Shown: positions 1 through 64,000 of the stretch, piece after piece
How the letters are laid out: each line of letters starts with the position of its first letter
How positions within the stretch are numbered: position 1 is the stretch's first letter
NCBI GenBank assembly: GCA_015062805.1
Contig: SUTQ01000010.1
Span: 1 to 64,000 of the forward strand
Source: Methanosphaera stadtmanae
GTDB taxonomy: Archaea; Methanobacteriota; Methanobacteria; Methanobacteriales; Methanobacteriaceae
Direction of reading: 5' to 3'
Length of the DNA: 64,000 nucleotides
The notes under the pieces: model-generated
Seen by the model: only the letters and a program-made list of their open reading frames with translations
What the model was told of the DNA's origin: nothing
Database searches by the model: none
Translations under genes and position numbers: made by a program

Positions 1-230
1 CAACACCCGATTTTTTATACAGTTTCATATGTAAATAATTTCAGACTTGGCAGTTAGGTTTGTCTTGTTGTTTTTTTATGAGTATTTCTTTTGTGCTTTT
101 TATCGTGCATGGATTGAAGATTGGCATATGATTTTTTTTTGTTCTTGGACTTTTTCTTTATTCTAGTTAGGTGTATTCAGTATTTGGATAATACTAGTTT
201 TTACTGGATTTTTACGTTTATCGATTTATT
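1..230 (+). other. Leader of the 5S rRNA gene, possible 23S-5S spacer
   Basis: No protein gene or tRNA could be supported here. The stretch is T-rich, with a small potential stem near 42-65 (AGAC pairing with GTCT). In Methanobacteriales 5S usually follows 23S, so this is probably the spacer after a 23S gene lying off the window. The first bases were not recognised as a 23S end. Confidence 0.4.
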
Positions 231-231
231 C

Positions 232-356
232 TGGTACGGCGACCATAGCGATAGGGTCACATCTGATCTCGTCTCGATCTCAGTAATAAAGTCTATCTAC
301 GTTCTGTTTTGTACTATAGGTGGTAAGCTTATGGGAATTTCGGAAAGTTGCCGGCC
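232..356 (+). rRNA. rrf: 5S ribosomal RNA
   Basis: This is the 5S RNA of the large ribosomal subunit. The stretch is far less A+T-biased than its surroundings and reads as archaeal 5S: the 5' part carries GGCGACCATAGCG, followed by GGGTCACATCTGATCTCG and CTCGATCTCAG (the loop B/C region). The closing helix forms between CGGCGAC at 237-243 and GTTGCCG at 347-353, seven pairs including one G-U. The length of about 125 nt is normal. Phe-rich open frames crossing it are not genes. Exact ends are uncertain by a few bases. The gene is probably the last member of an rRNA operon starting upstream of the window. Confidence 0.9.
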
Positions 357-500
357 TTTTATTATTCATTTACCTTTGTGTTATTTTGTTCTATTTTTGT
401 TTTGTTTTTGTGTTGAATTTGTTATGTAGTTTTTGTTCTGTTTTTTGTAATGAGTTCTTGATTCTACTTTTTTCTTACTTAACTTTTAATATACTGTTAT
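357..500 (+). terminator. T-rich tail after 5S rRNA
   Basis: Directly after the 5S gene come repeated runs of T with scattered G on the coding strand, for example near 389-410 and 428-448. Archaeal transcription ends at such oligo-T tracts without needing a stem-loop. No gene is supported in this stretch, so a multi-site terminator is the simplest reading. Confidence 0.55.
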
Positions 501-525
501 TCATAATTTAATTAGAGGTGATTTT

Positions 526-1317
526 TTGTTATATTTTATCGGATTAGGATTATTTAGTGAAGATGATATTTCGTTTAAGGGATTTAATGCATTAAAAGAA
601 GTGGACTGTATTTATGCAGAATTTTACACTGCTAAATTAATGGGTGGAAATATTGATAATTTGATTAATAAGGTTGATGTTCCTTTCGTAACTTTAAAAC
701 GCGAAGATGTTGAGGATAGAAACATAGTTTTAGAAGAAGCTTTAACTAAGAATATTGCTTTTGTTGTTGCTGGAGATCCTTTAATGGCAACTACTCATAC
801 TGAACTTTATGTTGAAGCAGTAAGTAAAGGCATTGAAACACGTATTATTCATGGTAGTAGTATTTTTTCAGCTGCTCCTGGGTTATCAGGTCTTCAAGCA
901 TATAAATTTGGTAAAACTACTACAGTTCCATTTCCTGATGAAAATTTTTTCCCACATTCACCTTATGATGTTATAAAAACTAATAAAGAAATGGGTTTAC
1001 ATACTTTGGTTTTATTGGATATTCAAGCTCATAAAGATAGATTCATGACTATCAATCAGGCTTTGGAGTATTTATTAAAAGTTGAATCTGAGCGTGATGA
1101 AAAAGTATTAACTAATGATACAATAGTTGTAGGTTTGGCAAGGGCCGGTAGTGACAAACCTTTAGTTAAAGGAGGAACCGTTGAAGAGGTTCTAAACTTT
1201 GATTTTGGTGGTCCGTTACATTGTATGATTGTTCCGGGTGATTTACATTTTGTTGAAGCAGAAGCTCTTATAACATTAGCCGACATTTCCAAAGATTTAC
1301 TTGAAGATTTTTTATAA
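526..1317 (+). CDS. dphB: Diphthine synthase
   Basis: A 263-residue SAM-dependent methyltransferase of the tetrapyrrole-methylase fold. It methylates the modified histidine of elongation factor 2 on the way to diphthamide, in the cytosol. The N-terminus MLYFIGLGLFSEDDIS and the loop VVAGDPLMATTH (about residues 82-93) are the family signatures, and the length is normal for archaeal DphB. The start is a TTG at 526, set by GAGGTGAT seven bases upstream and by the first strand beginning at residue 2. It stands alone between the 5S gene and a small unknown ORF. Confidence 0.95.
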   Translation: MLYFIGLGLFSEDDISFKGFNALKEVDCIYAEFYTAKLMGGNIDNLINKVDVPFVTLKREDVEDRNIVLEEALTKNIAFVVAGDPLMATTHTELYVEAVSKGIETRIIHGSSIFSAAPGLSGLQAYKFGKTTTVPFPDENFFPHSPYDVIKTNKEMGLHTLVLLDIQAHKDRFMTINQALEYLLKVESERDEKVLTNDTIVVGLARAGSDKPLVKGGTVEEVLNFDFGGPLHCMIVPGDLHFVEAEALITLADISKDLLEDFL

Positions 1318-1404
1318 TTCAAATAATATAAATACTTGAATTTTATAAATATTTAATTAGTTATTAAAAATTATGATAATGATATTTAAAAATTAATAAT
1401 TGAA

Positions 1405-1638
1405 GTGTTTATATTGAATTATACAGATAGTGACACAATTGATTTAATTAAAGGAACACACATTTCTCATGAGCTCTATAAAGATATTCAATTTGTATAT
1501 GATAAGAGTACTAACTTTTATCAAGTCATTTGTACAAAGCATGATAATACAGCATGTAATTTATATATAGGGTATGATGGTTCTACTGCTCGTCGTACTT
1601 ATAATCGTATTATTGCTTCAGCTGATGAAGAATATTAA
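1405..1638 (+). CDS. Small hypothetical protein
   Basis: A 77-residue protein I do not recognise. It looks like a compact alpha/beta protein: strands around FVYDKSTNFYQVICTK and a C-terminal helix with RRTYNRIIASADEEY. The GTG at 1405 has no clear ribosome site; an in-frame TTG at 1414 (residue 4) is an alternative. The region upstream is A+T-rich with TATA-like words. It is followed by a T-run from about 1642 and converges on the ArcS-like gene. Codon use resembles its neighbours, so it is likely real, but the function is unknown. Confidence 0.55.
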   Translation: MFILNYTDSDTIDLIKGTHISHELYKDIQFVYDKSTNFYQVICTKHDNTACNLYIGYDGSTARRTYNRIIASADEEY

Positions 1639-1684
1639 ATTCTTTTTCTTTTTTTTTTTTAAAAAATAGTTTTTGTGGAGTTAC

Positions 1685-2401
1685 TTAATATAACTGAGTA
1701 TATTTTAGTAAATAATTCATATGATTTTTATCTAGAAGTCTATGTAATGTCATTAATTCTGGATGTGTTGTTGCTTTTTGTTCTGTTAGATTTCTTAATG
1801 TTTTATTTTTCATATTTTCTTGTACTTCTTTAATTGTGAATTGTAGTTGTTTAATATTTTCTTCTTCTAAATTTTCTGTGATATTGTAGTTAAATGGATA
1901 AATATTTGTATTTGTCATTAGATTATTGTTTTTTGCTTCATATATTGCTCTTGAATTGTCAAAAATATCTATTCCGATATAACTTAATATAGGTATGATT
2001 TGTGTTGTTGCAAATGGGAAATATAATGCGGTTGTTGGATTTATATTTTCTCTAGTTTCAATGATTATTTTTAGCAAGTCTTCAGGATTTCTTTGTAATT
2101 CATCTGTGTTAGCAAACATTAATGTTGTGTATCCCATTTTTTCAAGTTCTTTTGCGCATTTTACTCTTAAATCACTATATTGTGCCCCTTGAATTACAGC
2201 TATTTTGTTTTTATTGTCTTCAAGTTGTGCTAACTTAAGGCTTTTTTCCATATATTCTTCGGCTATTTCTTTTTGAATTTTAAATGGTGTTGCAATATTT
2301 TCTATTTTTGTTACTTGTTTATAATCCAGTAAAATTGGTGTTAGTTCTTCCCCATATTTTCCTAATCTTGCTGGTCCATCATGTGAGTTAATCTTTATCA
2401 T
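1685..2401 (-). CDS. ArcS/TgtA2-like archaeosine synthase fragment (TGT-fold domain)
   Basis: A 238-residue protein resembling the tRNA-guanine-transglycosylase-like half of archaeosine synthase, which takes part in making archaeosine at position 15 of archaeal tRNA. The N-terminus HDGPARLGKYGEELTPILL matches the family opening (DG-AR-G plus a TP step). Further matches are VIQGAQYSDLRVKCAKELEK (about residues 69-88) and the stretch YIGIDIFDNS, like the family GVDLFD segment. Full ArcS proteins are much longer and end in a PUA domain; this one has neither the C-terminal part nor PUA. It could be a split subunit, a paralogue of other function, or a remnant. It stands alone on the minus strand. 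Confidence 0.6.
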   Translation of the reverse strand: MIKINSHDGPARLGKYGEELTPILLDYKQVTKIENIATPFKIQKEIAEEYMEKSLKLAQLEDNKNKIAVIQGAQYSDLRVKCAKELEKMGYTTLMFANTDELQRNPEDLLKIIIETRENINPTTALYFPFATTQIIPILSYIGIDIFDNSRAIYEAKNNNLMTNTNIYPFNYNITENLEEENIKQLQFTIKEVQENMKNKTLRNLTEQKATTHPELMTLHRLLDKNHMNYLLKYTQLY

Positions 2402-2510
2402 TTTTTTTACTCCACTTTTTATTGTTTTTATTTTTGTTGTTTGTAGTATATTTTTTTATTTTATATTTGGTGTAATCTTTTAGATAACACAAAAGTATTT
2501 TTTTGATATC

Positions 2511-2518
2511 TTTATATA
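2511..2518 (+). promoter_or_regulatory. TATA box, distal promoter candidate for hdrCB
   Basis: TTTATATA is a good methanogen TATA box. If used, transcription would start near 2540 and the hdrC leader would be about 140 nt long, carrying the inverted repeat at 2592-2618. A second TATA-like word (TTATTTAAA, about 2644-2652) would give a short leader instead. Confidence 0.4.
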
Positions 2519-2591
2519 CTAATTTAATTAACCTATTAATAGAAGTTTAAAATGTTAAATTTCTACAAGTTAACTATTAAAAATTATCTAT

Positions 2592-2618
2592 TGGTTGATG
2601 AATTAGGTGCATCAATCA
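2592..2618 (+). promoter_or_regulatory. Inverted repeat upstream of hdrC
   Basis: TGGTTGATG at 2592-2600 pairs with CATCAATCA at 2610-2618 across a nine-base spacer, with one G-T mismatch or wobble. It lies 67 to 93 bases before the hdrC start. It could be an operator just upstream of a proximal promoter, or a stem-loop in a longer leader. Confidence 0.45.
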
Positions 2619-2684
2619 TACATCTTATTTGGATATAAACAGTTTATTTAAACGTATTATGTATTTTATCAATGGAGTGAAAAT

Positions 2685-3245
2685 ATGTCTTTATTAAATG
2701 AAAGTGAATACTTAATAACAGAAAAAGATATTGATCCAACTTTTAAAGAAGAAATTATGGCAAATGGATCAGACAGTTTAGCAGTATGTTACCAATGTGG
2801 TACATGTTCTGGTGCATGTCCATCAGGTAGAAGAACCCCTTACATGGTCAGAAGATTAGTAAGAAAAGCATTAATGGGTATGAAAGAAGCAGTTATATCC
2901 GATGATGCTCTTTGGATGTGTACAACCTGTTATGAATGTCAAGAAAGATGTCCTCGTGACATAAAAATCGTAGAAATTGTTAAAGCAATAAGAAATGTAG
3001 CAGCACATGAAGGATACATGGCTAAAGCACACAAAATGACTGGTTCATTCGTAGCTAAAACTGGTCACGCTGTACCTATCAATGATGATGTAAAAGCTTT
3101 AAGAAAAGAAATTGGTCTTTCAGAAGTACCACCTACAACCCATGCATGTCCTGCAGCTTTAGAAGAAGTACAAGCTTTAATTAAAGCAACAGCATTCGAT
3201 GAATTAATTGGATTCGATTGGGCTACTGGTAACTTAAAAGAATAA
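2685..3245 (+). CDS. hdrC: CoB-CoM heterodisulfide reductase subunit C
   Basis: A 186-residue iron-sulfur subunit of the soluble HdrABC complex, which reduces the CoM-S-S-CoB heterodisulfide at the end of methanogenesis and couples it to ferredoxin reduction by electron bifurcation with the Mvh hydrogenase. Two [4Fe-4S] motifs are visible: CYQCGTCSGACP (about residues 35-46) and CTTCYECQERCP (about 78-89). The start has the ribosome site GGAGTGA. hdrB follows after 30 bases, so the two are an operon; hdrA is not in the window. Codon choice here is more selective than in the neighbours, as expected for a highly expressed gene. Confidence 0.97.
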   Translation: MSLLNESEYLITEKDIDPTFKEEIMANGSDSLAVCYQCGTCSGACPSGRRTPYMVRRLVRKALMGMKEAVISDDALWMCTTCYECQERCPRDIKIVEIVKAIRNVAAHEGYMAKAHKMTGSFVAKTGHAVPINDDVKALRKEIGLSEVPPTTHACPAALEEVQALIKATAFDELIGFDWATGNLKE

Positions 3246-3275
3246 TTTTGATGATTTAATTAGGAGGATATTATT

Positions 3276-4175
3276 ATGGCATACGCATATTTCTTAGGAT
3301 GTATTATGAACAACAGATACCCTGGTATCGAAAAATCCACCAGAGTATTAATGGATAAATTAGGTGTAGAATTAGCAGATATGGAAGGAGCTTCCTGTTG
3401 TCCTGCACCAGGTGTATTCGGTTCTTTCGATAAAGAAACCTGGGCAACTATCGCAGCAAGAAACATTACAATTGCAGAAGATATGGGAGCAGAAATTTTA
3501 ACCGAATGTAACGGTTGTTTCGGTTCACTTCATGAAGCTAACGACTTATTAAAAGAAGATGCAGACATGAAATGCAAAGTTAACTCTTCTCTTTCAGAAA
3601 TTGGTCGTGAATTCAAAGGTTCAACTGGTGTAAGACACTTTGCAGAAGTATTATACAATGACATAGGTTTAGACAAACTTTCCGAAATCATGGAAAAAGA
3701 CTTAAACTTAAATGTTGCTGTACACTACGGTTGCCACTTCTTAAAACCTAGTGATGAATTACAAATTGATAATCCTAAAAACCCTAAAATCTTAGATGAA
3801 CTTGTAGAAATTACAGGAGCTAAATCTGTACCTTACACAGACAAAATGATGTGTTGTGGAGCAGGTGGAGGATTAAGAGCAAGAGATAAAGAAGTTACTA
3901 CCAGTTTCACCAAAGAAAAACTCGACAACATGACTGCAGCTAACGTAGATGCAATCATTGATGTATGTCCTTTCTGTCACATGCAATTCGATGTAGGTCA
4001 AACTGAAGTAAACGAACAATACGGAACCAACTTTGCAATTCCTGTATTACACTTAGCTCAATTATACGGATTAGCAATGGGATTATCACCTGAAGAATGT
4101 ACACTTGATAAACAAGTTGTAGATCCTAGTTGTTTAGTTGAAAAAATGAACACACCTAAAGAAGCAGAAGAATAG
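3276..4175 (+). CDS. hdrB: CoB-CoM heterodisulfide reductase subunit B
   Basis: A 299-residue subunit holding the catalytic site of heterodisulfide reduction. It has two CCG domains, the cysteine-rich motifs that bind the noncubane iron-sulfur clusters: the N-terminal one with CIMNNRYPG, ASCCPAPG and ECNGCFG, and the C-terminal one with HYGCHF, MMCCGAGGG and DVCPFCHMQ. Length and motif order match cytosolic HdrB rather than HdrD. A strong AGGAGG ribosome site lies about 11 bases before the ATG. It forms an operon with hdrC and is closed by a hairpin terminator. Confidence 0.97.
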   Translation: MAYAYFLGCIMNNRYPGIEKSTRVLMDKLGVELADMEGASCCPAPGVFGSFDKETWATIAARNITIAEDMGAEILTECNGCFGSLHEANDLLKEDADMKCKVNSSLSEIGREFKGSTGVRHFAEVLYNDIGLDKLSEIMEKDLNLNVAVHYGCHFLKPSDELQIDNPKNPKILDELVEITGAKSVPYTDKMMCCGAGGGLRARDKEVTTSFTKEKLDNMTAANVDAIIDVCPFCHMQFDVGQTEVNEQYGTNFAIPVLHLAQLYGLAMGLSPEECTLDKQVVDPSCLVEKMNTPKEAEE

Positions 4176-4188
4176 ATTAAGTGTTCAC

Positions 4189-4235
4189 ATATAACTTTTT
4201 TAAGTTATATCCTTCACCCCCTTTTTAAAATATTT
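4189..4235 (+). terminator. Hairpin terminator of hdrCB
   Basis: ATATAACTT at 4189-4197 and AAGTTATAT at 4202-4210 form a perfect nine-pair stem with a TTTT loop, followed by C- and T-rich sequence with T-runs up to about 4235. It lies 13 bases after the hdrB stop. Confidence 0.7.
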
Positions 4236-4387
4236 TTTATTTAGTTTTCCTCGATTTTTAAATAAATAATTTAACTAACTTTTTTTCCAAAATTTTAATA
4301 TATATCAAAAAACATATTTTATATAAATAGACTAAATTGATAAGTTAATATTTTAATGTAATTATTATAATTCAAGGAGACAATAGT

Positions 4388-4672
4388 ATGCAAAAATTTA
4401 TAGTAGAGTTAATAGGAGTTTTCACTCAAAAAGATTTACCTGAAGATTATAAACAATTTGTTGAATATAAAGCAACTATTCAAAATAAGGAAATAACTGA
4501 TGATGATAAAATTGCAGTATTAAGAGTAAAAGACACTACCAGTTACCAAATCTTCTTTTTAAATGATTACAGTTCACTTGAAGAACTTGATAAAGAAATA
4601 GATGAAAATCTAGATGGTAAAATTTATAACTTCAATGTTCGTAAAATTTTAGAAGGTCACATAAATGGATAA
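4388..4672 (+). CDS. Small conserved archaeal protein (DUF749-like)
   Basis: A 94-residue acidic protein, probably of the archaeal DUF749 family. This assignment is from memory of the pattern: an N-terminal strand ending GVFTQKDLPED, then FVEYKATIQNK, then the YQIFFLNDYSS segment. No catalytic motif is visible and the function is unknown. The ribosome site AAGGAGA precedes the ATG. It overlaps the next gene by eight bases, so the two are translated together. Both sit downstream of hdrCB but have their own A+T-rich upstream region. Confidence 0.65.
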   Translation: MQKFIVELIGVFTQKDLPEDYKQFVEYKATIQNKEITDDDKIAVLRVKDTTSYQIFFLNDYSSLEELDKEIDENLDGKIYNFNVRKILEGHING

Positions 4673-5213
4673 TCAAGAATTAAAAGACCCTTTAGAACAA
4701 AGGTGGGTTGTACTTGATCATCTACTTCAAGAGTTAAAGAAAAAATATGATATCCCCCCTGAAGTAACTAAAAATTTACAATTTGCCAGGTCATTGACTC
4801 ATTATTATAATCAAGATCCTACAGAACCTGATCGTGCAAAAGAATTACCTAGAATTGATTCTTTGCTTAATGATTCTGAACTTAAATTAATGGGTATGGC
4901 TGGAATGGAAGGGGAAGAATTTGTTGCTGAATGGGAACAACATTTACTTGATGCAGCTAAAGGTAAAGAAGTATTTAAGCAATCTAAAATTCAATCAAAA
5001 TTCATCCCAGGGATGCCTGCTAACTTTGATTTTGTTAGATTTAACTTTAAAAAACCTATTCATGAAGAAAGATTTATGGAAATTTGTGAATATGAAAATG
5101 TAATCATTGAATTTGATGACAATGATTCATCAGTTTTCGTATTTGGTGAAGCAGACCATATCAAACAAGCATTAAAAGAAATGGCTCCATTTTTCAGTGA
5201 ACAAATGTCTTAA
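4665..5213 (+). CDS. Conserved archaeal protein (DUF2096-like)
   Basis: A 182-residue protein that looks like the uncharacterised DUF2096 family of methanogens. The N-terminal half is helical (DPLEQRWVVLDHLLQELKKK) and the C-terminal half alternates strands (FDFVRFNFKKP, NVIIEFDDNDSSVFVFGE). No metal or nucleotide motif is visible. Its start overlaps the end of the upstream small gene by eight bases, a sign of translational coupling. The function is unknown; the family name is a moderate-confidence recollection. Confidence 0.65.
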   Translation: MDNQELKDPLEQRWVVLDHLLQELKKKYDIPPEVTKNLQFARSLTHYYNQDPTEPDRAKELPRIDSLLNDSELKLMGMAGMEGEEFVAEWEQHLLDAAKGKEVFKQSKIQSKFIPGMPANFDFVRFNFKKPIHEERFMEICEYENVIIEFDDNDSSVFVFGEADHIKQALKEMAPFFSEQMS

Positions 5214-5358
5214 TGTAATCTTTTTCATTCTCCTCCAACTATTTTTTTTATTATTTATTCGTTAAATTGTTATATCTCTTATTTTAATACATTTACAAAC
5301 TCTTATTAATATTAAACTAGATATCTATTAATGATATTTAATTAATTGGAGAAATAAA

Positions 5359-6027
5359 ATGAAAATTTTAATGATTACTGATATCCATAGTAATCCAGAT
5401 AAAATTTATAGTTATCTGGATAATAATTCTGTCGATGAAATTATAATAACCGGTGATGTTACAGAGTTTGGTCCGGAAGAACTTTTTGTAGATACTTTAA
5501 ACAAATTTTCAGAATATGCTAATGTCCATGCATTATTTGGGAATTGTGATCCAAAAAATTCAAGTGAATTAATTGACGAATCTAATGCAACGAATATACA
5601 TGACAACACTTCAAATATAGGAAGTATAAAACTAGTAGGTTTTGGTGGTTCAAACCCTACACCATTTGATACTCCTAATGAATATACTGATGAATTATTA
5701 TATGAAAATTTAAGAAAATACTATGAAGATTTGACTTCAGATTCTTTCACAATACTTGTTACACACGCACCTCCACTAGATACAAATGCGGATAAAATAG
5801 AATCCGGTGCTCATGTGGGTAGCTGTGCAGTACGAAAAATTATCGAAGATACACAACCTACATTGAATGTTTGTGGTCATGTTCATGAATCAATAGGTAA
5901 AGATAAAATAGGGGATACTATTATAGTTAATCCGGGTGATGCAAATACTGGACATGCATGTATTATTGAATTAAGTCAAGAAGATATTGAAAATAAAAAA
6001 GTTAACATAGAACTAATAGAAATTTAA
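5359..6027 (+). CDS. Metallophosphoesterase (calcineurin-like)
   Basis: A 222-residue phosphoesterase of the class with a two-metal site. The motif series is complete: ITDIHSN (D-x-H), ITGDVTEFGPEE (GD), FGNCD (GNxD/E-like), VTHAPP (H) and CGHVHES (GHxH). The substrate cannot be told from the sequence; relatives cleave phosphodiesters or nucleotides. The ATG has GGAG eleven bases upstream. The next gene follows after 12 bases, so it may be cotranscribed with the adenylating enzyme. Confidence 0.85.
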   Translation: MKILMITDIHSNPDKIYSYLDNNSVDEIIITGDVTEFGPEELFVDTLNKFSEYANVHALFGNCDPKNSSELIDESNATNIHDNTSNIGSIKLVGFGGSNPTPFDTPNEYTDELLYENLRKYYEDLTSDSFTILVTHAPPLDTNADKIESGAHVGSCAVRKIIEDTQPTLNVCGHVHESIGKDKIGDTIIVNPGDANTGHACIIELSQEDIENKKVNIELIEI

Positions 6028-6039
6028 TGAGGATAAATA

Positions 6040-7368
6040 ATGTCAAAGTTTAATGAAGAAGATGTTTATATTTTTAATCCCGAAAGAGAATGTATGAGTC
6101 GTGAAGACTTAAAAGAATTACAATTAAAAAGACTTCAAAAAGTTGTAAAATATGCTTATGAAAATGTACCGTTTTACCAGAATTCTTTTGATAAAGCAGG
6201 AGTAAAACCGGAAGATATTAAAACATTGGATGATATTCAATTACTTCCATTTATCACAAAAGATGATTTAAGGAACACTTATCCCTTTGATTTACAAGCT
6301 GCACCAAAAGAAGATTGGGTAGAAGTTCATTCCACTAGCGGAACAACAGGAATTCCCACAGTAGTTGCGTACACACAAAACGATTTGGATGTATGGTCAG
6401 AATGTACTGCACGTGGACTTGCAAGTGTAGGCGTTCATAAAAATGATATAGTAAATGTAGCTTATGGTTTTGGATTGTTTACTGGTGGTCATGGAGCTCA
6501 ATATGGGGCTCAAAAAATCGGAGCATTAGCAGTTCCAATGTCTTCTGGTAACACCCAGAGACAAATGAATTTTCTAAAAGATTTCCCCGCTGATTTCTTA
6601 TGCTGTACACCATCATATGCTTTATACCTAGCTGAATCCTTTGAAAAAGAAGGTATTGATCCACAATCTGTTCCTTTGAAAGGAGGATTATATGGTGCAG
6701 AAATGTGGACTGAAGAAATCAGGGCAAAACTTGAGAATAAGTTTGGAATCTCCGCACAAAACATTTATGGTTTAACTGAAGTAATTGGTCCTGGTGTTTC
6801 AACTGAATGTCACATCAAGGAGGGTATGCACATAGCAGAGGATCATTTTTATCCTGAAATTATAGATCCTAAAACTTTGGAAGTATTACCTGAAGGAAGT
6901 GAAGGTGAAATAGTATTTACTTCACTAACAAAAACTGGGATGCCTGTAATCAGATATAGGACAAAAGATATATCTTCTTTAAATTATGGTAAATGTAAAT
7001 GTGGTAGAACTACTGTTCGTATGAATAGAATTACAGGACGTAGTGATGACATGCTTAAAGTTAAAGGAGTAATAGTATTCCCTAAACAAATCGAAGAAGT
7101 TATCATGAAAATGGATGAACTTTCACCAGCATATCAAATAATTGTTTCAAGACCAGGTATTTTGGATATGATTGAAGTTCAAGTTGAAATAGATCAAGCC
7201 ACATTCAAAGATTCAATAATTGATTTAGAAGGATTTAAACGAAAAATAGCTAAAAAAATTAAGGAAGCAATAGGTATTGGAGTAAAAGTTACACTAGCTG
7301 AACCATATTCATTACCTAGAAGTGAAGGTAAAGCTGTAAGAGTTATTGATAAAAGAGATTTTAGTTAG
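6040..7368 (+). CDS. PaaK-type adenylate-forming ligase (phenylacetate-CoA ligase / F390 synthetase family)
   Basis: A 442-residue AMP-forming enzyme of the phenylacetate-CoA ligase family. Members activate aryl or acyl acids to CoA esters; a methanogen branch (F390 synthetase) adenylates coenzyme F420. The ATP loop [11 protein letters not shown] is at about residues 97-107, with YGLTE near 246 and the C-terminal hinge segment [19 protein letters not shown] is the cysteine-bearing segment common in PaaK-like proteins. An ACT-domain protein follows directly, the usual pairing in methanogens. The real acid substrate, and whether F420 is adenylated, cannot be decided here. Confidence 0.85.
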
Positions 7369-7378
7369 GGGTGGAAAA

Positions 7379-7804
7379 ATGTCAATTAAGCAATTATCCG
7401 TATTCTTAGAAAACAAAAAAGGAAGATTATGGAAATCATTAAACACGTTAAAATCTGAAAATATTGATATCAGAGCGTTATCTATAGCAGATACATCCGA
7501 ATTTGGTATCTTAAGAATGATAGTTTCAGATCCTGAAAAAGCAAAGTCATTACTTGAAAAAGAATTTGCTGTAAGTATTGCAGAAGTATTGGCTATTGAA
7601 GTTGAAGATCAACCGGGTGGTTTAGAATCTGCTTTGGGTTTATTAAATGAAAATGATATAAATGTTGAATATGTTTATGCATTTGTTGAAAAGAAAACTT
7701 CTAAAGCTTTGGTTGTTTTAAGAACTGAAGATAATGAAAAATCATTAAAATTATTAAAAGAAGCGGGTTTTTCAGTAGTTGAAGATGAAGCATATACTAT
7801 TTAA
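7379..7804 (+). CDS. ACT domain protein paired with the PaaK-like ligase
   Basis: A 141-residue protein with two ACT-like repeats: one starting [19 protein letters not shown], the second around [22 protein letters not shown] domains bind amino acids or related small ligands and tune enzymes. The ATG at 7379 is chosen because GGGGTGG lies six to twelve bases before it; an earlier in-frame ATG at 7346 would run back into the ligase gene. The tight spacing, ten bases after the ligase stop, suggests it is its regulatory partner. Confidence 0.85.
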
Positions 7805-7821
7805 GTATATGTTATTTTTTT

Positions 7822-8595
7822 TTATTTTATTTTATAGAATTGGTTTGGAGTATAATTATATCCATATCTTATAGCATTTTGTAAGAATTCATTACTTTTT
7901 TTGCATGAATCATATAATGTTTCACCTTTAATTAGATTGCTGGTTATTGCAGATGAATGAGTACAACCGGTTCCATGCGTATTGTTTGATTCAATCAAAT
8001 TTCCTTTTATGATACGAATTTCATCATTTTCAGAAAGTATATCATTTCCATTAAGATGTCCCCCAGTTATCACAACATTATTGTCATAACTTAATAATTC
8101 TGCTACTTCTTTCATATCTTCTTCGTTGTTAATCTGTTTATTTGATAATTTTTCTGCTTCATGTATATTTGGAGTTATTAAATAAGATTTTTTCAACATA
8201 TATTTTTTTAGATGTTTTGGAAAATCATTACTAGTTAAGTCACTTCCACTTTCACTAATCATTACTGGATCAACTATTGCTTTAAGATTATATTCTATAA
8301 TTTTTTTAGAGACTAATTTTACAATATTCTTCGAGTAAAGCATTCCAGTTTTAAAATATTCAATGGGATAAACATCTAAAATTTGATCAATTTCATCTTC
8401 AATCACTTTCAAATCTAATTCTTGAATGTTTGTCACACCAAAAGGATTTTGGGCAGTAATGCATGTAACAACACCGTTTGCATAAATATTGTGTGCATGA
8501 AACGTTTTACAATCAGCAATTATTCCGGCACCACCAGATGGATCTAAACCCGCAATGCTCATGGAACAATTATTTTTCATTTTCTCTTTGTACAT
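7822..8595 (-). CDS. thiD: Hydroxymethylpyrimidine (phosphate) kinase
   Basis: A 257-residue ribokinase-fold kinase that phosphorylates HMP and HMP-P for thiamine synthesis or salvage. Signatures: SIAGLDPSGGAGIIADCKT near the N-terminus, IVDPVMISESG, and the anion-hole/catalytic segment NTHGTGCTHSSAI (about residues 203-215). Many archaea fuse ThiD to a ThiN domain; this protein ends at the kinase. The ATG at 8595 has AAGGAGAG upstream; an internal ATG at 8580 is less well served. Its start overlaps the end of cofC by 26 bases, so the two are cotranscribed. Confidence 0.92.
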   Translation of the reverse strand: MYKEKMKNNCSMSIAGLDPSGGAGIIADCKTFHAHNIYANGVVTCITAQNPFGVTNIQELDLKVIEDEIDQILDVYPIEYFKTGMLYSKNIVKLVSKKIIEYNLKAIVDPVMISESGSDLTSNDFPKHLKKYMLKKSYLITPNIHEAEKLSNKQINNEEDMKEVAELLSYDNNVVITGGHLNGNDILSENDEIRIIKGNLIESNNTHGTGCTHSSAITSNLIKGETLYDSCKKSNEFLQNAIRYGYNYTPNQFYKIK

Positions 8596-9259
8596 CTAAT
8601 CTCTCCTTTCCGTGACTACTTTTTACAACAAGATTTATACTACTTAAAAATTCATAGGTATATGTTCCAGCACCATGTAACATCAATTCCCCTAAATCTT
8701 CTGGTGTATTCATATCCAATGAAACATAAAATGATTCTATTATATTAATGGACATTCCCAGTTGATTGGCATAATTCAAATGTTTAAAATAACTCATTGG
8801 ACCAAAATGGGTTTTATAATCAAATTTTTCATTAAAACACAGTAGGTTTGTACCTCCACCTTTGGATGGGCTTATAATCAAATCATTGTTCATATTTTTT
8901 ACTGTAGCAATATGCTTAGCTTTCAATAGTGGAATATCTGATGGCAATATTAAAATATCTTTCTTTGGAAAATTGACTTTTACTTCTTCAACAGCATCAG
9001 AAATTGCATTATTTAAAAAGTCTTTTTCATGATTTTTTTCTTCAACGAAATTTATTTGTAATTCTTTTGCAAAATTTTTAACACCATCATCTTTACTTAC
9101 TAAAACAATTTCATCAACTTCTTTACTGATGGTTGTTGTAATGTCTTTTAACATTACTTTTAAAAGTTTAATTCTTTCATCTGGACTTAAAAATGGAGAT
9201 AGTCTTGTTTTAGAATTATTAAAACTAGATACTGGGATAATCGTAACTAAATCTTTCAT
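8570..9259 (-). CDS. cofC: 2-phospho-L-lactate guanylyltransferase
   Basis: A 229-residue nucleotidyltransferase that joins phospholactate (or a related acid) to a nucleoside monophosphate in coenzyme F420 synthesis. The opening TIIPVSSFNNSKTRLSPFLS carries the nucleotide-binding pattern, LILPSDIPLL the metal-binding aspartate, and SPSKGGGTNLLC with HFGPMSYFKH the typical substrate region. Its length slightly exceeds the minimal family size because of a C-terminal tail of about 25 residues that overlaps thiD. It is the first gene of a cofC-thiD unit. Confidence 0.92.
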   Translation of the reverse strand: MKDLVTIIPVSSFNNSKTRLSPFLSPDERIKLLKVMLKDITTTISKEVDEIVLVSKDDGVKNFAKELQINFVEEKNHEKDFLNNAISDAVEEVKVNFPKKDILILPSDIPLLKAKHIATVKNMNNDLIISPSKGGGTNLLCFNEKFDYKTHFGPMSYFKHLNYANQLGMSINIIESFYVSLDMNTPEDLGELMLHGAGTYTYEFLSSINLVVKSSHGKERLDVQRENEK

Positions 9260-9310
9260 ATTATAATATTGTTTAAAAAAGTTAAAAAAAGTAATTGTTT
9301 AATGGGTTAT

Positions 9311-11149
9311 TTAAAAGTACATGTCTAATGTGGACTGTTTTGATTTGTCAAGTTTATCATGAATAACTTTTTCTTTGGTTATATATTCTTCACGGATTTT
9401 ATCATTCATATAATCCCTATCTTCACCAGAAATCATCTGGCGAAGTATATTAAATGATTTTTTAAAAGTAATGATAAATTTTTTTATTTCCATAGATTTC
9501 CATGCTTTATTGAATTCATGCTCTAAGTTAAAAGTTTTTTTGGATAATAATTGTTTAATATTTTCTATATTGCTTTTATTAATTGGTTGGTAATAATTGT
9601 ACAGTGTTTCATCTCTAAATATTGGATTAAGACCTACAATAAAAAGTTTCAATTCATAAAATAGTTCACTTTCTAGGTTATTGTTTAATCGATTAATGTA
9701 GGCTAATGCTTTAAGGGTATCTTTGTATGCTTTATTGTCTCTTTTAGATACACTAACATCCAAATGTTCATATAAGAATAGTAATGTAATCTCATTTATT
9801 TTTTCTTTATTTTCAGATATAAACTGATTAAACTCATGATAATAGAAATTTGTTAAGAATTGCTTATAAAAATCAATTTCTTCATGATTATCTATAAATT
9901 CAAATCCTTTATCAGTAATATAATACTCTTTTTTAGGTAATGATTGTGATGGTACATATTCTATTATCCTAGAGATTAATTCAGATTTATTACCAGTTAA
10001 AGTTAAATTATTCTTCTTTAGAATGTCTTTTAATTCATTTACTTTCAAATTATTTAAATATTTTTCCTTTTCTATTGAATTTAATTCATTACTAACATAA
10101 CCCTCTTTGACAACCAAATTTTTAATATAATTATCATTGAATTCATAATCAATATTGATGATACTGTTTGTTAAGTCAATATTCTTGTTTTCCTTGAATA
10201 TTCTTATAAAATCATATATTCCCACATTTATGTATGTTGAAAGATATTCTTTTTTATTAATTTCCTTAACATCTGAAAGTAAAGTATTTTTTGTTGTGGT
10301 AATTTTATCTATATCTTTAAAGATATCCGTTTCTCGTTTTTCATTAATTTTTAAATTTTTTAGTTTTTCAAAGTCTATTTTTTCACCTGTTTCAACATTT
10401 GATTCAGTGTAATATGAAAAATTATTTTGAATATTTTTTAAAAAATCATGAATTTCCTCATCTTTATCTTTCAAAAGATTTTGAATAATGTCTATGTAAT
10501 TTTCGTTTATTTTTTCACGTTTTTCTTTACAAGAGTATTTTTCATTATCTTCAGGATAACATTTTGTAATGTAAATTACATCATTATCCTCTTTAGGAAT
10601 AATTAAAAATCCACATAATTCAGAATCATATAAGTTTGAAGTGAACATTAGATCATTATACTCATTTTCATATGTTATTAAATCATTACTGATTGAATTT
10701 GATGGTATATCAATTTTTATGGAACTAACTATCAAATTCGCGTTAATTTTTTTAGCAAATCCATAGTTTACAAGTAATTTCATTACAAAACATGGTGGGT
10801 GGTATATGGTAAGTTCATTTCCTTCTTCGTATATGTTGTTTATTTCATCAAAAAATAAGCCTTTACCTCTAAATTCAGGTAAAATATAACTAGCAACTAA
10901 AGATAAATTTGAAACGCTATTTATTATAGTATATGCAAAAAATCCCACTACTTTCTTTTTAAAAACAATTTCCTTAAAATAAGTGCAATGGTTAACTTTT
11001 AAATTATAATTGGTTTCTTTTATAGAGTTGTACAAGTAAATGTATTTACTTCTTAATGTTTCTTCGATATCAACAGCATCTAGCATAGCATCTTCAGAAA
11101 TAGTTTTTCCAACATTATCTTCTCTAATTATGCAATTATATTTAACCAT
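9311..11149 (-). CDS. GNAT-like acetyltransferase with SAP domain and C-terminal PIP box
   Basis: A 612-residue multidomain protein. Residues about 50-145 look like a GNAT N-acetyltransferase: strand-rich, with PEFRGKGLFFDE (91-102) as the acetyl-CoA loop. A charged, helical linker follows. Residues about 365-400 are a SAP motif (LKVNELKDILKKNNLTLTG), a known DNA-binding helix pair, then ITDKGFEFID. The last eight residues, QSTLDMYF, fit the PCNA-interacting PIP box (Q-x-x-L-x-x-Y-F), placed at the extreme C-terminus as in many archaeal PCNA clients. This suggests an acetyltransferase tethered to DNA and the sliding clamp; target and activity are unknown. It is a single gene with an AGGTT ribosome site. 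Confidence 0.7.
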   Translation of the reverse strand: MVKYNCIIREDNVGKTISEDAMLDAVDIEETLRSKYIYLYNSIKETNYNLKVNHCTYFKEIVFKKKVVGFFAYTIINSVSNLSLVASYILPEFRGKGLFFDEINNIYEEGNELTIYHPPCFVMKLLVNYGFAKKINANLIVSSIKIDIPSNSISNDLITYENEYNDLMFTSNLYDSELCGFLIIPKEDNDVIYITKCYPEDNEKYSCKEKREKINENYIDIIQNLLKDKDEEIHDFLKNIQNNFSYYTESNVETGEKIDFEKLKNLKINEKRETDIFKDIDKITTTKNTLLSDVKEINKKEYLSTYINVGIYDFIRIFKENKNIDLTNSIINIDYEFNDNYIKNLVVKEGYVSNELNSIEKEKYLNNLKVNELKDILKKNNLTLTGNKSELISRIIEYVPSQSLPKKEYYITDKGFEFIDNHEEIDFYKQFLTNFYYHEFNQFISENKEKINEITLLFLYEHLDVSVSKRDNKAYKDTLKALAYINRLNNNLESELFYELKLFIVGLNPIFRDETLYNYYQPINKSNIENIKQLLSKKTFNLEHEFNKAWKSMEIKKFIITFKKSFNILRQMISGEDRDYMNDKIREEYITKEKVIHDKLDKSKQSTLDMYF

Positions 11150-11328
11150 GTTAAAACCTATTAATCTTTATGTACATCACTACAAATAAATTTTTTTGGA
11201 AGAAAAAATTAAATCAAAAATAAAAAATTTTAATAAATTTGTTTCATATACCTTATTAATGAGAAATTAAAATAGAACTATTTTTTGTTATATTGCTAAT
11301 TTAATGAATAAAAAAATATGGTGAGGAA

Positions 11329-12735
11329 ATGAAAAATTTTAGTGAATGGTTTCATAATATTTTAGAAGATGCAGAATTAATGGATGCTAGATATCCTGTA
11401 AAAGGTATGAGTGTTTGGTTACCAAGAGGTTTTAAAATTAGAAAATATTCTCTTGAATTACTACAAAATTTACTTGATGAGGAACATGAAGAAACTTTAT
11501 TCCCAATGCTTATTCCTGAAAGTGAACTAGCTAAAGAAGCAATACATGTGAAAGGTTTTGAAGAAGAAGTATATTGGGTTACTAAAGGTGGATTAAGGGA
11601 ATTAAATGAACAATTAGCATTAAGGCCAACAAGTGAAACAGCAATGTATCCAATGTTTTCATTATGGGTACGTTCACATATGGACTTGCCCATTAAGGTT
11701 TATCAAACAGTTAATACTTTTAGATATGAAACTAAACATACAAGACCGTTAATCAGGGTTAGAGAAATTACTACATTCAATGAATCACATACTGTACATG
11801 CAACTGAAGAAGAAGCAGAAGAACAGGTTAAAACAGGAATAAATATTTATAAACAATTTTTTGATGCATTAGGTATAGCATATTCTATTAGTAAAAGGCC
11901 TGAGTGGGATAAATTTCCGGGTTCAAAGTATACAATGGCCTTTGATACTATAATGCCTGATGGGAAAACTTTACAGATAGGTACAGTTCATAACCTTGGT
12001 ACAACATTTGCAAAAACATTTGACATACAATTTGAAAATGATGAAGGGGAACATGAATATGTGCATCAAACATGTTATGGATTATCTGATCGTGTAATTG
12101 CATCTTTAATTGCTGCACATGGTGATGAAAAAGGTCTTAAATTACCTCCGGTAGTAGCTCCAGAACAGGTAATAATAGTTCCAATAATATTTAAAGAAAA
12201 AGAAGAGATAGTTCTTAATTTCACAGATAAACTTGAAGAAATATTAAAATCAAATGGTATACGTGTAAAACAGGATAAACGTGATATGCGACCTGGTAAA
12301 AAATATTATGAATGGGAACAAAGAGGAGTACCTTTAAGAATTGAAGTTGGTCCAAGAGATATAGAAAATGGTTCTATAGTTACAATCAGAAGAGATAATG
12401 GTAGTAAAGAATTTATAGATTATGATGAAACTACTATTGTAGATACAATAAACAATATTTTAGATGATATCTCAAAAGAACTTAAAGAAGCTTCCAATAA
12501 ATTCCAAGAAGAAAAAACTTTCCATGTGGAAACTCCGGAACAAATCAAGAAAACTATTAATAAAAAAGGTGGAATAATTACTTGTAACTGGTGTGGAAAC
12601 ACAGAATGTGGTAAAGATATGGAAGAAAAATATGATATTGATATTTTAGGAACTCAAGAAGTTGAAGTTGAAGGAAATTGTGTTCATTGTGGAGAAATTG
12701 CAAAACACAAAGTTTTAATTTCAAAGACTTATTAG
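11329..12735 (+). CDS. proS: Prolyl-tRNA synthetase, archaeal type
   Basis: A 468-residue class II aminoacyl-tRNA synthetase charging tRNA-Pro. It has the short archaeal/eukaryotic architecture without the bacterial editing insert: motif 2 region [16 protein letters not shown], motif 3 region [12 protein letters not shown], an anticodon-binding domain from about residue 280 ([12 protein letters not shown]), and a C-terminal zinc domain with [10 protein letters not shown] and [10 protein letters not shown] that ends in the conserved terminal tyrosine. The ATG has GTGAGG upstream. A small membrane protein gene follows after seven bases. Confidence 0.97.
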
Positions 12736-12742
12736 TGATACT

Positions 12743-12928
12743 ATGAATACTAAAGAAAAAAAGAGGATAATGAGTTACGTATGGATTATAACTGATATTA
12801 TCATATTAATTTGTGCAGTTCTTTTATTAATGGAAGGTGGAACAATAAATGTGATAATTTCAATTATTGGTATCTTATTAGTTATTGTGGAAATTTTCTT
12901 ATATAAATCTGGACGTTTGTTTAAATAA
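12743..12928 (+). CDS. Small two-helix membrane protein
   Basis: A 61-residue protein with a charged start (NTKEKKR) and two hydrophobic helices, about residues 12-28 (VWIITDIIILICAVLLL) and 35-53 (VIISIIGILLVIVEIFLY), then a short basic tail. It begins seven bases after proS with GTGAT as a likely ribosome site, so it is probably in the same transcript. I do not recognise the family; it has no catalytic residues and may be a membrane structural or regulatory peptide. Confidence 0.6.
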   Translation: MNTKEKKRIMSYVWIITDIIILICAVLLLMEGGTINVIISIIGILLVIVEIFLYKSGRLFK

Positions 12929-13027
12929 CAACATTTATACATTTATTTTTTTTATTTTTTTTAACAAAACTTTTTTATATTTTTTAATCTTAATTATATA
13001 TTAGTCTTAAAGTATTTTGTGATTATT

Positions 13028-14212
13028 ATGGAGATTAGAACGGATGTATTGGTTATAGGTGCTGGTCCTGCAGGTTCAATCGCAGCAAGAACTGTTGCGG
13101 AAGATGGCGTTGATGTATTATTGATTGATAAAAAATCAGAAATAGGTACTCCTAAACGTTGTGCGGAAGGTATTCTTAAATCTACATTGGATGAATTAAA
13201 TATAAAACCAGATAAACGATGGATTACAAGAGAAATAACTGGTATAGAGATAGTTGCTCCAAACAATAAAACATTAACTTTGGATAAAAACAATTTTAAA
13301 CTACCAGATACAGGATATGTGCTTGAAAGAAAGATTTTTGATAAAAGTTTGGTTATGGATGCAGTTAGATCTGGTTCTAAAGTGATGGTAAAGACATTAG
13401 CTAAAGAAATTGAACGTGTTAATGATGGTTTTTTAGTCCGAGCAATTAATCTTGAAAAAGAAATTGAAATATTTACAAAAATAATAATTGCTGCAGATGG
13501 TCCTGAATCTAAGATTGGAAGAATGTTAGGTTTAAAGTCACGCACTTCTCTAGAAGATATGGCTTCATGTGCACAATATGAAATGGTCAACGTTAAAATG
13601 GATGATATGGATCATGTTAAAATTCATATAGGTACAGTATGTCCTGGAGGTTATATTTGGATTTTCCCGAAAGGTGATGATATAGCTAACGTTGGATTGG
13701 GTGTATTAAAGTCACATACTGATAAAACAGCCAAATATTTTTTAGATTCTTTTGTTCAGTCTAATAATGATGTTTCAAAAGCACAATGTGTTGAGATGAA
13801 TGTTGGTGGAGATCCTATTGGAGGTCTTGTTGCAGAGAGGTATGGTGATAATATTATGATAGTTGGGGATGCAGCAGGATTTGTAGATCCATTAACTGGT
13901 GATGGAATTAGAACTGCAATGTTAAGTGGTAAATATGCAGGAATGGTTGCAACTAACTCAATTAAAAAGAAGGATTATTCTAAAGAAATACTTAAAGAAT
14001 ATTATGATTTAACAGAAGAAGAAATAGGTAAATCATTTAATAAATTTAATAAGATTAAAGAATTTTTATTAACGATGGATGATGAAAGTTTAAATAAAAT
14101 TGTTGAAGAAATTCTGAAGACTGATTTAAGTAAAATCAATTTAACCGCTTTATTAAAAATTATTATTAAAGCATCACCTAAATCTCTGTTTAAATTAAAT
14201 AAATTATTATAA
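13028..14212 (+). CDS. Digeranylgeranylglycerophospholipid reductase (geranylgeranyl reductase family)
   Basis: A 394-residue FAD-dependent reductase that saturates the isoprenoid chains of archaeal ether lipids. The dinucleotide loop VLVIGAGPAGSIAARTVAE is near the N-terminus, followed by KRCAEGI; the family hallmark P-x-x-Y-x-W-x-F-P appears as CPGGYIWIFPKGDDIANVGL, and IVGDAAGFVDPLTGDG is the second FAD-contact segment. ATG 13028 is preferred because GTGAT lies just before it; a GTG at 13019 would add three residues. With egsA further along, it makes a second lipid gene in the window. Confidence 0.92.
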   Translation: MEIRTDVLVIGAGPAGSIAARTVAEDGVDVLLIDKKSEIGTPKRCAEGILKSTLDELNIKPDKRWITREITGIEIVAPNNKTLTLDKNNFKLPDTGYVLERKIFDKSLVMDAVRSGSKVMVKTLAKEIERVNDGFLVRAINLEKEIEIFTKIIIAADGPESKIGRMLGLKSRTSLEDMASCAQYEMVNVKMDDMDHVKIHIGTVCPGGYIWIFPKGDDIANVGLGVLKSHTDKTAKYFLDSFVQSNNDVSKAQCVEMNVGGDPIGGLVAERYGDNIMIVGDAAGFVDPLTGDGIRTAMLSGKYAGMVATNSIKKKDYSKEILKEYYDLTEEEIGKSFNKFNKIKEFLLTMDDESLNKIVEEILKTDLSKINLTALLKIIIKASPKSLFKLNKLL

Positions 14213-14493
14213 ACATAAAATATATAAATAACATATTATCTTTTTTTTTCAAATTATCTTTTAAGTATGATGTTAAATATTCGTTTTTTATACTTTCTTT
14301 TTTTTACTTTGCTTTCTATACATTTATTATTTGAGGTATAATGTTTTTTTACTAAAAAAAGGTATATTTCAAAAAATACTTGCTATACAGTATTTAAAAT
14401 TAAAAATCTTAAAAAAGCTTATTATTAACATTATCCAAACCAATTAGTATAGTAAAATATATGTAAATTAATTAAAATTATGGAGCTGTAATA

Positions 14494-15438
14494 ATGTCTA
14501 ATCAAAAGATTATAGGAATAATTATAGCAGCAGTTGTTTTAATTTTAGTGGCATTCTTTGCTTACAATGCATTAACAAGTGATTCTGAAACAGTACATAT
14601 TGGATATTTACCTTCAGATCATGATGCGGCTTTATTTGTAGCGGATGCTTCTGGAATGTATAAAGATGCTGGTATAAATGTTGAATTACATGAATATAAT
14701 AATGGTGGAGACTTAATGAGTGCAATGGCAAGTGGTGAACTTGATGTAGGTTATGTTGGTATAGCCCCAGTAGTTTCTTCAATTTCTAAAGGCGTACCTG
14801 CAAAAATAGTTGCTGGAGCTCAAAATGAAGGAAGTGGTTTATTATCACATGACTCATCAATTACTTCCGTTGAAGATTTAAAAGGAAAAACTATTGCAAC
14901 ACCAGGTGAAGCATCAATTCAAAGTGTTTTACTTAAATATAACTTGAAAAAACACGGAATGAGTGCTTCTGATGTAAAAAGTCCAGGTATGAAAGTAGCT
15001 TCAATGAATGATGCATTAAAAACAGGTAGTATTGATGCAATGTTAACTTATGAACCATTTGTGTCAATTTCTGAAAAAACAAATAATCAACATATAGTAG
15101 AAAGATCTGGAGATATTATTCCTAATCATCCATGTTGTGTAGTAGTAATGAGTGATAAATTCATCGCAGATCATTCTAATCAAGCTAAAAAAATAGTAGA
15201 AATTCACAAAGAAGCAACCCAAAAAATTATAGATAATCCGGAAGGAATTATCCAATACTTACCATCAAACATAGTTTCAAATGAAACTGTTGAAAAAGAA
15301 AGTTTATCTCACATTCAATGGGTTACTGAAATGGATGATAACTATAAAAATAATGTGAATAATTTCCTAAATATTGAAAAAGATTTGGGAATTATTAATC
15401 AAACATTAGATAATAATCAATTATATGCAGAAATATAA
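14494..15438 (+). CDS. ABC transporter substrate-binding protein (SsuA/TauA/NrtA-like)
   Basis: A 314-residue extracellular binding protein. An N-terminal hydrophobic segment (about residues 5-25) would anchor it to the membrane; there is no lipobox cysteine. The mature part opens with VHIGYLPSDHDAALFVAD and shows the NMT1/SsuA-like segments ELDVGYVGIAPV, DLKGKTIATPGEASIQ and IDAMLTYEPF. Relatives bind sulfonates, nitrate, bicarbonate or thiamine precursors; the ligand cannot be read from sequence. It is first of three genes (binding protein, permease, ATPase). The ribosome site GGAGCTG precedes the ATG and a TATA-like AAAATATATG lies about 40 bases up. Confidence 0.88.
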   Translation: MSNQKIIGIIIAAVVLILVAFFAYNALTSDSETVHIGYLPSDHDAALFVADASGMYKDAGINVELHEYNNGGDLMSAMASGELDVGYVGIAPVVSSISKGVPAKIVAGAQNEGSGLLSHDSSITSVEDLKGKTIATPGEASIQSVLLKYNLKKHGMSASDVKSPGMKVASMNDALKTGSIDAMLTYEPFVSISEKTNNQHIVERSGDIIPNHPCCVVVMSDKFIADHSNQAKKIVEIHKEATQKIIDNPEGIIQYLPSNIVSNETVEKESLSHIQWVTEMDDNYKNNVNNFLNIEKDLGIINQTLDNNQLYAEI

Positions 15439-15494
15439 AATATTTCTAATATTAAAAACATAGATAATAATTAAATACTTAATGAGATGAATTA

Positions 15495-16247
15495 ATGACA
15501 GAAATGAAATTATATAATAAACTTGATATATTAATATTACCTTTGATATTAATCATAATTTGGTATATTATATGCGATTTACTGATGTTAATTCCTAGTT
15601 ATATGTTCCCGGGACCAATAGAAGTAGTGAATTCATTCATTAAACTATTGCTCTCCGGACAATTATTAAAAGATATAATAGATACTTTATATAAAGTATT
15701 CCTTGGTTTATTTTTAGCAGCAGTTGTTGGCATATCCTTAGGAATAATTTTGGGATGGTCAAAAAGATTAGAACGATTATGTTCATTAATTATAAGTATT
15801 TTAAGACCAATTCCTCCAATTGCATGGATTCCTTTTTCTATCCTATGGTTTGGGATAGGTACAGCACCTGCCGTATTTATTATTTTTTTAGGTTGTGTAT
15901 TCCCAATTTTAGTATCAACTATTGATGGTGTACATAGAACTAGGGGTGTATTGATTGAAGCCGCACAGTCATTTGGGGTTTCTAATCTACAAATGTTAAC
16001 TGAAGTAATATTACCTGCAACAGTTCCATATATTGTTTCTGGATTGAAGGTGGGTATTGGAATTGCATTAATGTGTACAATTGCTGGTGAAATGATAGGT
16101 TCTAGTTCAGGAATTGGATATAGAATATTAACTTCTACAAGTCTTTTTGATACAGGTTCTACAGTAGTTGGAATGTTGGTAATTGGAGTTATAGGAATTA
16201 TATTTGATTATATTTTCACAAAAATTCAAGAACAAATATTCTGGTAA
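15495..16247 (+). CDS. ABC transporter permease (SsuC/TauC-like)
   Basis: A 250-residue membrane protein with about six transmembrane helices. The EAA loop that contacts the ATPase is seen as EAAQSFGVSNLQMLTEV at about residues 155-171, and PPIAWIPFSILWFGIGTAP is the characteristic helix of the nitrate/sulfonate permease family. It lies 56 bases after the binding-protein gene and nine bases before the ATPase gene, forming a complete importer operon. Confidence 0.9.
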   Translation: MTEMKLYNKLDILILPLILIIIWYIICDLLMLIPSYMFPGPIEVVNSFIKLLLSGQLLKDIIDTLYKVFLGLFLAAVVGISLGIILGWSKRLERLCSLIISILRPIPPIAWIPFSILWFGIGTAPAVFIIFLGCVFPILVSTIDGVHRTRGVLIEAAQSFGVSNLQMLTEVILPATVPYIVSGLKVGIGIALMCTIAGEMIGSSSGIGYRILTSTSLFDTGSTVVGMLVIGVIGIIFDYIFTKIQEQIFW

Positions 16248-16256
16248 GGTGAGACG

Positions 16257-17015
16257 ATGACATTTGAAATTGAAAACGTATCAAAAAGTTACATTTCCAA
16301 GAATGGTCGAGAAAAAATTGTTGCATTGGAGAATATTAATCTCACTATTGAAACGGGAAAATTCGTATGTTTTGTAGGTCCTTCCGGATGTGGTAAAACA
16401 ACATTGCTTCGGTTGATGGAAGGATTTGAAGTTCCCGATGAAGGTACTGTTAAAGATGATGGTGAATTGGTTACAAAACCATCTAGAGAAAGAGGATTTA
16501 TTTTCCAGGATTATTCTTTGTTTCCATGGTTGAATGTTCTTGATAATGTTATATTTGGATTAAATATTGCAGGAAAACCAGTAGAAGAAAGTAAAGAAAA
16601 AGCATATAAATATTTAGATGCTGTTGGTTTAAGAGATTTTGCTACTAAGTATCCTCATGAATTATCTGGAGGAATGAAGCAAAGGGTAGCAATTATTAGA
16701 TCAATTATCAACGAATCAAAAACTTTGTTAATGGATGAACCGTTTAGTGCTTTAGATGTTCAAACAAAACATAAACTTGAAGAACAATTAGTAGGAAATT
16801 GGAGACTAAATGATAGGACAATAATTTTTGTAACACACGATGTGGAAGAAGCAGCATTTTTGTCCGATGAGATAGTTGTATTTTCAAGAAGACCTGGAAA
16901 GATAAAAAAAGTATTTAAAAATGATTTACCTCGTCCAAGAGATAGATCAACTTATGAATTCCAAGATTTTGTAAATAAAATTACCGAACAAATAGATGAA
17001 TCAGAAGATGATTGA
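16257..17015 (+). CDS. ABC transporter ATP-binding protein (SsuB/TauB-like)
   Basis: A 252-residue ATPase that drives the importer from the cytosolic face. Walker A is GPSGCGKTT (about residues 42-50), Q-loop FQDYSLFPW, signature LSGGMKQR, Walker B LLMDEPFSALD and switch histidine FVTHD. All catalytic residues are intact. GGTGAGAC ends two bases before the ATG. It closes the three-gene operon and converges on an unknown minus-strand gene. Confidence 0.93.
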   Translation: MTFEIENVSKSYISKNGREKIVALENINLTIETGKFVCFVGPSGCGKTTLLRLMEGFEVPDEGTVKDDGELVTKPSRERGFIFQDYSLFPWLNVLDNVIFGLNIAGKPVEESKEKAYKYLDAVGLRDFATKYPHELSGGMKQRVAIIRSIINESKTLLMDEPFSALDVQTKHKLEEQLVGNWRLNDRTIIFVTHDVEEAAFLSDEIVVFSRRPGKIKKVFKNDLPRPRDRSTYEFQDFVNKITEQIDESEDD

Positions 17016-17037
17016 TTCATTTATTTATATTCTATTT

Positions 17038-17538
17038 TTAATTATCTATTTCTGTGATTAACTGTATAATTTTTGCAGTTTCTATACCATTCATTCCCAT
17101 AGTTTTTAATGCTTTTATTGCTGAAGAAGTTAAATTTAAATTAGAAACAACAAGGTTTTCAGTAACAAGTTTTCTAAATTCATCATACTTATTATTATCA
17201 TTAAATAAAACTCTTAAATCATATGCAATAGGTCGTAATTTTTCATCTAAAATATGTGCTAAATCTTCAATGGCTTTATCATTTTCTTCAACCATATTTT
17301 TTTGTAAAACTCTACCAATATCATTTTGAGTAAAACTCTTTTCTAATTCTTCTAAGATTAATTCATCAATTACTTCATTATCTTTGTAATTATTTTTCAG
17401 ATGTTTATTTCTTTTATTGGTTTTAATGAAGTCTTTATAGAAATTGTCTATCAATTGGGTGTTGTGATCAAATAAATCGTCAACTGTGTTAATTAATACA
17501 GTACTCGCATATTTTTTAATATTCTTTTCGTTAATCAT
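17038..17538 (-). CDS. Hypothetical helical protein
   Basis: A 166-residue protein I do not recognise. It is predicted to be nearly all helical and strongly charged, with no transmembrane segment, signal peptide or cysteine. Notable stretches are DELILEELEKSFTQNDIGRV and a less charged C-terminal helix, SSAIKALKTMGMNGIETAK. It sits downstream of aqpM on the same strand, but 130 bases apart, with an AGGT ribosome site at its ATG. No function is suggested by the neighbours. Confidence 0.6.
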   Translation of the reverse strand: MINEKNIKKYASTVLINTVDDLFDHNTQLIDNFYKDFIKTNKRNKHLKNNYKDNEVIDELILEELEKSFTQNDIGRVLQKNMVEENDKAIEDLAHILDEKLRPIAYDLRVLFNDNNKYDEFRKLVTENLVVSNLNLTSSAIKALKTMGMNGIETAKIIQLITEIDN

Positions 17539-17670
17539 AATAATACCTATTAATTATCTCTAATATTATTATGATTTTTATCTTTAATAGTATTTTAGAA
17601 CAAGAAAACAAATAAAATAAGTTTGGAAAAAAGGGGTTTAAGAAAGTAATAATTAAATTATTACATTTAT

Positions 17671-18381
17671 TTATGCTTCTACTTTTAAGTAATCGTATAA
17701 GTATACAGCGAAGATTGCTCCAATAATAGGTGCAATTAAGTATACTGGGAATAATTCCCAAGGTGCTGCATTACCTGCTACTGTATTCATAAGCATAGGT
17801 GCGAATACCCTTGAAGGGTTAATACCACAACCACTGAAACCACCGATAGCTACGATGATACCAGCTAATACTAAACCGATACTTAATGCTGCATCTTTAG
17901 CTTGACCGTCAACAGCAGCTGCCATAATACAGTACATTAATAATGCTGTACCTAAGAATTCTATAATGAAGATTCCTACCATTCCAATTCCTGCTACGTC
18001 ACCAACGGATCCTAAAGCACCTATTGCTGAAGCATCTGGTCCTCCAACGAAAAGTAATGCTGCGGATGCAATGATTGAACCAACAAATTGAGCAATTATG
18101 TAAGTTGGTAAGTCAGATGTAGGGAATTTTTTACCAGCCCATAAACCTATAGTTACAGCTGGGTTAAAGTGTGCACCAGATACTGGACCCAATGCATAAA
18201 TTGCTACTGTTAAAGCTAAACCGAATGCTAATCCGATTGCTACCCAATCAGCCATTGTGATTGCTGCAATTTTAAGACCACCGTTTACTAGTAAAACTAA
18301 TACAACTGAAGCTGTACCGAAGAATACTAATATAAATGATCCTATTAATTCTGCTAAAAATTTTTGAATTGTACTTGCCAT
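17671..18381 (-). CDS. aqpM: Aquaporin AqpM
   Basis: A 236-residue six-helix channel for water and possibly small neutral solutes or gases such as H2S. The first half-helix motif is intact (HFNPAVTIGLWAG), but the second reads CGINPSRVFAP, with NPS instead of NPA; the following arginine of the selectivity filter is kept. GGAGG lies eight bases before the ATG at 18381 and decides this start over an upstream in-frame ATG at 18438. Upstream is a palindrome at 18453-18467 sharing its core with the MarR-controlled exporter promoter. Confidence 0.93.
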   Translation of the reverse strand: MASTIQKFLAELIGSFILVFFGTASVVLVLLVNGGLKIAAITMADWVAIGLAFGLALTVAIYALGPVSGAHFNPAVTIGLWAGKKFPTSDLPTYIIAQFVGSIIASAALLFVGGPDASAIGALGSVGDVAGIGMVGIFIIEFLGTALLMYCIMAAAVDGQAKDAALSIGLVLAGIIVAIGGFSGCGINPSRVFAPMLMNTVAGNAAPWELFPVYLIAPIIGAIFAVYLYDYLKVEA

Positions 18382-18452
18382 TTTATTAGCCTCCAAATAT
18401 AAAAAATACAAGAGACACAAACTTTTAGTAATGTTCACACATTAAAAAATAC

Positions 18453-18467
18453 TTTAACTAAGTTAAA
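18453..18467 (-). promoter_or_regulatory. Palindromic operator candidate upstream of aqpM
   Basis: TTTAACT-A-AGTTAAA is a perfect 15-base palindrome 72 to 86 bases before the aqpM start. On the minus strand it directly follows a TATA-like AATAAATTTA, so it would lie between the TATA box and the transcription start. Its 13-base core is identical to the palindrome at 55286-55298 in the marR promoter, and GTATT follows both with at most one extra base. Confidence 0.5.
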
Positions 18468-19041
18468 TTTATTAAAATTTCATGTACAGTATTATATCCA
18501 TCAATTAATGATTTGATTTCGATTAGTTATGTGTACATTTAAACATATTCAAAATTTCTGCCTCCTCTACTTCAAACTTTTATTTAAAGGACTATTTAAA
18601 TTATAGTTTGGTTTTTTTCATTTTGCTTTAATTGAATTATATAATTTTTATTTTTTTGACTCTTTTATTCTGTTTACTTGATTTTTTTTAATTTTTTGTT
18701 TATTAAAATGTAATAATTTTATTTTATTTAGGTTAACGTAAATTCATATTACAATAATTATTTATATAATAATTTTCATAATTTTTTTATACTTTTTAAT
18801 TATAAAATTATTAAAAATTCCTTTAAATTTATTATTAACTTTTTTTAATATTCTATGTAATATTTTTTTCTATAATAGTTTGAATCAATTATTATTCAAT
18901 AAATCAAACTTTTAAATAACTTATTTCAACTTTTGTTGTTTAATATAATATTTAAATAAAATAGGTTATTAATGAAGAAAAATATAAATATTAATAATAT
19001 TTTTAATAAATTATCAATTTAATTAGGGTAGGAAAATTAAA
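18468..19041. other. Long A+T-rich intergenic region between aqpM and egsA
   Basis: About 570 bases without a supportable gene. It holds the divergent promoters of aqpM and egsA. T-runs and TATA-like words are too many to choose a single start point; the likely egsA promoter lies within the last 80 bases, with TAGGGTAGGA as ribosome site. No RNA fold or repeat stood out apart from the palindrome next to aqpM. Confidence 0.5.
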
Positions 19042-20088
19042 ATGGATTTTAGAAATGTTCAATTACCGAGAGAAATACATACAGGTCCTGGTGTAATTAC
19101 CGAAATTGGGGATGTATGTGATAATTTATTATCAGGAAATAATATTACGTTAGTAACGGGTAATACTACTAAAAAAATAGCTGGTAATCAAGTAATTGAA
19201 ATATTGGAAGATAAAAAATATGATGTATCTGTTAGTATAATTTCTTCTGCTACGGATGATTCTGTTGAACAAGTAACGAATACTTTAAATAATTCCGATG
19301 CTGTTTTGGCGGTAGGTGGGGGAAAAATAAACGATGTTGCTAAGGTTGCATCAACTAAAAATAAGATACCATTAATTACCATTCCTACTACAGCTGCACA
19401 TGATGGATTAGTGTCTCCACGTGCTTCTATAAAAAATGATTATGATAGTGTTTCAAAAGAAGTTAATGCACCATTTGCTTTAGTTGCAGACACTCAGATA
19501 ATATCCAGTGCACCTTATAAATTTACTGCATCTGGATTTGCAGATATTATTTCTAATTTGACTGCTGTCGAAGATTGGAAATTAGCTTACAAATTAATCA
19601 ATGAACCATTTAGTGATTCTGCAGCAGCTTTATCAGTAATGACGGCTAATTTGTTAATAGATCAAGCAAAAAATATCAGACCTCGGCATCCCGAAAGTGC
19701 GGGGATAGTTGTTAAAGGTTTGATTAGTAGTGGTATGGCAATTAGTATTGCAAGAAGTAGTAGGCCTGCAAGTGGTTCTGAACATAAATTTAGTCATGCT
19801 TTAGATAAGATAGCACCTAAACCAGCATTACATGGTGAACAATGTGGTGTTGGTACTATAATGATGATGTATTTACAGGGTGGGGATTGGAAAAAAATTA
19901 AATCAGTATTAAAAGAAGTTAAAGCTCCAACAACTGCAAAAGAATTAAAAATTAATGAAGAACACATTATCGAAGCATTAACTAAAGCTCATACTATTAG
20001 AAAAGGTAGATATACTATTTTAGGAGATCGAGGATTAACAGAAGAAGCAGCATTAAATATTGCTTTGAAAACAGGTGTAATAAAATAA
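19042..20088 (+). CDS. egsA: sn-glycerol-1-phosphate dehydrogenase
   Basis: A 348-residue NAD(P)- and zinc-dependent enzyme reducing dihydroxyacetone phosphate to sn-glycerol-1-phosphate, the stereospecific backbone of archaeal lipids. The opening VQLPREIHTGPGVITEIGD is typical. GGGKINDVAK is the nucleotide loop, TTAAHDGLVSPRAS a conserved substrate segment, and the metal ligands come from the histidines in SGSEHKFSHALD and ALHGEQCGVG. Length matches archaeal G1PDH. It starts a run of four closely spaced genes with UPF0179, rpiA and the metal sensor. Confidence 0.96.
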   Translation: MDFRNVQLPREIHTGPGVITEIGDVCDNLLSGNNITLVTGNTTKKIAGNQVIEILEDKKYDVSVSIISSATDDSVEQVTNTLNNSDAVLAVGGGKINDVAKVASTKNKIPLITIPTTAAHDGLVSPRASIKNDYDSVSKEVNAPFALVADTQIISSAPYKFTASGFADIISNLTAVEDWKLAYKLINEPFSDSAAALSVMTANLLIDQAKNIRPRHPESAGIVVKGLISSGMAISIARSSRPASGSEHKFSHALDKIAPKPALHGEQCGVGTIMMMYLQGGDWKKIKSVLKEVKAPTTAKELKINEEHIIEALTKAHTIRKGRYTILGDRGLTEEAALNIALKTGVIK

Positions 20089-20103
20089 TAAGGGAGAAGT
20101 TTT

Positions 20104-20526
20104 ATGATAACATTGATAGGAACTAGTTTAGCTAAAAAAGGATTGGTTTTCACATTTAATGGGGGTTCATCTAAATGTGAATCGTGTAGATTCAAAAGAA
20201 CTTGTTTAAATCTTGAAGAAGGACGAAAATATATTATTAAAAATGTCAAAAGAGTTACTCATAAATGTCCTTTACATAAAGATGGAACAGTTCAAACAGT
20301 TGAAGTTGAACCTGCAACAATTAGAACTGTTGTGGAAACTAAAAAGGCATATAAAGGGTCTACTATTATATTTAGAATCCCAGAGTGTATAGGGGATTGT
20401 GAAAATTATGATATATGTCATCCTGAAGGATTATATAATGATGATAAATGTAAAATAGAAGAGATTGGTCCAGAATTAGTTTGTAAAAATGGAAATAATT
20501 TAACTGAAGTAATATTAAGTCATTAG
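20104..20526 (+). CDS. UPF0179 family protein
   Basis: A 140-residue conserved archaeal protein of unknown function. Its ten cysteines lie mostly in spaced groups: [10 protein letters not shown] near residues 23-32, a single [15 protein letters not shown] (about 97-107) and two more. The pattern suggests bound iron-sulfur or zinc, which is an inference. The ribosome site GGGAGAAG precedes the ATG. It lies 15 bases after egsA and eight before rpiA, so it is probably expressed with both. Confidence 0.85.
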
Positions 20527-20534
20527 GTGTAATT

Positions 20535-21218
20535 ATGGTTGATAGTAATATTTTAAAAGAAAATGTAGGTAAAGAAGCATCTGAATTAATTAAGGATGGA
20601 CAAGTTGTTGGTTTGGGTACCGGTTCTACTACACATCATTTCATCAGATATTTGGGTGAAAGAGTAAGAAATGAAGAATTGGATATATTAGGTATTCCTA
20701 CTTCTTTTCAATCGTTAATTCTTGCAAGAGAATCAGGAATTCAACTAACTACTTTGGATGAATATGATATTGATATATCTGTTGATGGTGCAGATGAAGT
20801 TAGTCCTAGTTTGGATTTAATTAAAGGTGGTGGGGCTGCACACACTATAGAAAAATTAGTTGATAGTTCGGCTGATGAATTTGTTGTTATAGTAGATGAT
20901 AGTAAAATGGTGAATAGTTTAGGTGCTTTCCCTGTTCCTATTGAAATAATCCCAGAATCATTAAGATTGGTAAAAAATGCGGTTTCTGAAATGGGTGGAA
21001 TTCCTGAGTTAAGAATGGGAATTCAGAAAGATGGGCCTGTTATTACAGATAATGGAAATTTTGTTTTAGATACAAAATTTGATTCTATAGAAAATCCTTA
21101 TGAGTTAGAAATTGAGTTAAATACTATTCCAGGAGTATTGGAAAATGGAATTTTTGCAGGAATTACAGATAAAGTGATTGTTGGCAGAGAATCTGGAATT
21201 GATGTAATCGAAAAATAA
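20535..21218 (+). CDS. rpiA: Ribose-5-phosphate isomerase A
   Basis: A 227-residue enzyme interconverting ribose-5-phosphate and ribulose-5-phosphate. All family segments are present: [12 protein letters not shown] (phosphate loop), [10 protein letters not shown] (catalytic aspartates), [13 protein letters not shown] (catalytic glutamate region) and [11 protein letters not shown]. Length is standard. It lies in the egsA-UPF0179-rpiA-metal-sensor gene string; the metal sensor follows after ten bases. Confidence 0.96.
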
Positions 21219-21228
21219 AGGTGATATT

Positions 21229-21501
21229 ATGAAACAGTGTATGGATACAGATAATTTACATAGACGTTTAAGAAAAATAGAAGGTCAGGTTGCAGCTATT
21301 GATCGTATGATTGAAGAGGATATTCCTTGTGAAAATGTTTTGATGCAAGTTAATGCAGCTAAATCTGCATTGAATAAAGTGGGTAGTATTATTCTTGAAG
21401 GACATATGAATCATTGTGTAAAAGATGCAATTGATAAAGGGGATAGTTCTGAAGCAATTGAAGATTTATCTAGGATAATCGATTATTATTCAAGAATTTA
21501 A
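21229..21501 (+). CDS. CsoR/RcnR-family metal-sensing repressor
   Basis: A 90-residue all-helical repressor. It shows the DUF156 layout: LHRRLRKIEGQVAAIDRM in helix 1, then a Cys at about residue 35 (CENVLMQ) and His-x3-Cys in EGHMNHCVKD, matching the C-H-C part of the ligand fingerprint used by Cu(I) or Ni/Co sensors. The metal is not settled by sequence. It ends an operon with rpiA. A palindrome of the type bound by this family lies 84 bases downstream, in front of a tiny membrane-peptide gene, its probable target. Confidence 0.88.
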   Translation: MKQCMDTDNLHRRLRKIEGQVAAIDRMIEEDIPCENVLMQVNAAKSALNKVGSIILEGHMNHCVKDAIDKGDSSEAIEDLSRIIDYYSRI

Positions 21502-21556
21502 TTATAAAATATTTTTTACTATTTTTCAATCTTTTTTTTATAAAAATAACATCATG

Positions 21557-21564
21557 TTTATATA
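21557..21564 (+). promoter_or_regulatory. TATA box of the 41-residue membrane peptide gene
   Basis: TTTATATA, about 21 bases before the operator at 21585-21602. Archaeal transcription starts roughly 22 to 27 bases after the box, so the start point would fall inside the operator. Confidence 0.6.
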
Positions 21565-21584
21565 CTATCTAATTTATATTACTA

Positions 21585-21602
21585 TATACCCAAGGGGGTA
21601 TA
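21585..21602 (+). promoter_or_regulatory. CsoR/RcnR-type operator
   Basis: TATACCC (21585-21591) and GGGTATA (21596-21602) are a perfect seven-base inverted repeat around AAGG. A TAcccc/ggggTA dyad with a G/C-tract centre is the known operator class of CsoR, RcnR and FrmR proteins. It is striking in this A+T-rich background and lies just downstream of the sensor gene. A second dyad, ATAACA-A-TGTTAT, occupies 21614-21626. Confidence 0.75.
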
Positions 21603-21661
21603 AGTATAATTACATAACAATGTTATATTATTATGTTATAATGAATTCAAAGGTGAGAAAA

Positions 21662-21787
21662 ATGAACATGATTAAAAAAGTACAAAATTTCATCGTAAAT
21701 ATTTCAGGATGTTTATTCATGTTATTAGTTATGTTTTATTTAAATTACTATGAATTTAATCCTATTTACAAACCAATATACAATTAA
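21662..21787 (+). CDS. 41-residue single-span membrane peptide, putative metal-responsive gene
   Basis: A very short gene: a basic, amphipathic start (NMIKKVQNF), a hydrophobic helix over residues about 11-27 containing one cysteine (ISGCLFMLLVMFYL), and a tyrosine/proline-rich tail ending YKPIYN. AAGGTGAG seven bases before the ATG supports translation from 21662; an earlier in-frame start at 21554 would lie upstream of the operator and is unlikely. It follows a TATA box and a CsoR-type operator, so it is probably induced by the metal sensed by the adjacent repressor. The function is unknown; it may be a small transport or sensor-kinase helper. Confidence 0.55.
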   Translation: MNMIKKVQNFIVNISGCLFMLLVMFYLNYYEFNPIYKPIYN

Positions 21788-21837
21788 TTAAATTATTATC
21801 ATATATTTGTTTAATGAGGAAATAAAGAAATTATAAT

Positions 21838-22671
21838 TCATTCTTTATATAAACCTCTTAACAATTTAATTTCTTCTTTATAACCTTCAACATCATTAGG
21901 AGTCTCCAAGAAAAATGGGAGATTTCTTAATGATTTATGATTTATGATATTGGTTATAGCATCCAATCCCAATTTACCTAATCCTATTTTTTCATGTCTA
22001 TCTTTATGACTATTCAATCCATATATACTGTCATTTAAATGTATGGCTTTCAATCTGTTTAAACCAATAACAGAGTTAAATTCATCTAAAACATTGTCTA
22101 AATCATTTTTAATATCATAACCTGCATCATAAACGTGACATGTATCTAAACATACTCCTAATTTTTCGTCTATTTCAACTTTTTCAATAATACTATTTAA
22201 TTCGTCAAAAGTTCTACCAATTTCTGTACCTTTGCCTGCCATTGTTTCTAGAAGAATGGTTGTTTTTTGGTTTTCATCAATTAACTTATTTAAAGAAGTA
22301 CTAATTAGTTCAATACCTTTTTCAGCTCCCTGTCCAACATGGCTTCCTGGATGGAAATTGTATAAGTTATTTGGTAGTTGTGATAATCTTTTTAGATCAT
22401 CTTCAAATAATTCATAAGAATTGCTTCTAGTTTTATCTGATTTTGAAGCTAGATTGATGACATAGGGTGCATGGGCTAAAATAATTTCAATATTGCTGTT
22501 CTGCATTATTTCTTCAAATTTACTAATATCTTCAGGGTCTAGTTCTTTAGCTTTTCCACCTCGTGGACTGCGAGGAAAAAATTGAAAAGTATTTGCATCT
22601 ATACTAAGAGCTTCTAAACCTATTTTCTCAAATCCTTTATTTATTGATAAATGGGCGCCAATTGTAAACAT
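21838..22671 (-). CDS. nfo: Deoxyribonuclease IV (AP endonuclease)
   Basis: A 277-residue zinc-dependent endonuclease that cuts DNA at abasic sites in base-excision repair. Family segments: [13 protein letters not shown] at the start, [80 protein letters not shown] and LETPND. The metal ligands (His, Glu, Asp) in these are all kept. GGAGAAG precedes the ATG. It is convergent with the metal-peptide gene and divergent from the epimerase gene. Confidence 0.96.
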
Positions 22672-22767
22672 TATTTCTTCTCCAAAATTTTTTCATTAAT
22701 TTATTCTATTAAAATATTAATATGATTAGTTATATAATTTTATATATTATTGTTTTAGGGGAAAATT

Positions 22768-23709
22768 ATGGAAACTAAAAAAATCTTAGTTACTGGAGGA
22801 TCAGGATTCATCGGTACAAATCTTGTAAATGAATTACGTAGTAGAGGTCATGAAGTAATCGCAGCAGATTTATTAAATAATGATCGGGAGGATTATGTTC
22901 GTACTGATGTTAGATATTACAGACAATTAGAACGGACTTTTGAAGAAAATGGTCCTTTTGACTATGTATATCATCTGGCAGCTGAATATGGAAGATGGAA
23001 TGGTGAAGCATATTATGAAAATTTATGGCAAACTAATGTAATCGGAACAAAAAATATGCTCAGGTTACAGGAAAAAAATAAATTTAGGATGATTTTTTTC
23101 TCTTCTGCTGAAGTTTATGGTGATTATACTGGTAAAATGTCTGAAGATGTTATGGAAAACAATCCAATCAAAGACACTTATCAAATGAACGATTATGCTA
23201 TAAGTAAATGGGATGGAGAATTAATGTGTATGAATTCTGCAAAAATGTTTGGAACAGAAACTGTTAGAGTTCGTCCTGTTAATTGTTATGGTCCTGGAGA
23301 AAGATACACCCCATATAGAGGTTTTATACCAAAATTTATCTATTTAGCATTACACAATAAACCTTATACAGTGTTTAAAGGACATAAAAGAATAATAGAT
23401 TATGTTGGTGACACTGCACGAACTTTTGCTAATATTGTAGATAATTTTATTCCTGGTGAAGCATATAATATAGGTGGAAATCAAGATTGGGAAATGGATA
23501 TCAAGGACTATTCTGATTTGGTATTGGATGCTGTTGGGTGTGATGATAGTTTAGTAACTTATGAAGAAGCAGAACCATTTACAACTAAAGTTAAGACTAT
23601 TGATTTTTCAAAATCCATACGTGATTTAAAACATGATCCAAAGGTCAAACCTAAGGAAGGTATACAAAAAACTGTGGATTGGATGAAATGGTATTATAGG
23701 TTAGATTAA
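22768..23709 (+). CDS. NAD-dependent sugar epimerase/dehydratase
   Basis: A 313-residue extended short-chain dehydrogenase acting on nucleotide sugars. VTGGSGFIGTNL is the NAD loop, FFSSAEVYGDY carries the catalytic serine region, and YAISKW the Tyr-x3-Lys pair. The C-terminal half (VRPVNCYGPGERYTPYRGF) binds the sugar. It could be a UDP-glucose 4-epimerase-like or dTDP-glucose dehydratase-like enzyme; sequence alone does not decide. A glycosyltransferase gene lies 480 bases downstream, which fits surface glycan synthesis. Confidence 0.85.
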   Translation: METKKILVTGGSGFIGTNLVNELRSRGHEVIAADLLNNDREDYVRTDVRYYRQLERTFEENGPFDYVYHLAAEYGRWNGEAYYENLWQTNVIGTKNMLRLQEKNKFRMIFFSSAEVYGDYTGKMSEDVMENNPIKDTYQMNDYAISKWDGELMCMNSAKMFGTETVRVRPVNCYGPGERYTPYRGFIPKFIYLALHNKPYTVFKGHKRIIDYVGDTARTFANIVDNFIPGEAYNIGGNQDWEMDIKDYSDLVLDAVGCDDSLVTYEEAEPFTTKVKTIDFSKSIRDLKHDPKVKPKEGIQKTVDWMKWYYRLD

Positions 23710-23754
23710 TATTTTTTTCTTTTTTTTTTTGTTAATATGGTGATGGTGACTATA

Positions 23755-23961
23755 ATGGTTGAAAAAAAATTATATCGTTCCGAAAGTGAAAGAATGATAG
23801 CTGGTGTTTGTGGAGGATTATCAGAATATTTTGATATTGATCCAGCAATAATTAGATTAATATGGGTTGCATTTACTTTTTTTGTAGGTTCAGGTATTCT
23901 ACTGTATATATTAGCATGTATAATTATACCTAATGAAAGAGAGGTTATTGTTCAAAAATAA
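23755..23961 (+). CDS. PspC domain membrane protein
   Basis: A 68-residue protein with the PspC pattern: LYRSESERMIAGVCGGLSEY, then FDIDPAIIRLIWVAF and a hydrophobic helix ending LACIIIPNE. Proteins of this family sit in the membrane and are linked to envelope stress in bacteria; their archaeal role is unclear. The ATG at 23755 is preferred because GGTGATGGTGAC stands before it; an ATG at 23737 would overlap that ribosome site. Confidence 0.85.
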   Translation: MVEKKLYRSESERMIAGVCGGLSEYFDIDPAIIRLIWVAFTFFVGSGILLYILACIIIPNEREVIVQK

Positions 23962-24190
23962 TTCCTATTTTTTTAAAAATTATTTTATGACTATGTGATG
24001 TGGTAAATAACTGTTAATTTGATGTTACATTTCAAAGTCATTCTTGTCTTTTAATTGATTAGATTGTATCACAAATATATAAAAAATTGTTTCTTTTCTA
24101 ATGTTTTACAATAATTATAATAGATTTAATTAATAAAGATACTTGTATAATAAAATAATAACTTTTTTGTTATTTGGGGAGTTGTGAATT

Positions 24191-25051
24191 ATGACTAATG
24201 TGGCTGTTTTATTGCCTGCATATAATGAAGAGGTAGCTATAGCTAGTATGATATTATTATCTTCTAAATACGCTGATGAAGTAATTGTAATAGATGATGG
24301 TAGTACTGATAGAACTAAAGAAGTCTCTGAATTAGCAGGTGCTACAGTATTAAGTCATAAAACCAATAAAGGTAAAGGTGTTGCTTTAAAAACTGGTTTT
24401 GAATATGCAAAACATTATGATATTATAGTAACAATAGATGCTGATGGTCAACACAATCCTTCTGAAATTCCATTATTAATTAAACCAATTGAGGATGGGG
24501 TTGCTGATTTAGTAAATGGAAGTCGTTATATCAATGATAAAGATACTTCAACTCCAAAATATCGAAGAATAGGTCAAACTGTTTTAGATACGGCTACAAA
24601 TGTTGCTGCAGGTGTTAAACTAACGGATTCACAAAGCGGATTCAGAGCTTTTTCTTCAAAATGTTATGATTGTTTTAATTTTAATCCGGAGGGTTTCGGT
24701 ATTGAAAGTGACATGTTAATTGAGGCATCAAACCATAATTTAAAAATTACAGAGGTTGAAATAACAGTTAGATATGATGTTAATACAACTACTGCTAACC
24801 CTGTAATTCAAGGAATGAGTGTACTTTTAAGAGTTCTTGAATTGATGAGATTTAATAGACCATTATATTTCTATGGAATAAGTGGAACAATAATTATGTT
24901 CTTTGGAATATTAATATATTTATCCATAAATGCAACACAACTTTCAGGAAATCTTTATTTGAATGCAGTTGGAATCTTTGTGATATTGATGGGTATAGTT
25001 TTAATATTATCAGGTGTTTTAACAGATTATTTAAATCGATTTAAACATTGA
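24191..25051 (+). CDS. Family 2 glycosyltransferase, DPM1-like, membrane-anchored
   Basis: A 286-residue glycosyltransferase. The GT-A domain shows VLLPAYNEE, VIVIDDGSTDRT and TIDADGQHNP (DxD-like metal site), then SGFRAFS and GIESDMLIEA. Two C-terminal hydrophobic helices (about residues 228-246 and 255-277) anchor it in the membrane. Such enzymes move a sugar to dolichol phosphate or directly to a surface glycan. The ribosome site GGGGAG is followed by the ATG after 10 bases. It is a single gene, near the epimerase. Confidence 0.9.
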   Translation: MTNVAVLLPAYNEEVAIASMILLSSKYADEVIVIDDGSTDRTKEVSELAGATVLSHKTNKGKGVALKTGFEYAKHYDIIVTIDADGQHNPSEIPLLIKPIEDGVADLVNGSRYINDKDTSTPKYRRIGQTVLDTATNVAAGVKLTDSQSGFRAFSSKCYDCFNFNPEGFGIESDMLIEASNHNLKITEVEITVRYDVNTTTANPVIQGMSVLLRVLELMRFNRPLYFYGISGTIIMFFGILIYLSINATQLSGNLYLNAVGIFVILMGIVLILSGVLTDYLNRFKH

Positions 25052-25142
25052 TTTAATTAAGATAAACCACTATTAAAAAAAAATATATTATTTATAAAAT
25101 AAATACTAATTAATAAGAATTTAAAAACAATGGAGAATTTCT

Positions 25143-25919
25143 ATGAATTTTGAAGATTATAAAGGTAAAGTAATATTTATTGGTGCTGGTCCGGGTGACC
25201 CAGAATTAATTACAGTTAAAGGTGCTGAAGCAATTAAAAATTCTGATGTTATTATTTATGCAGGTTCTTTAGTAAATCCAGCAGTATTGGATATTGCAAA
25301 AGATGGTACTGATATTTATGACAGTGCTGAAATGAATTTGGATGAAATCATTGATGTAATTAAAAAAGCACATGATGAAAATAAAATAATTGCACGTGTA
25401 CATACTGGAGATCCAGCTATTTATGGAGCTATAGCAGAACAAATAAATCAATTAAAAGAATTGGATATTGGTTATACAATTATTCCTGGAGTAAGTAGTT
25501 TATTCGGTACTGCTGCTGCTTTAGAATCTCAGTTAACATTGCCTGAAGTTTCACAAACTATTATAATAACCCGACCTGAAGGTAGAACACCTAAACCATC
25601 TAAAGAAGCATTATGTAAATTAGCTGAACATAACGCTACCATGTGTATATTTTTGGGTATTCACATGATTGATGATGTTGTCACTGAATTACTTAAAGAA
25701 TATAGAGAAGATACTCCAGTAGCAGTTGTTAAAAAAGCTACATGGCCTGATCAAGAAATTGTTCGTGGTAACTTGACAAACATTGCTCAAAAAGTTCATG
25801 ATGCAGGTTTCACAAAAACAGCTATGATAGTAGTAGGTGATGTTTTAGATCAACAAAGTGGAGAACAATCTAAACTTTATGATCCAAAATTCGCACATAT
25901 GTATCGAGATGCTGAATAA
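25143..25919 (+). CDS. cobM: Cobalt-precorrin-4 C11-methyltransferase
   Basis: A 258-residue SAM-dependent methyltransferase (CbiF/CobM) of corrin synthesis. The opening VIFIGAGPGDPELITVKGAE is the family's SAM-site strand and loop. VHTGDPAIYGAIAEQ and IIPGVSSLFGTAAAL are further signatures. Cobamides are essential to methanogens for methyl transfer, including methanol use. It is a single gene with GGAG before the ATG, convergent with purA. Confidence 0.94.
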   Translation: MNFEDYKGKVIFIGAGPGDPELITVKGAEAIKNSDVIIYAGSLVNPAVLDIAKDGTDIYDSAEMNLDEIIDVIKKAHDENKIIARVHTGDPAIYGAIAEQINQLKELDIGYTIIPGVSSLFGTAAALESQLTLPEVSQTIIITRPEGRTPKPSKEALCKLAEHNATMCIFLGIHMIDDVVTELLKEYREDTPVAVVKKATWPDQEIVRGNLTNIAQKVHDAGFTKTAMIVVGDVLDQQSGEQSKLYDPKFAHMYRDAE

Positions 25920-25983
25920 GCATCTTCTTTTTTTTTAATTTAAATATTCAAAAAATAATTTAAAAAAAGTAATTTAAAGGAGA

Positions 25984-27009
25984 TTAATTTAACTTTTCAT
26001 TTCTTAAATCGATTGTATCTGCAAGATCAGGTCCTGTTGATATAATTGTAATTGGAACTCCAACATCTTTTTCTATGTCTTCAATGTAATCTTTTGCTTC
26101 TTGAGATAAATCTTCGTATTTATTAACTTTTGCACATTCTGGATATAATCTATCAATACAAGTTAATGCAATTTGGGTAGCACCATTTATCATACAAGAA
26201 CGTTTTGCAAATTCTTTATCAAATAATCCAACTCTTCTTTTACGGCCGGTTACTACACCATATTCTTCAATACCCATTTTTTCCGCTTCTTCTGGTGATA
26301 TTTCTGTTGGGAATGGTCCTTCCCCTACTCTTGTTACATAAGCTTTAAAAATAACAATTACTTCATCAACTTTGGTTGGGCCAATACCTACATCTGCCGC
26401 TGCGGTACTAGCACAAGTATCTTTACTTGTCACAAATGGATATGTTCCGTAGTATAATGATAAACCAAATCCTTGTGAACCTTCAACAAACACATCTTTA
26501 CCTTCATCAATTGCCTTGTTAACTTCACTAGGCACATCAGTAATGTATTCTTCTAGTTCAGGAATATCTTTTGCATAATCAATTGTTCTGTTTATTCGAT
26601 CTGCATTTGCAGGTCCACATCCACTACCTGTAGTTCCTATTTTTTTTGATAGATAAGAAGAATCTTTATCTGTCTGGGTATGTTTTTCAGTGATTATTGC
26701 ACAATTGGAATCCATAAAAGTTCTGCCTTCAACAGAATATTTATTTAAATATTCTAATTCATGTTTGAAAACTTCTGGATTAACTAGTACACCCGCACCA
26801 ATTAATAATCTTGCATCAGTATTGAAAAAACCTGAAGGAGTTAAACGTAAACCATATTTTTCTCCATCACATTCAACAGAATGGCCTGCATTCGGACCTA
26901 CTCCTGCTCTTGCAATGATATCTGGTTTATCTTTTGTACAAAAATAGGTAATACATTTTCCTTTACCTTCATCTCCCCATTGTCCACCGACTAAAATGGT
27001 ACATGTCAT
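25984..27009 (-). CDS. purA: Adenylosuccinate synthetase, short archaeal form
   Basis: A 341-residue GTP-dependent enzyme making adenylosuccinate from IMP and aspartate. The GTP-binding start [17 protein letters not shown] and the segment AGPNAGH-like [12 protein letters not shown] are conserved, as is [18 protein letters not shown]. It is about 90 residues shorter than the bacterial enzyme, which is normal in many archaea. The ATG has GGAGATTT upstream. Confidence 0.96.
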
Positions 27010-27197
27010 ATAAAATCAAATCTCCTTTAAATAATGTTTATCTATTTAAAATATTTCATATTTTATTAATCTTATAATTTTTTATAAGGTCTTTACTTTA
27101 ATATTTATTTAAAAGATTAAATAAAAACTTTTCTATATTTTTTTAAATAATTATCTAATATATTGTTTTAAGTTAAATCTCTTTAAAACTTTTTGAG

Positions 27198-28058
27198 TTA
27201 AACATCTGAGTTTAAGTATTTATTAACTTTTCCAAATATACTATTCTTCTTGGCATTACTTTTATCTTTAAATTTTTCTGTTGAATCATCATAAATGCCT
27301 GTTCTTGAATCGTATAATATATGATTATCTTTTTTAGTTGATTCAAGAATATCATCAATTTTTTTAAAACCATTTTTTGTGATAAGTATGTTAATATTTC
27401 GATATATGTTTTTAAATTTTATGTTCTCATTTTTAGAAGGATGTGACTCTTCATTAAATGCAGGTTGATTTTTTGGGCTGTTTAAAGGATGAATAATAGG
27501 ATCTTTAGAATTTTTTATTGGAACTGTGTAATATATGATGTAATCTTCTATAAAACCTCTTTTATAAAAATCAAATAGTATGTTGAAAAAAATATTACTG
27601 GTTAAATGACAATTTTTTCTTGACCAATCTGAAAAATTTGTTTTAAATCCTTTTTTAAATAATATAACATCAGAATCAAAATTAATTTGAGAAATATATA
27701 CAAATTTTTTACTCAATCGTAGTGTTTTCTCTAATAATACTTTTGTTTCATCAATACCATTTAAACCGGAAGTTGTATCTAAACATACAGTAAAATCAAA
27801 TTTTTCTTGGTTTAGTTTGTTAATTTTTATATTCAATGGGTTTTGGTTAATTATTTTATGTTTAGCTAATTCTTTGTCTGTTTTTGATTTTTCGATTAGT
27901 TGTTGGTATTTTTCGGGATTTGTTTCGAAAGTAATTCCTCTGTTTCCACCTAATTTTTTTCCGTAGGATAAGCCAGATAAAGAATCATAACTTAAATCTA
28001 AAAAATCATAGTTTGTTATGTTATCTTTGTTATTGGTAGTTTCATTATTGTCAACCAT
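27198..28058 (-). CDS. Hypothetical protein, degenerate methyltransferase-like fold
   Basis: A 286-residue protein of unknown function. An acidic, Asn-rich N-terminus precedes a region resembling a class I methyltransferase: NRGITFETNPEKYQQL has the look of the second strand acidic residue, FDFTVCLDTTSGL of strand 4, and LRLSKKFVYIS of strand 5. The glycine-rich SAM loop is absent or altered (SYGKKLGGNRG is the nearest). The C-terminal 90 residues are polar and basic. It faces a GNAT-like gene across a 170-base gap. The assignment is weak. Confidence 0.45.
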   Translation of the reverse strand: MVDNNETTNNKDNITNYDFLDLSYDSLSGLSYGKKLGGNRGITFETNPEKYQQLIEKSKTDKELAKHKIINQNPLNIKINKLNQEKFDFTVCLDTTSGLNGIDETKVLLEKTLRLSKKFVYISQINFDSDVILFKKGFKTNFSDWSRKNCHLTSNIFFNILFDFYKRGFIEDYIIYYTVPIKNSKDPIIHPLNSPKNQPAFNEESHPSKNENIKFKNIYRNINILITKNGFKKIDDILESTKKDNHILYDSRTGIYDDSTEKFKDKSNAKKNSIFGKVNKYLNSDV

Positions 28059-28228
28059 ATTATCACATCTTCAATAGTAAATATTACTATGTGTTTAATC
28101 TTTTTTATAGTTAATGGGATTATTGTTTATAAATTTAGAAAATTATTTATATAATGTTTATAAAAATAATAATTATTTATAAAATAATAGGAGAAAATGA
28201 TAAATATTTAAACATTATCACAAAGGTT

Positions 28229-28675
28229 ATGACATTTATTAAAAAGTATAATTATCAGAAATTTTCTATTGGTGATGTTCAATTAAATAACTTTCAAAAA
28301 AATAAATTTGATGTAATATTAAATCAGGAAGGATATATAAAGTTTTTTTCAGATAATACTTTAAATTATTTTATATTATATCATAATAAGTTAGTTGGAT
28401 TTTTTACACTTAAAATTAAAAAGAATTTAATTGAATTATCGTGTTTGTATATTTTTGAAGAATGTAGAAATAAATATGTTGCTACTTATGTTCTAAATGA
28501 CATAATTTTTACAGTTAGACATAATTTGCTTTATAATGTTGAGTATATAGTTGCAAATTCTTTTGTTGAGTCTAGTATGTTCTTTTTAAAAAATGGTTTT
28601 GATTTCTGTAAACTAAATAAAAAATTAGATTATAAAAAGAAAAATATTATCTTATTATATAAGCGTATTTGTTAA
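28229..28675 (+). CDS. GNAT-like acetyltransferase, small
   Basis: A protein of about 148 residues with the outline of a GNAT N-acetyltransferase: a strand pair (YFILYHNKLVGFFTLKI), LIELSCLYIFEECRNKYVATYVL as the acetyl-CoA strand and loop region, and VANSFVESSMFFLKNGFDF as the C-terminal arch. The acetyl-CoA loop lacks the usual Gly-x-Gly. The start is unsure: ATG 28229 has AAAGG too close; ATG 28154 would add 25 residues but lies before a GGAG. The gene shares its last bases with the U32 gene on the other strand (28672-28675). Confidence 0.5.
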   Translation: MTFIKKYNYQKFSIGDVQLNNFQKNKFDVILNQEGYIKFFSDNTLNYFILYHNKLVGFFTLKIKKNLIELSCLYIFEECRNKYVATYVLNDIIFTVRHNLLYNVEYIVANSFVESSMFFLKNGFDFCKLNKKLDYKKKNIILLYKRIC

Positions 28676-31221
28676 CTTCTTTTTCTTTTTCTTTTTCTCT
28701 GACTATTTAAATCTTCAAGTACTCTTTCATTTATATAATTTCCCTTATTTAATTTAGAATATGATATATTATCCACATTTTCAGAATATTTCTTATCAGG
28801 ATTAGTTTCACGTAATCTTTGGATGTATAATGAAATTATTTTTGATATATATGTTTCTTTAGTGAATCTTCCGTCAATTGTGATACTTTCAATTCCCATT
28901 TCTTTTAATTCATCTATTTCATCAATTAAACACAGCATATCATTATTAAAGAAATGACTTTGATTGTTATAATCAAAATATATTTTATATTTTGCTTTAT
29001 TGTCTTTGTCTTCAAGAACAACATATTCATCAGGTTCGATGTCTAAATCAAAGCCTTCATTAAGATTTGAAAAATTATCTTTAGAAACCATTATCTCTTG
29101 ATTTCCTTGAACAATTAATTCTAATTTGGTATCGTACTTTTTGGAATTTTTAACTAGTTCCTTAATTTCATCACGAGATAATTCACTAGATATTGTTGCT
29201 GATTTAAAGTTATTTTTATCTAACATAGCAACACTGTATTCATTCCAAATATTCAGATTATGAGCACCGTAGATATCATTATTTGGAAATGTTCTAGTTA
29301 ACGATGGTGAATCACCCATTATAGAAACTTTGATATCGTCTTTTAGAAGATTCTCATTAATTTCAGTAATCTTATTTAAATCTTCATCTGAAGTAAAGGC
29401 AGAGAGTACCCAAACTAATTCTTTATCAATTGCGATATTGTAAGCTTTTCTTATTAATTCTTCAATATTGTTGAAATAATCTTCTTTGTTATTGTATAAA
29501 TATGAGGCATCGAAATAAATTTTATCAATTGGGTTTCTATTTGCAATAGTTAATAAATCTAAGTTATCTACATATACATTAAGTGAAACATAATCCGATT
29601 TTTCAACATTGAGTTTAGTATTTTTACAATCTTTTACATATTTTTTAATGTTTTTACGAATACTACCTGCTTCATTAGGGTTAGGTACATAATACTCCAA
29701 GAGTTTTTCAGAAGCTATGTCTAATACTTTTCTTCTGATATTATTTATCTTACCAATTGGCATGAACACATTGTCAGGTAAATTAGTGACTTTTACATTA
29801 TCAACAATAAATGGAGTGTTTCCACTTTTCTTCATTTGATTAATAATAGTTTCTTCATCGAGAGGTTTATTGATGGCTTCATCAAATTTACGTTCAGATT
29901 TATATCCAAAACTAATTATATCATCATTTATTTTGAAACTAACATTAACCGTCATGCTACGTTTTTTATTTGGGGTAATATCCATAGATAAAGGGATATG
30001 TGGTTTTATAATTTCTTGTTGGAACTGTTTTTGTTTGTCATGTAACCTTTTTGAAAAACTGATATAAACTTCGGAACCTACTCGAATATCTCGTGTTGTT
30101 TGGATATGGATGAAATCTTTTGTTTGTTCAACAATTTTATCTAAATATATTCCTCTAATATGATTATTATGTTTAAAACCGATCCCATCCCCTTTTTCTA
30201 AAGTAGGATGATTTTTATTTTCAAACTTTATAACAACATCTTCTCCATCTATTGATATTATTTTTCCCAGGTATAATCCTTGATGGAAAGAACTTTCTCT
30301 CCCCATTACTTCTCCAGGACCATCATTTAAAATATATCCGTTGGTATAATATCTATTGAAAATTAAATTAAGATCTTCCTCTAACTGTCTGATTATTTCC
30401 TCATTATTTTCATCATTCATATGGTCTATCATAGTTCTATATGCATTTACAACAGTAGCTACATAATCCTCTGATTTTAGCCTTCCTTCAATTTTTAATG
30501 AAATTATACCAGCATCGGAGATTGCTTTAACATTTTTATATGTTGCTAAATCATGAGTTGAAATTAAACAACCATGACTAATGCTATGGTTGTGGTATCT
30601 TAATTTATACATGGATCTACATGGCTGTGCACAAGCACCCCTATTTGCGCTTCTTCCTGAAATAAATGATGACATATAACAATCTCCAGAAATACAATAA
30701 CAAAGAGAACCATGACCAAATATTTCTAAATCCATTTTAATATTTTCTTCTTCTAAACGTGTAGATATTTTCTTAATTTCATCTATACTCATTTCACGGG
30801 GAAGAATCACTCTTTTTATTCCTTCATCATGAGCCCATAAAACACTATTGTAATCACGTAAAGTCATTTGTGTGGATGAATGTACCTCCATTTCAGGAAT
30901 AAATTTATTTATAAGGTAAATTAAACCAATATCTTGAACGATTACTGCATCTACGCCAGTTCTATATAAATATTGAACATATTTGAGAACTTCAAGAATT
31001 TCGTTACTATTAAATAGTGTATTAACTGTTACATGAACTGAAGCCCCATTCAAATGAGCGTAATTCACTGCTTGTTCAATCTCTTCTGATGTAAAATTTT
31101 GGGCAAATGCCCTTGCACCATATCTTTGACCTGCTATATATACAGCATCAGCTCCTGCATTTACAGCTACAACTAAAATTTCATAAGAACCTGCCGGTGC
31201 TAATAACTCTGTTAAAACCAT
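28672..31221 (-). CDS. Peptidase U32 family protein (RlhA/YhbU-like)
   Basis: An 849-residue protein of the U32 family, named as peptidases but including RlhA, a 23S rRNA hydroxylase. The N-terminal domain opens LTELLAPAGSYEILVVAVNAGADAV and carries the signature EIFGHGSLCYCISGDCYMSS, then ANRGACAQPCR; these cysteines can hold an iron-sulfur cluster in RlhA. The middle and C-terminal parts resemble the extended form with a DUF3656-type domain, ending RLRETNPDKKYS. The last residues are a run of alternating Arg and Lys (RKRKRKRS), fitting contact with RNA. AGGAG precedes the ATG. Confidence 0.88.
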   Translation of the reverse strand: MVLTELLAPAGSYEILVVAVNAGADAVYIAGQRYGARAFAQNFTSEEIEQAVNYAHLNGASVHVTVNTLFNSNEILEVLKYVQYLYRTGVDAVIVQDIGLIYLINKFIPEMEVHSSTQMTLRDYNSVLWAHDEGIKRVILPREMSIDEIKKISTRLEEENIKMDLEIFGHGSLCYCISGDCYMSSFISGRSANRGACAQPCRSMYKLRYHNHSISHGCLISTHDLATYKNVKAISDAGIISLKIEGRLKSEDYVATVVNAYRTMIDHMNDENNEEIIRQLEEDLNLIFNRYYTNGYILNDGPGEVMGRESSFHQGLYLGKIISIDGEDVVIKFENKNHPTLEKGDGIGFKHNNHIRGIYLDKIVEQTKDFIHIQTTRDIRVGSEVYISFSKRLHDKQKQFQQEIIKPHIPLSMDITPNKKRSMTVNVSFKINDDIISFGYKSERKFDEAINKPLDEETIINQMKKSGNTPFIVDNVKVTNLPDNVFMPIGKINNIRRKVLDIASEKLLEYYVPNPNEAGSIRKNIKKYVKDCKNTKLNVEKSDYVSLNVYVDNLDLLTIANRNPIDKIYFDASYLYNNKEDYFNNIEELIRKAYNIAIDKELVWVLSAFTSDEDLNKITEINENLLKDDIKVSIMGDSPSLTRTFPNNDIYGAHNLNIWNEYSVAMLDKNNFKSATISSELSRDEIKELVKNSKKYDTKLELIVQGNQEIMVSKDNFSNLNEGFDLDIEPDEYVVLEDKDNKAKYKIYFDYNNQSHFFNNDMLCLIDEIDELKEMGIESITIDGRFTKETYISKIISLYIQRLRETNPDKKYSENVDNISYSKLNKGNYINERVLEDLNSQRKRKRKRS

Positions 31222-31344
31222 ATTTAAACTCCTGGTAAAAATTTCATAAAATCAGTTAATATTATTTATAAATCTTCAAATACAAATATTTTAGTAATTA
31301 AGATTTTTTCTAAATTATAATAATAAATCATTTGTGTGTTAACT

Positions 31345-32103
31345 ATGATAGAACCTCATTTAAGTGTTATTCAGACAAATTTAGGTTTAGTCGTAAACCT
31401 AATTTTAGCAATAATCATACCATTAATAATATTAAAAATAATTAATCATGCTGTTAATAGATTTATGGATAAAAATACAATTACATCAAGTTCTTTAATT
31501 ACATTAAATAAACTTCTCCGTTACATTGTCGTGATTATAATATTTTTATCAATTCTCGAAGTATTAGGTATTGAATTACATTCATTAATTGTTAGTGTGG
31601 GATTAGTTAGTTTGGCAGTAACTTTAGCTGCAAAAGATACTTTATCCAATGTAATATCTGGTTTGATAATTATATTGGAAAAAAGATTTGTAATCGGCGA
31701 TATGATAGAAATTGATGGTCATAAAGGTCAAGTTAAAAAAATAGGTTTTAAATCAGTCGAATTATTATATAAAAAAACATATACGGTAGTACCTAATGTT
31801 CTTTTCACAACAAAACCATTTGTAAACCATACTAGAAATGGATATTATGCAATATTTTTTGATGTTAGAATATTGAATAAATATGATTTGGATGAGAAAA
31901 TTTCGCAATTAGAAAAAGTTTTAGATAGTTCAGCATTAATTTTGAAAGATCCTAAATATTTAATAAAAATTAAAAATATTACTACAACCGGTGTAGATGT
32001 AACTGTTAAAGTTTATATAGATGATCCTGCAAACGACAACAAAGTCATAGCAGAGTTAATTAAAAAAATTAAAAGAGAAGTTATTTTGGAGGATATAAGT
32101 TAA
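31345..32103 (+). CDS. MscS-family mechanosensitive channel
   Basis: A 252-residue small-conductance channel protein. Hydrophobic helices lie at about residues 12-30, 56-75 and 80-98. The pore helix and start of the beta domain read SLAVTLAAKDTLSNVISGLIII, the family core, followed by FVIGDMIEIDGHKGQVKKIGF and VVPNVLF. No ribosome site precedes ATG 31345. A TATA-like AAATTATAATAA lies about 25-35 bases before it, so the mRNA may be leaderless. A GTG at 31336 is an alternative start. Confidence 0.9.
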   Translation: MIEPHLSVIQTNLGLVVNLILAIIIPLIILKIINHAVNRFMDKNTITSSSLITLNKLLRYIVVIIIFLSILEVLGIELHSLIVSVGLVSLAVTLAAKDTLSNVISGLIIILEKRFVIGDMIEIDGHKGQVKKIGFKSVELLYKKTYTVVPNVLFTTKPFVNHTRNGYYAIFFDVRILNKYDLDEKISQLEKVLDSSALILKDPKYLIKIKNITTTGVDVTVKVYIDDPANDNKVIAELIKKIKREVILEDIS

Positions 32104-32109
32104 AATAAT

Positions 32110-32412
32110 TTATTGGGAAGGTTTAATTATTTTATCCGCATTATAAAGTTGGATGTCTAATTCACTTTCTAAAAGGTCTTTAATGGATTCTCCAAATTCT
32201 ATAAATACTTCTTTTTCCATATGTTTATCGAGACCTTTTTGACATTTCCATTTTTCTACAAACATTAATGTGTTATCTTCAACATTTTTGTATAAATTGT
32301 AACTGATGTTTCCTTTGTGTTCACGAGATTCTTTAAGTAAATTCTGAGCTTTTTCTACAATTTCTTCTAATTTGCCTTCTTTTGGTTTTAATGTTGCATT
32401 AACAATAATCAT
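32110..32412 (-). CDS. Antibiotic biosynthesis monooxygenase (ABM) domain protein
   Basis: A 100-residue protein with the dimeric ferredoxin-like ABM fold: IIVNATLKPKEGKLEEIVEKA at the start, GNISYNLYKNVEDNTLMFVEKW in the middle, and DKHMEKEVFIEF. Members include quinol monooxygenase YgiN and haem-degrading enzymes; the activity here is open. ATG 32412 is chosen for GGAGATG upstream; an in-frame TTG/ATG farther up (32448) lacks this. It converges on mscS with a six-base gap. Confidence 0.85.
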   Translation of the reverse strand: MIIVNATLKPKEGKLEEIVEKAQNLLKESREHKGNISYNLYKNVEDNTLMFVEKWKCQKGLDKHMEKEVFIEFGESIKDLLESELDIQLYNADKIIKPSQ

Positions 32413-32503
32413 TATAACATCTCCGTTAGTAATAATATAAATAAGCATTTATTTATATTTTTTTAAAAAAAATAAAAGGAATTTTTAAATACTTAAAAAA
32501 GTA

Positions 32504-35320
32504 TTAAAAACTATTTTTTAAGGATATAGTCAAAGAATTTTCAAGGAAATTCCCATAACCATAATAAGATATTGTTACATTATTTAAATTATATAAATTA
32601 CTTGTATCATATGTTACAACAAGATTATCATCGGTGATATTTATTTTTTGTGATAAGCTTTTTCCATTGATTTTCAGAGAAACATATCCTTTTTCATAAG
32701 TATCATTTTCTATTCCTTCAATTTTTGCGTAAATGGTTATTTCATTGTTTTTTAGTTCATATGAAATATTTAATTTTATTTCTTTTTTCGTTAAATGTAT
32801 CTGGGTAAAATTTCTATTGGTTTTGTATTTATTGTTTCCCAAATAAATTAACATGATTTCCGATTCATTTGATTGATTTTTCTTATCAATTCTGAAATTT
32901 GTTATATTTAATATACCCTTATCAAATTTAAATGTTTTAATACTAATGCCATTAATTTTCAATGTTGCTGTTCCATTATTTATTATAGAATTTCTTTCGT
33001 CATAAAAAATTCCGGTTATATTAATATAATTGTCGGAATAGTTGTAATTTATTTTACTGTAAGTATCTAATTTGGATAGATACAATTTTGATGAATTTGA
33101 AAATGAATTATCCAGATGACTATCATTACAAATCAATTCAAGAACATAACCTTTGTTAAGTAAATTGTCACTAATTTTATAGTCTTTAATAGTAATAGTA
33201 TTGTCTTTAAATGTGACATTCGCATCAACTTCTTTATATTGAAATTTAAATGTGATGTTATCCATGGATTTTTTATTATAATTGTGAACATTTGCACTAA
33301 TATTTACTACATCACCAATATAACTAGTCACATCGTTTAATTCAATGAAAGGGGAGATAAAAGTTATATTCTTTTCAAATGTAGTATAATTTTCTTTTTT
33401 AATATCAAGGATATTAAATAAAAGATTCAAACTTTGGAATTTGTTTGGTGTACAATTTATAGAAATACTTATTGTTTCATTTACATTCAAGTGAGGTATA
33501 TCGCAAATATTCTCTTCATTAATGTAATGGGTTGAGTTAATTAAAGTTAGTTCGTCAGGTATTAAATGTTGTAATTGAATATTTTCTATAGGATATAATC
33601 CACTATTTTGTAAAATTACATCATAAGATATCATGTCACCATAAACAAAATTGTCTGTTAAATTTTTGATTCCTATTTCATATTCTCCATAATAATCTGA
33701 AACAGTTAATTCTTGGTAATTATTTCTAAAATGATTTTCACCATTATATAAAAAAGTTAATGTTAGATTATCATTATTGTCAAAATATGATTCTAATCTA
33801 AATTCAGTTCCATTACATATGTAAGTACTCAATAAATTATCTCCTTGAAATATGTTAAAATAGCCAAGATTTACACTAGTGTTGTAAATTTCATCAGTTT
33901 CTATTGTTCCATTAATCATTATTATATTGTTAATGTTAGAATAGTTGATATTCAAGATAGTGTTTAAATTATTACCGAAATATTTATTGTTTGAAACTAT
34001 AATAAACGTATCCAGACTTCCTTTAAATAAATTTAAAGAAGTATTATTTATAAAATTTGAGTTATAAATATAAGTTTTTCCATAATAATCTTCAATAATC
34101 CCGTAATTATTTATAGATGTATTATTATGGAATATTGTGTTATTAATCACAGTATTTGAATCAAAATCATTGACTACTCCATAATAATTGAGAGAATTAT
34201 TAGAAATTATGGATTTGTTAATTTGAAGATTCGGTTTTGAGTTATTTTTTACTAAATTAGATATTAATGATTCAATAACCTGATTATTATTGATTGTAGT
34301 ATTGTATATTTCTGAGTTACGGTTATTTTCAATTATTTTTGTTGCATTATTATCGTATATGTTTGAATTATTTATAAAGAGGTTATAATCATTTGAAATA
34401 ATGACTTTTTCAATTTCATTTTGGTATATGCTTAGGTTATTTATTTTTAAATTCTGATTATTATTCAAAATATTTGATGTTTTTTCATTGAATATAAGGG
34501 TATTGGTAATCGATAAGTTTGAATTTTGATTAACAATTGTTGATCCACTTAATGAAGTATTGTTTTTAAATATTGAATTAATAATGTTCACAGTAGTTGA
34601 ACCGAAAGTATGGAAAGTAGACTCTTTATTTGCAACATTATTTTCGAAAATACAATTTTCAATATTTATATAAGTGTCATTATTTAAATTTCCAGTTGTA
34701 TAGATACTGCTTCCTGATTTGAAAGCATAATTATTTTTAAACGATGAGTTTGTAATATTCATTGAACCTTCATTAAATATTGCACCACCACCAAATAAAT
34801 CTTCATAAGTGGACGTGTTATTTTCAAAAGTACAATTGTTTACTATTAATGTTCCAGTATTTGATAAAGCTCCACCAATATCAAAATTCATATTTCTTAT
34901 AGTCAGGTTATTTAATAGTAGTGTGATGTTTTTATCAACCACTGCAAATCTTAGTCTGTTGTTTCCATCTATAATTGAATTATTTCCATTAATTACAATA
35001 GTTTTTTCGAATTGGTTGTTAGATTGAGTTGTTAATGTATTTTTCAAACTATATGTTCTTGTTTCAAGATTTATTTCATTATACTTCTTTTCTGAACGGG
35101 TAACATTAGAAAATGCACTTTTTAGACTGTTATCTGTATTCGCATATTGTATGTAACTATCTTCATTATTCTCATTTGAATTAATTTGAATTTCATTATT
35201 GTTATTTATTATTTCTGGAACATTGTTTTGTTCAACAGGATCAATTGCATAAATATTGTTACTAAGTACTAAAATACTTAATAAGAACATTAAGAATATT
35301 ATTTTCTTATAAATTTTCAT
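32504..35320 (-). CDS. Adhesin-like surface protein with right-handed beta-helix
   Basis: A 938-residue secreted protein. The N-terminus has a signal peptide of about 25 residues with a KIYKK start and cleavage near NNIYA. From about residue 100 to 470 there are repeats of short N-rich turns (pattern like NSIFKNNTSL, FENNVANKES), typical of a pectate-lyase-like beta-helix in methanogen adhesin-like proteins. About residues 540-640 resemble a DUF11/CARDB-type Ig module (YEIGIKNLTDNFVYGDMISY), followed by further Ig-like strands to the end. No C-terminal anchor helix is seen. It probably mediates contact with other cells or host. Confidence 0.85.
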   Translation of the reverse strand: MKIYKKIIFLMFLLSILVLSNNIYAIDPVEQNNVPEIINNNNEIQINSNENNEDSYIQYANTDNSLKSAFSNVTRSEKKYNEINLETRTYSLKNTLTTQSNNQFEKTIVINGNNSIIDGNNRLRFAVVDKNITLLLNNLTIRNMNFDIGGALSNTGTLIVNNCTFENNTSTYEDLFGGGAIFNEGSMNITNSSFKNNYAFKSGSSIYTTGNLNNDTYINIENCIFENNVANKESTFHTFGSTTVNIINSIFKNNTSLSGSTIVNQNSNLSITNTLIFNEKTSNILNNNQNLKINNLSIYQNEIEKVIISNDYNLFINNSNIYDNNATKIIENNRNSEIYNTTINNNQVIESLISNLVKNNSKPNLQINKSIISNNSLNYYGVVNDFDSNTVINNTIFHNNTSINNYGIIEDYYGKTYIYNSNFINNTSLNLFKGSLDTFIIVSNNKYFGNNLNTILNINYSNINNIIMINGTIETDEIYNTSVNLGYFNIFQGDNLLSTYICNGTEFRLESYFDNNDNLTLTFLYNGENHFRNNYQELTVSDYYGEYEIGIKNLTDNFVYGDMISYDVILQNSGLYPIENIQLQHLIPDELTLINSTHYINEENICDIPHLNVNETISISINCTPNKFQSLNLLFNILDIKKENYTTFEKNITFISPFIELNDVTSYIGDVVNISANVHNYNKKSMDNITFKFQYKEVDANVTFKDNTITIKDYKISDNLLNKGYVLELICNDSHLDNSFSNSSKLYLSKLDTYSKINYNYSDNYINITGIFYDERNSIINNGTATLKINGISIKTFKFDKGILNITNFRIDKKNQSNESEIMLIYLGNNKYKTNRNFTQIHLTKKEIKLNISYELKNNEITIYAKIEGIENDTYEKGYVSLKINGKSLSQKINITDDNLVVTYDTSNLYNLNNVTISYYGYGNFLENSLTISLKNSF

Positions 35321-35537
35321 TTCTTTGTTTTAAAACTCCTATACATTTTATAATAATAAAGTAGTCATAATAAACAATGACTATTATTATTAGTATTTAT
35401 TATACTATTTATATTTTTTAATATTTTTTTAATGTTTTTTATAAATTTGTTTATACTATATGAAAACTATTTATTTTATTCTATGTATATATAATAAATG
35501 AATATAGGATATATATACATAATATAAGTGATTAATC
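35321..35537. promoter_or_regulatory. Divergent promoter region between adhesin and RHH/coiled-coil gene
   Basis: A 217-base A+T-rich gap with TATA-like words on both strands, including ATATATAATAAATG and GGATATATATAC just before the plus-strand gene. No inverted repeat long enough to name was found. Confidence 0.4.
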
Positions 35538-35882
35538 ATGACTGAATTTGATAAATGTACTTGTGTTAAAGTTAATAAGGAAAAAATGGATTTAATTAAG
35601 GCTAAAGGTTTAAATTTACAGGATTTATTGGATAAAGCGATGGATGAAGAATTAGAACTTTCAAAGCTATCTAATGTTCAACAAAAGATAGATGATTTAA
35701 CTTTAAAAATTGAAAAACTTAAAAATGAAAGGGACGAGTCAATTAGGGATTGTGAGAAAAAGATTGAAATATTAATGAAAAATCTCTATGAATCAAAAGA
35801 TAAAGAAGAGGCTTATTACAATAAGCATATTCGTTTTTTAGAATTAGAATTAGAATACTTACAGAAACATTATGTGGAGTAA
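35538..35882 (+). CDS. Small ribbon-helix-helix-like protein with coiled coil
   Basis: A 114-residue protein of two parts. Residues about 6-38 (CTCVKVNKEKMDLIKAKG, then LNLQDLLDKAMDEELEL) look like a strand-helix-helix DNA-binding unit of the CopG/CcdA kind. Residues 42-112 are a strongly charged heptad coiled coil (QQKIDDLTLKIEKLKNERDE and onward). There is no transmembrane segment. The aldo/keto reductase gene follows 33 bases later on the same strand, so they may share a transcript. The function is unknown; DNA binding is inferred from shape only. Confidence 0.6.
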   Translation: MTEFDKCTCVKVNKEKMDLIKAKGLNLQDLLDKAMDEELELSKLSNVQQKIDDLTLKIEKLKNERDESIRDCEKKIEILMKNLYESKDKEEAYYNKHIRFLELELEYLQKHYVE

Positions 35883-35915
35883 TTTTTTTATAAATTATTG
35901 AAGGAATGGTTAAAA

Positions 35916-37058
35916 ATGAAAAAGATGGGTTTTGGAATGATGAGATTACCTTTGTTAGATAAGGATGATTTAAAAAGTGTTGATCAAGAACAAGTTAATA
36001 AAATGGCAGATAAATTCATGGAAGCTGGATTTACATACTTTGATACTGCATATCCTTATCATGACGGTGTAAGTGAGGTAGCATTACGTAAAGCAGTAGT
36101 TGAAAGATATCCTAGAGATTCTTTCCAAATAGCCGATAAATTACCTCTTTTTTTAATTACAAAAGAGGAACAATTAGAACCAATTTTTTCGGAACAACTA
36201 GAACGTTGTGGAGTAGAATATTTTGACTATTATTTATTACATAATGCGAGTGGTTTTTCTGAAGCAGGATTCATTGGAGTCAATTCTTTTGAATTTGCTT
36301 TAAAAAAGAAAAAAGAAGGAAAAATTAAACATTTAGGATTATCAAGTCATGCAAATGCAGAATATATAGAAAACATTTTAAAGAATCATCCTGAAATGGA
36401 ATTTATACAATTGCAAATTAATTATCTTGATTGGGAAAATGATGCAATAGAATCAAAAAAATGTTATGAAGTAGCAAAAAAATATGGGTTGCCTGTAATT
36501 GTTATGGAGCCACTTAAAGGTGGATTTTTGGTTAATGTTCCAGAAGAAGCTGAAAAAATAATGAAAGATTTTAATGGGGAAGAACCTATATCTTGGGCAT
36601 TAAGGTATGTTTCAAGTTTAGATGATGTTTTCATGGTTTTAAATGGTGTAAGTAGTTTAGAACAAATGGAACAAAACATTCAGATAATGGATAATTTTGA
36701 AGAAATAACTGATGAAGAAAAAGATATAATATCTAAAGTAATTGGTATTATTAACAGTAATATAACAGTTCATTGTACAAAATGTAACTATTGTTTAAGT
36801 TCTTGTCCAAAGAAAATTAATATTCCAAAATTATTTGAATGGTATAATAATCAAAAAATAGAAAATATAGAAGGATTTACAGCTGTGGGAAATGCATATG
36901 TTAATTATTCAAAAATTGGGGACAATACAATTGCTTCAGATTGTATATCCTGCGGTTTGTGTGTAAAAGAATGTCCACAGCATATTGATATTCCAGAAAT
37001 TATGAAAGATGTTAAAGAAACTTTTGAAATACCATTATATGGTTTTACAAAAGAATAA
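35916..37058 (+). CDS. Aldo/keto reductase with C-terminal ferredoxin domain
   Basis: A 380-residue protein joining an aldo/keto reductase barrel to a two-cluster ferredoxin domain. The barrel shows FGMMRLPL, FDTAYPYHDG (catalytic Asp and Tyr), KLPLF at the catalytic lysine position, and YLLHN. The tail has CTKCNYCLSSCP and CISCGLCVKECP, each binding a [4Fe-4S] cluster. Such fusions occur in anaerobes and probably take electrons from ferredoxin rather than NADPH. ATG 35916 follows AAGGA; an upstream TTG at 35898 would overlap that ribosome site. Confidence 0.88.
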   Translation: MKKMGFGMMRLPLLDKDDLKSVDQEQVNKMADKFMEAGFTYFDTAYPYHDGVSEVALRKAVVERYPRDSFQIADKLPLFLITKEEQLEPIFSEQLERCGVEYFDYYLLHNASGFSEAGFIGVNSFEFALKKKKEGKIKHLGLSSHANAEYIENILKNHPEMEFIQLQINYLDWENDAIESKKCYEVAKKYGLPVIVMEPLKGGFLVNVPEEAEKIMKDFNGEEPISWALRYVSSLDDVFMVLNGVSSLEQMEQNIQIMDNFEEITDEEKDIISKVIGIINSNITVHCTKCNYCLSSCPKKINIPKLFEWYNNQKIENIEGFTAVGNAYVNYSKIGDNTIASDCISCGLCVKECPQHIDIPEIMKDVKETFEIPLYGFTKE

Positions 37059-37071
37059 TCTTTCATATTTT

Positions 37072-37857
37072 TTAAATTTTAAAGAATTTTTTAGTATTTT
37101 CAGTAACTATTTTTCCTAATTCTTCAAAATCCATATTTTTTTCTTTAGCTATTCTTTTTAAAATATGAGGTAAATATTTTGGATCATTTCTGTTCTTTTT
37201 AGGTTTAGGATTTAGATCTCTAGGTAATAAAAAAGGGCCATCAGTTTCTATCATTAGTTTTTCCGGAGGGATGATTTTTATTGCTTTTAATAAATCATCA
37301 TTTCTACGTTCATCACAAATCCATCCGGTTACACCAATATAACACCCTAAATCCAAATAATCTTCTGCTTCATATTTTGTTCCAGTAAAACAATGAACTA
37401 CAGATTTTGAAGCTATTTGTTTATGTTTTTTCATGATTTTTCTAAAATCATCATAAGACTCCCTATCATGTAGGAATAAGGGCATGTCTAATTCTTCAGC
37501 TAATTCTATCTGTTTTTCAAACCATTTTCTCTGCACAGGTTGTGGTGAAAAGTTTCTATTATAATCCAATCCACATTCGCCTATCGCTACTACACAATCT
37601 TCTTTAGCTAATGTTCGTAGGGTTTCTATTGTATTGTTATCACATGTTTTTGCATCATGGGGATGTACACCACAAGTAGCATAAACTATATCATTATGTG
37701 TACTGGCAAATTCTACAGCTGTTTTACTTGACGTAATACTACTACCAGTAATTATAGCTTTGGATACACCTACTTTTTTTGCTTCTTCCATTACATTAGT
37801 TCTATCTTTATTGTAAGATTTATGCATCAAATTTAAGCCTATATCTATTAATTCCAT
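37072..37857 (-). CDS. tatD: TatD-family hydrolase, E. coli TatD type
   Basis: A 261-residue metal-dependent nuclease of the TatD family. It opens IDIGLNLMHKSYNKDRTNV, which lacks the usual H-x-H and matches the true TatD of enteric bacteria (IGVNLTSSQFAKDRDD). Further matches are GVHPHDAKT, AIGECGLDYNRNF, HCFTG, ITGWICDERR-like VTGWICDERR and LLPRDLNPKP. Remaining metal ligands (Glu, His, His, Asp) are in place. The closeness to a bacterial subfamily suggests horizontal gain. AAGGA precedes the ATG. It lies 43 bases downstream of spoIIM on the same strand. Confidence 0.9.
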   Translation of the reverse strand: MELIDIGLNLMHKSYNKDRTNVMEEAKKVGVSKAIITGSSITSSKTAVEFASTHNDIVYATCGVHPHDAKTCDNNTIETLRTLAKEDCVVAIGECGLDYNRNFSPQPVQRKWFEKQIELAEELDMPLFLHDRESYDDFRKIMKKHKQIASKSVVHCFTGTKYEAEDYLDLGCYIGVTGWICDERRNDDLLKAIKIIPPEKLMIETDGPFLLPRDLNPKPKKNRNDPKYLPHILKRIAKEKNMDFEELGKIVTENTKKFFKI

Positions 37858-37900
37858 ACTATTTGTTCCTTTTATTTAATAATGTGTTCTGTTTTAAAAA

Positions 37901-38998
37901 TTATATTGGTTTTGGTAAATATACCATTTCATATAAACCTTTACCAATAGGTATTGTTAAATTTGCTTCAATATATGCTGCAACTAGTAATAAAATTGCT
38001 ATTATCACTATCATTACCAGAACATCAATAAGCATTTTACAACATATTTCAACATGTTCAACAAATTTGTCACTTCTATTTTCTTTTTTAATAGTTATAC
38101 CACTAATTAATATGAAAATTGCGTGGGTGACTCTGAAACCAGCCCCACCCGCAAGAATTATGGCAAATAATTCTATTATTCCATGAGGTAATGTGAATGA
38201 TAGGAAATATACTAAATCTGTTGTACAACCAACATAACCTATTACAAGAGCATTGAATAGTAATAAATATAAAGTCGTTGTACTGAAGTATAATCCTCCA
38301 AGTATCATGTTCATAGCTACTGAAAAATTATTTATGAATAATGAAATTGTCTCTAGCTGCACTGTTCCTTGTTGAACTCCCTCATTTAATCCTTGAACTG
38401 AAGGTAATACAATTGGTTGGAATATACTAGCATAGAAGTAACCTAATATTAAAAATATTATAAATAATACCAATGAAAGAAGTACATAATATTTCATCCT
38501 TGAAAAATATTTTATAATTTTATTTTTTGATTTTCCCGTATCCACATGGCCATAATCATTTTCATTATAAAATATACGTTTGATATAATTTATAACAATA
38601 TTACTTGTGAGTGCAGTTGCAAAGAAGAATGTATAACTAGGTGTTATAAAGAACATAATACAAGAGATTATTAAGTATAGTGAATAGGATATTTTTGAAT
38701 ACCCTTGAATAACACAAGATGTTAATATTATAGTAAATAGGATTACGAGGGGTAATTCTAAATCCATTATCTCAGTGAAAGCTACATTAGTACCCCATGC
38801 ACAAAAAGAGTACATTAGCACGGCTATAATACATGTTGTAAGATAATAAAGTATATTGGGATGTTCATTTTTATTTTTTAAATCTTGTATGGTTTCATCT
38901 TCGTTTTTTTCTTTAACTGAATTATTATTGTTATTAAAAAAGATAATTGGACGATTATCTTCAGTAGATTGTTGATTTATTTTATTTTCGTTATTCAT
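37901..38998 (-). CDS. SpoIIM-family (DUF95) membrane protein
   Basis: A 365-residue polytopic membrane protein. A polar, Asn-rich cytosolic N-terminus of about 50 residues precedes about eight hydrophobic segments. The signature LPHGIIELFAIILAGGAGFR near residues 275-294 identifies the stage II sporulation protein M family, widespread in archaea that do not sporulate. The function in archaea is unknown, possibly in membrane remodelling. AAGGA lies before the ATG. Confidence 0.85.
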   Translation of the reverse strand: MNNENKINQQSTEDNRPIIFFNNNNNSVKEKNEDETIQDLKNKNEHPNILYYLTTCIIAVLMYSFCAWGTNVAFTEIMDLELPLVILFTIILTSCVIQGYSKISYSLYLIISCIMFFITPSYTFFFATALTSNIVINYIKRIFYNENDYGHVDTGKSKNKIIKYFSRMKYYVLLSLVLFIIFLILGYFYASIFQPIVLPSVQGLNEGVQQGTVQLETISLFINNFSVAMNMILGGLYFSTTTLYLLLFNALVIGYVGCTTDLVYFLSFTLPHGIIELFAIILAGGAGFRVTHAIFILISGITIKKENRSDKFVEHVEICCKMLIDVLVMIVIIAILLLVAAYIEANLTIPIGKGLYEMVYLPKPI

Positions 38999-39110
38999 TT
39001 TAACATCCTTTTTTCTTTAGAAAATATTATATTTAACTTTAAAAATATAAATAAATATTTTTAAAATCATAGTATTATACTTTTATCATATAAAGATTAT
39101 GGGGAATAAA

Positions 39111-39911
39111 ATGAAATTAATTATGTTAGGAACTGGAAATGCATCAGCTACCGAATGTTACAATAGTTGTTTCTTGTTAAGTGATAAAAATAAACATATT
39201 CTGGTTGATGGTGGTGGAGGTAGTAATATTTTTAATCAACTAAAGAAAGTTGGTTTGGATTGGAAATCAATTCATAATATTATAGTAACACATAAACATA
39301 TGGATCATTTAATCGGTGTTTTATGGATAGTTAGAATGGTATGTCAACATATTAATAGGGATGAATATGATGGCAATCTTTATGTTTATTCTCACGAAGA
39401 AGTAATCTTTTTAATTAAAGATTTCATGAAGAAATTTTTAGAAAAACGTGATAATGATCTATTGGATGAACGATTATTTTTAATAGAAGTAAAAAACAAT
39501 GAAACATATCAAATTCTAGAAAAAAAGGTAATTTTCTTTGATATTTACTCAAAAAAAGCAAAACAATATGGTTTTCAAATCGAATATGAAAATAATTCTA
39601 AGTTAACTTGTTGTGGTGATGAACCATTTAATATTTTGAATAAACAATATTTAGAAAATGTTGAATGGTTAATTCATGAAGCATTTTGTTTAAAATCCGA
39701 AGAAGCATTGTTTAAACCATATGAAAAAAATCATTCAACGGTTGTGGATGCATGCATTATTGCTGAAAAATTCAAGGTAAAAAACTTGGTTTTATACCAT
39801 ACTGTAGATAAAAATATTGAAAATAGAAAAGAATTATACATATCTGAAGGTGAAAAGATTTTTAAGGGAAATTTGTATGTTCCCTATGATTTAGAAATTA
39901 TCCCAATTTAA
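39111..39911 (+). CDS. MBL-fold metallo-hydrolase (RNase Z-like)
   Basis: A 266-residue beta-lactamase-fold hydrolase. KLIMLGTGNAS begins the fold, NSCFLL and HILVDGGGG continue it, and IIVTHKHMDHLIG holds the H-x-H-x-D-H zinc motif. LTCCGDEPFN and LIHEAFC give further ligands, and YHTVD is near the end. It resembles RNase Z and phosphodiesterase relatives but lacks a clear tRNA-binding arm, so the substrate is open. ATG 39111 follows GGGGAAT; the ATG at 39099 would include that site. It overlaps the alba gene end by four bases, tail to tail. Confidence 0.85.
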   Translation: MKLIMLGTGNASATECYNSCFLLSDKNKHILVDGGGGSNIFNQLKKVGLDWKSIHNIIVTHKHMDHLIGVLWIVRMVCQHINRDEYDGNLYVYSHEEVIFLIKDFMKKFLEKRDNDLLDERLFLIEVKNNETYQILEKKVIFFDIYSKKAKQYGFQIEYENNSKLTCCGDEPFNILNKQYLENVEWLIHEAFCLKSEEALFKPYEKNHSTVVDACIIAEKFKVKNLVLYHTVDKNIENRKELYISEGEKIFKGNLYVPYDLEIIPI

Positions 39912-40309
39912 TTTCTTGTAATAACAATTTCAATGGTTGATACATTTGTTTTATTACCATCTTCTCTCATTATTTCTTCTGTAGAAATTTTCACTTGATT
40001 ATCATTTGCATCAGTTACGAATCTATTTGTAACAATTTCAGCTACATCCACAGCTTTGCTGATAGTTTTTCCCCTAGCTTTAATTGTTATTTCATCTAAA
40101 CCTTCCATCATTCTAGAATTAATTGCTAGAACATAGTTCATTGAAGGTTTTTTTCCAATATACATTAACGTTTCATCAAAAGATTCATCTGAATCGTTAA
40201 TTGTATTGTTATTTTGTTCAATTGGATTATTTTGCTCATTTGTTTCTGTTTCAGTAATAATTAAACCATTTTGTCTTAATTCCTGTGTAAATGATAAATT
40301 TCCACTCAT
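39908..40309 (-). CDS. albA: Alba DNA/RNA-binding protein with extended N-terminus
   Basis: A 133-residue chromatin protein. Residues about 48-133 are a complete Alba domain: MYIGKKPSMNYVLAINSRM, EITIKARGKTISKAVDVAEI and a C-terminal strand VSTIEIVITRN. Alba normally starts within a few residues of this domain. Here 47 residues precede it, polar and acidic with several Asn and Glu (ETNEQNNPIEQNNNTIND). The long start is backed by GAGGT before ATG 40309, while the internal ATG at residue 48 has no good site. The tail may change DNA affinity or partner binding. Confidence 0.9.
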   Translation of the reverse strand: MSGNLSFTQELRQNGLIITETETNEQNNPIEQNNNTINDSDESFDETLMYIGKKPSMNYVLAINSRMMEGLDEITIKARGKTISKAVDVAEIVTNRFVTDANDNQVKISTEEIMREDGNKTNVSTIEIVITRN

Positions 40310-40397
40310 TATAAAAAACCTCTTACAATTCTATTAATAGTTATAAAATTAATCAATAATAAATTATTGTATTTTCGATTTTTTCACTTTTATTTTT

Positions 40398-40748
40398 TTA
40401 ATATCCATGGCGTTCTAAAACATGATACATTTTATACCGAGGTATTTTTAGAATATCATGTGTGTTTTGTCTATTATATTCGGAGGATAATTCATTTAAT
40501 TTTAAAAAAGTTCTCCCCTCAGCAATTTTAATTAAGTATTTTATATCATCTATTTTTAATATTTTATCAGGATCTACGAGTAATTCATCAAGTTTTTCTG
40601 TGAACTTTATTATTTCAACAGCAACATTTCCATCATAATGAAGTTTATATTCTATACAATAAGCTAATAAATTCTTGTAATAGCTTTTAATAAAAGTTAA
40701 TTCATTTACAAAGTTTAGACTTTTTAATGTTAAATTTTTTGTATTCAT
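40398..40748 (-). CDS. Hypothetical helical protein
   Basis: A 116-residue protein not recognised. It is mostly helical, basic to neutral, with no cysteine cluster or membrane helix. Its middle reads EIIKFTEKLDELLVDPDKIL and the end PRYKMYHVLERHGY. AGGA precedes the ATG. It lies 88 bases upstream of alba on the same strand, so it might be in the same transcript. Confidence 0.55.
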   Translation of the reverse strand: MNTKNLTLKSLNFVNELTFIKSYYKNLLAYCIEYKLHYDGNVAVEIIKFTEKLDELLVDPDKILKIDDIKYLIKIAEGRTFLKLNELSSEYNRQNTHDILKIPRYKMYHVLERHGY

Positions 40749-40881
40749 TTTATTATTTCCTAATTTATATAATATAATATTTTTTTTATTATTTTAATAT
40801 TTTAAAACTTTTATGAAAAGTATTAACGAAAAGATATTAATAACTATTGTTATAAATATATTAGTTGATTAAGGTGATTTG

Positions 40882-41730
40882 ATGGTTAAAGATAAACATG
40901 TTATCGAAGCATTAGGAAAGACTAGAGTAACTATAGAAAATGGAAAAATTACATCAATCGGAGAACCTGAAATTGATTATTGTCCCATCTTTGGAAAATA
41001 TCATAACATTAAAAAGATTACAAAAGAAGAAGTTAGAAAAAATATCGAGTACAGAATAGAAGATTTTGGTATGTGTACAAAAGATAGGGTTCTTAAAATG
41101 GATGATATGCTTTCGGTAGGTATTTCTGAAATATTGCGTAGTAATCTGGAAATGGGTACTATTGATTCTGTTGTAGGTGCCTGTGAAGGTTGTGGAACCT
41201 TAATAATGACTGATGCAGATTTAGTTCAAGGGGTTGGTGGTAGAGTTTCAGGTTTGGTAAGTACAACACCGATTCCTGAAATAATTGAGAATGTTGGTAA
41301 AGAAAATGTTTTAAATCCGGAAACCGCAGAACTGAATCCAGTCAAAGGTTTGAAACTAGCTATTGAAAAAGGTTTTAAAAATATTGCAGTAACAATTTTA
41401 CCAAGTCCAATGGTTAAGGAACTTAGAAAATCAGATATTCCTGAAGATGTAAATCTTTATATTTTTGTAGCACATACTACTGATGCCACTATCAATGAAA
41501 CAAAAGAATTATTTGAATATGCAGATATAGTAACAGCATGTGCTTCAAAGAATATAATTGAATATGCTCAAATTAAAAAGCCATATTATTATGGTACTGC
41601 CGTTCCAATTTATGCGGTTTCTGAAAATGGTAGAAAATTATTGGATTGTCGATTAAAGCATATAAACAAATCATTAAGTATTAATGATTATCCTCAAGAT
41701 TTATCAAAAATGGCTAGGAATTTAAGATAA
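40882..41730 (+). CDS. Methanogenesis marker protein 8
   Basis: A 282-residue protein (DUF2099) found across methanogens and proposed to be tied to methane formation, with no proven activity. The family pattern is clear: HVIEALGKTRVTIENGKITS at the start, CPIFGKYH, FGMCTKDR, ACEGCGTLIMTD, VQGVGGRVSGLV and PIPEII. Several conserved cysteines suggest a metal or thiol role. The start is ATG 40882, with AAGGTGAT 4 to 11 bases upstream. It is a single gene. Confidence 0.92.
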   Translation: MVKDKHVIEALGKTRVTIENGKITSIGEPEIDYCPIFGKYHNIKKITKEEVRKNIEYRIEDFGMCTKDRVLKMDDMLSVGISEILRSNLEMGTIDSVVGACEGCGTLIMTDADLVQGVGGRVSGLVSTTPIPEIIENVGKENVLNPETAELNPVKGLKLAIEKGFKNIAVTILPSPMVKELRKSDIPEDVNLYIFVAHTTDATINETKELFEYADIVTACASKNIIEYAQIKKPYYYGTAVPIYAVSENGRKLLDCRLKHINKSLSINDYPQDLSKMARNLR

Positions 41731-41929
41731 TTTTTTTTTAATTTATTTTAGAACCATTTAATCAAGGCAATATTTTTTTATTTTTTTTATATTTTCTTAA
41801 TTTTTTTTTAATATTTTTAACTTTTTATCTATTTATTGAAAATATTCGCAATGATAATTTATGATAAATTATTTATAGTATGATGATGATATATATAAAT
41901 ATAAATATTTTGTTATAAGGAGAGATTTT

Positions 41930-42868
41930 ATGGCAATAAATAATGTAGTTGTTGCGGGAGGAGGCGTATTGGGAAGTCAAATTGCTTTTCAAACGGCTTT
42001 CTGTGGTTTTAACGTAACAATTTGGTTAAGAAGTGAAAGTTCTATAGAAAGAGCTCAAACAAAAATTGACAGAATAAAGGATATTTATTTATCTACCATG
42101 GAATCTATGAAGACAAATCCACAAGCTTACTGTAGAGGATTCACAGATAAAACAGATTTATCTGATGAAGAAATAGATGATTTGAAGAAGCAAGTTGAAA
42201 TGGCATATGAAAGTATAACTATGACAACTAGTTATGAAAAAGCAGCAAAGGATTCTGATTTAATTATAGAGGCAATTGCAGAAGATCCAAATCAGAAGAT
42301 TCCATTTTATGAAGAATTAGCTAAGTACATGCCTGAAAAAACAATATTGGTAACTAATTCATCTACTTTGCTTCCAAGTACTTTTGCTAAATATACTGGA
42401 AGGCCAAATAAATACCTTGCATTACATTTTGCAAACGAAATTTGGAGAAATAATACTGCAGAGGTAATGGGACATGAACAAACAGAGCAAAAATACTATG
42501 ATGAAGTAGTCAAGTTTGCTGAAGAGATTAACATGGTTCCATTACAACTTAAGAAGGAGCAACCAGGATACATATTAAATTCTATGTTGGTTCCATTTTT
42601 AAGTGCGGCTGAAGCATTGTATGCAAATGATGTGGCGGATCCTGAAACAATTGACTTAACATGGGAATTAGCAACAGGAGCACCAAACGGACCATTTAAA
42701 ATTTTAGATGTTGTAGGTTTAACAACAGCATATAATATAGTAATTATGAATCCGGAAGCCAAAGATCCGAATTCTACACAAGGAAAGATAGCAGCAAAAT
42801 TAAAAGAAAAAATTGATCAAGGAAAAACAGGAATAAATGCAGGAGAGGGTTTTTACAAGTATAATTAA
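41930..42868 (+). CDS. 3-hydroxyacyl-CoA dehydrogenase
   Basis: A 312-residue NAD-dependent dehydrogenase of the 3-hydroxybutyryl-CoA type. The loop VVAGGGVLGSQIAFQTAFCG binds NAD, LIIEAIAEDP follows, NSSTLLPSTFA holds the active-site serine region, and ALHFANEIWRNNTAEVM has the catalytic His and Asn-Glu. It is slightly longer than bacterial Hbd proteins. Methanogens of this group lack beta-oxidation, so its substrate is unclear and acquisition from gut bacteria is plausible. AAGGAGAG precedes the ATG. No thiolase or crotonase gene is nearby. Confidence 0.88.
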   Translation: MAINNVVVAGGGVLGSQIAFQTAFCGFNVTIWLRSESSIERAQTKIDRIKDIYLSTMESMKTNPQAYCRGFTDKTDLSDEEIDDLKKQVEMAYESITMTTSYEKAAKDSDLIIEAIAEDPNQKIPFYEELAKYMPEKTILVTNSSTLLPSTFAKYTGRPNKYLALHFANEIWRNNTAEVMGHEQTEQKYYDEVVKFAEEINMVPLQLKKEQPGYILNSMLVPFLSAAEALYANDVADPETIDLTWELATGAPNGPFKILDVVGLTTAYNIVIMNPEAKDPNSTQGKIAAKLKEKIDQGKTGINAGEGFYKYN

Positions 42869-42974
42869 ATAAAAAACTTTTAACTATTTTTATTTTATTA
42901 TTAAACTTATCTCTTTTTTAATTCAATTCTTTTTTTCCTATTTTTAAAAAATAATATTAATAAGAGGGGATAAT

Positions 42975-43394
42975 ATGACTAAAAGAGTAAAACTACTTTT
43001 TGAAAATGATTATGAAAATGGAGAACGAGAGGTAATAGATAAATTAATTCAATTACAAGAAGCATTAATGTTTAAAAATATAGAGAAATTAGACAAACTT
43101 TTTGATGATTCATTTGTACTAATTAGAGGTTCAGGAAGAAAAGAATCTAAAGAGGAATTTTTAACAGATATCCAAGATGATGTATTACATTACAGGGAAT
43201 CAAAAATTGAAGTACCATCCATCAAAGTCAGTGATGAAAAAGCATCAATAATTACAGTAGTAGATCTTCGTACCTGTTTATTGGGTGTTCAAAGTATTTG
43301 GAATTTAGATTCTAAATTTACTCTTAAAAAAATTGATGGTGATTGGTATTTTGTAAAATGGGATACATCTTACACACCAAAAGAACACGAATAA
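42975..43394 (+). CDS. NTF2-like/SnoaL-like small protein
   Basis: A 139-residue alpha+beta protein with the cone-shaped NTF2-like outline: helices VIDKLIQLQEALMFKNIEK, then FDDSFVLIRGSGRKESKEEF, and strands ending KFTLKKIDGDWYFVKWD. These folds serve as small enzymes or ligand-binding pockets. No catalytic residues can be named. GGGGA lies before the ATG. It is on the same strand as the hydroxyacyl-CoA dehydrogenase, 106 bases later. Confidence 0.75.
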   Translation: MTKRVKLLFENDYENGEREVIDKLIQLQEALMFKNIEKLDKLFDDSFVLIRGSGRKESKEEFLTDIQDDVLHYRESKIEVPSIKVSDEKASIITVVDLRTCLLGVQSIWNLDSKFTLKKIDGDWYFVKWDTSYTPKEHE

Positions 43395-43479
43395 ATTCTT
43401 TTTTTATTTTTTTAACTATTTTTTAAAATTATTAGCAAAAAATGTTAATAATGGAGATTATTTTAAATGATAAATACAT

Positions 43480-43800
43480 TTAAGATTTTATCATTGTTAG
43501 TATCATTTTAAATTTTGTTTCTGCATGAAGTGCATGTGGAATATTAGCAGGCATTATTATCATGTCACCTTTATTCAAGGTATACTCTTTTCTATCTATT
43601 GTTAATTTAAGTGTTCCATCTATTACTTGTACCATTGCATCGAAAGGAGCACTATGTTCAGAAAGGCCTTCACCTTCATCAAAAGCAAACATTGTTATAG
43701 TGCCAGTTTCTTTTTTAATTATTTCTGTACTGACAACTGATTTTTCCTGATAATCGATTAAAGTATCAATATTAAATATTTCTGATGTATTTAAACTCAT
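43480..43800 (-). CDS. Cupin domain protein
   Basis: A 106-residue single cupin barrel. The two cupin motifs are EHSAPFDAMVQVIDGTLKLT and LNKGDMIIMPANIPHALHA, which supply the His/Glu metal ligands. Small stand-alone cupins in anaerobes often sense or bind small molecules; the ligand is unknown. GGTGAT is the ribosome site. The nitroreductase gene lies 58 bases upstream on the same strand. Confidence 0.88.
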   Translation of the reverse strand: MSLNTSEIFNIDTLIDYQEKSVVSTEIIKKETGTITMFAFDEGEGLSEHSAPFDAMVQVIDGTLKLTIDRKEYTLNKGDMIIMPANIPHALHAETKFKMILTMIKS

Positions 43801-43858
43801 TTTATCACCATATGTTCTAATAATATATAATCTTTTAAGCGTATATACTTTTGTAACT

Positions 43859-44377
43859 CTAGAAGTAACTTACCTTTCTTTCATCAATTTCTGATAAGTT
43901 ATGAGATTCAGGTTTATTCTCTGCAATTCCTAGGGATAATATTCCTACTACACGATATTTTTCATCCATAGAAAATATCTTTCTAATTACATCTTCCGAT
44001 TTTTCATTTTCTGCAGAATATCTTAAATGTGATTGACACCAGCAACTTCCAATGTCTAATTCATTTGCCATCAAATCCATATATGCTAAAGCTATTGATG
44101 AATCTTCAATCCATGTATCTGCTTTTTCTGAGTCAGCAAAAACGACTATCGCAGTATTTGCATTTTCAAGCATGGAAGAACCAGCTGATTTTGATTTAGC
44201 TAGTTTTTCCAAAATTTCTTTATCTTTAACAACATAGAATTCACAGGGTTTTCTATTTCTGCTTGTTGGTGCAAGTAACCCTGCTTGAACTATTTTTTCT
44301 AATTTTTCTTCAGGTATTTCATCATCAGTATATGTTCTTACACTTCTTCTTTTTAATATTGTTTCAATTAATGACAT
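43859..44377 (-). CDS. Nitroreductase family FMN protein
   Basis: A 172-residue flavoprotein. ILKRRSVRTYTDDEIPEEKL is the FMN phosphate-binding opening, LAPTSRNRKPCEFYVVKD the middle motif, and DIGSCWCQSHLR and VGILSLGIAENKP the C-terminal part. Members reduce nitro compounds, quinones or other acceptors with NAD(P)H or ferredoxin. GGTGA precedes the ATG. Followed by the cupin gene, probably in one transcript. Confidence 0.9.
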   Translation of the reverse strand: MSLIETILKRRSVRTYTDDEIPEEKLEKIVQAGLLAPTSRNRKPCEFYVVKDKEILEKLAKSKSAGSSMLENANTAIVVFADSEKADTWIEDSSIALAYMDLMANELDIGSCWCQSHLRYSAENEKSEDVIRKIFSMDEKYRVVGILSLGIAENKPESHNLSEIDERKVSYF

Positions 44378-44752
44378 TATTTCACCATTCCTAAAATTTT
44401 AATTTTGATAATTTAATCTAATCACAGTTGTATAAGATTCTATATTTTTCCAAATATTTTGATTTATTAATTTTCTTCTAAATAGAATTTATATTTGTAA
44501 TCATTAATCTATTTTTTTTACACTATTGTTGATGAAGACTTGTGATATAATTCAAAAAAAAAATTAAAAATTAAAAATTGATATTTAAAATGGGAATATT
44601 TTCTTTAAAAATTAATATAACTTTATGATTGGGTTGCTAATTGTATTGTGGTTAATAAAATTATTAAATAACTGAATATTATTGATTGTATAAAAAAATA
44701 AGTTATATTATAATAAAAATATTATTTAATTCTTTCAATTTTTTTCAAAACA

Positions 44753-44760
44753 TTTATATA
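44753..44760 (+). promoter_or_regulatory. TATA box of glnA
   Basis: TTTATATA, 25 bases before the operator at 44785. The transcription start is expected near 44782-44787, so a repressor on the operator would block initiation. Confidence 0.65.
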
Positions 44761-44784
44761 GGATAATTTTCATATAAGGAAGTA

Positions 44785-44798
44785 GGAAGCATATTTCC
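44785..44798 (+). promoter_or_regulatory. NrpR-type operator of glnA
   Basis: GGAA-GCATAT-TTCC matches the GGAA-N6-TTCC operator known for the archaeal nitrogen repressor NrpR. It sits at the expected transcription start downstream of a TATA box. The nrpR gene is not in the window. Confidence 0.8.
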
Positions 44799-44873
44799 GT
44801 CATGATTTTTATTTTTTTTAAAATTATACGGAATATTAGAATTCTTCATAATAACAAATAAAGGTGAATTTTT

Positions 44874-46211
44874 ATGTCCATAGAAGATGATAAAATAGAT
44901 GAAATTATAAAACAAATAGATCAATTCGGTTATAAATTTTTAAGATTACAGTTTTCAGATATTCATGGTACTCCAAAAAGTATGGCAGTATCATTAAATA
45001 AACCTGATGACGTAGAAGATATTATTAATGATGGATTATTGTTTGATGGTTCTTCTGTTCCTGGGTTTACTGAAATAAACAATAGTGATTTAGCATTAAA
45101 ACCAGATATTAATACATTTTCTTCATTACCTTGGAGACCAGAAGATAAAGGAACTTGTAGGTTTATATGTGATGTTTACAATACTGATGGAACTCATTTT
45201 GCAGGAGATCCAAGAGGTGTGTTAAAAAAATCATTGAAAAAAGCTGAAGAAAGAGGATATCAATTTAATATGGGTCCAGAACCTGAATTTTTCATTATTG
45301 AACAAGATGAAAATGGTACCTATAAACCTGCAGATGAAGCAGATTACTTTGATGTTGAACCATTAGACAAAGGTACTGACATTAGAAGGGAAATTGTATT
45401 GGGACTTGAAAAATTAGATTTCAACATAGAAGTTAGTCATCACGAAGTTGCTCCCGGACAACACGAAATTGATTTCAGATTTGCAGATGCATTAAAAACG
45501 GCTGATGCAGTAATTACTTTCAAACAGGCAATTAAAGCATTAGTTCATAATTTGGGATATAATGTGACTTTCATGCCTAAACCATTTTTAGGAGTAAATG
45601 GTAGTGGAATGCATTGTAATCAAAGTTTATTTAAAGATGGCAAAAATATTTTCTACGATCCAGATACTGAAACCCAATTATCTCAAGAAGCATTGTACTT
45701 TATTGGTGGATTATTAAAACATGCTCCAGCATTATCGGCAATTTTATCTCCTACTGTAAATTCATATAAACGTTTAGTTCCAGGATATGAAGCACCATGT
45801 TATATTGCATATGGACTAAAAAATAGGTCTACTTTGTTAAGGATTCCAGCTTCCAGAGGTATTGGAACAAGAATTGAATGTAGGTCTGCTGACCCTTCAT
45901 GTAACCCTTACTTAGCATTTGCAGTGTTATTAGAAGCTGGTTTGGATGGTATGGATAATCAAATAGATCCTGGAGAACCAACAGAATTCAATGCATTTGA
46001 ACATACTCCTGAAGAATTGGCTGAAAAAGGTATTCAAACTTTACCAACCAGTTTATGGGAAGCTTATCATGAATTAGAAAATGATGAAATTGTAAAAAAT
46101 GCATTAGGTGATTTTGTATACAATCAATTCTATAGTATTAAAAGTCAAGAATGGGATGATTATAGAATACAAGTATTTGACTATGAACGTGAAAGATACT
46201 TAAATATATAG
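44874..46211 (+). CDS. glnA: Glutamine synthetase type I
   Basis: A 445-residue enzyme making glutamine from glutamate, ammonia and [46 protein letters not shown] and NRSTLLRIP are the conserved metal, substrate and ATP segments. At the position of the bacterial adenylylation tyrosine (NLYDLPPEE in enteric GS) it reads NAFEHTPEE, so control by adenylylation is not expected. The ribosome site AAGGTGAA precedes the ATG. NrpR-type control is suggested by the upstream operator. It converges on the glutamate synthase operon. Confidence 0.97.
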
Positions 46212-46263
46212 AATGTGTGATTTTTTTTTCATTGTTGTAAATGATTTAAAAAATATATAAAAA

Positions 46264-46336
46264 AAGGGGTGATGAAAAATGTGATTAAATATCAATTTAA
46301 ATTATTAAAATTTAAATTCTCCTCTAATCACCCCTT
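46264..46336. terminator. Long stem-loop between glnA and the glutamate synthase operon
   Basis: AAGGGGTGAT at 46264-46273 and ATCACCCCTT at 46327-46336 are a perfect ten-base inverted repeat. Inside, AATTTAAA and TTTAAATT can form a second stem. It lies 52 bases after the glnA stop and is followed by CCCCC plus a T9 run at about 46354-46367. A bidirectional terminator or a small structured RNA are both possible. Confidence 0.6.
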
Positions 46337-46625
46337 AAACATTATCTCTCTGACCCCCTTTTTTTTTAAAATGAAATAGTTTTCACTTAGATTATTTTTA
46401 AATTATTTCATCTTTGAACAAATACTACTTTTTATTATATAATTAAAACTTTGTATTGTATTTTATAACTGTTAATAAAATAAGTATAAACTTTTTAAAG
46501 TTTTGAAGGATTTATATAAAGTCAGTTTTCAAAAAAAGTTTATTAGAGAAGTATATATATCTTCTCTAAATATGGTTAAAGTGTTTATTCTAATTGGTAA
46601 TTATAGAAATTTGCTTATAGTATAC
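46337..46625. other. Rest of the glnA-glutamate synthase convergent gap
   Basis: About 290 A+T-rich bases with a T9 run near 46359. A direct repeat-like stretch with AGAGAAGTATATATATCTTCTCT at 46545-46567 forms a second near-perfect dyad, probably the terminator of the minus-strand operon. No gene seen. Confidence 0.45.
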
Positions 46626-48104
46626 TTATCTTACTAATGGTACTCCCGTAATGTGGGATGCTTCCATTGTCAATGCAACAAGGTCTTCTTTCTCTAATTT
46701 TTCTATATCTGTATTTCCAGCTTGTTGAGTTAACATTTTAGCTTCTTCAGTCATTACTTTAATGTAGTTGGCAACCTGTTCTCCTCCTCTAACAGGATCT
46801 AATCTGCGTCTAAATAATCTATCCTGAGTTGCTATTCCTTTTGGGCAAGTTCCTTTACTACAACCTTGACATACTTTACAACCTAAAGAGATTAAAGCTG
46901 CAGTTCCAATGTATGCTGCATCAGCACCCAATGCTATTGCTTTAGCTACATCAGCTCCGGAACGTATACCTCCTGCAGCAACAAGACTTACTTCTTCTCT
47001 TAGATTTATGTCTCTTAGAGCATTATCTGCTTCTAATATTGCTTGTATTGTGGGAATTCCTGAATGTTCAGTTACTACTTCAGGACCTGCACCAGTACCT
47101 CCTTGCATACCATCAACAACAATTATATCTGCCCCTGCTTTTGCTGCAATTTTAACATCTTCTTTAACTCTACCTGATGTAAATTTTACCATAATAGGTA
47201 TTTTCCAATCAGTTATATCACGTAATTGATTAATTTTCATACCTAAGTCTTCAGGACCTACTATGTCCATATGTCTTGCAGGACTTAAAGCATTGGTTCC
47301 TTGAGGAATATTTCTAATTTTTGCTACTTCTGCAGTTACCTTTTCAGCAAGTAAGTGTCCACCCATTCCTGCTTTGGAACCTTGACCAATTTTAATTTCA
47401 ATAGCATCTGCATTGTTTAAGTAATTGGCTGATACTCCAAACCTGCCTGATGCATATTGGGCAATTAATTTGTCTGCAAAGTGTCTCTCTTCAGGTAACA
47501 TTCCACCTTCACCGGTATTTGTTATAGTTCCAGCTAGTGTAGAACCTCTTGCCAGTGCTATTTTTGCTTCTTTACTGATAGCTCCAAAGGACATTGCTCC
47601 AATCATTATTGGTGTTGATATTCGTATAGGATTTTCTGCAAATCTATCACCCAAAACTACTTCAGAATTACATGGTTCTCGGTATTTGTCTATTGGAGGT
47701 CTAGAAACTTGTGCAGGTAATATTGTCAAATCATCAAAGGATGGTACATGTCGTATTGCTCCACAACCTCTTACTTTGTAAGATCCTTCTCTTGATTTAC
47801 GTTTAATTTCTAGCATAGTATAATTTGACCAAATTCCTCTATGTTCATCAGGTAAGGGTGTTACATATATAGCATTGTTTGGACACATTTCTTCACAAAT
47901 TTTACATCCTACACAATTTTCTTGATGGACAGGTTGTGGTTCATCATTAATAATTTCGTATACACCATGAGGACAGTTACTGTAACAGCTGTAACAATTT
48001 TTACATAATGATTGTTTAGGATTGTCACATAGATACCAGCAGCATCCTGGTCTATCATTGTTTCTTTTACATATTTCGGATCTTCTATTAACATCAAATG
48101 GCAT
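46626..48104 (-). CDS. gltB: Glutamate synthase, FMN/central domain with ferredoxin N-terminus (archaeal type)
   Basis: A 492-residue subunit carrying the 2-iminoglutarate-reducing site. Residues about 20-75 hold cysteine-rich ferredoxin motifs (CKNCYSCYSNCP, CVGCKICEEMCP). The FMN barrel follows: IMIGAMSFGAISKEAK, TGEGGMLPEER, KIGQGSKAGMGGH, VDGMQGGTGAGPE, LVAAGGIRSGADVAKA. GCKVCQGCSKGTCPKG is the 3Fe-4S loop. Bacterial GltB carries the amidotransferase and GXGXG domains on the same chain; here they are separate genes upstream. GGAGGTGAT precedes the ATG, which overlaps the previous gene by 11 bases. Last gene of the operon. Confidence 0.93.
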   Translation of the reverse strand: MPFDVNRRSEICKRNNDRPGCCWYLCDNPKQSLCKNCYSCYSNCPHGVYEIINDEPQPVHQENCVGCKICEEMCPNNAIYVTPLPDEHRGIWSNYTMLEIKRKSREGSYKVRGCGAIRHVPSFDDLTILPAQVSRPPIDKYREPCNSEVVLGDRFAENPIRISTPIMIGAMSFGAISKEAKIALARGSTLAGTITNTGEGGMLPEERHFADKLIAQYASGRFGVSANYLNNADAIEIKIGQGSKAGMGGHLLAEKVTAEVAKIRNIPQGTNALSPARHMDIVGPEDLGMKINQLRDITDWKIPIMVKFTSGRVKEDVKIAAKAGADIIVVDGMQGGTGAGPEVVTEHSGIPTIQAILEADNALRDINLREEVSLVAAGGIRSGADVAKAIALGADAAYIGTAALISLGCKVCQGCSKGTCPKGIATQDRLFRRRLDPVRGGEQVANYIKVMTEEAKMLTQQAGNTDIEKLEKEDLVALTMEASHITGVPLVR

Positions 48105-49182
48105 TTAAATCACCTCCTTTTTTCAATTGTTTTAAAGGTTTAAATACTGGACATACAGAATATTTTGTTCCTGAAGCTTTAACTATTTCATCTACATCTT
48201 TTGTAAGTTTTGCTACAGGTTTCCAGGCTAAATCTTCTTTTTTGTCTACAATCAATGATTCTGTTATTATATTATTTGAAATTAAATAGTCTAAGATGGT
48301 AGTTACAACCACCCCGTCCTGTCCTTTATTGTGTTTTAATGATTTAACAGTTAAAATTTTTCTATATTCACCAATTTTTTTAGTTAAATCATTTCTTAAT
48401 TCAATAGGTACAAATGTTCTTGGACAAACTGCAAAACACATGTGACAATCATCAGGACATTTTTTTCGTTTTTTACGCGGTTTTGTATTTTTAATGAGAA
48501 TATACTCCTCAGGGCATACGTATTCACAAGCTCCACACAGTACACATGATCCTACATTGATTACATTTGCTCTTAAATCATCAAAGTTTGATTCATTTAT
48601 TTCTTCCATGATGTTTTCATCTGTCTTTTCTCTTTGATATAACACTGGACGAGCTTTTGATTCTCTTTCATTTATATTTTCATAGTTTTCTTTGGCTTTA
48701 TTTGATGCTATTCTTTCTAAAAGTTTTAATTGGGAAGGAGTTAGTTCTTTTGCTTTAAGATATTTCTGTTTTATAGCATCTTCAATTATTTTTTCTCCTT
48801 TTTCTGTTCTAATTATTAATGTTGACCATCCATTTTCTGAACCTATAGATCCCACGGAAACATCTGATGTTTCTGAAGTTAATTCTACACAAATATTACA
48901 GTTTTTTCTAACAACCGTTTTTGCTTTAGATAAAGATATTTTTATTTGTTCACCATTTTTTAAGTTGAAAAATGCATATCCCTTTTCTATTCTGAATTTT
49001 TCAATTTCATCCATTGTTAAATCAATACTTTTTAATAGTTTTGTAAAATAGGAATATGAAAAGTTTTCCATACAGAATAAACCTATTTTGAAATATATGG
49101 GTGTTTCAGTATAATGCTGAATTTTTGATGCGGCCATTATTTCACAAGGAGTTCCCACTATAGCTATTTTATGTTTTGTCAT
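48094..49182 (-). CDS. FrhB/FdhB-like F420-binding domain protein with swapped halves
   Basis: A 362-residue protein of the F420-reducing hydrogenase/dehydrogenase beta family, probably delivering electrons to the glutamate synthase. In usual FrhB the ferredoxin and N-terminal domain come first and the GTPCQI...CMENF part last. Here the order is reversed: HKIAIVGTPCEIMAASK and IGLFCMENFSY open the protein, with DVSVGSIGSENGWSTLIIRT; iron-sulfur motifs CVLCGACEYVCP and CPDDCHMCFAVCP follow near residues 213-260; the N-terminal-type segment GQDGVVVTTILDYL and SGTKYSVCPVF closes it. GGTGA precedes the ATG. It lies between the GXGXG and FMN subunits. Confidence 0.85.
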   Translation of the reverse strand: MTKHKIAIVGTPCEIMAASKIQHYTETPIYFKIGLFCMENFSYSYFTKLLKSIDLTMDEIEKFRIEKGYAFFNLKNGEQIKISLSKAKTVVRKNCNICVELTSETSDVSVGSIGSENGWSTLIIRTEKGEKIIEDAIKQKYLKAKELTPSQLKLLERIASNKAKENYENINERESKARPVLYQREKTDENIMEEINESNFDDLRANVINVGSCVLCGACEYVCPEEYILIKNTKPRKKRKKCPDDCHMCFAVCPRTFVPIELRNDLTKKIGEYRKILTVKSLKHNKGQDGVVVTTILDYLISNNIITESLIVDKKEDLAWKPVAKLTKDVDEIVKASGTKYSVCPVFKPLKQLKKGGDLNAI

Positions 49183-49186
49183 TTTT

Positions 49187-49858
49187 TCACCACATTAACT
49201 CTTGATTGGATTTGTTTGTAATTTTTTTGAAGTTTGTATAATCAACATCCGTTATTTTAAATCCATATTTTGTTAGAATTTCTTTTAGTTCTTTTTGATC
49301 TTCTAAAGTGGTTTGTTGTATTCGCGCATGTTTACCCAGACTTTTTACTTCTCCAAGTACATATATAGTTCCTCTCATGATAGATTCACCGGCATCATCC
49401 GTCACATTTCCGAGTATTATCAAACGACCACCCATCATGAGTAAACCTGTCATGAAACCACTATTTCCTCCAATAATAACAGTTCCACCTTTCATAATCT
49501 CTCCAGTACGGGAACCTGTATCACCTTTTACTACAACTGTTCCACCATAAATACCTTGGCCTGCTCCATCACCGGTTCCACCTTCAATAATTAATTCTCC
49601 ACGTGTCATATTATCTCCAGCAAACCATCCTGCATTTTTTTTCACATGAATCTTTGGACCATCAATCATGGTTCCTACAAAATATCCTGCAGAACCATCA
49701 ATTTCTATTTCAACTTCTTCAGTTAGACCTGCAGCAATATTATGTCTTGATTGTGGATTTTTAATAATTAATTTATCATAATTAATTGCATGTTCTTTTA
49801 TTGAACGATTTAATTCTTTTTCATCCATATTTCTAGCATCTATAACATACTTTCTCAT
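49187..49858 (-). CDS. Glutamate synthase GXGXG domain subunit
   Basis: A 223-residue right-handed beta-helix protein corresponding to the C-terminal domain of bacterial GltB, a structural part that helps hold the ammonia channel together. Repeats of G-x-x-G-x-G are plain: GSAGYFVGTMIDG, NAGWFAGDNMTRGELIIEG, GDGAGQGIYGGTVVVKGD, GFMTGLLMMGGRLIILG. ATG 49858 is set by AAGGGAAT upstream; an earlier ATG at 49906 would overlap the amidotransferase gene. The next gene follows after four bases. Confidence 0.92.
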   Translation of the reverse strand: MRKYVIDARNMDEKELNRSIKEHAINYDKLIIKNPQSRHNIAAGLTEEVEIEIDGSAGYFVGTMIDGPKIHVKKNAGWFAGDNMTRGELIIEGGTGDGAGQGIYGGTVVVKGDTGSRTGEIMKGGTVIIGGNSGFMTGLLMMGGRLIILGNVTDDAGESIMRGTIYVLGEVKSLGKHARIQQTTLEDQKELKEILTKYGFKITDVDYTNFKKITNKSNQELMW

Positions 49859-49871
49859 AATATTCCCTTCT

Positions 49872-50789
49872 TTATAATGTGTATGATCTAGTTTCTCCGG
49901 GAGCAATTTGTTCTACATGATCTGTATCCAATACGTCTTGTAGTGACATTTCTTCAGAGGCTATTGCAAATATATCATCATTTTCTGCCATTACTCCAGG
50001 TCTTAATCCAAGTTTATCTTTTGCAATTCCAATTCCATTAGGTGTTCCCACCAATATGGAAAATGGACCATCCAAATCCTTTACAGATTCTTCTAATGCT
50101 TCTTCAAGTTTGTATCCTTGGTTTAATTTATCTGCTATATAATGAACAATACATTCGGTGTCATTTAATGTTTCGAAGATATGTCCTTTTCTTTCAAGTG
50201 GGTCTCGTATTTTCCAGTAGTTTGTAATTTGTCCGTTATGTACTACTGTGATGTCTGGTCTAATATAACTTTGATAAGGGTGTGCATGGAATCTATCAAT
50301 ACCACTTTCTGTTGCAAATCTTGTATGACCTATTCCATGAGTTCCTGTCCTTTTTGTAACGTTATATCTTTTTGCAATGTCTTTTACTTTACCTATGTCT
50401 TTTATCATTTCAAATGAATGGGAACCGTTCAGTACTTGTACATCTTCAAATTCATCTAAGTTTCTGATTAATGGTTTTAACATTGAGTAATTATTTAGAC
50501 TTATTTCGCACCGGTATACATTATAATTTTCAACGGATTTGATTAATTCTTCCTGGAAAATGGGACTTATTTCTGAAAGTGTTGTTTTTACTTGTTCTAA
50601 TACTTCAGATTTATTTTTTATTTCAATATTTAACTGGTAGTTATTTTCTGGAAGATTTAATCCACCATATATTGCAAATCCGGCCGAATCAGGTCCTCTA
50701 TGTTGTAAAGATTCTAACATCGAAGTTAATGATTTTCCAACATTATGTGTTTTTTTATCTTTATATATTATTCCTGCTATTCCACACAT
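49872..50789 (-). CDS. Glutamate synthase class II glutamine amidotransferase subunit
   Basis: A 305-residue Ntn-type amidotransferase releasing ammonia from glutamine. Cys2 after the initiator Met is the nucleophile (MCGIAGIIY), with LQHRGPDSAGFAIYG, GHTRFATESG, DITVVHNGQITNY and NDTECIVHY as substrate motifs. It corresponds to the N-terminal domain of bacterial GltB. First gene of the four-gene operon; GAGGT lies before the ATG, and an NrpR-type operator lies 27 bases further upstream. Confidence 0.93.
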   Translation of the reverse strand: MCGIAGIIYKDKKTHNVGKSLTSMLESLQHRGPDSAGFAIYGGLNLPENNYQLNIEIKNKSEVLEQVKTTLSEISPIFQEELIKSVENYNVYRCEISLNNYSMLKPLIRNLDEFEDVQVLNGSHSFEMIKDIGKVKDIAKRYNVTKRTGTHGIGHTRFATESGIDRFHAHPYQSYIRPDITVVHNGQITNYWKIRDPLERKGHIFETLNDTECIVHYIADKLNQGYKLEEALEESVKDLDGPFSILVGTPNGIGIAKDKLGLRPGVMAENDDIFAIASEEMSLQDVLDTDHVEQIAPGETRSYTL

Positions 50790-50815
50790 TTTTTTTACCT
50801 CACTATTTTTTAGTA

Positions 50816-50829
50816 GGAAGTATACTTCC
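50816..50829 (-). promoter_or_regulatory. NrpR-type operator of the glutamate synthase operon
   Basis: GGAA-GTATAC-TTCC is a perfect 14-base palindrome that fits GGAA-N6-TTCC. It begins 27 bases before the first start codon, about where transcription should begin. On the minus strand a further half-site GAAGTATC precedes it. Confidence 0.8.
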
Positions 50830-51248
50830 GATACTTCTTTATGAAGATTATTTTAAGAATTGATTATTATAAAAATTTTTCATAATTTGTAAGTTTAAAT
50901 AAGATTTTTGTGTAAATTTAAATCTCTAATTTTCAAAATAGTTTTCCTTTTTTAAAAGAAAACAAAACATTATCTCTAATAATATATTTGGTTTAGTTAA
51001 TATATATACAATATGGTAATGTATAATTTAATATTTAAATAGAATAAAAAATAATTTAAAAAAACTTTATAAATTAGTAAAAAGTTATAAAATAATAATT
51101 TGCATGGTTTATTTTTAAACATTGTATAAATTAGAAAAGTAATTAAGTTTAATGGAAATATGATTATAGGTATTGTGGTTTTTTAAAAATTGAATTGATT
51201 AAACTGATTAATTTTTATTTTTTTATAAAAATTTAAAAAGAAGAAAAA
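50830..51248. other. Intergenic region, end of ABC operon and glutamate synthase promoter
   Basis: About 420 very A+T-rich bases. A TATA-like TTAAAATAAT on the minus strand (about 50853-50862) fits the glutamate synthase promoter. T-runs on the minus strand near 51210-51240 would terminate the exporter operon. No gene, RNA or repeat was supported. Confidence 0.45.
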
Positions 51249-53048
51249 TTAGTCTACTCCTCCTTCAACTTTAAATTGTTCATATAATGACTTGTAATAA
51301 CCGTTGTTGATTTTAATTAGCTCTCTATGTTTTCCTTCTTCGATAATTTTTCCATCATCTAATACGAGAATTTTATCCGCATTTTTGATGGTGGATAATC
51401 TATGTGCTATTATGAAACTTGTTTTATTTTCTGTAAGTTTATCCATAGCTTCTTGTATCAATTTTTCTGTTCTTGTATCAACACTGGATGTTGCCTCATC
51501 CAATATTAATATTTTCTTGTTGGCTAATATGGTTCTTGCTATTGTTAATAATTGTTTTTGTCCTAACGATATATTGTCTGTATCTTCATTAAGAACTGTG
51601 TTGTATCCATCAGGCAGTTGTTTTATGAAATGATCAGAATAAGCTATTTTTGATGCTTCAATAACTTCGTCATCAGTAGCTTTCAAATTTCCATATCGGA
51701 TATTTTCCATAATTGTATCACTAAAAAGCCAAGTGTCTTGTAAAACCATACCCACCATTGATCTCAGACTATTTTTATCATATTCATTAATATTTATTCC
51801 ATCAATTTTTATATCTCCACTTTTTAAGTCGTAGAATCTTAGGAGTAATTTAATAATTGTTGATTTTCCTGCTCCAGTATGTCCCACTATTGCTATTTTT
51901 TCACCTTTATTGGCAGTAAATGATAAATCTTTTAATATATCATTTTCATCATATCCAAACCGGACGTGTTCAAAGGTAATTTTATCATTTATGTCTGTTA
52001 TTCCTTTAATAGATAGATTTTCTTCATCTTCAATTTCTAAAAATTCAAATATTCTTTCTGTTGCTGCTAATGCTGTTTGAACTATATTCATAACTCTAGT
52101 AATCTGTTGAATTGGTTGTGTGAAGTTTTGTATATACTGGAAGAATGCTAATATGTCTCCCACAGTTATTGCTTTTTCAAGTACGAATATTGCTCCAAGA
52201 ACTGCTATTGCAACATAAGATAAGTTAGATATAAAATTCATAATTGGTCCCATTAAGCTCGAATAGAATTGTGATTTCCATTCATGTACATACCAATTAT
52301 CATTATCTTCTTTAAATTGATTAAAAGATTCTTCTTCTTGGTTGAATGCTCTAATTATATCTTGTCCACCGAATGTTTCTTCAATTTGGGTGTTCACACT
52401 ACCTTTGTATTTTAGCTGATATTGGTAGTATTTTTGGGAACGTTTAACTACAACACTTATTACAATAAATGAAACTGGTACTAGGATAATAGTCACTAAT
52501 GTCATCCACAAGTTAATTGTCAACATCATTACGAATACTCCCACAAGTGTGATAATTGCTGTCATAAATTGTAGGAATGTTGAAGTAATACCTGTTTGTA
52601 GTGAATCAACATCATTTGTAATACGTGAAAGTATATCTCCTCTTTTATTTTTATCAAATTCATTCATAGACAACATATTAACTTTGTCAATAAGCTGTTT
52701 TCTTAGGTTATAACTAATATCTGTAGATATTTGTGTTAAAAACCAACTTTGTAAATATGTAAAGATTGCACTAATGACATACAAGATTGTTGCAATTATC
52801 AACAACATATATAATCTTTCAAAGTTGATAGTACCGGTATGGTTCATTATTTGTATAATTCCATCATATATTAATGTAGTGGCTTGTCCTATTAATATAG
52901 GGCTTATAACAGTAAATAAGGTACTGATAACGGCACAAATGAACGTCAAGGAAAGTTTTAATTTGTAATCTTTTAATAATGAAAATACTTGTTTAATTGA
53001 TTTTTTTGTATTGTTTGGCTTTGAAACTTCTCTTTTATCTCGTCTCAT
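51249..53048 (-). CDS. Heterodimeric ABC exporter, subunit with consensus Walker B
   Basis: A 599-residue half-transporter: six membrane helices over about residues 30-320, then an ATPase domain. Walker A GHTGAGKST, Walker B ILILDEATSSVD with the catalytic Glu, and H-loop IAHRLST are intact, but the signature is ISLGQKQ instead of LSGGQ. Paired with the partner below, this gives one competent and one degenerate ATP site, as in BmrCD/LmrCD-type drug or lipid exporters. It overlaps the partner gene by four bases. Confidence 0.9.
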   Translation of the reverse strand: MRRDKREVSKPNNTKKSIKQVFSLLKDYKLKLSLTFICAVISTLFTVISPILIGQATTLIYDGIIQIMNHTGTINFERLYMLLIIATILYVISAIFTYLQSWFLTQISTDISYNLRKQLIDKVNMLSMNEFDKNKRGDILSRITNDVDSLQTGITSTFLQFMTAIITLVGVFVMMLTINLWMTLVTIILVPVSFIVISVVVKRSQKYYQYQLKYKGSVNTQIEETFGGQDIIRAFNQEEESFNQFKEDNDNWYVHEWKSQFYSSLMGPIMNFISNLSYVAIAVLGAIFVLEKAITVGDILAFFQYIQNFTQPIQQITRVMNIVQTALAATERIFEFLEIEDEENLSIKGITDINDKITFEHVRFGYDENDILKDLSFTANKGEKIAIVGHTGAGKSTIIKLLLRFYDLKSGDIKIDGININEYDKNSLRSMVGMVLQDTWLFSDTIMENIRYGNLKATDDEVIEASKIAYSDHFIKQLPDGYNTVLNEDTDNISLGQKQLLTIARTILANKKILILDEATSSVDTRTEKLIQEAMDKLTENKTSFIIAHRLSTIKNADKILVLDDGKIIEEGKHRELIKINNGYYKSLYEQFKVEGGVD

Positions 53049-54757
53049 AATGAACCACCTATATTCTCTAACTGTGATGATAATATTTCTTTATATAATG
53101 AACATCTTTCTTTTAATTCATTATGAGTACCTTTGTCAATAATTTTTCCATCATCTAATACTATTATTTCATCTGCGAATTTAATACTGCTTATTCTTTG
53201 TGAGACCAGTAATACTGAACTATCTTTGGTTATCTCTTTGAGTCTTTCACGAATTTTCTTTTCAGTTGCAACATCCAGTGCTGAGAAACAATCATCAAAA
53301 AGGTAAAAACTATGTTCACCTACAATAGCTCGTGCAATGGATAATCTTTGTTTTTGACCACCTGATAAGTTTGAACCACCCTGAGATACTTCTATGTCAA
53401 GATTTTTTATAAAATCATCAGCTTGTGCATTTTTAATTGCTTCATACATTTCTTCATCTGTTGCATTCTCTTTTCCTTTATTTAAGTTTGTTTTAACAGT
53501 ACCTGAGAAAACTACTGCTTGTTGAGGAGCCAATGAAATTTTGTTTCTCAAGTTTTTTAAGTTAAATTCTTTAATATTTATGTTATTTAATAGGATCTCA
53601 CCAGAGGTCACATCTTGTAAACGTGGAATAAGATTCAATATTGTTGATTTTCCACTACCGGTTCCACCTATAATTGCAGTGGTTTTACCAGGTTCTAAAC
53701 TGAAATTAATGTCATTCAAAGTTTTTCTTTCTGCTCCAGGATATGTAAATGAAACATTTTTGAATTCAATTATATCATTTGACGAATTATCCGTTACTGT
53801 TCCATCGATAATGCTTATGTCTGTGCTAAGTACTTCTTCTATACGATTAACAGAAACAAGTAAACGAGGAAGCATTATTACAAATCCACCTATCATGATA
53901 AATGAAGCAACCATTTGTGTGGAATATTGGATAAATGCTATTATATCTCCAGTAAGTAGTGTTCCGTTTAAAGCATCAAAGCTTCCAAAGTATAATATCA
54001 ATACTATCATTAAGTTCATAATTAGATGCATTGATGGAATTAATATAAACATTGTTCTAAAAACTTTAAGATTTACACGAACATACTCACGGTTATAATA
54101 ATCAAAGCGATTTTTTTCATATTCTTGTCTAACAAAAGCCTTAATAACTGGAATACCCAACAATATTTCTCTTGAAACTCTGTTAATTTGATCAACTATC
54201 TCCTGTGTTTTTTTGAAGTAGGGTAGTACAGTACTTATTACACTAATTAATAAAATAGCTACGGCTATAAAAGCTATAAATATTATCCATGAGAGGTTGG
54301 AACCAAGTTCAAATACTCTGATTATACTACCTATGGCTAAAATGGGAGCAAATAGAAGAGTTCTGAACATAATTCCCAATACATGTTGAATTTGGTTAAC
54401 ATCATTTGTTGACCGAGTAATTAATGAAGCTTTAGAAAATTGATTTAATTCATGATTTGAAAAGCTTAAGATTTTTTCAAATATTTCTTCTCTTAAATCT
54501 CTTGCATATGAACTGGATACTTTACTAGAAATATATGAAACGATTATGGTAGCAAATACAGAGATTGTAACCATAATCATCATATTTAATCCTATTGATG
54601 TAATTATATTAAAGTCAGTATTTTGAATTCCAATATTAACAATATCAGCAGTATATGAGGGAAGTGTTAAATCACAGTATACTTCAATGATTAAGAAAAG
54701 CATCATTAATATTAACATAGGAATTTTATTTTCCATTATTTTTAATATATTCTTCAT
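53045..54757 (-). CDS. Heterodimeric ABC exporter, subunit with degenerate Walker B
   Basis: A 570-residue half-transporter with six membrane helices and an ATPase domain. Walker A GGTGSGKST and signature LSGGQKQR are canonical, but Walker B reads FYLFDDCFSALD, with Asp at the catalytic Glu position, and the H-loop is VSQRISS, lacking the histidine. These changes mark the degenerate site of a heterodimer whose partner is the 599-residue protein. GGAG precedes the ATG. Lies between marR and its partner gene in one operon. Confidence 0.9.
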   Translation of the reverse strand: MKNILKIMENKIPMLILMMLFLIIEVYCDLTLPSYTADIVNIGIQNTDFNIITSIGLNMMIMVTISVFATIIVSYISSKVSSSYARDLREEIFEKILSFSNHELNQFSKASLITRSTNDVNQIQHVLGIMFRTLLFAPILAIGSIIRVFELGSNLSWIIFIAFIAVAILLISVISTVLPYFKKTQEIVDQINRVSREILLGIPVIKAFVRQEYEKNRFDYYNREYVRVNLKVFRTMFILIPSMHLIMNLMIVLILYFGSFDALNGTLLTGDIIAFIQYSTQMVASFIMIGGFVIMLPRLLVSVNRIEEVLSTDISIIDGTVTDNSSNDIIEFKNVSFTYPGAERKTLNDINFSLEPGKTTAIIGGTGSGKSTILNLIPRLQDVTSGEILLNNINIKEFNLKNLRNKISLAPQQAVVFSGTVKTNLNKGKENATDEEMYEAIKNAQADDFIKNLDIEVSQGGSNLSGGQKQRLSIARAIVGEHSFYLFDDCFSALDVATEKKIRERLKEITKDSSVLLVSQRISSIKFADEIIVLDDGKIIDKGTHNELKERCSLYKEILSSQLENIGGSL

Positions 54758-54779
54758 ATTTTTTCTCCGTTGTTAAATG

Positions 54780-55238
54780 TTAGTTACATACTTCAAATGA
54801 TTCTTTAAGGATTTCATTAAGAATTTCTTTAAGGATATCCTTTTTTTCATTAGAAATATTTTTAGTAACTTGATTTTCCCATTCCTTTTCAGTTTCTATG
54901 ATTTTTTTGCATGTTTTTTTACCTTCACTGGTAAGAGCAACTATCTTTTTTCGCCTATTGTTGTCATCAACTTCTTTTTTTATAAGATTTTTGTCCTCTA
55001 AATTTCTTGTAATTTTTGCTACATTTGCTTCACTGAAAATAAATGTGTCTGCTATTTCTTTTTGGGATTTATTTCCTTTTACATATAGTAACATTAAAAA
55101 TGGAAATTCTCCTTTTGTAATATTGAGTTGGATCATTGTTTTTTTGATGTATTGTTTTTGCATCCTAAGGATGCTTGCCATTAAAAAAGAAGTGTTTAGG
55201 TTTTCAGGAGTATCTGCAAACATTTCACACATTTTCAT
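54780..55238 (-). CDS. MarR-family transcriptional regulator
   Basis: A 152-residue winged-helix regulator. The DNA-binding core reads GNKSQKEIADTFIFSEANVAKITRNLE-like, with KEIADTF and VAKITRNLEDKNLIKKE, and the wing DDNNRRKKIVALTSEGK. MarR proteins usually repress neighbouring exporter genes and release DNA on binding a small ligand. It is first in an operon with the two exporter genes, 22 bases ahead of them. Nested palindromes at 55255-55303 overlap its own promoter, so autoregulation is likely. GAGGAAA precedes the ATG. Confidence 0.9.
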   Translation of the reverse strand: MKMCEMFADTPENLNTSFLMASILRMQKQYIKKTMIQLNITKGEFPFLMLLYVKGNKSQKEIADTFIFSEANVAKITRNLEDKNLIKKEVDDNNRRKKIVALTSEGKKTCKKIIETEKEWENQVTKNISNEKKDILKEILNEILKESFEVCN

Positions 55239-55254
55239 AATATTTCCTCAATTT

Positions 55255-55303
55255 TAATAAACTTAATACTTAAACAAGTTTATTATTAACTTAGTTAAGT
55301 ATT
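55255..55303 (-). promoter_or_regulatory. Nested palindromes in the marR-exporter promoter
   Basis: Three overlapping dyads: TAATAAACTT/AAGTTTATTA (55255-55264 and 55276-55285), AATACTTAA/TTAAGTATT (55265-55273 and 55295-55303) and TTAACT-T-AGTTAA (55286-55298). They lie just downstream of a minus-strand TATA-like ATTTAAATAA (about 55304-55315), over the expected start of transcription. They are the likely MarR operators. The third is found again upstream of aqpM. Confidence 0.65.
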
Positions 55304-55353
55304 GTTATTTAAATCATAATATTAATATTTAACTAAAAAAAAATAAAAAAGAG

Positions 55354-58300
55354 TTATTTCATTCGTAAGCTTAACAATTCTCGGAGTTCCGAAGTATTCA
55401 TTTCAGTAATGAATTTTTCACCAGTACCTATTGTAATATTGGCAAGTTCTTCTTTCTCATGAAGCATATTGTTTATTTGTTCTTCAAATGTACCTTTTGT
55501 TATAAATCTATAAACCATCACATTTTCATCTTGACCAATACGATATGCTCGGTCTGTTGCTTGATTTTCAACAGCCGGATTCCACCATAGATCATAATGT
55601 ATGACATTGGTGGCTGCTGTAAGATTTAAACCTGTACCTCCAGCTTTAAGTGACAGGATAAATATTTTATTTTGTGAATTGTTTTGGAATTTATCTATCA
55701 ATTTGTCACGTTGCATACGGGAAAGGGAACCATGTAAGAACAGTACTTCTGTATTGAATCGTTCTTCAATAAGTTCTTTCATAATTTCTCCCATCTTTAC
55801 GTATTGGGTGAAAATTAAAACTTTCTCATCATATTCTAAAATGTTTTCCAACATATTTATTAAAACTTCCATTTTTCCAGAATCATTTATTTTTGCTTTA
55901 TTGGCCTTAGTAAAGTGGGATGGATGATTACAAATTTGTTTTAGTGAATTGATTAGTTTTAATACTAAACCTTTTCGTTTCATACCATCATTCATTTCAA
56001 CTTCATCTATAGCAGAGTTCAGTACTTCCTGATATAATGAACTTTGGTTAGCACTTAAATTACAGTAGATGTCATTTGTCATTTTGTCAGGTAAATCTTC
56101 AATAACGTTCTTGTCATTTTTTACTCTACGTAATATAAATGGTTCGGTAATTAGTTTAAAATTATTTAAAACGTCATTACTTCTTTCTTTTTCAATAGGG
56201 ATAATATAATTTTTTCTAAATTTCTTTAAAGTAGTTAAGTATCCTTTATTGATAAAGTCGAATATGCTCCAGTATTCTGACAATCTATTTTCAACGGGTG
56301 TACCACTTAAAGCAATTCTATGTTTGGATTTAATGGCTTTTATGGCTCTACTTTGCTTTGTTGAAGGATTTTTAATATTTTGTGCTTCGTCCACCACGGT
56401 TAAAAACCATTTTTTTTCTTTAAATATTTCTTCGTCACGTCGAATTACACCATATGATGTTAAATAAATATCATATTCCTCTTTTGGGAATATTCTGTTT
56501 TGTCCATGATAAATGTATGAAGTTAAAGTAGGTGTAAATTTTTTAATTTCTTCTTGCCAGTTAGTTAGTAAACTAGTGGGAGCTATGATTAACACCTTAT
56601 TTTTTTTAAGAAATCCTTCATTTTTAATGTGTAATATAGTAGTCAATACTTGCAACGTCTTTCCCAATCCCATATCATCAGCGAGTATTGAACCAAATCC
56701 CATTTTAATATTTTGTACCAACCATGAAAAACCGGTAATTTGATATTTTCTTAAATCAGCAGTAAGTTCTTTTGGAATTTCTAGTTTGTCTTTTTCTTTA
56801 ATTTTAGTTACCATTTCCATTAATTCTTCATCTACATTAACTTCAGCACCATTAACTTCTCCACTTAATGTAGCTTTTAATAATTCATGTCTATTTAGTT
56901 TTTCAGGTAACTTATCTATTTGTTTTATCAGTGATTTTGTATCTTCTTCATCTAAAATAATATAATCATTGGCTAGTTTAACTAATCCCTTTGATTTAAC
57001 CGATAATTTCTTAAATTCATCAATATCATACTTTTTGTCACCTATTGCAATTTTCCAATTGAATTTGGTAATATCCTTAAATGTTAAATATCCTTTTTCG
57101 TTTTTATTACCTCCAATATCAAGAACTAATTTAGGTTTAAATGCTTTTTGAAGATTTTTTGGTAGTATTAAATTAATTCCAATAATTTCAAATAAGGGCA
57201 ATGTATTGATAAAGAATTCTGAAAAATCATCTAAATTAAATTCTAAGTTTTCATTAACTTCAATGGATTTATGAAGTTGTGGGAATATTTCATTAATAAG
57301 GTATGTATCACTGATTAATTGAACTTTCAAATCATTGTCATTTGTTTCTTTAATAACATCATGAACTGGTACGATTTCATCATTGCTTACTCTAACCTGT
57401 ACACTGACGTTAAACATGGCATATTCTTCATCAATAACTAGGAATAACTCATAGTCCCTTGAATTTAGAATAAATTTGGATAACCACTGATTAATTAAGT
57501 TTTCATAATTGTTTTCACTAATTTCATCAAATTTTTGACCTTTAAAGAAAAATAATTTTACTATTGGGTTTTCATAGGTTTTTTTAAAGGTTTTTGTAGC
57601 TCCATATACTAAATATTTTTCTAAAAATCCTTTAACTATTAGACTTACGGCTGTAATAATTTGGTCTTTTCCAGATAATTTTTGATTTTCAAACATAATC
57701 AAATCATCTGGACAAGATACTGATAATTTATTAATTATTTCCATAACAGAATTATTGAATACTGCAGGTATCCATCTTATATAATAAATATTATCACTTT
57801 CAAAGAATTCTGGTATCAAAGCATGTTTTTTTATTAGCTCCAATGTGAATTGGTATATATCATATAATACTCTTATATTTCTATTAAATTTGGCTATATT
57901 ACTTTCACTTAGTTCTGTTAAAAAACCAAATAAACATTTTTCATAATTTTCATCAGTAAATGAAAATTCACTCTCTGTTTTAATAGTATTGATTTTGTAT
58001 TCATTGTTTATATTAATACTGAAATTATTCCACTGGTTTGGTTTATCCCATCTTTCAAGGAATGTAGTTTCTAACCAATCTTCTAATTCGTTATCTTCAC
58101 CATGAAATGGTTTAATTTTTTCTTTTTTCAAATGGATATAAGGATTATATGTATTATTTAAATCACGGGAATATTCGTCTACATTTTTTACAGTAAACCT
58201 ACTCATTGATGCATAAACACTTTTTAATATAGTTTTAAAGTCTTTTTCATAGAATAATGGTTTTTCATTTAGTAATGTAAAAATTAAATCCATTAAATTG

Positions 58301-58899
58301 GGAATTGTAGTGAAATCTATTGGATTGGTTTCGTTAACTTTTTCATTATTTTCATTAATAAATAAATCTTTGATGTTTTTTATATTGCTGCTTGTAGAAT
58401 TATAATCAAGTAATTCCAGTAAGTCACATCCTTGAAGTTTAAATATATTGAACGGATCTTTATCAACTTCATGCGTAATTACATATATTAATGCTGCAAT
58501 GTGTTTACAGATATGAGCATAATCTGGACAATTACAAAAAGGAGTAATATCTCCGGCATTTTTTGGAAAAACTTGAATATTTTCTTCAGTCAGTTCTTCA
58601 TATAGTTCAATGGGAAGTTCATGATTAAGTAATGATGATAAGATAGGTTCTGAAGAATTAATTATTTTTAATATTTGATTATTTTCGTTTTCATTAAATG
58701 TTCTGAATAGTACACCAGTGTCATAGTAATCATTATATTTTCCGCTAATTTTAGCAGAAACATAATTATCTTCAAAGTATAAATCATATACTTTGTTAGA
58801 ATTAGCATAAGTTTTTCCACGGGGAATCCTATTGGCAAAATCAACACCTTTTAAGGCATTCATCCACTTATTTCCCCACCAGGTTACTCCATATTTCAT
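55354..58899 (-). CDS. SWIM zinc-finger SNF2-family helicase
   Basis: A 1181-residue ATP-driven DNA translocase. Near residues 120-138 is a SWIM finger (CNCPDYAHICKHIAALIY). A long middle region precedes the SNF2 motor from about residue 715: LADDMGLGKTLQVL (Walker A), VVDEAQN (motif II), LSGTPVENRLSE (motif III), LHGSLSRMQRDK, and GGTGLNLTAATNVIH with DRAYRIGQ (V and VI). Related proteins remodel DNA-protein complexes. No ribosome site is seen at the ATG; a TATA-like AAATTTAAAG lies 26-35 bases before it, so a leaderless mRNA is possible. Confidence 0.93.
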   Translation of the reverse strand: MKYGVTWWGNKWMNALKGVDFANRIPRGKTYANSNKVYDLYFEDNYVSAKISGKYNDYYDTGVLFRTFNENENNQILKIINSSEPILSSLLNHELPIELYEELTEENIQVFPKNAGDITPFCNCPDYAHICKHIAALIYVITHEVDKDPFNIFKLQGCDLLELLDYNSTSSNIKNIKDLFINENNEKVNETNPIDFTTIPNLMDLIFTLLNEKPLFYEKDFKTILKSVYASMSRFTVKNVDEYSRDLNNTYNPYIHLKKEKIKPFHGEDNELEDWLETTFLERWDKPNQWNNFSININNEYKINTIKTESEFSFTDENYEKCLFGFLTELSESNIAKFNRNIRVLYDIYQFTLELIKKHALIPEFFESDNIYYIRWIPAVFNNSVMEIINKLSVSCPDDLIMFENQKLSGKDQIITAVSLIVKGFLEKYLVYGATKTFKKTYENPIVKLFFFKGQKFDEISENNYENLINQWLSKFILNSRDYELFLVIDEEYAMFNVSVQVRVSNDEIVPVHDVIKETNDNDLKVQLISDTYLINEIFPQLHKSIEVNENLEFNLDDFSEFFINTLPLFEIIGINLILPKNLQKAFKPKLVLDIGGNKNEKGYLTFKDITKFNWKIAIGDKKYDIDEFKKLSVKSKGLVKLANDYIILDEEDTKSLIKQIDKLPEKLNRHELLKATLSGEVNGAEVNVDEELMEMVTKIKEKDKLEIPKELTADLRKYQITGFSWLVQNIKMGFGSILADDMGLGKTLQVLTTILHIKNEGFLKKNKVLIIAPTSLLTNWQEEIKKFTPTLTSYIYHGQNRIFPKEEYDIYLTSYGVIRRDEEIFKEKKWFLTVVDEAQNIKNPSTKQSRAIKAIKSKHRIALSGTPVENRLSEYWSIFDFINKGYLTTLKKFRKNYIIPIEKERSNDVLNNFKLITEPFILRRVKNDKNVIEDLPDKMTNDIYCNLSANQSSLYQEVLNSAIDEVEMNDGMKRKGLVLKLINSLKQICNHPSHFTKANKAKINDSGKMEVLINMLENILEYDEKVLIFTQYVKMGEIMKELIEERFNTEVLFLHGSLSRMQRDKLIDKFQNNSQNKIFILSLKAGGTGLNLTAATNVIHYDLWWNPAVENQATDRAYRIGQDENVMVYRFITKGTFEEQINNMLHEKEELANITIGTGEKFITEMNTSELRELLSLRMK

Positions 58900-59008
58900 A
58901 TATAAATTTATGATTTACTTTCTTTAAATTTTTATTCATTGAAAAAAAAGTTTTATTAAAATATAAAATGTCATGAAATATATTTAAAAAAGTTAGAAAG
59001 AGAGAAGT

Positions 59009-60379
59009 TTAGGAGTTTCTTTTAATAAGTCTTTTTACATATTCATTTGCCCAAACTAATGTAATAATACTGGCTATAATTTGTCCAACTATTATACCAT
59101 ACCAAACTCCATGTTCTCCTAATCCAAATACTATTGCAAATAAATATGCACATAGTATACTAAATATAACAGTTCTTTGTACAGTTTGGAACATAGCGGT
59201 TAATCCTTTTCCTACACCCTGGAATAAGAATGTTGAAGGAGCACCAAACGCCATGAATAGATAGTACAATGTCATAGCTCTAAGAAATTCAATCATAGTT
59301 CCAGCTAAATGGGCACTACCTGTACTGTATGAGAACATCAATACAATTTGTGGGGCAAATATGTATATTAGGACACCAGTAAAAATAGCTACAATAAGTG
59401 CTAATCTCATACTATAACGATGTGCCTTCTGTATATTATAGAAGTTTCTGGCTCCAAGATTTGCACCAACTATGGATACTAATGCCGTGGAAATACCGAT
59501 TATTGGCATAGTTCCTAAAGATACTACTCTCCATCCGGTAGTATATACAGCAACAGCATCAGTATTTGCTACGGTTGTTAAAAGTCCGGATATGAATGCA
59601 GTTAATATTGCAGTCATTAATAATTCCAAACTTGCTGGCAGTCCAACTTTGAGTATATCTATTGTAATATCCTTATTAAAATGGAATTCTGAAAGATATG
59701 GTTTAATATAAGTGTCATTTTTTATATAAAACCAATATGAAATTATTAAAATTACTAAACCAACTGAAATTAATGTTGCATATGCTGCTCCTTGTACTCC
59801 AAAATTTAAAGTATAAATAAATATCGGATCCAATATTATGTTTATTATACCTGAAATAGTCATTGCTATCATTGTACGATTAACATCACCTTCAGCTCTT
59901 AATATTCCATACATTGCATTCGGTAAAACGAAGAAAATTGCTCCACCAAACATTATGCTTCCATAGGATAATGCATAAGGTGTAGTATCTCCAGCACCCA
60001 TTAAATTTAACAGTGGATTGAGAATAATTAATAACAGCACAGACACTACTAAAGATATAATAATAGTAATAAAAATTACATGCAATGCACCATTATCTGC
60101 TTTTTCTTTATTTTCTTGTCCAATATATTTGGATAATGCAGATGTTGCTCCAGCACCTAAACCATTACCTAATCCGACTAAAATTAAAAATAATGGGGTT
60201 ACAAATCCTACACCAGCCAGTGCATCTGAACCAAGACCGGCAACCCATGCAGCATCCACTAAGTTATAAATACTTACTAGAAGCATTGAAATTATTAGAG
60301 GAATGGACATTTTTCGTACAGCTATTCTGGGATCACCAAGTATGGTTTCCACTCCTTTGGTTTTTTCTTGGTTAGACAT
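59009..60379 (-). CDS. MATE-family efflux transporter
   Basis: A 456-residue membrane protein with about 12 helices. Typical MATE segments are LGDPRIAVRKMSIPLIISML at the start, LVDAAWVAGLGSDALAGVGFV, and GLGNGLGAGATSALSKYIGQ. Members export drugs or metabolites with Na+ or H+. AGGAG precedes the ATG. It overlaps the end of hsdM by eight bases, an odd coupling to a modification gene. Confidence 0.93.
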   Translation of the reverse strand: MSNQEKTKGVETILGDPRIAVRKMSIPLIISMLLVSIYNLVDAAWVAGLGSDALAGVGFVTPLFLILVGLGNGLGAGATSALSKYIGQENKEKADNGALHVIFITIIISLVVSVLLLIILNPLLNLMGAGDTTPYALSYGSIMFGGAIFFVLPNAMYGILRAEGDVNRTMIAMTISGIINIILDPIFIYTLNFGVQGAAYATLISVGLVILIISYWFYIKNDTYIKPYLSEFHFNKDITIDILKVGLPASLELLMTAILTAFISGLLTTVANTDAVAVYTTGWRVVSLGTMPIIGISTALVSIVGANLGARNFYNIQKAHRYSMRLALIVAIFTGVLIYIFAPQIVLMFSYSTGSAHLAGTMIEFLRAMTLYYLFMAFGAPSTFLFQGVGKGLTAMFQTVQRTVIFSILCAYLFAIVFGLGEHGVWYGIIVGQIIASIITLVWANEYVKRLIKRNS

Positions 60380-61826
60380 ATTTATCTCCTAAATTTAACT
60401 TTATAAACAATTCGTTTTCTTGTAAATTGAGTTTTTCTATTTCACTTTCAATTTTATTTATTTGCTTAATTGTATCTTCAATGTTTATTTTTTCTTTTTC
60501 TTCATAAGTATTCACATATCTCTTAATATTTAGATTAAAATCATTCTTTTTAATTTCATTTATGTCTGCAAAGTGAGAATACTTATTTATTTCTTCTTTA
60601 TTTTTGTAAGTTGTCACAATTTTATCTATATCATCTTTTCTTAACTTATTTAAAATAGAACTATCATCAAATTCTTGGGATGCGTCAATAAACAGTATTC
60701 CATCATCTTTTTTTCTATTTTTCTTAAGGATTAATATACATGTTGGTATATTTTTACTGAACGTTTTTTCAGGTAATCCTATAATAGCATCAATATAATT
60801 TTTTTCTTTTAACAAAGTTTTTCTGATATCTTTTTCAGCGTTTGATCTAAAAAGTACTCCCTGAGGCATTACTATTGCCATGATTCCTTCTTGACTAAGT
60901 GGATAGATCATAGTTTCAATAAAAGCATAATCTGCTTTAGATTTTGGAGGTAACTTTTTATAAGTATTAAATCTTTCATCTTTCAATAATTCTTCATGTG
61001 CTTCCCATTTTTTTAAGAATGGTGGATGTGAAACAACAACATCTATTTGTGGTAACTTTCTTTTAGTTGTAGTTGAATCTTCATTATATATTTCAAAGTT
61101 ATTTGGATTAACTCCATGCATTATCATGTTCATTCTAGCTATATTGTAATTGTTTTTATTCAGTTCTTGACCATAATATTTTTCAACATTTATTTCCTCT
61201 TTTAAAAAGAGTAATGTTGAACAAGAACCACAAGTAGCATCATATACATTTTTAACCGAAGTTTTATCAATTGAAACCAATTTGCTTAGAAGTATTGATA
61301 TTTCATTAGGGGTGTATGATTTTTTCAAGAAGAATTTCATCAGATAGTTATATTCTTCAAAAGATTTTTGATTAAATTGTAAGTTATTAATTTTTTTGAG
61401 AATTAATTCAAATGTAGTTTTAATATCTTCATCTACATGAATATTTTCAAAGTTTACAGAATCAAATAAATCAGTTAAACTTTCTTTTTGGTATTCTATA
61501 TGTTTGATAGCATCATTCAATTTCTTTAAAAAATTATCTTCCAAAATGATATTTTGATATAAATATTCAGGTTTAATAAAATAACCTAAATCAGATAATG
61601 TTTCATTTTTAATAGTTTTTCCATAGAAATCGAAATTTTCTTCTTCAAAAGCTTCTTGATAGTTAATCTTGAATTTAAATAGTTTTTTATTGTTTTCTTT
61701 TTCAATCTTGTCTGAAAGATATTTGAAAAAAATAGCCCCTAATATGTTGTGTTGGAATTCTTCATATTCCATATGACCCCTTAATTTTTCGGATGACTCA
61801 AGAAGTATTTCATTTATTTCCACCAT
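60372..61826 (-). CDS. hsdM: Type I restriction-modification M subunit-like protein with altered motifs
   Basis: A 484-residue N6-adenine methyltransferase-like protein. The helical N-terminus (LRGHMEYEEFQHNILGAIF), the SAM region and the C-terminal coiled coil follow HsdM order. Two key sites differ: motif I is DATCGSCSTLLFL (second Gly of G-x-G replaced by Cys), and motif IV is SHPPF where N/D/S-P-P-Y/F is expected. Catalysis may be lost or changed. ATG 61826 is chosen for the GGAG nine bases before it. It overlaps the HsdS-like frame by 17 bases; no hsdR gene is seen. Confidence 0.82.
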   Translation of the reverse strand: MVEINEILLESSEKLRGHMEYEEFQHNILGAIFFKYLSDKIEKENNKKLFKFKINYQEAFEEENFDFYGKTIKNETLSDLGYFIKPEYLYQNIILEDNFLKKLNDAIKHIEYQKESLTDLFDSVNFENIHVDEDIKTTFELILKKINNLQFNQKSFEEYNYLMKFFLKKSYTPNEISILLSKLVSIDKTSVKNVYDATCGSCSTLLFLKEEINVEKYYGQELNKNNYNIARMNMIMHGVNPNNFEIYNEDSTTTKRKLPQIDVVVSHPPFLKKWEAHEELLKDERFNTYKKLPPKSKADYAFIETMIYPLSQEGIMAIVMPQGVLFRSNAEKDIRKTLLKEKNYIDAIIGLPEKTFSKNIPTCILILKKNRKKDDGILFIDASQEFDDSSILNKLRKDDIDKIVTTYKNKEEINKYSHFADINEIKKNDFNLNIKRYVNTYEEKEKINIEDTIKQINKIESEIEKLNLQENELFIKLNLGDKYV

Positions 61827-62391
61827 TATCATTTTCTCCAAATATAATTTCTTCTAAAAGATCTTTTTCTAAGTTTATTTTTTTTTCAATTAGTTTCTTC
61901 TTTTGTTTATGTGTTAAAATCAGTTTTTCATATGTTTCTTTATTTTCATCATTTGTTAAAATAATCTCGAAATCTTTGATATTTCCTATATTTATAACTT
62001 TAACGCTAGTTTCATCTGCAAATTGATAAATTTGTTTTTTAATATATTCACTATTCAGGTAGAAATTAATTATTTCAGGTGAATAATTTTCAGAAACCTT
62101 TATGATAGCGTAATTAGATGTAGTTGTTATATTATCTTCATTAAAGTCTATAATGTCTGAGGTGTATGGTGGTGTTAATTTTAGTATTATGTTTCCTTTT
62201 CTAAGTAAGTATTTGGAATCGATTTTTTTATCAGTATTGATTTTGTTAAGTTTATTCTTGTTGATTTTATAATTGTTTTCGTTATTTAAAGTTATAATTT
62301 TGTATTCGTATTTGTTTTCTTTATCTTTGAAAGACGATTTTCTCAGTCCACTATATACTTGTGCTATCTTTTTAAGTTTAATACTGTTAAT
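61810..62391 (-). CDS. HsdS-like half specificity subunit lacking a standard start codon
   Basis: An open minus-strand frame of about 195 codons, read from a TAG at 62416-62418 to the TGA at 61810-61812, with no ATG, GTG or TTG near its 5' end. The protein is clearly a type I specificity domain: KLKKIAQVYSGLRKSS, then LLRKGNIILKLTPPYTSD, TTTSNYAIIKVSENYSPEII, FYLNSEYIKKQ and a C-terminal coiled coil (KLIEKKINLEKDLLEEI). It equals one target-recognition half of a normal two-half HsdS. AAAGGA lies just upstream of ATA 62397 and ATT 62391, which may be the start. It may instead be a broken gene. It is coupled to hsdM. Confidence 0.7.
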   Translation of the reverse strand: MNSIKLKKIAQVYSGLRKSSFKDKENKYEYKIITLNNENNYKINKNKLNKINTDKKIDSKYLLRKGNIILKLTPPYTSDIIDFNEDNITTTSNYAIIKVSENYSPEIINFYLNSEYIKKQIYQFADETSVKVINIGNIKDFEIILTNDENKETYEKLILTHKQKKKLIEKKINLEKDLLEEIIFGENDNGGNK

Positions 62392-62630
62392 TTTTATACT
62401 TCCTTTATTTTTTTGCTATAATAATCTCTGTTTTTTTAAGTTAAAATTTTTTTCTAGAACATTATCGTTAATCTTTTCATATTTTTTTATGAAAAAATTA
62501 TTTCTATTTTTTTACTATAAATTTTTATGAAATATATAAATAGAAGTTAAATCAAATAATTTATTAGGTAAATCTTTTTATTATAAAATTAATATTATAT
62601 TATTTTAAATATTAAAAAAGAGGTGAATAA
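62392..62630. promoter_or_regulatory. Upstream remnant and promoter of the Cys/His-rich gene
   Basis: The minus strand ahead of the HsdS-like frame has three in-frame stops and a short coil-like reading (VLEKNFNLKKQRLL) before TAG 62416, which may be a remnant of a longer specificity gene. On the plus strand AAATATATAAA at about 62531-62541 is a good TATA box for the Cys/His-rich gene, leaving a leader of about 65 bases. Confidence 0.45.
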
Positions 62631-62825
62631 ATGTCTCATGGAGAAGAACATGCTTGTTGTAAAGGAAAAAACCATGACCATTCAGAAGATAAAGAATGTT
62701 GTCATGGAAAAAATGAAAATAACTGCGACAAACACGGAAACAAAGAAACTTGTGAGAAAAAACAAAGATGTTGTCATAGAAAAAGACAAGGTATGCGTTT
62801 AAGAATAAAAAATATTCAAAACTAA
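62631..62825 (+). CDS. Cys/His-rich microprotein, probable metal binder
   Basis: A 64-residue protein with eight cysteines and seven histidines: HGEEHACCKGKNHDH, ECCHGK, NCDKH, TCEKK and RCCHRK. The Cys-Cys pairs next to His recur three times (residues 9-10, 23-24, 47-48). The C-terminus is basic (RKRQGMRLRIKN). This looks like a metallothionein-like or metal-storage peptide for Zn, Ni or Cu, an inference from composition. GAGGTGAA before the ATG and a TATA box upstream support expression. No relative was recognised. Confidence 0.7.
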   Translation: MSHGEEHACCKGKNHDHSEDKECCHGKNENNCDKHGNKETCEKKQRCCHRKRQGMRLRIKNIQN

Positions 62826-62942
62826 CTTTAATCTTTTTTTTAATATCTTTATTTATTTACTTACTTTTTAATATTTGATTAAAAATAATATTTGATTTAT
62901 ATTTATAAATCAATGAGTTTTAATCTAATATTTATTTTTAAA

Positions 62943-63488
62943 TTATTCATCCATCAAGTTTTCTTTTCTGATTAGTTCAGTAAAGCATATACAACCGAAT
63001 CCGTTATAATATTGGTTGATGTTTTCCTTTTTATCCTTGTTATCAATACAGATTCCACCCAATTCTTCACAAAGGGTAGGAAGATTGTATTTTTTAATAC
63101 TAAAATTTCTGTTTGCTGAAGTTTGGAATTCATCTTGAGTAACAATGCATAAATCATAATGATATGCATATGTGATTAAGTATGGATCAGCATCAGTTGG
63201 GTTATCTATATTATAATTATTAAAATATTCCGGCTCTTTATTTCTAAGATAGTTGTAAGTTTCAGAAATTTCACTCGTGATACTTTCTTTAAATATATCT
63301 TTATATTCTATACAAAAGAAATCATCGTTTAATTCATCTTTAACTTTATCGATTGAAATTGCAGAACCATTTTCTAATAATTTCAAGAAATTATTGAAAT
63401 GTATGGGAAAACATGATTGATCATATTGTTGTCCAGTTTGAAATCTTACAAAGATATTTGTGTCGATTAAATATTTTGTATTGTTCAT
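62943..63488 (-). CDS. PIN-domain toxin candidate (DUF4411-like)
   Basis: A 181-residue protein with a complete PIN nuclease acidic set: YLIDTNIFVRF near the N-terminus, DKVKDELND, NPTDADPYLITYAYHY and IVTQDEF. The opening followed by FPIHFNNFLKLLE resembles the DUF4411 group. A C-terminal extension has two cysteines (GFGCICF). Such proteins cut RNA and are toxins in toxin-antitoxin pairs. It overlaps the upstream gene by four bases (ATGA), as toxins do with their antitoxins. Confidence 0.8.
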   Translation of the reverse strand: MNNTKYLIDTNIFVRFQTGQQYDQSCFPIHFNNFLKLLENGSAISIDKVKDELNDDFFCIEYKDIFKESITSEISETYNYLRNKEPEYFNNYNIDNPTDADPYLITYAYHYDLCIVTQDEFQTSANRNFSIKKYNLPTLCEELGGICIDNKDKKENINQYYNGFGCICFTELIRKENLMDE

Positions 63489-64000
63489 GGTCTTCCCCCA
63501 TTTATTTTATCAATTACAAACGGAATTGCAGTATGTGGAACTCCAAGTTCATTAGATAAGTCTAAATCGTTTATAAGTTCTTCATCATATGCTTCTAACA
63601 ATAATTCAATAAACAAATGTCCATTTTGGTTAACATTTTTTGATGCAATAGTTTTAAGACGTTGTTGTTTGGTTCTTTTCTTCTTTTTAGGTATTTTTTT
63701 AGGCTTTTCTTCTGTATCCTCAGTATCATTTTGTTTTTTATCATTTGATTTTGTGTTGTATACTCTGTTGGTTAACTGTTCTTCAAGTTCTTCTTCAGTT
63801 AAGATATTCAAATTTTTTAATCTGTAAAGGATTGTTTCCATACTGGCATTGTATCTGGTTGAGACTATACGAATTATTGAATTAACATTACTTATCTTAA
63901 TGTTGTTAATTTCTTTTTTAGGTAATAATATTTCTGAAGCAATAGAATTACATAATTCTTCTTCTTTTTCTCTATTGTAATCTCCACTAATTCCATCTTT
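63485..64000 (-). CDS. ImmA/IrrE-family protein, antitoxin candidate, 5' end beyond window
   Basis: The C-terminal 171 residues of a longer protein whose frame runs open to the window edge. Residues nearest the edge read EEELCNSIASEILLP, the third zinc-ligand segment of ImmA/IrrE metallopeptidases, then SIIRIVSTRYNASMETILYRL and LNILTEEEL. The HExxH part would lie outside. A Lys-rich linker (PKKIPKKKKRTKQQR) leads to a C-terminal domain ending AIPFVIDKINGGRP. An internal ATG at 63841 is not the start. ImmA-type proteins, often with an Xre domain, are known antitoxins for PIN toxins of this kind. Confidence 0.75.
   Translation of the reverse strand, partial: KDGISGDYNREKEEELCNSIASEILLPKKEINNIKISNVNSIIRIVSTRYNASMETILYRLKNLNILTEEELEEQLTNRVYNTKSNDKKQNDTEDTEEKPKKIPKKKKRTKQQRLKTIASKNVNQNGHLFIELLLEAYDEELINDLDLSNELGVPHTAIPFVIDKINGGRP

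Follow-up and report, generated by a model that had tools for sequence, protein, structure and literature searches.

A CsoR-type repressor, its predicted operator and a conserved, predicted membrane micropeptide in Methanosphaera

The sequence analyzed (the window) is a stretch of 64,000 nt from Methanosphaera stadtmanae, a gut and rumen methanogen (contig SUTQ01000010.1, positions 1–64,000 of the forward strand; assembly GCA_015062805.1). Its genome, the own genome (G000), was compared within a set of 20 Methanosphaera genomes. On the plus strand, a UPF0179 gene (20104–20526) and rpiA (20535–21218; Pfam) were found to precede csoR (21229–21501) with a gap of 10 nt between rpiA and csoR, and csoR seems to be carried by this housekeeping operon. 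No dyad at up to 4 mismatches was detected across positions 18000–21300, ahead of csoR. A T8 tract (21532–21539, plus strand) is, judging from its sequence, the likely end of the csoR transcript; a terminator scan of the locus found no hairpin terminator. A TATA box, TTTATATA (21557–21564, plus strand), starts 28 nt ahead of the dyad TATACCCAAGGGGGTATA (21585–21602), which is organized as TATACCC-AAGG-GGGTATA without any mismatch, is of the type-2 CsoR site type and lies over the expected transcription start. Downstream on the plus strand, a ribosome-binding site GGTGA (21652–21656), with like elements ahead of most homologues, precedes a 41-codon ORF designated F1, MNMIKKVQNFIVNISGCLFMLLVMFYLNYYEFNPIYKPIYN, with its ATG at 21662 and its stop at 21787. 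The next gene, an AP-endonuclease-2/TIM-barrel gene of the endonuclease IV type (21838–22671, minus strand; Pfam PF01261), is convergent and outside the system, and F1 is therefore monocistronic and not a leader of a downstream gene. Bacterial sigma-70 promoter scans were set aside as meaningless for an archaeal promoter. The csoR gene, the TATA box, the perfect dyad and the 41-residue ORF with one Cys were all found where the initial annotation had placed them.

The csoR product belongs to the DUF156 family (PF02583; score 98.6 bits, cut-off 22.8, E 2.8e-28), its best PDB relatives are the solved CsoR and InrS, and it is the sole repressor of this family encoded in the own genome. One PF02583 gene per genome was found in 19 out of 20 Methanosphaera genomes, the exception (G005) being a 72% complete assembly. 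Alignment to the solved relatives and to related loci placed the X-Y-Z metal ligand positions at C34, H59 and C63, a Cys-His-Cys set as in the CsoR/RcnR family; in addition, an N-terminal C4 is invariant and H59 is conserved in the csoR clade. PF02583 was not found in four archaeal control genomes, which would fit transfer of csoR from gut bacteria. Close bacterial relatives of csoR (63–67% identity) were examined at four loci, L110, L112 and L117 of Veillonella and L118; neither a good dyad nor a P-type ATPase lay within 5 kb.

A type-2 operator near the controlled promoters, as expected of the CsoR/RcnR family, was found in the window. The consensus operator of Streptomyces lividans CsoR, ATATACCCCTNAGGGGTATAT, is of this type (PMC3902906), and the window dyad matches it except in the spacer, which is one base shorter in the window dyad. 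In the own genome, the scan proposed earlier (1 mismatch at most) gave 8 dyad sites, and none for a reversed control pattern. At the same threshold, the 20 Methanosphaera genomes held 86 sites compared to 4 in the control, counts in which copies in related genomes are non-independent events and to which several incomplete metagenome assemblies contribute. Outside the genus, 36 searched genomes without csoR showed 5 dyad sites compared to 15 control sites, and five csoR-bearing genomes of other genera showed 4 dyad sites, every one beside csoR. A TATA box starts 27–32 nt upstream of the dyad, mostly at exactly 30 nt, at 63 of 74 distinct sites (85%), the corresponding shares being 7% for random positions and 14% for shuffled flanks, and the dyad therefore sits on the expected transcription start. 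At the feoA promoter, a second dyad 26 nt upstream also overlaps the TATA box. It might be argued that the dyad is the site of some other regulator and that its place next to csoR is accidental, as Methanosphaera csoR is itself free of the dyad and binding of CsoR to it is a prediction. This is very improbable, since the dyad is of the published CsoR operator type, tracks csoR across genomes and borders it in both Methanobrevibacter and gut Firmicutes. The dyad is thus a predicted CsoR operator, and dyads occur where csoR occurs.

A search with a profile of 14 homologues detected 19 copies of F1 in 16 of the 20 Methanosphaera genomes. G004 contributes two of these copies and G011 three in tandem, and the G017 copy is truncated by a contig end. 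A dyad with a 4-base spacer and at most 2 mismatches was present within 350 nt upstream of 18 of the 19 copies, and the remaining copy, in G007, is preceded by a perfect dyad with a 5-base spacer. Four copies (in G003, on contig C4 of G004, in G007 and in G012) lie away from csoR, and the link between peptide and dyad is therefore independent of the csoR neighborhood. One genome, G001, has retained the dyad behind csoR and lost F1, and no convincing match to F1 was found in 119 other Methanobacteriaceae genomes, which confines it to Methanosphaera. The dN/dS ratio of F1 was 0.11 compared to G006 and 0.13 compared to G010, pointing to purifying selection. In the alignment, F25, Y26, Y30, E31, P34 and Y36 are invariant or nearly so and make up a conserved end, FYLxxYExxPIYxP. 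The single Cys of the window peptide, C17, which the initial annotation had treated as a key feature, is present in only part of the family; as it is not conserved in the alignment, Cys was rejected as a defining metal ligand of F1. The AlphaFold model consists of one helix (residues 2–32, mean pLDDT 91.7) and the hydropathy maximum is 1.99; with its 41 residues and a predicted single transmembrane helix, F1 resembles the micropeptide partners of P-type ATPases (PacL, KdpF, MgtS), which are single-span and below about 100 residues. It matches no Pfam family and shows no sequence membership in DUF1490 or DUF6110, the PacL-related families.

Other dyad promoters seem to drive non-coding RNA, and the 41-codon ORF could by analogy be untranslated or a mere leader, with the RNA or the promoter being what matters. 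We consider this hardly probable for F1, given the low dN/dS ratios, the conserved protein motif, the ribosome-binding site and the lack of any same-strand downstream gene into which a leader could lead. The F1 ORF is a real, conserved gene, and its product would be translated and inserted into the membrane. The reading of the locus as a metal-sensor operator ahead of a real, conserved membrane micropeptide is in this respect upheld, and the loss of conservation that had been named as its refutation was not observed, as both the dyad and the peptide reading frame are kept in Methanosphaera.

That no classical target lies next to csoR held for the window, in which no P-type ATPase is adjacent; it did not hold more widely, as dyads front P1B-type ATPases within the genus and, next to csoR, in Methanobrevibacter. 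Among Methanosphaera P1B-ATPases of the dyad type (at least 58% identity), the dyad was present in all seven examined, compared to none of six sequences from a paralogue group at 43% identity. Genomes of the Methanobrevibacter type have a P1B-type ATPase after csoR, usually with dyads ahead of csoR, the ATPase or both, and in some gut Firmicutes csoR and the dyad were found together with the same kind of ATPase. In one Blautia genome, the dyad, a DUF6110 gene, a CtpC-like ATPase gene and csoR stand in a row. A corresponding pair in the own genome, a DUF6110-type gene and a CtpC-like P-type ATPase gene on the minus strand of contig C3 (L163/L215), is among the predicted targets, and the 117-residue protein ahead of the ATPase matched DUF6110 with 32.2 bits (cut-off 26). 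In this ATPase the CPC motif is replaced by YSCS, and the dyad is followed by a long leader of about 280 nt. No dyad was found in the neighborhood of the CopA-like ATPase of the own genome.

In G004, the order dyad, F1, P1B-ATPase was found on the minus strand (L185; C4:52300–56400) as an apparent operon, the two genes being some 24 nt apart. This gene order is the strongest hint at the function of F1, in which the ATPase would be its partner. Apart from the operator type that peptide and ATPases share across the genus, the link is operonic in this one genome, most F1 copies being monocistronic or beside csoR. The own genome has no ATPase of the G004 type, and the partner of F1 there must therefore differ and might be the ATPase on contig C11, the CtpC-like one or something else.

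When each dyad site was oriented by its TATA box, further predicted targets could be assigned in the own genome. These comprise, behind dyad promoters, a 63-residue membrane peptide, F2 (C20:86814, minus strand), and a 40-residue soluble peptide, F3 (C17:13049), as well as a 30-residue membrane peptide, F5, followed by an AbrB/MazE-like gene (C38 near 92660, minus strand), and a 27-residue peptide, F7, located 130 nt after a dyad at 25018 of C38 (L167). Besides these peptides, feoA with tandem dyads (C20) and a DnaJ-domain gene (C17:46312, minus strand) were assigned. Genus-wide, the dyad was present ahead of F2 in 6 of 6, of F3 in 5 of 7 and of F5 in 4 of 4 cases, the latter being the F5 copies with intact upstream sequence. 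An F4 peptide was found in G003 and G014, and further single peptides lie behind dyads in other genomes. Micropeptide families of less than 35 residues rest on few sequences and F7 on two, namely F7 itself and a 25-residue peptide of G008 (L181), which share an R.RW..I....I motif and both lie behind dyads. One close pair of F2 sequences gave an omega of 1.3 based on few sites. The HcyBio, DUF1847, MarR-MATE and ferredoxin genes were rejected as targets, since TATA orientation placed them on the wrong side as divergent neighbors. G016 carries the csoR that has diverged furthest (66% identity), and its dyads are flanked by a cobalt transporter gene of the cbiM type on one side and, on the other, by the gene of a 612-residue secreted-type protein (L205; C110:5600–9700).

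A tandem-dyad promoter on C20 of the own genome is followed by a non-coding stretch with a terminal hairpin and a T-run. Conserved stretches of this kind, about 115–170 nt long and with a common core, ATCATTTAAAATCACATATTTA, were found directly behind dyads near feoA at L166 (G000 C20:85000–91500; 2921–3049, minus strand), L179 (2632–2800 and 2184–2336, minus strand), L195 (2068–2214), L209 (2472–2610) and L194 (2017–2124). They contain no ORF longer than 21 codons. An Rfam search gave no match and consensus folding found no common base pairs, and our claim is therefore limited to sequence conservation and the terminal hairpin; within these limits, the stretch is a candidate small RNA that CsoR would control.

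With respect to the signal sensed, the Cys/His pattern does not predict the sensed metal in the CsoR family (PMC4235346). The second-shell Tyr (position A) and Glu (position B) of the Cu(I) subgroup were not found in the window CsoR: position A is Pro33, Pro as in the Ni sensor InrS, and position B is Asp79 by offset to Glu98 of InrS. Given these second-shell differences and the lack of a dyad at the own genome's CopA-like gene, the reading as a simple Cu(I) sensor was not adopted. The hints from regulated genes diverge, including CtpC-like ATPase (zinc or manganese by homology), FeoA (iron) and, in G016, CbiM (cobalt). It is also conceivable, and in our view quite improbable, that the repressor senses no metal and responds to persulfide or sulfide like CstR or to an aldehyde like FrmR. 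Both Cys residues of CstR-type sensors (X and Z) are present, and some genes divergent from dyads are sulfur or Fe-S genes (HcyBio, ferredoxin); promoter orientation, however, makes these genes neighbors rather than targets. CstR is characterized by the lack of His at position Y and by targets in sulfur metabolism, whereas H59, the Y-position His of metal sensors, is conserved here and the targets are metal-transport genes. Methanosphaera lives on methanol, and for this reason formaldehyde sensing of the FrmR type was considered; the metal-transport targets argue against it as well.

Taken together, the best overall explanation, to which we give a little better than an even chance, is that F1 is derepressed by metal and acts on a metal-transport membrane protein within a genome-wide CsoR regulon. 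Without metal, CsoR would occupy the type-2 dyad over the transcription start and block RNA polymerase at the TATA promoter. Binding of a transition metal at C34, H59 and C63, perhaps together with C4, would free CsoR from the dyad, and transcription would yield the 41-residue single-span F1, to be inserted into the membrane. F1 may then use its conserved end to modulate a protein of metal transport, much as KdpF, MgtS or PacL do; a P1B-type ATPase is the most likely candidate. P1B-ATPases (where present), the DUF6110-type gene with the CtpC-like ATPase, feoA, the DnaJ-like genes and several further families of micropeptides would be turned on by the same signal, and so, probably, would a small RNA. 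Sequence evidence supports the operator family, the promoter geometry, the single CsoR per genome, the conserved status of the peptide and its association with the dyad; the partner of F1 is the weakest part of the mechanism. Counting against this explanation are the dyad-free CopA-like ATPase and the poor fit to a simple copper sensor, the lack of an F1-linked ATPase in the own genome, the loss of F1 in G001, the confinement of F1 to Methanosphaera and the omega of 1.3 in the F2 pair.

Under the same CsoR control, F1 could instead act elsewhere than on a transporter, as a membrane-stress, metal-binding or growth-inhibiting peptide under metal stress, which we regard as unlikely. The candidate partner is proposed from gene order, and the G004 ATPase behind F1 has no counterpart in the own genome; likewise, the DnaJ-like genes and the unrelated micropeptides of the regulon are what one would expect of a general stress response, and F1 occurs in tandem copies in G011. 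On the other hand, the residues that are conserved (Y, F, E and P) do not form a metal-binding Cys/His set, and the sole operonic partner observed is a P1B-ATPase. Action of F1 on a metal-transport protein is the reading that we prefer.

To our knowledge, CsoR-type sensors have been little studied in archaea. The initial annotation had regarded the micropeptide as a target type not described for this repressor family in methanogens, and no description of a CsoR regulon in methanogens was found in the open-access literature, most subscription papers lying outside this coverage. Small targets as such are known, as the CsoR paralogue RicR of M. tuberculosis controls socAB ("small ORF induced by copper A and B") and the 53-residue MymT (PMC10470581). 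The RicR regulon (socAB, mymT, lpqS, cysK2) resembles the one predicted here in that a CsoR-family repressor controls scattered loci including very small proteins. It differs in being bacterial and in RicR controlling its own promoter, whereas no dyad precedes csoR in Methanosphaera. The small proteins of the two regulons share no sequence relationship, and MymT is a Cys-based metallothionein whereas several Methanosphaera targets are predicted single-span membrane peptides. CsoR of S. lividans and B. subtilis shares the type-2 dyad of the TATACCC/GGGTATA type, but its usual targets are copper export genes of the copZA type, while the Methanosphaera CopA-like gene is dyad-free and most dyad promoters have no copper gene.

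Small single-span proteins that stabilize and cluster P-type ATPases (CtpC/CtpG/CtpV) and bind metal are known as PacL1–3 (DUF1490; PMC13043812, PMC9374683). The DUF6110/DUF1490-like gene ahead of the CtpC-like ATPase in the own genome is a likely relative, whereas F1 is much smaller than PacL, lacks an evident metal-binding motif at its C-terminus, does not resemble PacL in sequence and is linked to an ATPase in one genome only. KdpF, a single-span peptide of about 30 residues, occurs with a P-type ATPase (PMC3618439). KdpF and MgtS, at about 30 residues, resemble F1 as predicted here in being small single-span peptides regulated by a metal or ion, and they belong to P-type ATPases, either as part of the operon or at the protein itself; they differ from F1 in ATPase class and regulator and show no sequence similarity to it, so that the proposed role of F1 is one by analogy. 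MgtS is a micropeptide acting on MgtA. As judged from these comparisons, the repressor and its predicted operator are members of the CsoR family, and the predicted micropeptide-rich regulon in an archaeon would be the new element.

A wider proposal, which we put forward tentatively and regard as rather doubtful, is that an acquired bacterial-type repressor has become a master switch, that about half of the promoters it controls make micropeptides of 25–63 residues, in addition to a regulatory RNA, and that F1 tunes a P1B-type pump as the archaeal equivalent of sarcolipin, MgtS or KdpF. A single dyad motif gives access to several micropeptide families that lack annotation and to a candidate small RNA, with metal stress as their functional context, and the dyad promoters may serve as short, single-promoter reporters for which metal a methanogen cell senses. 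If the preferred explanation is true, membrane micropeptides acting in metal transport would be extended to archaea.
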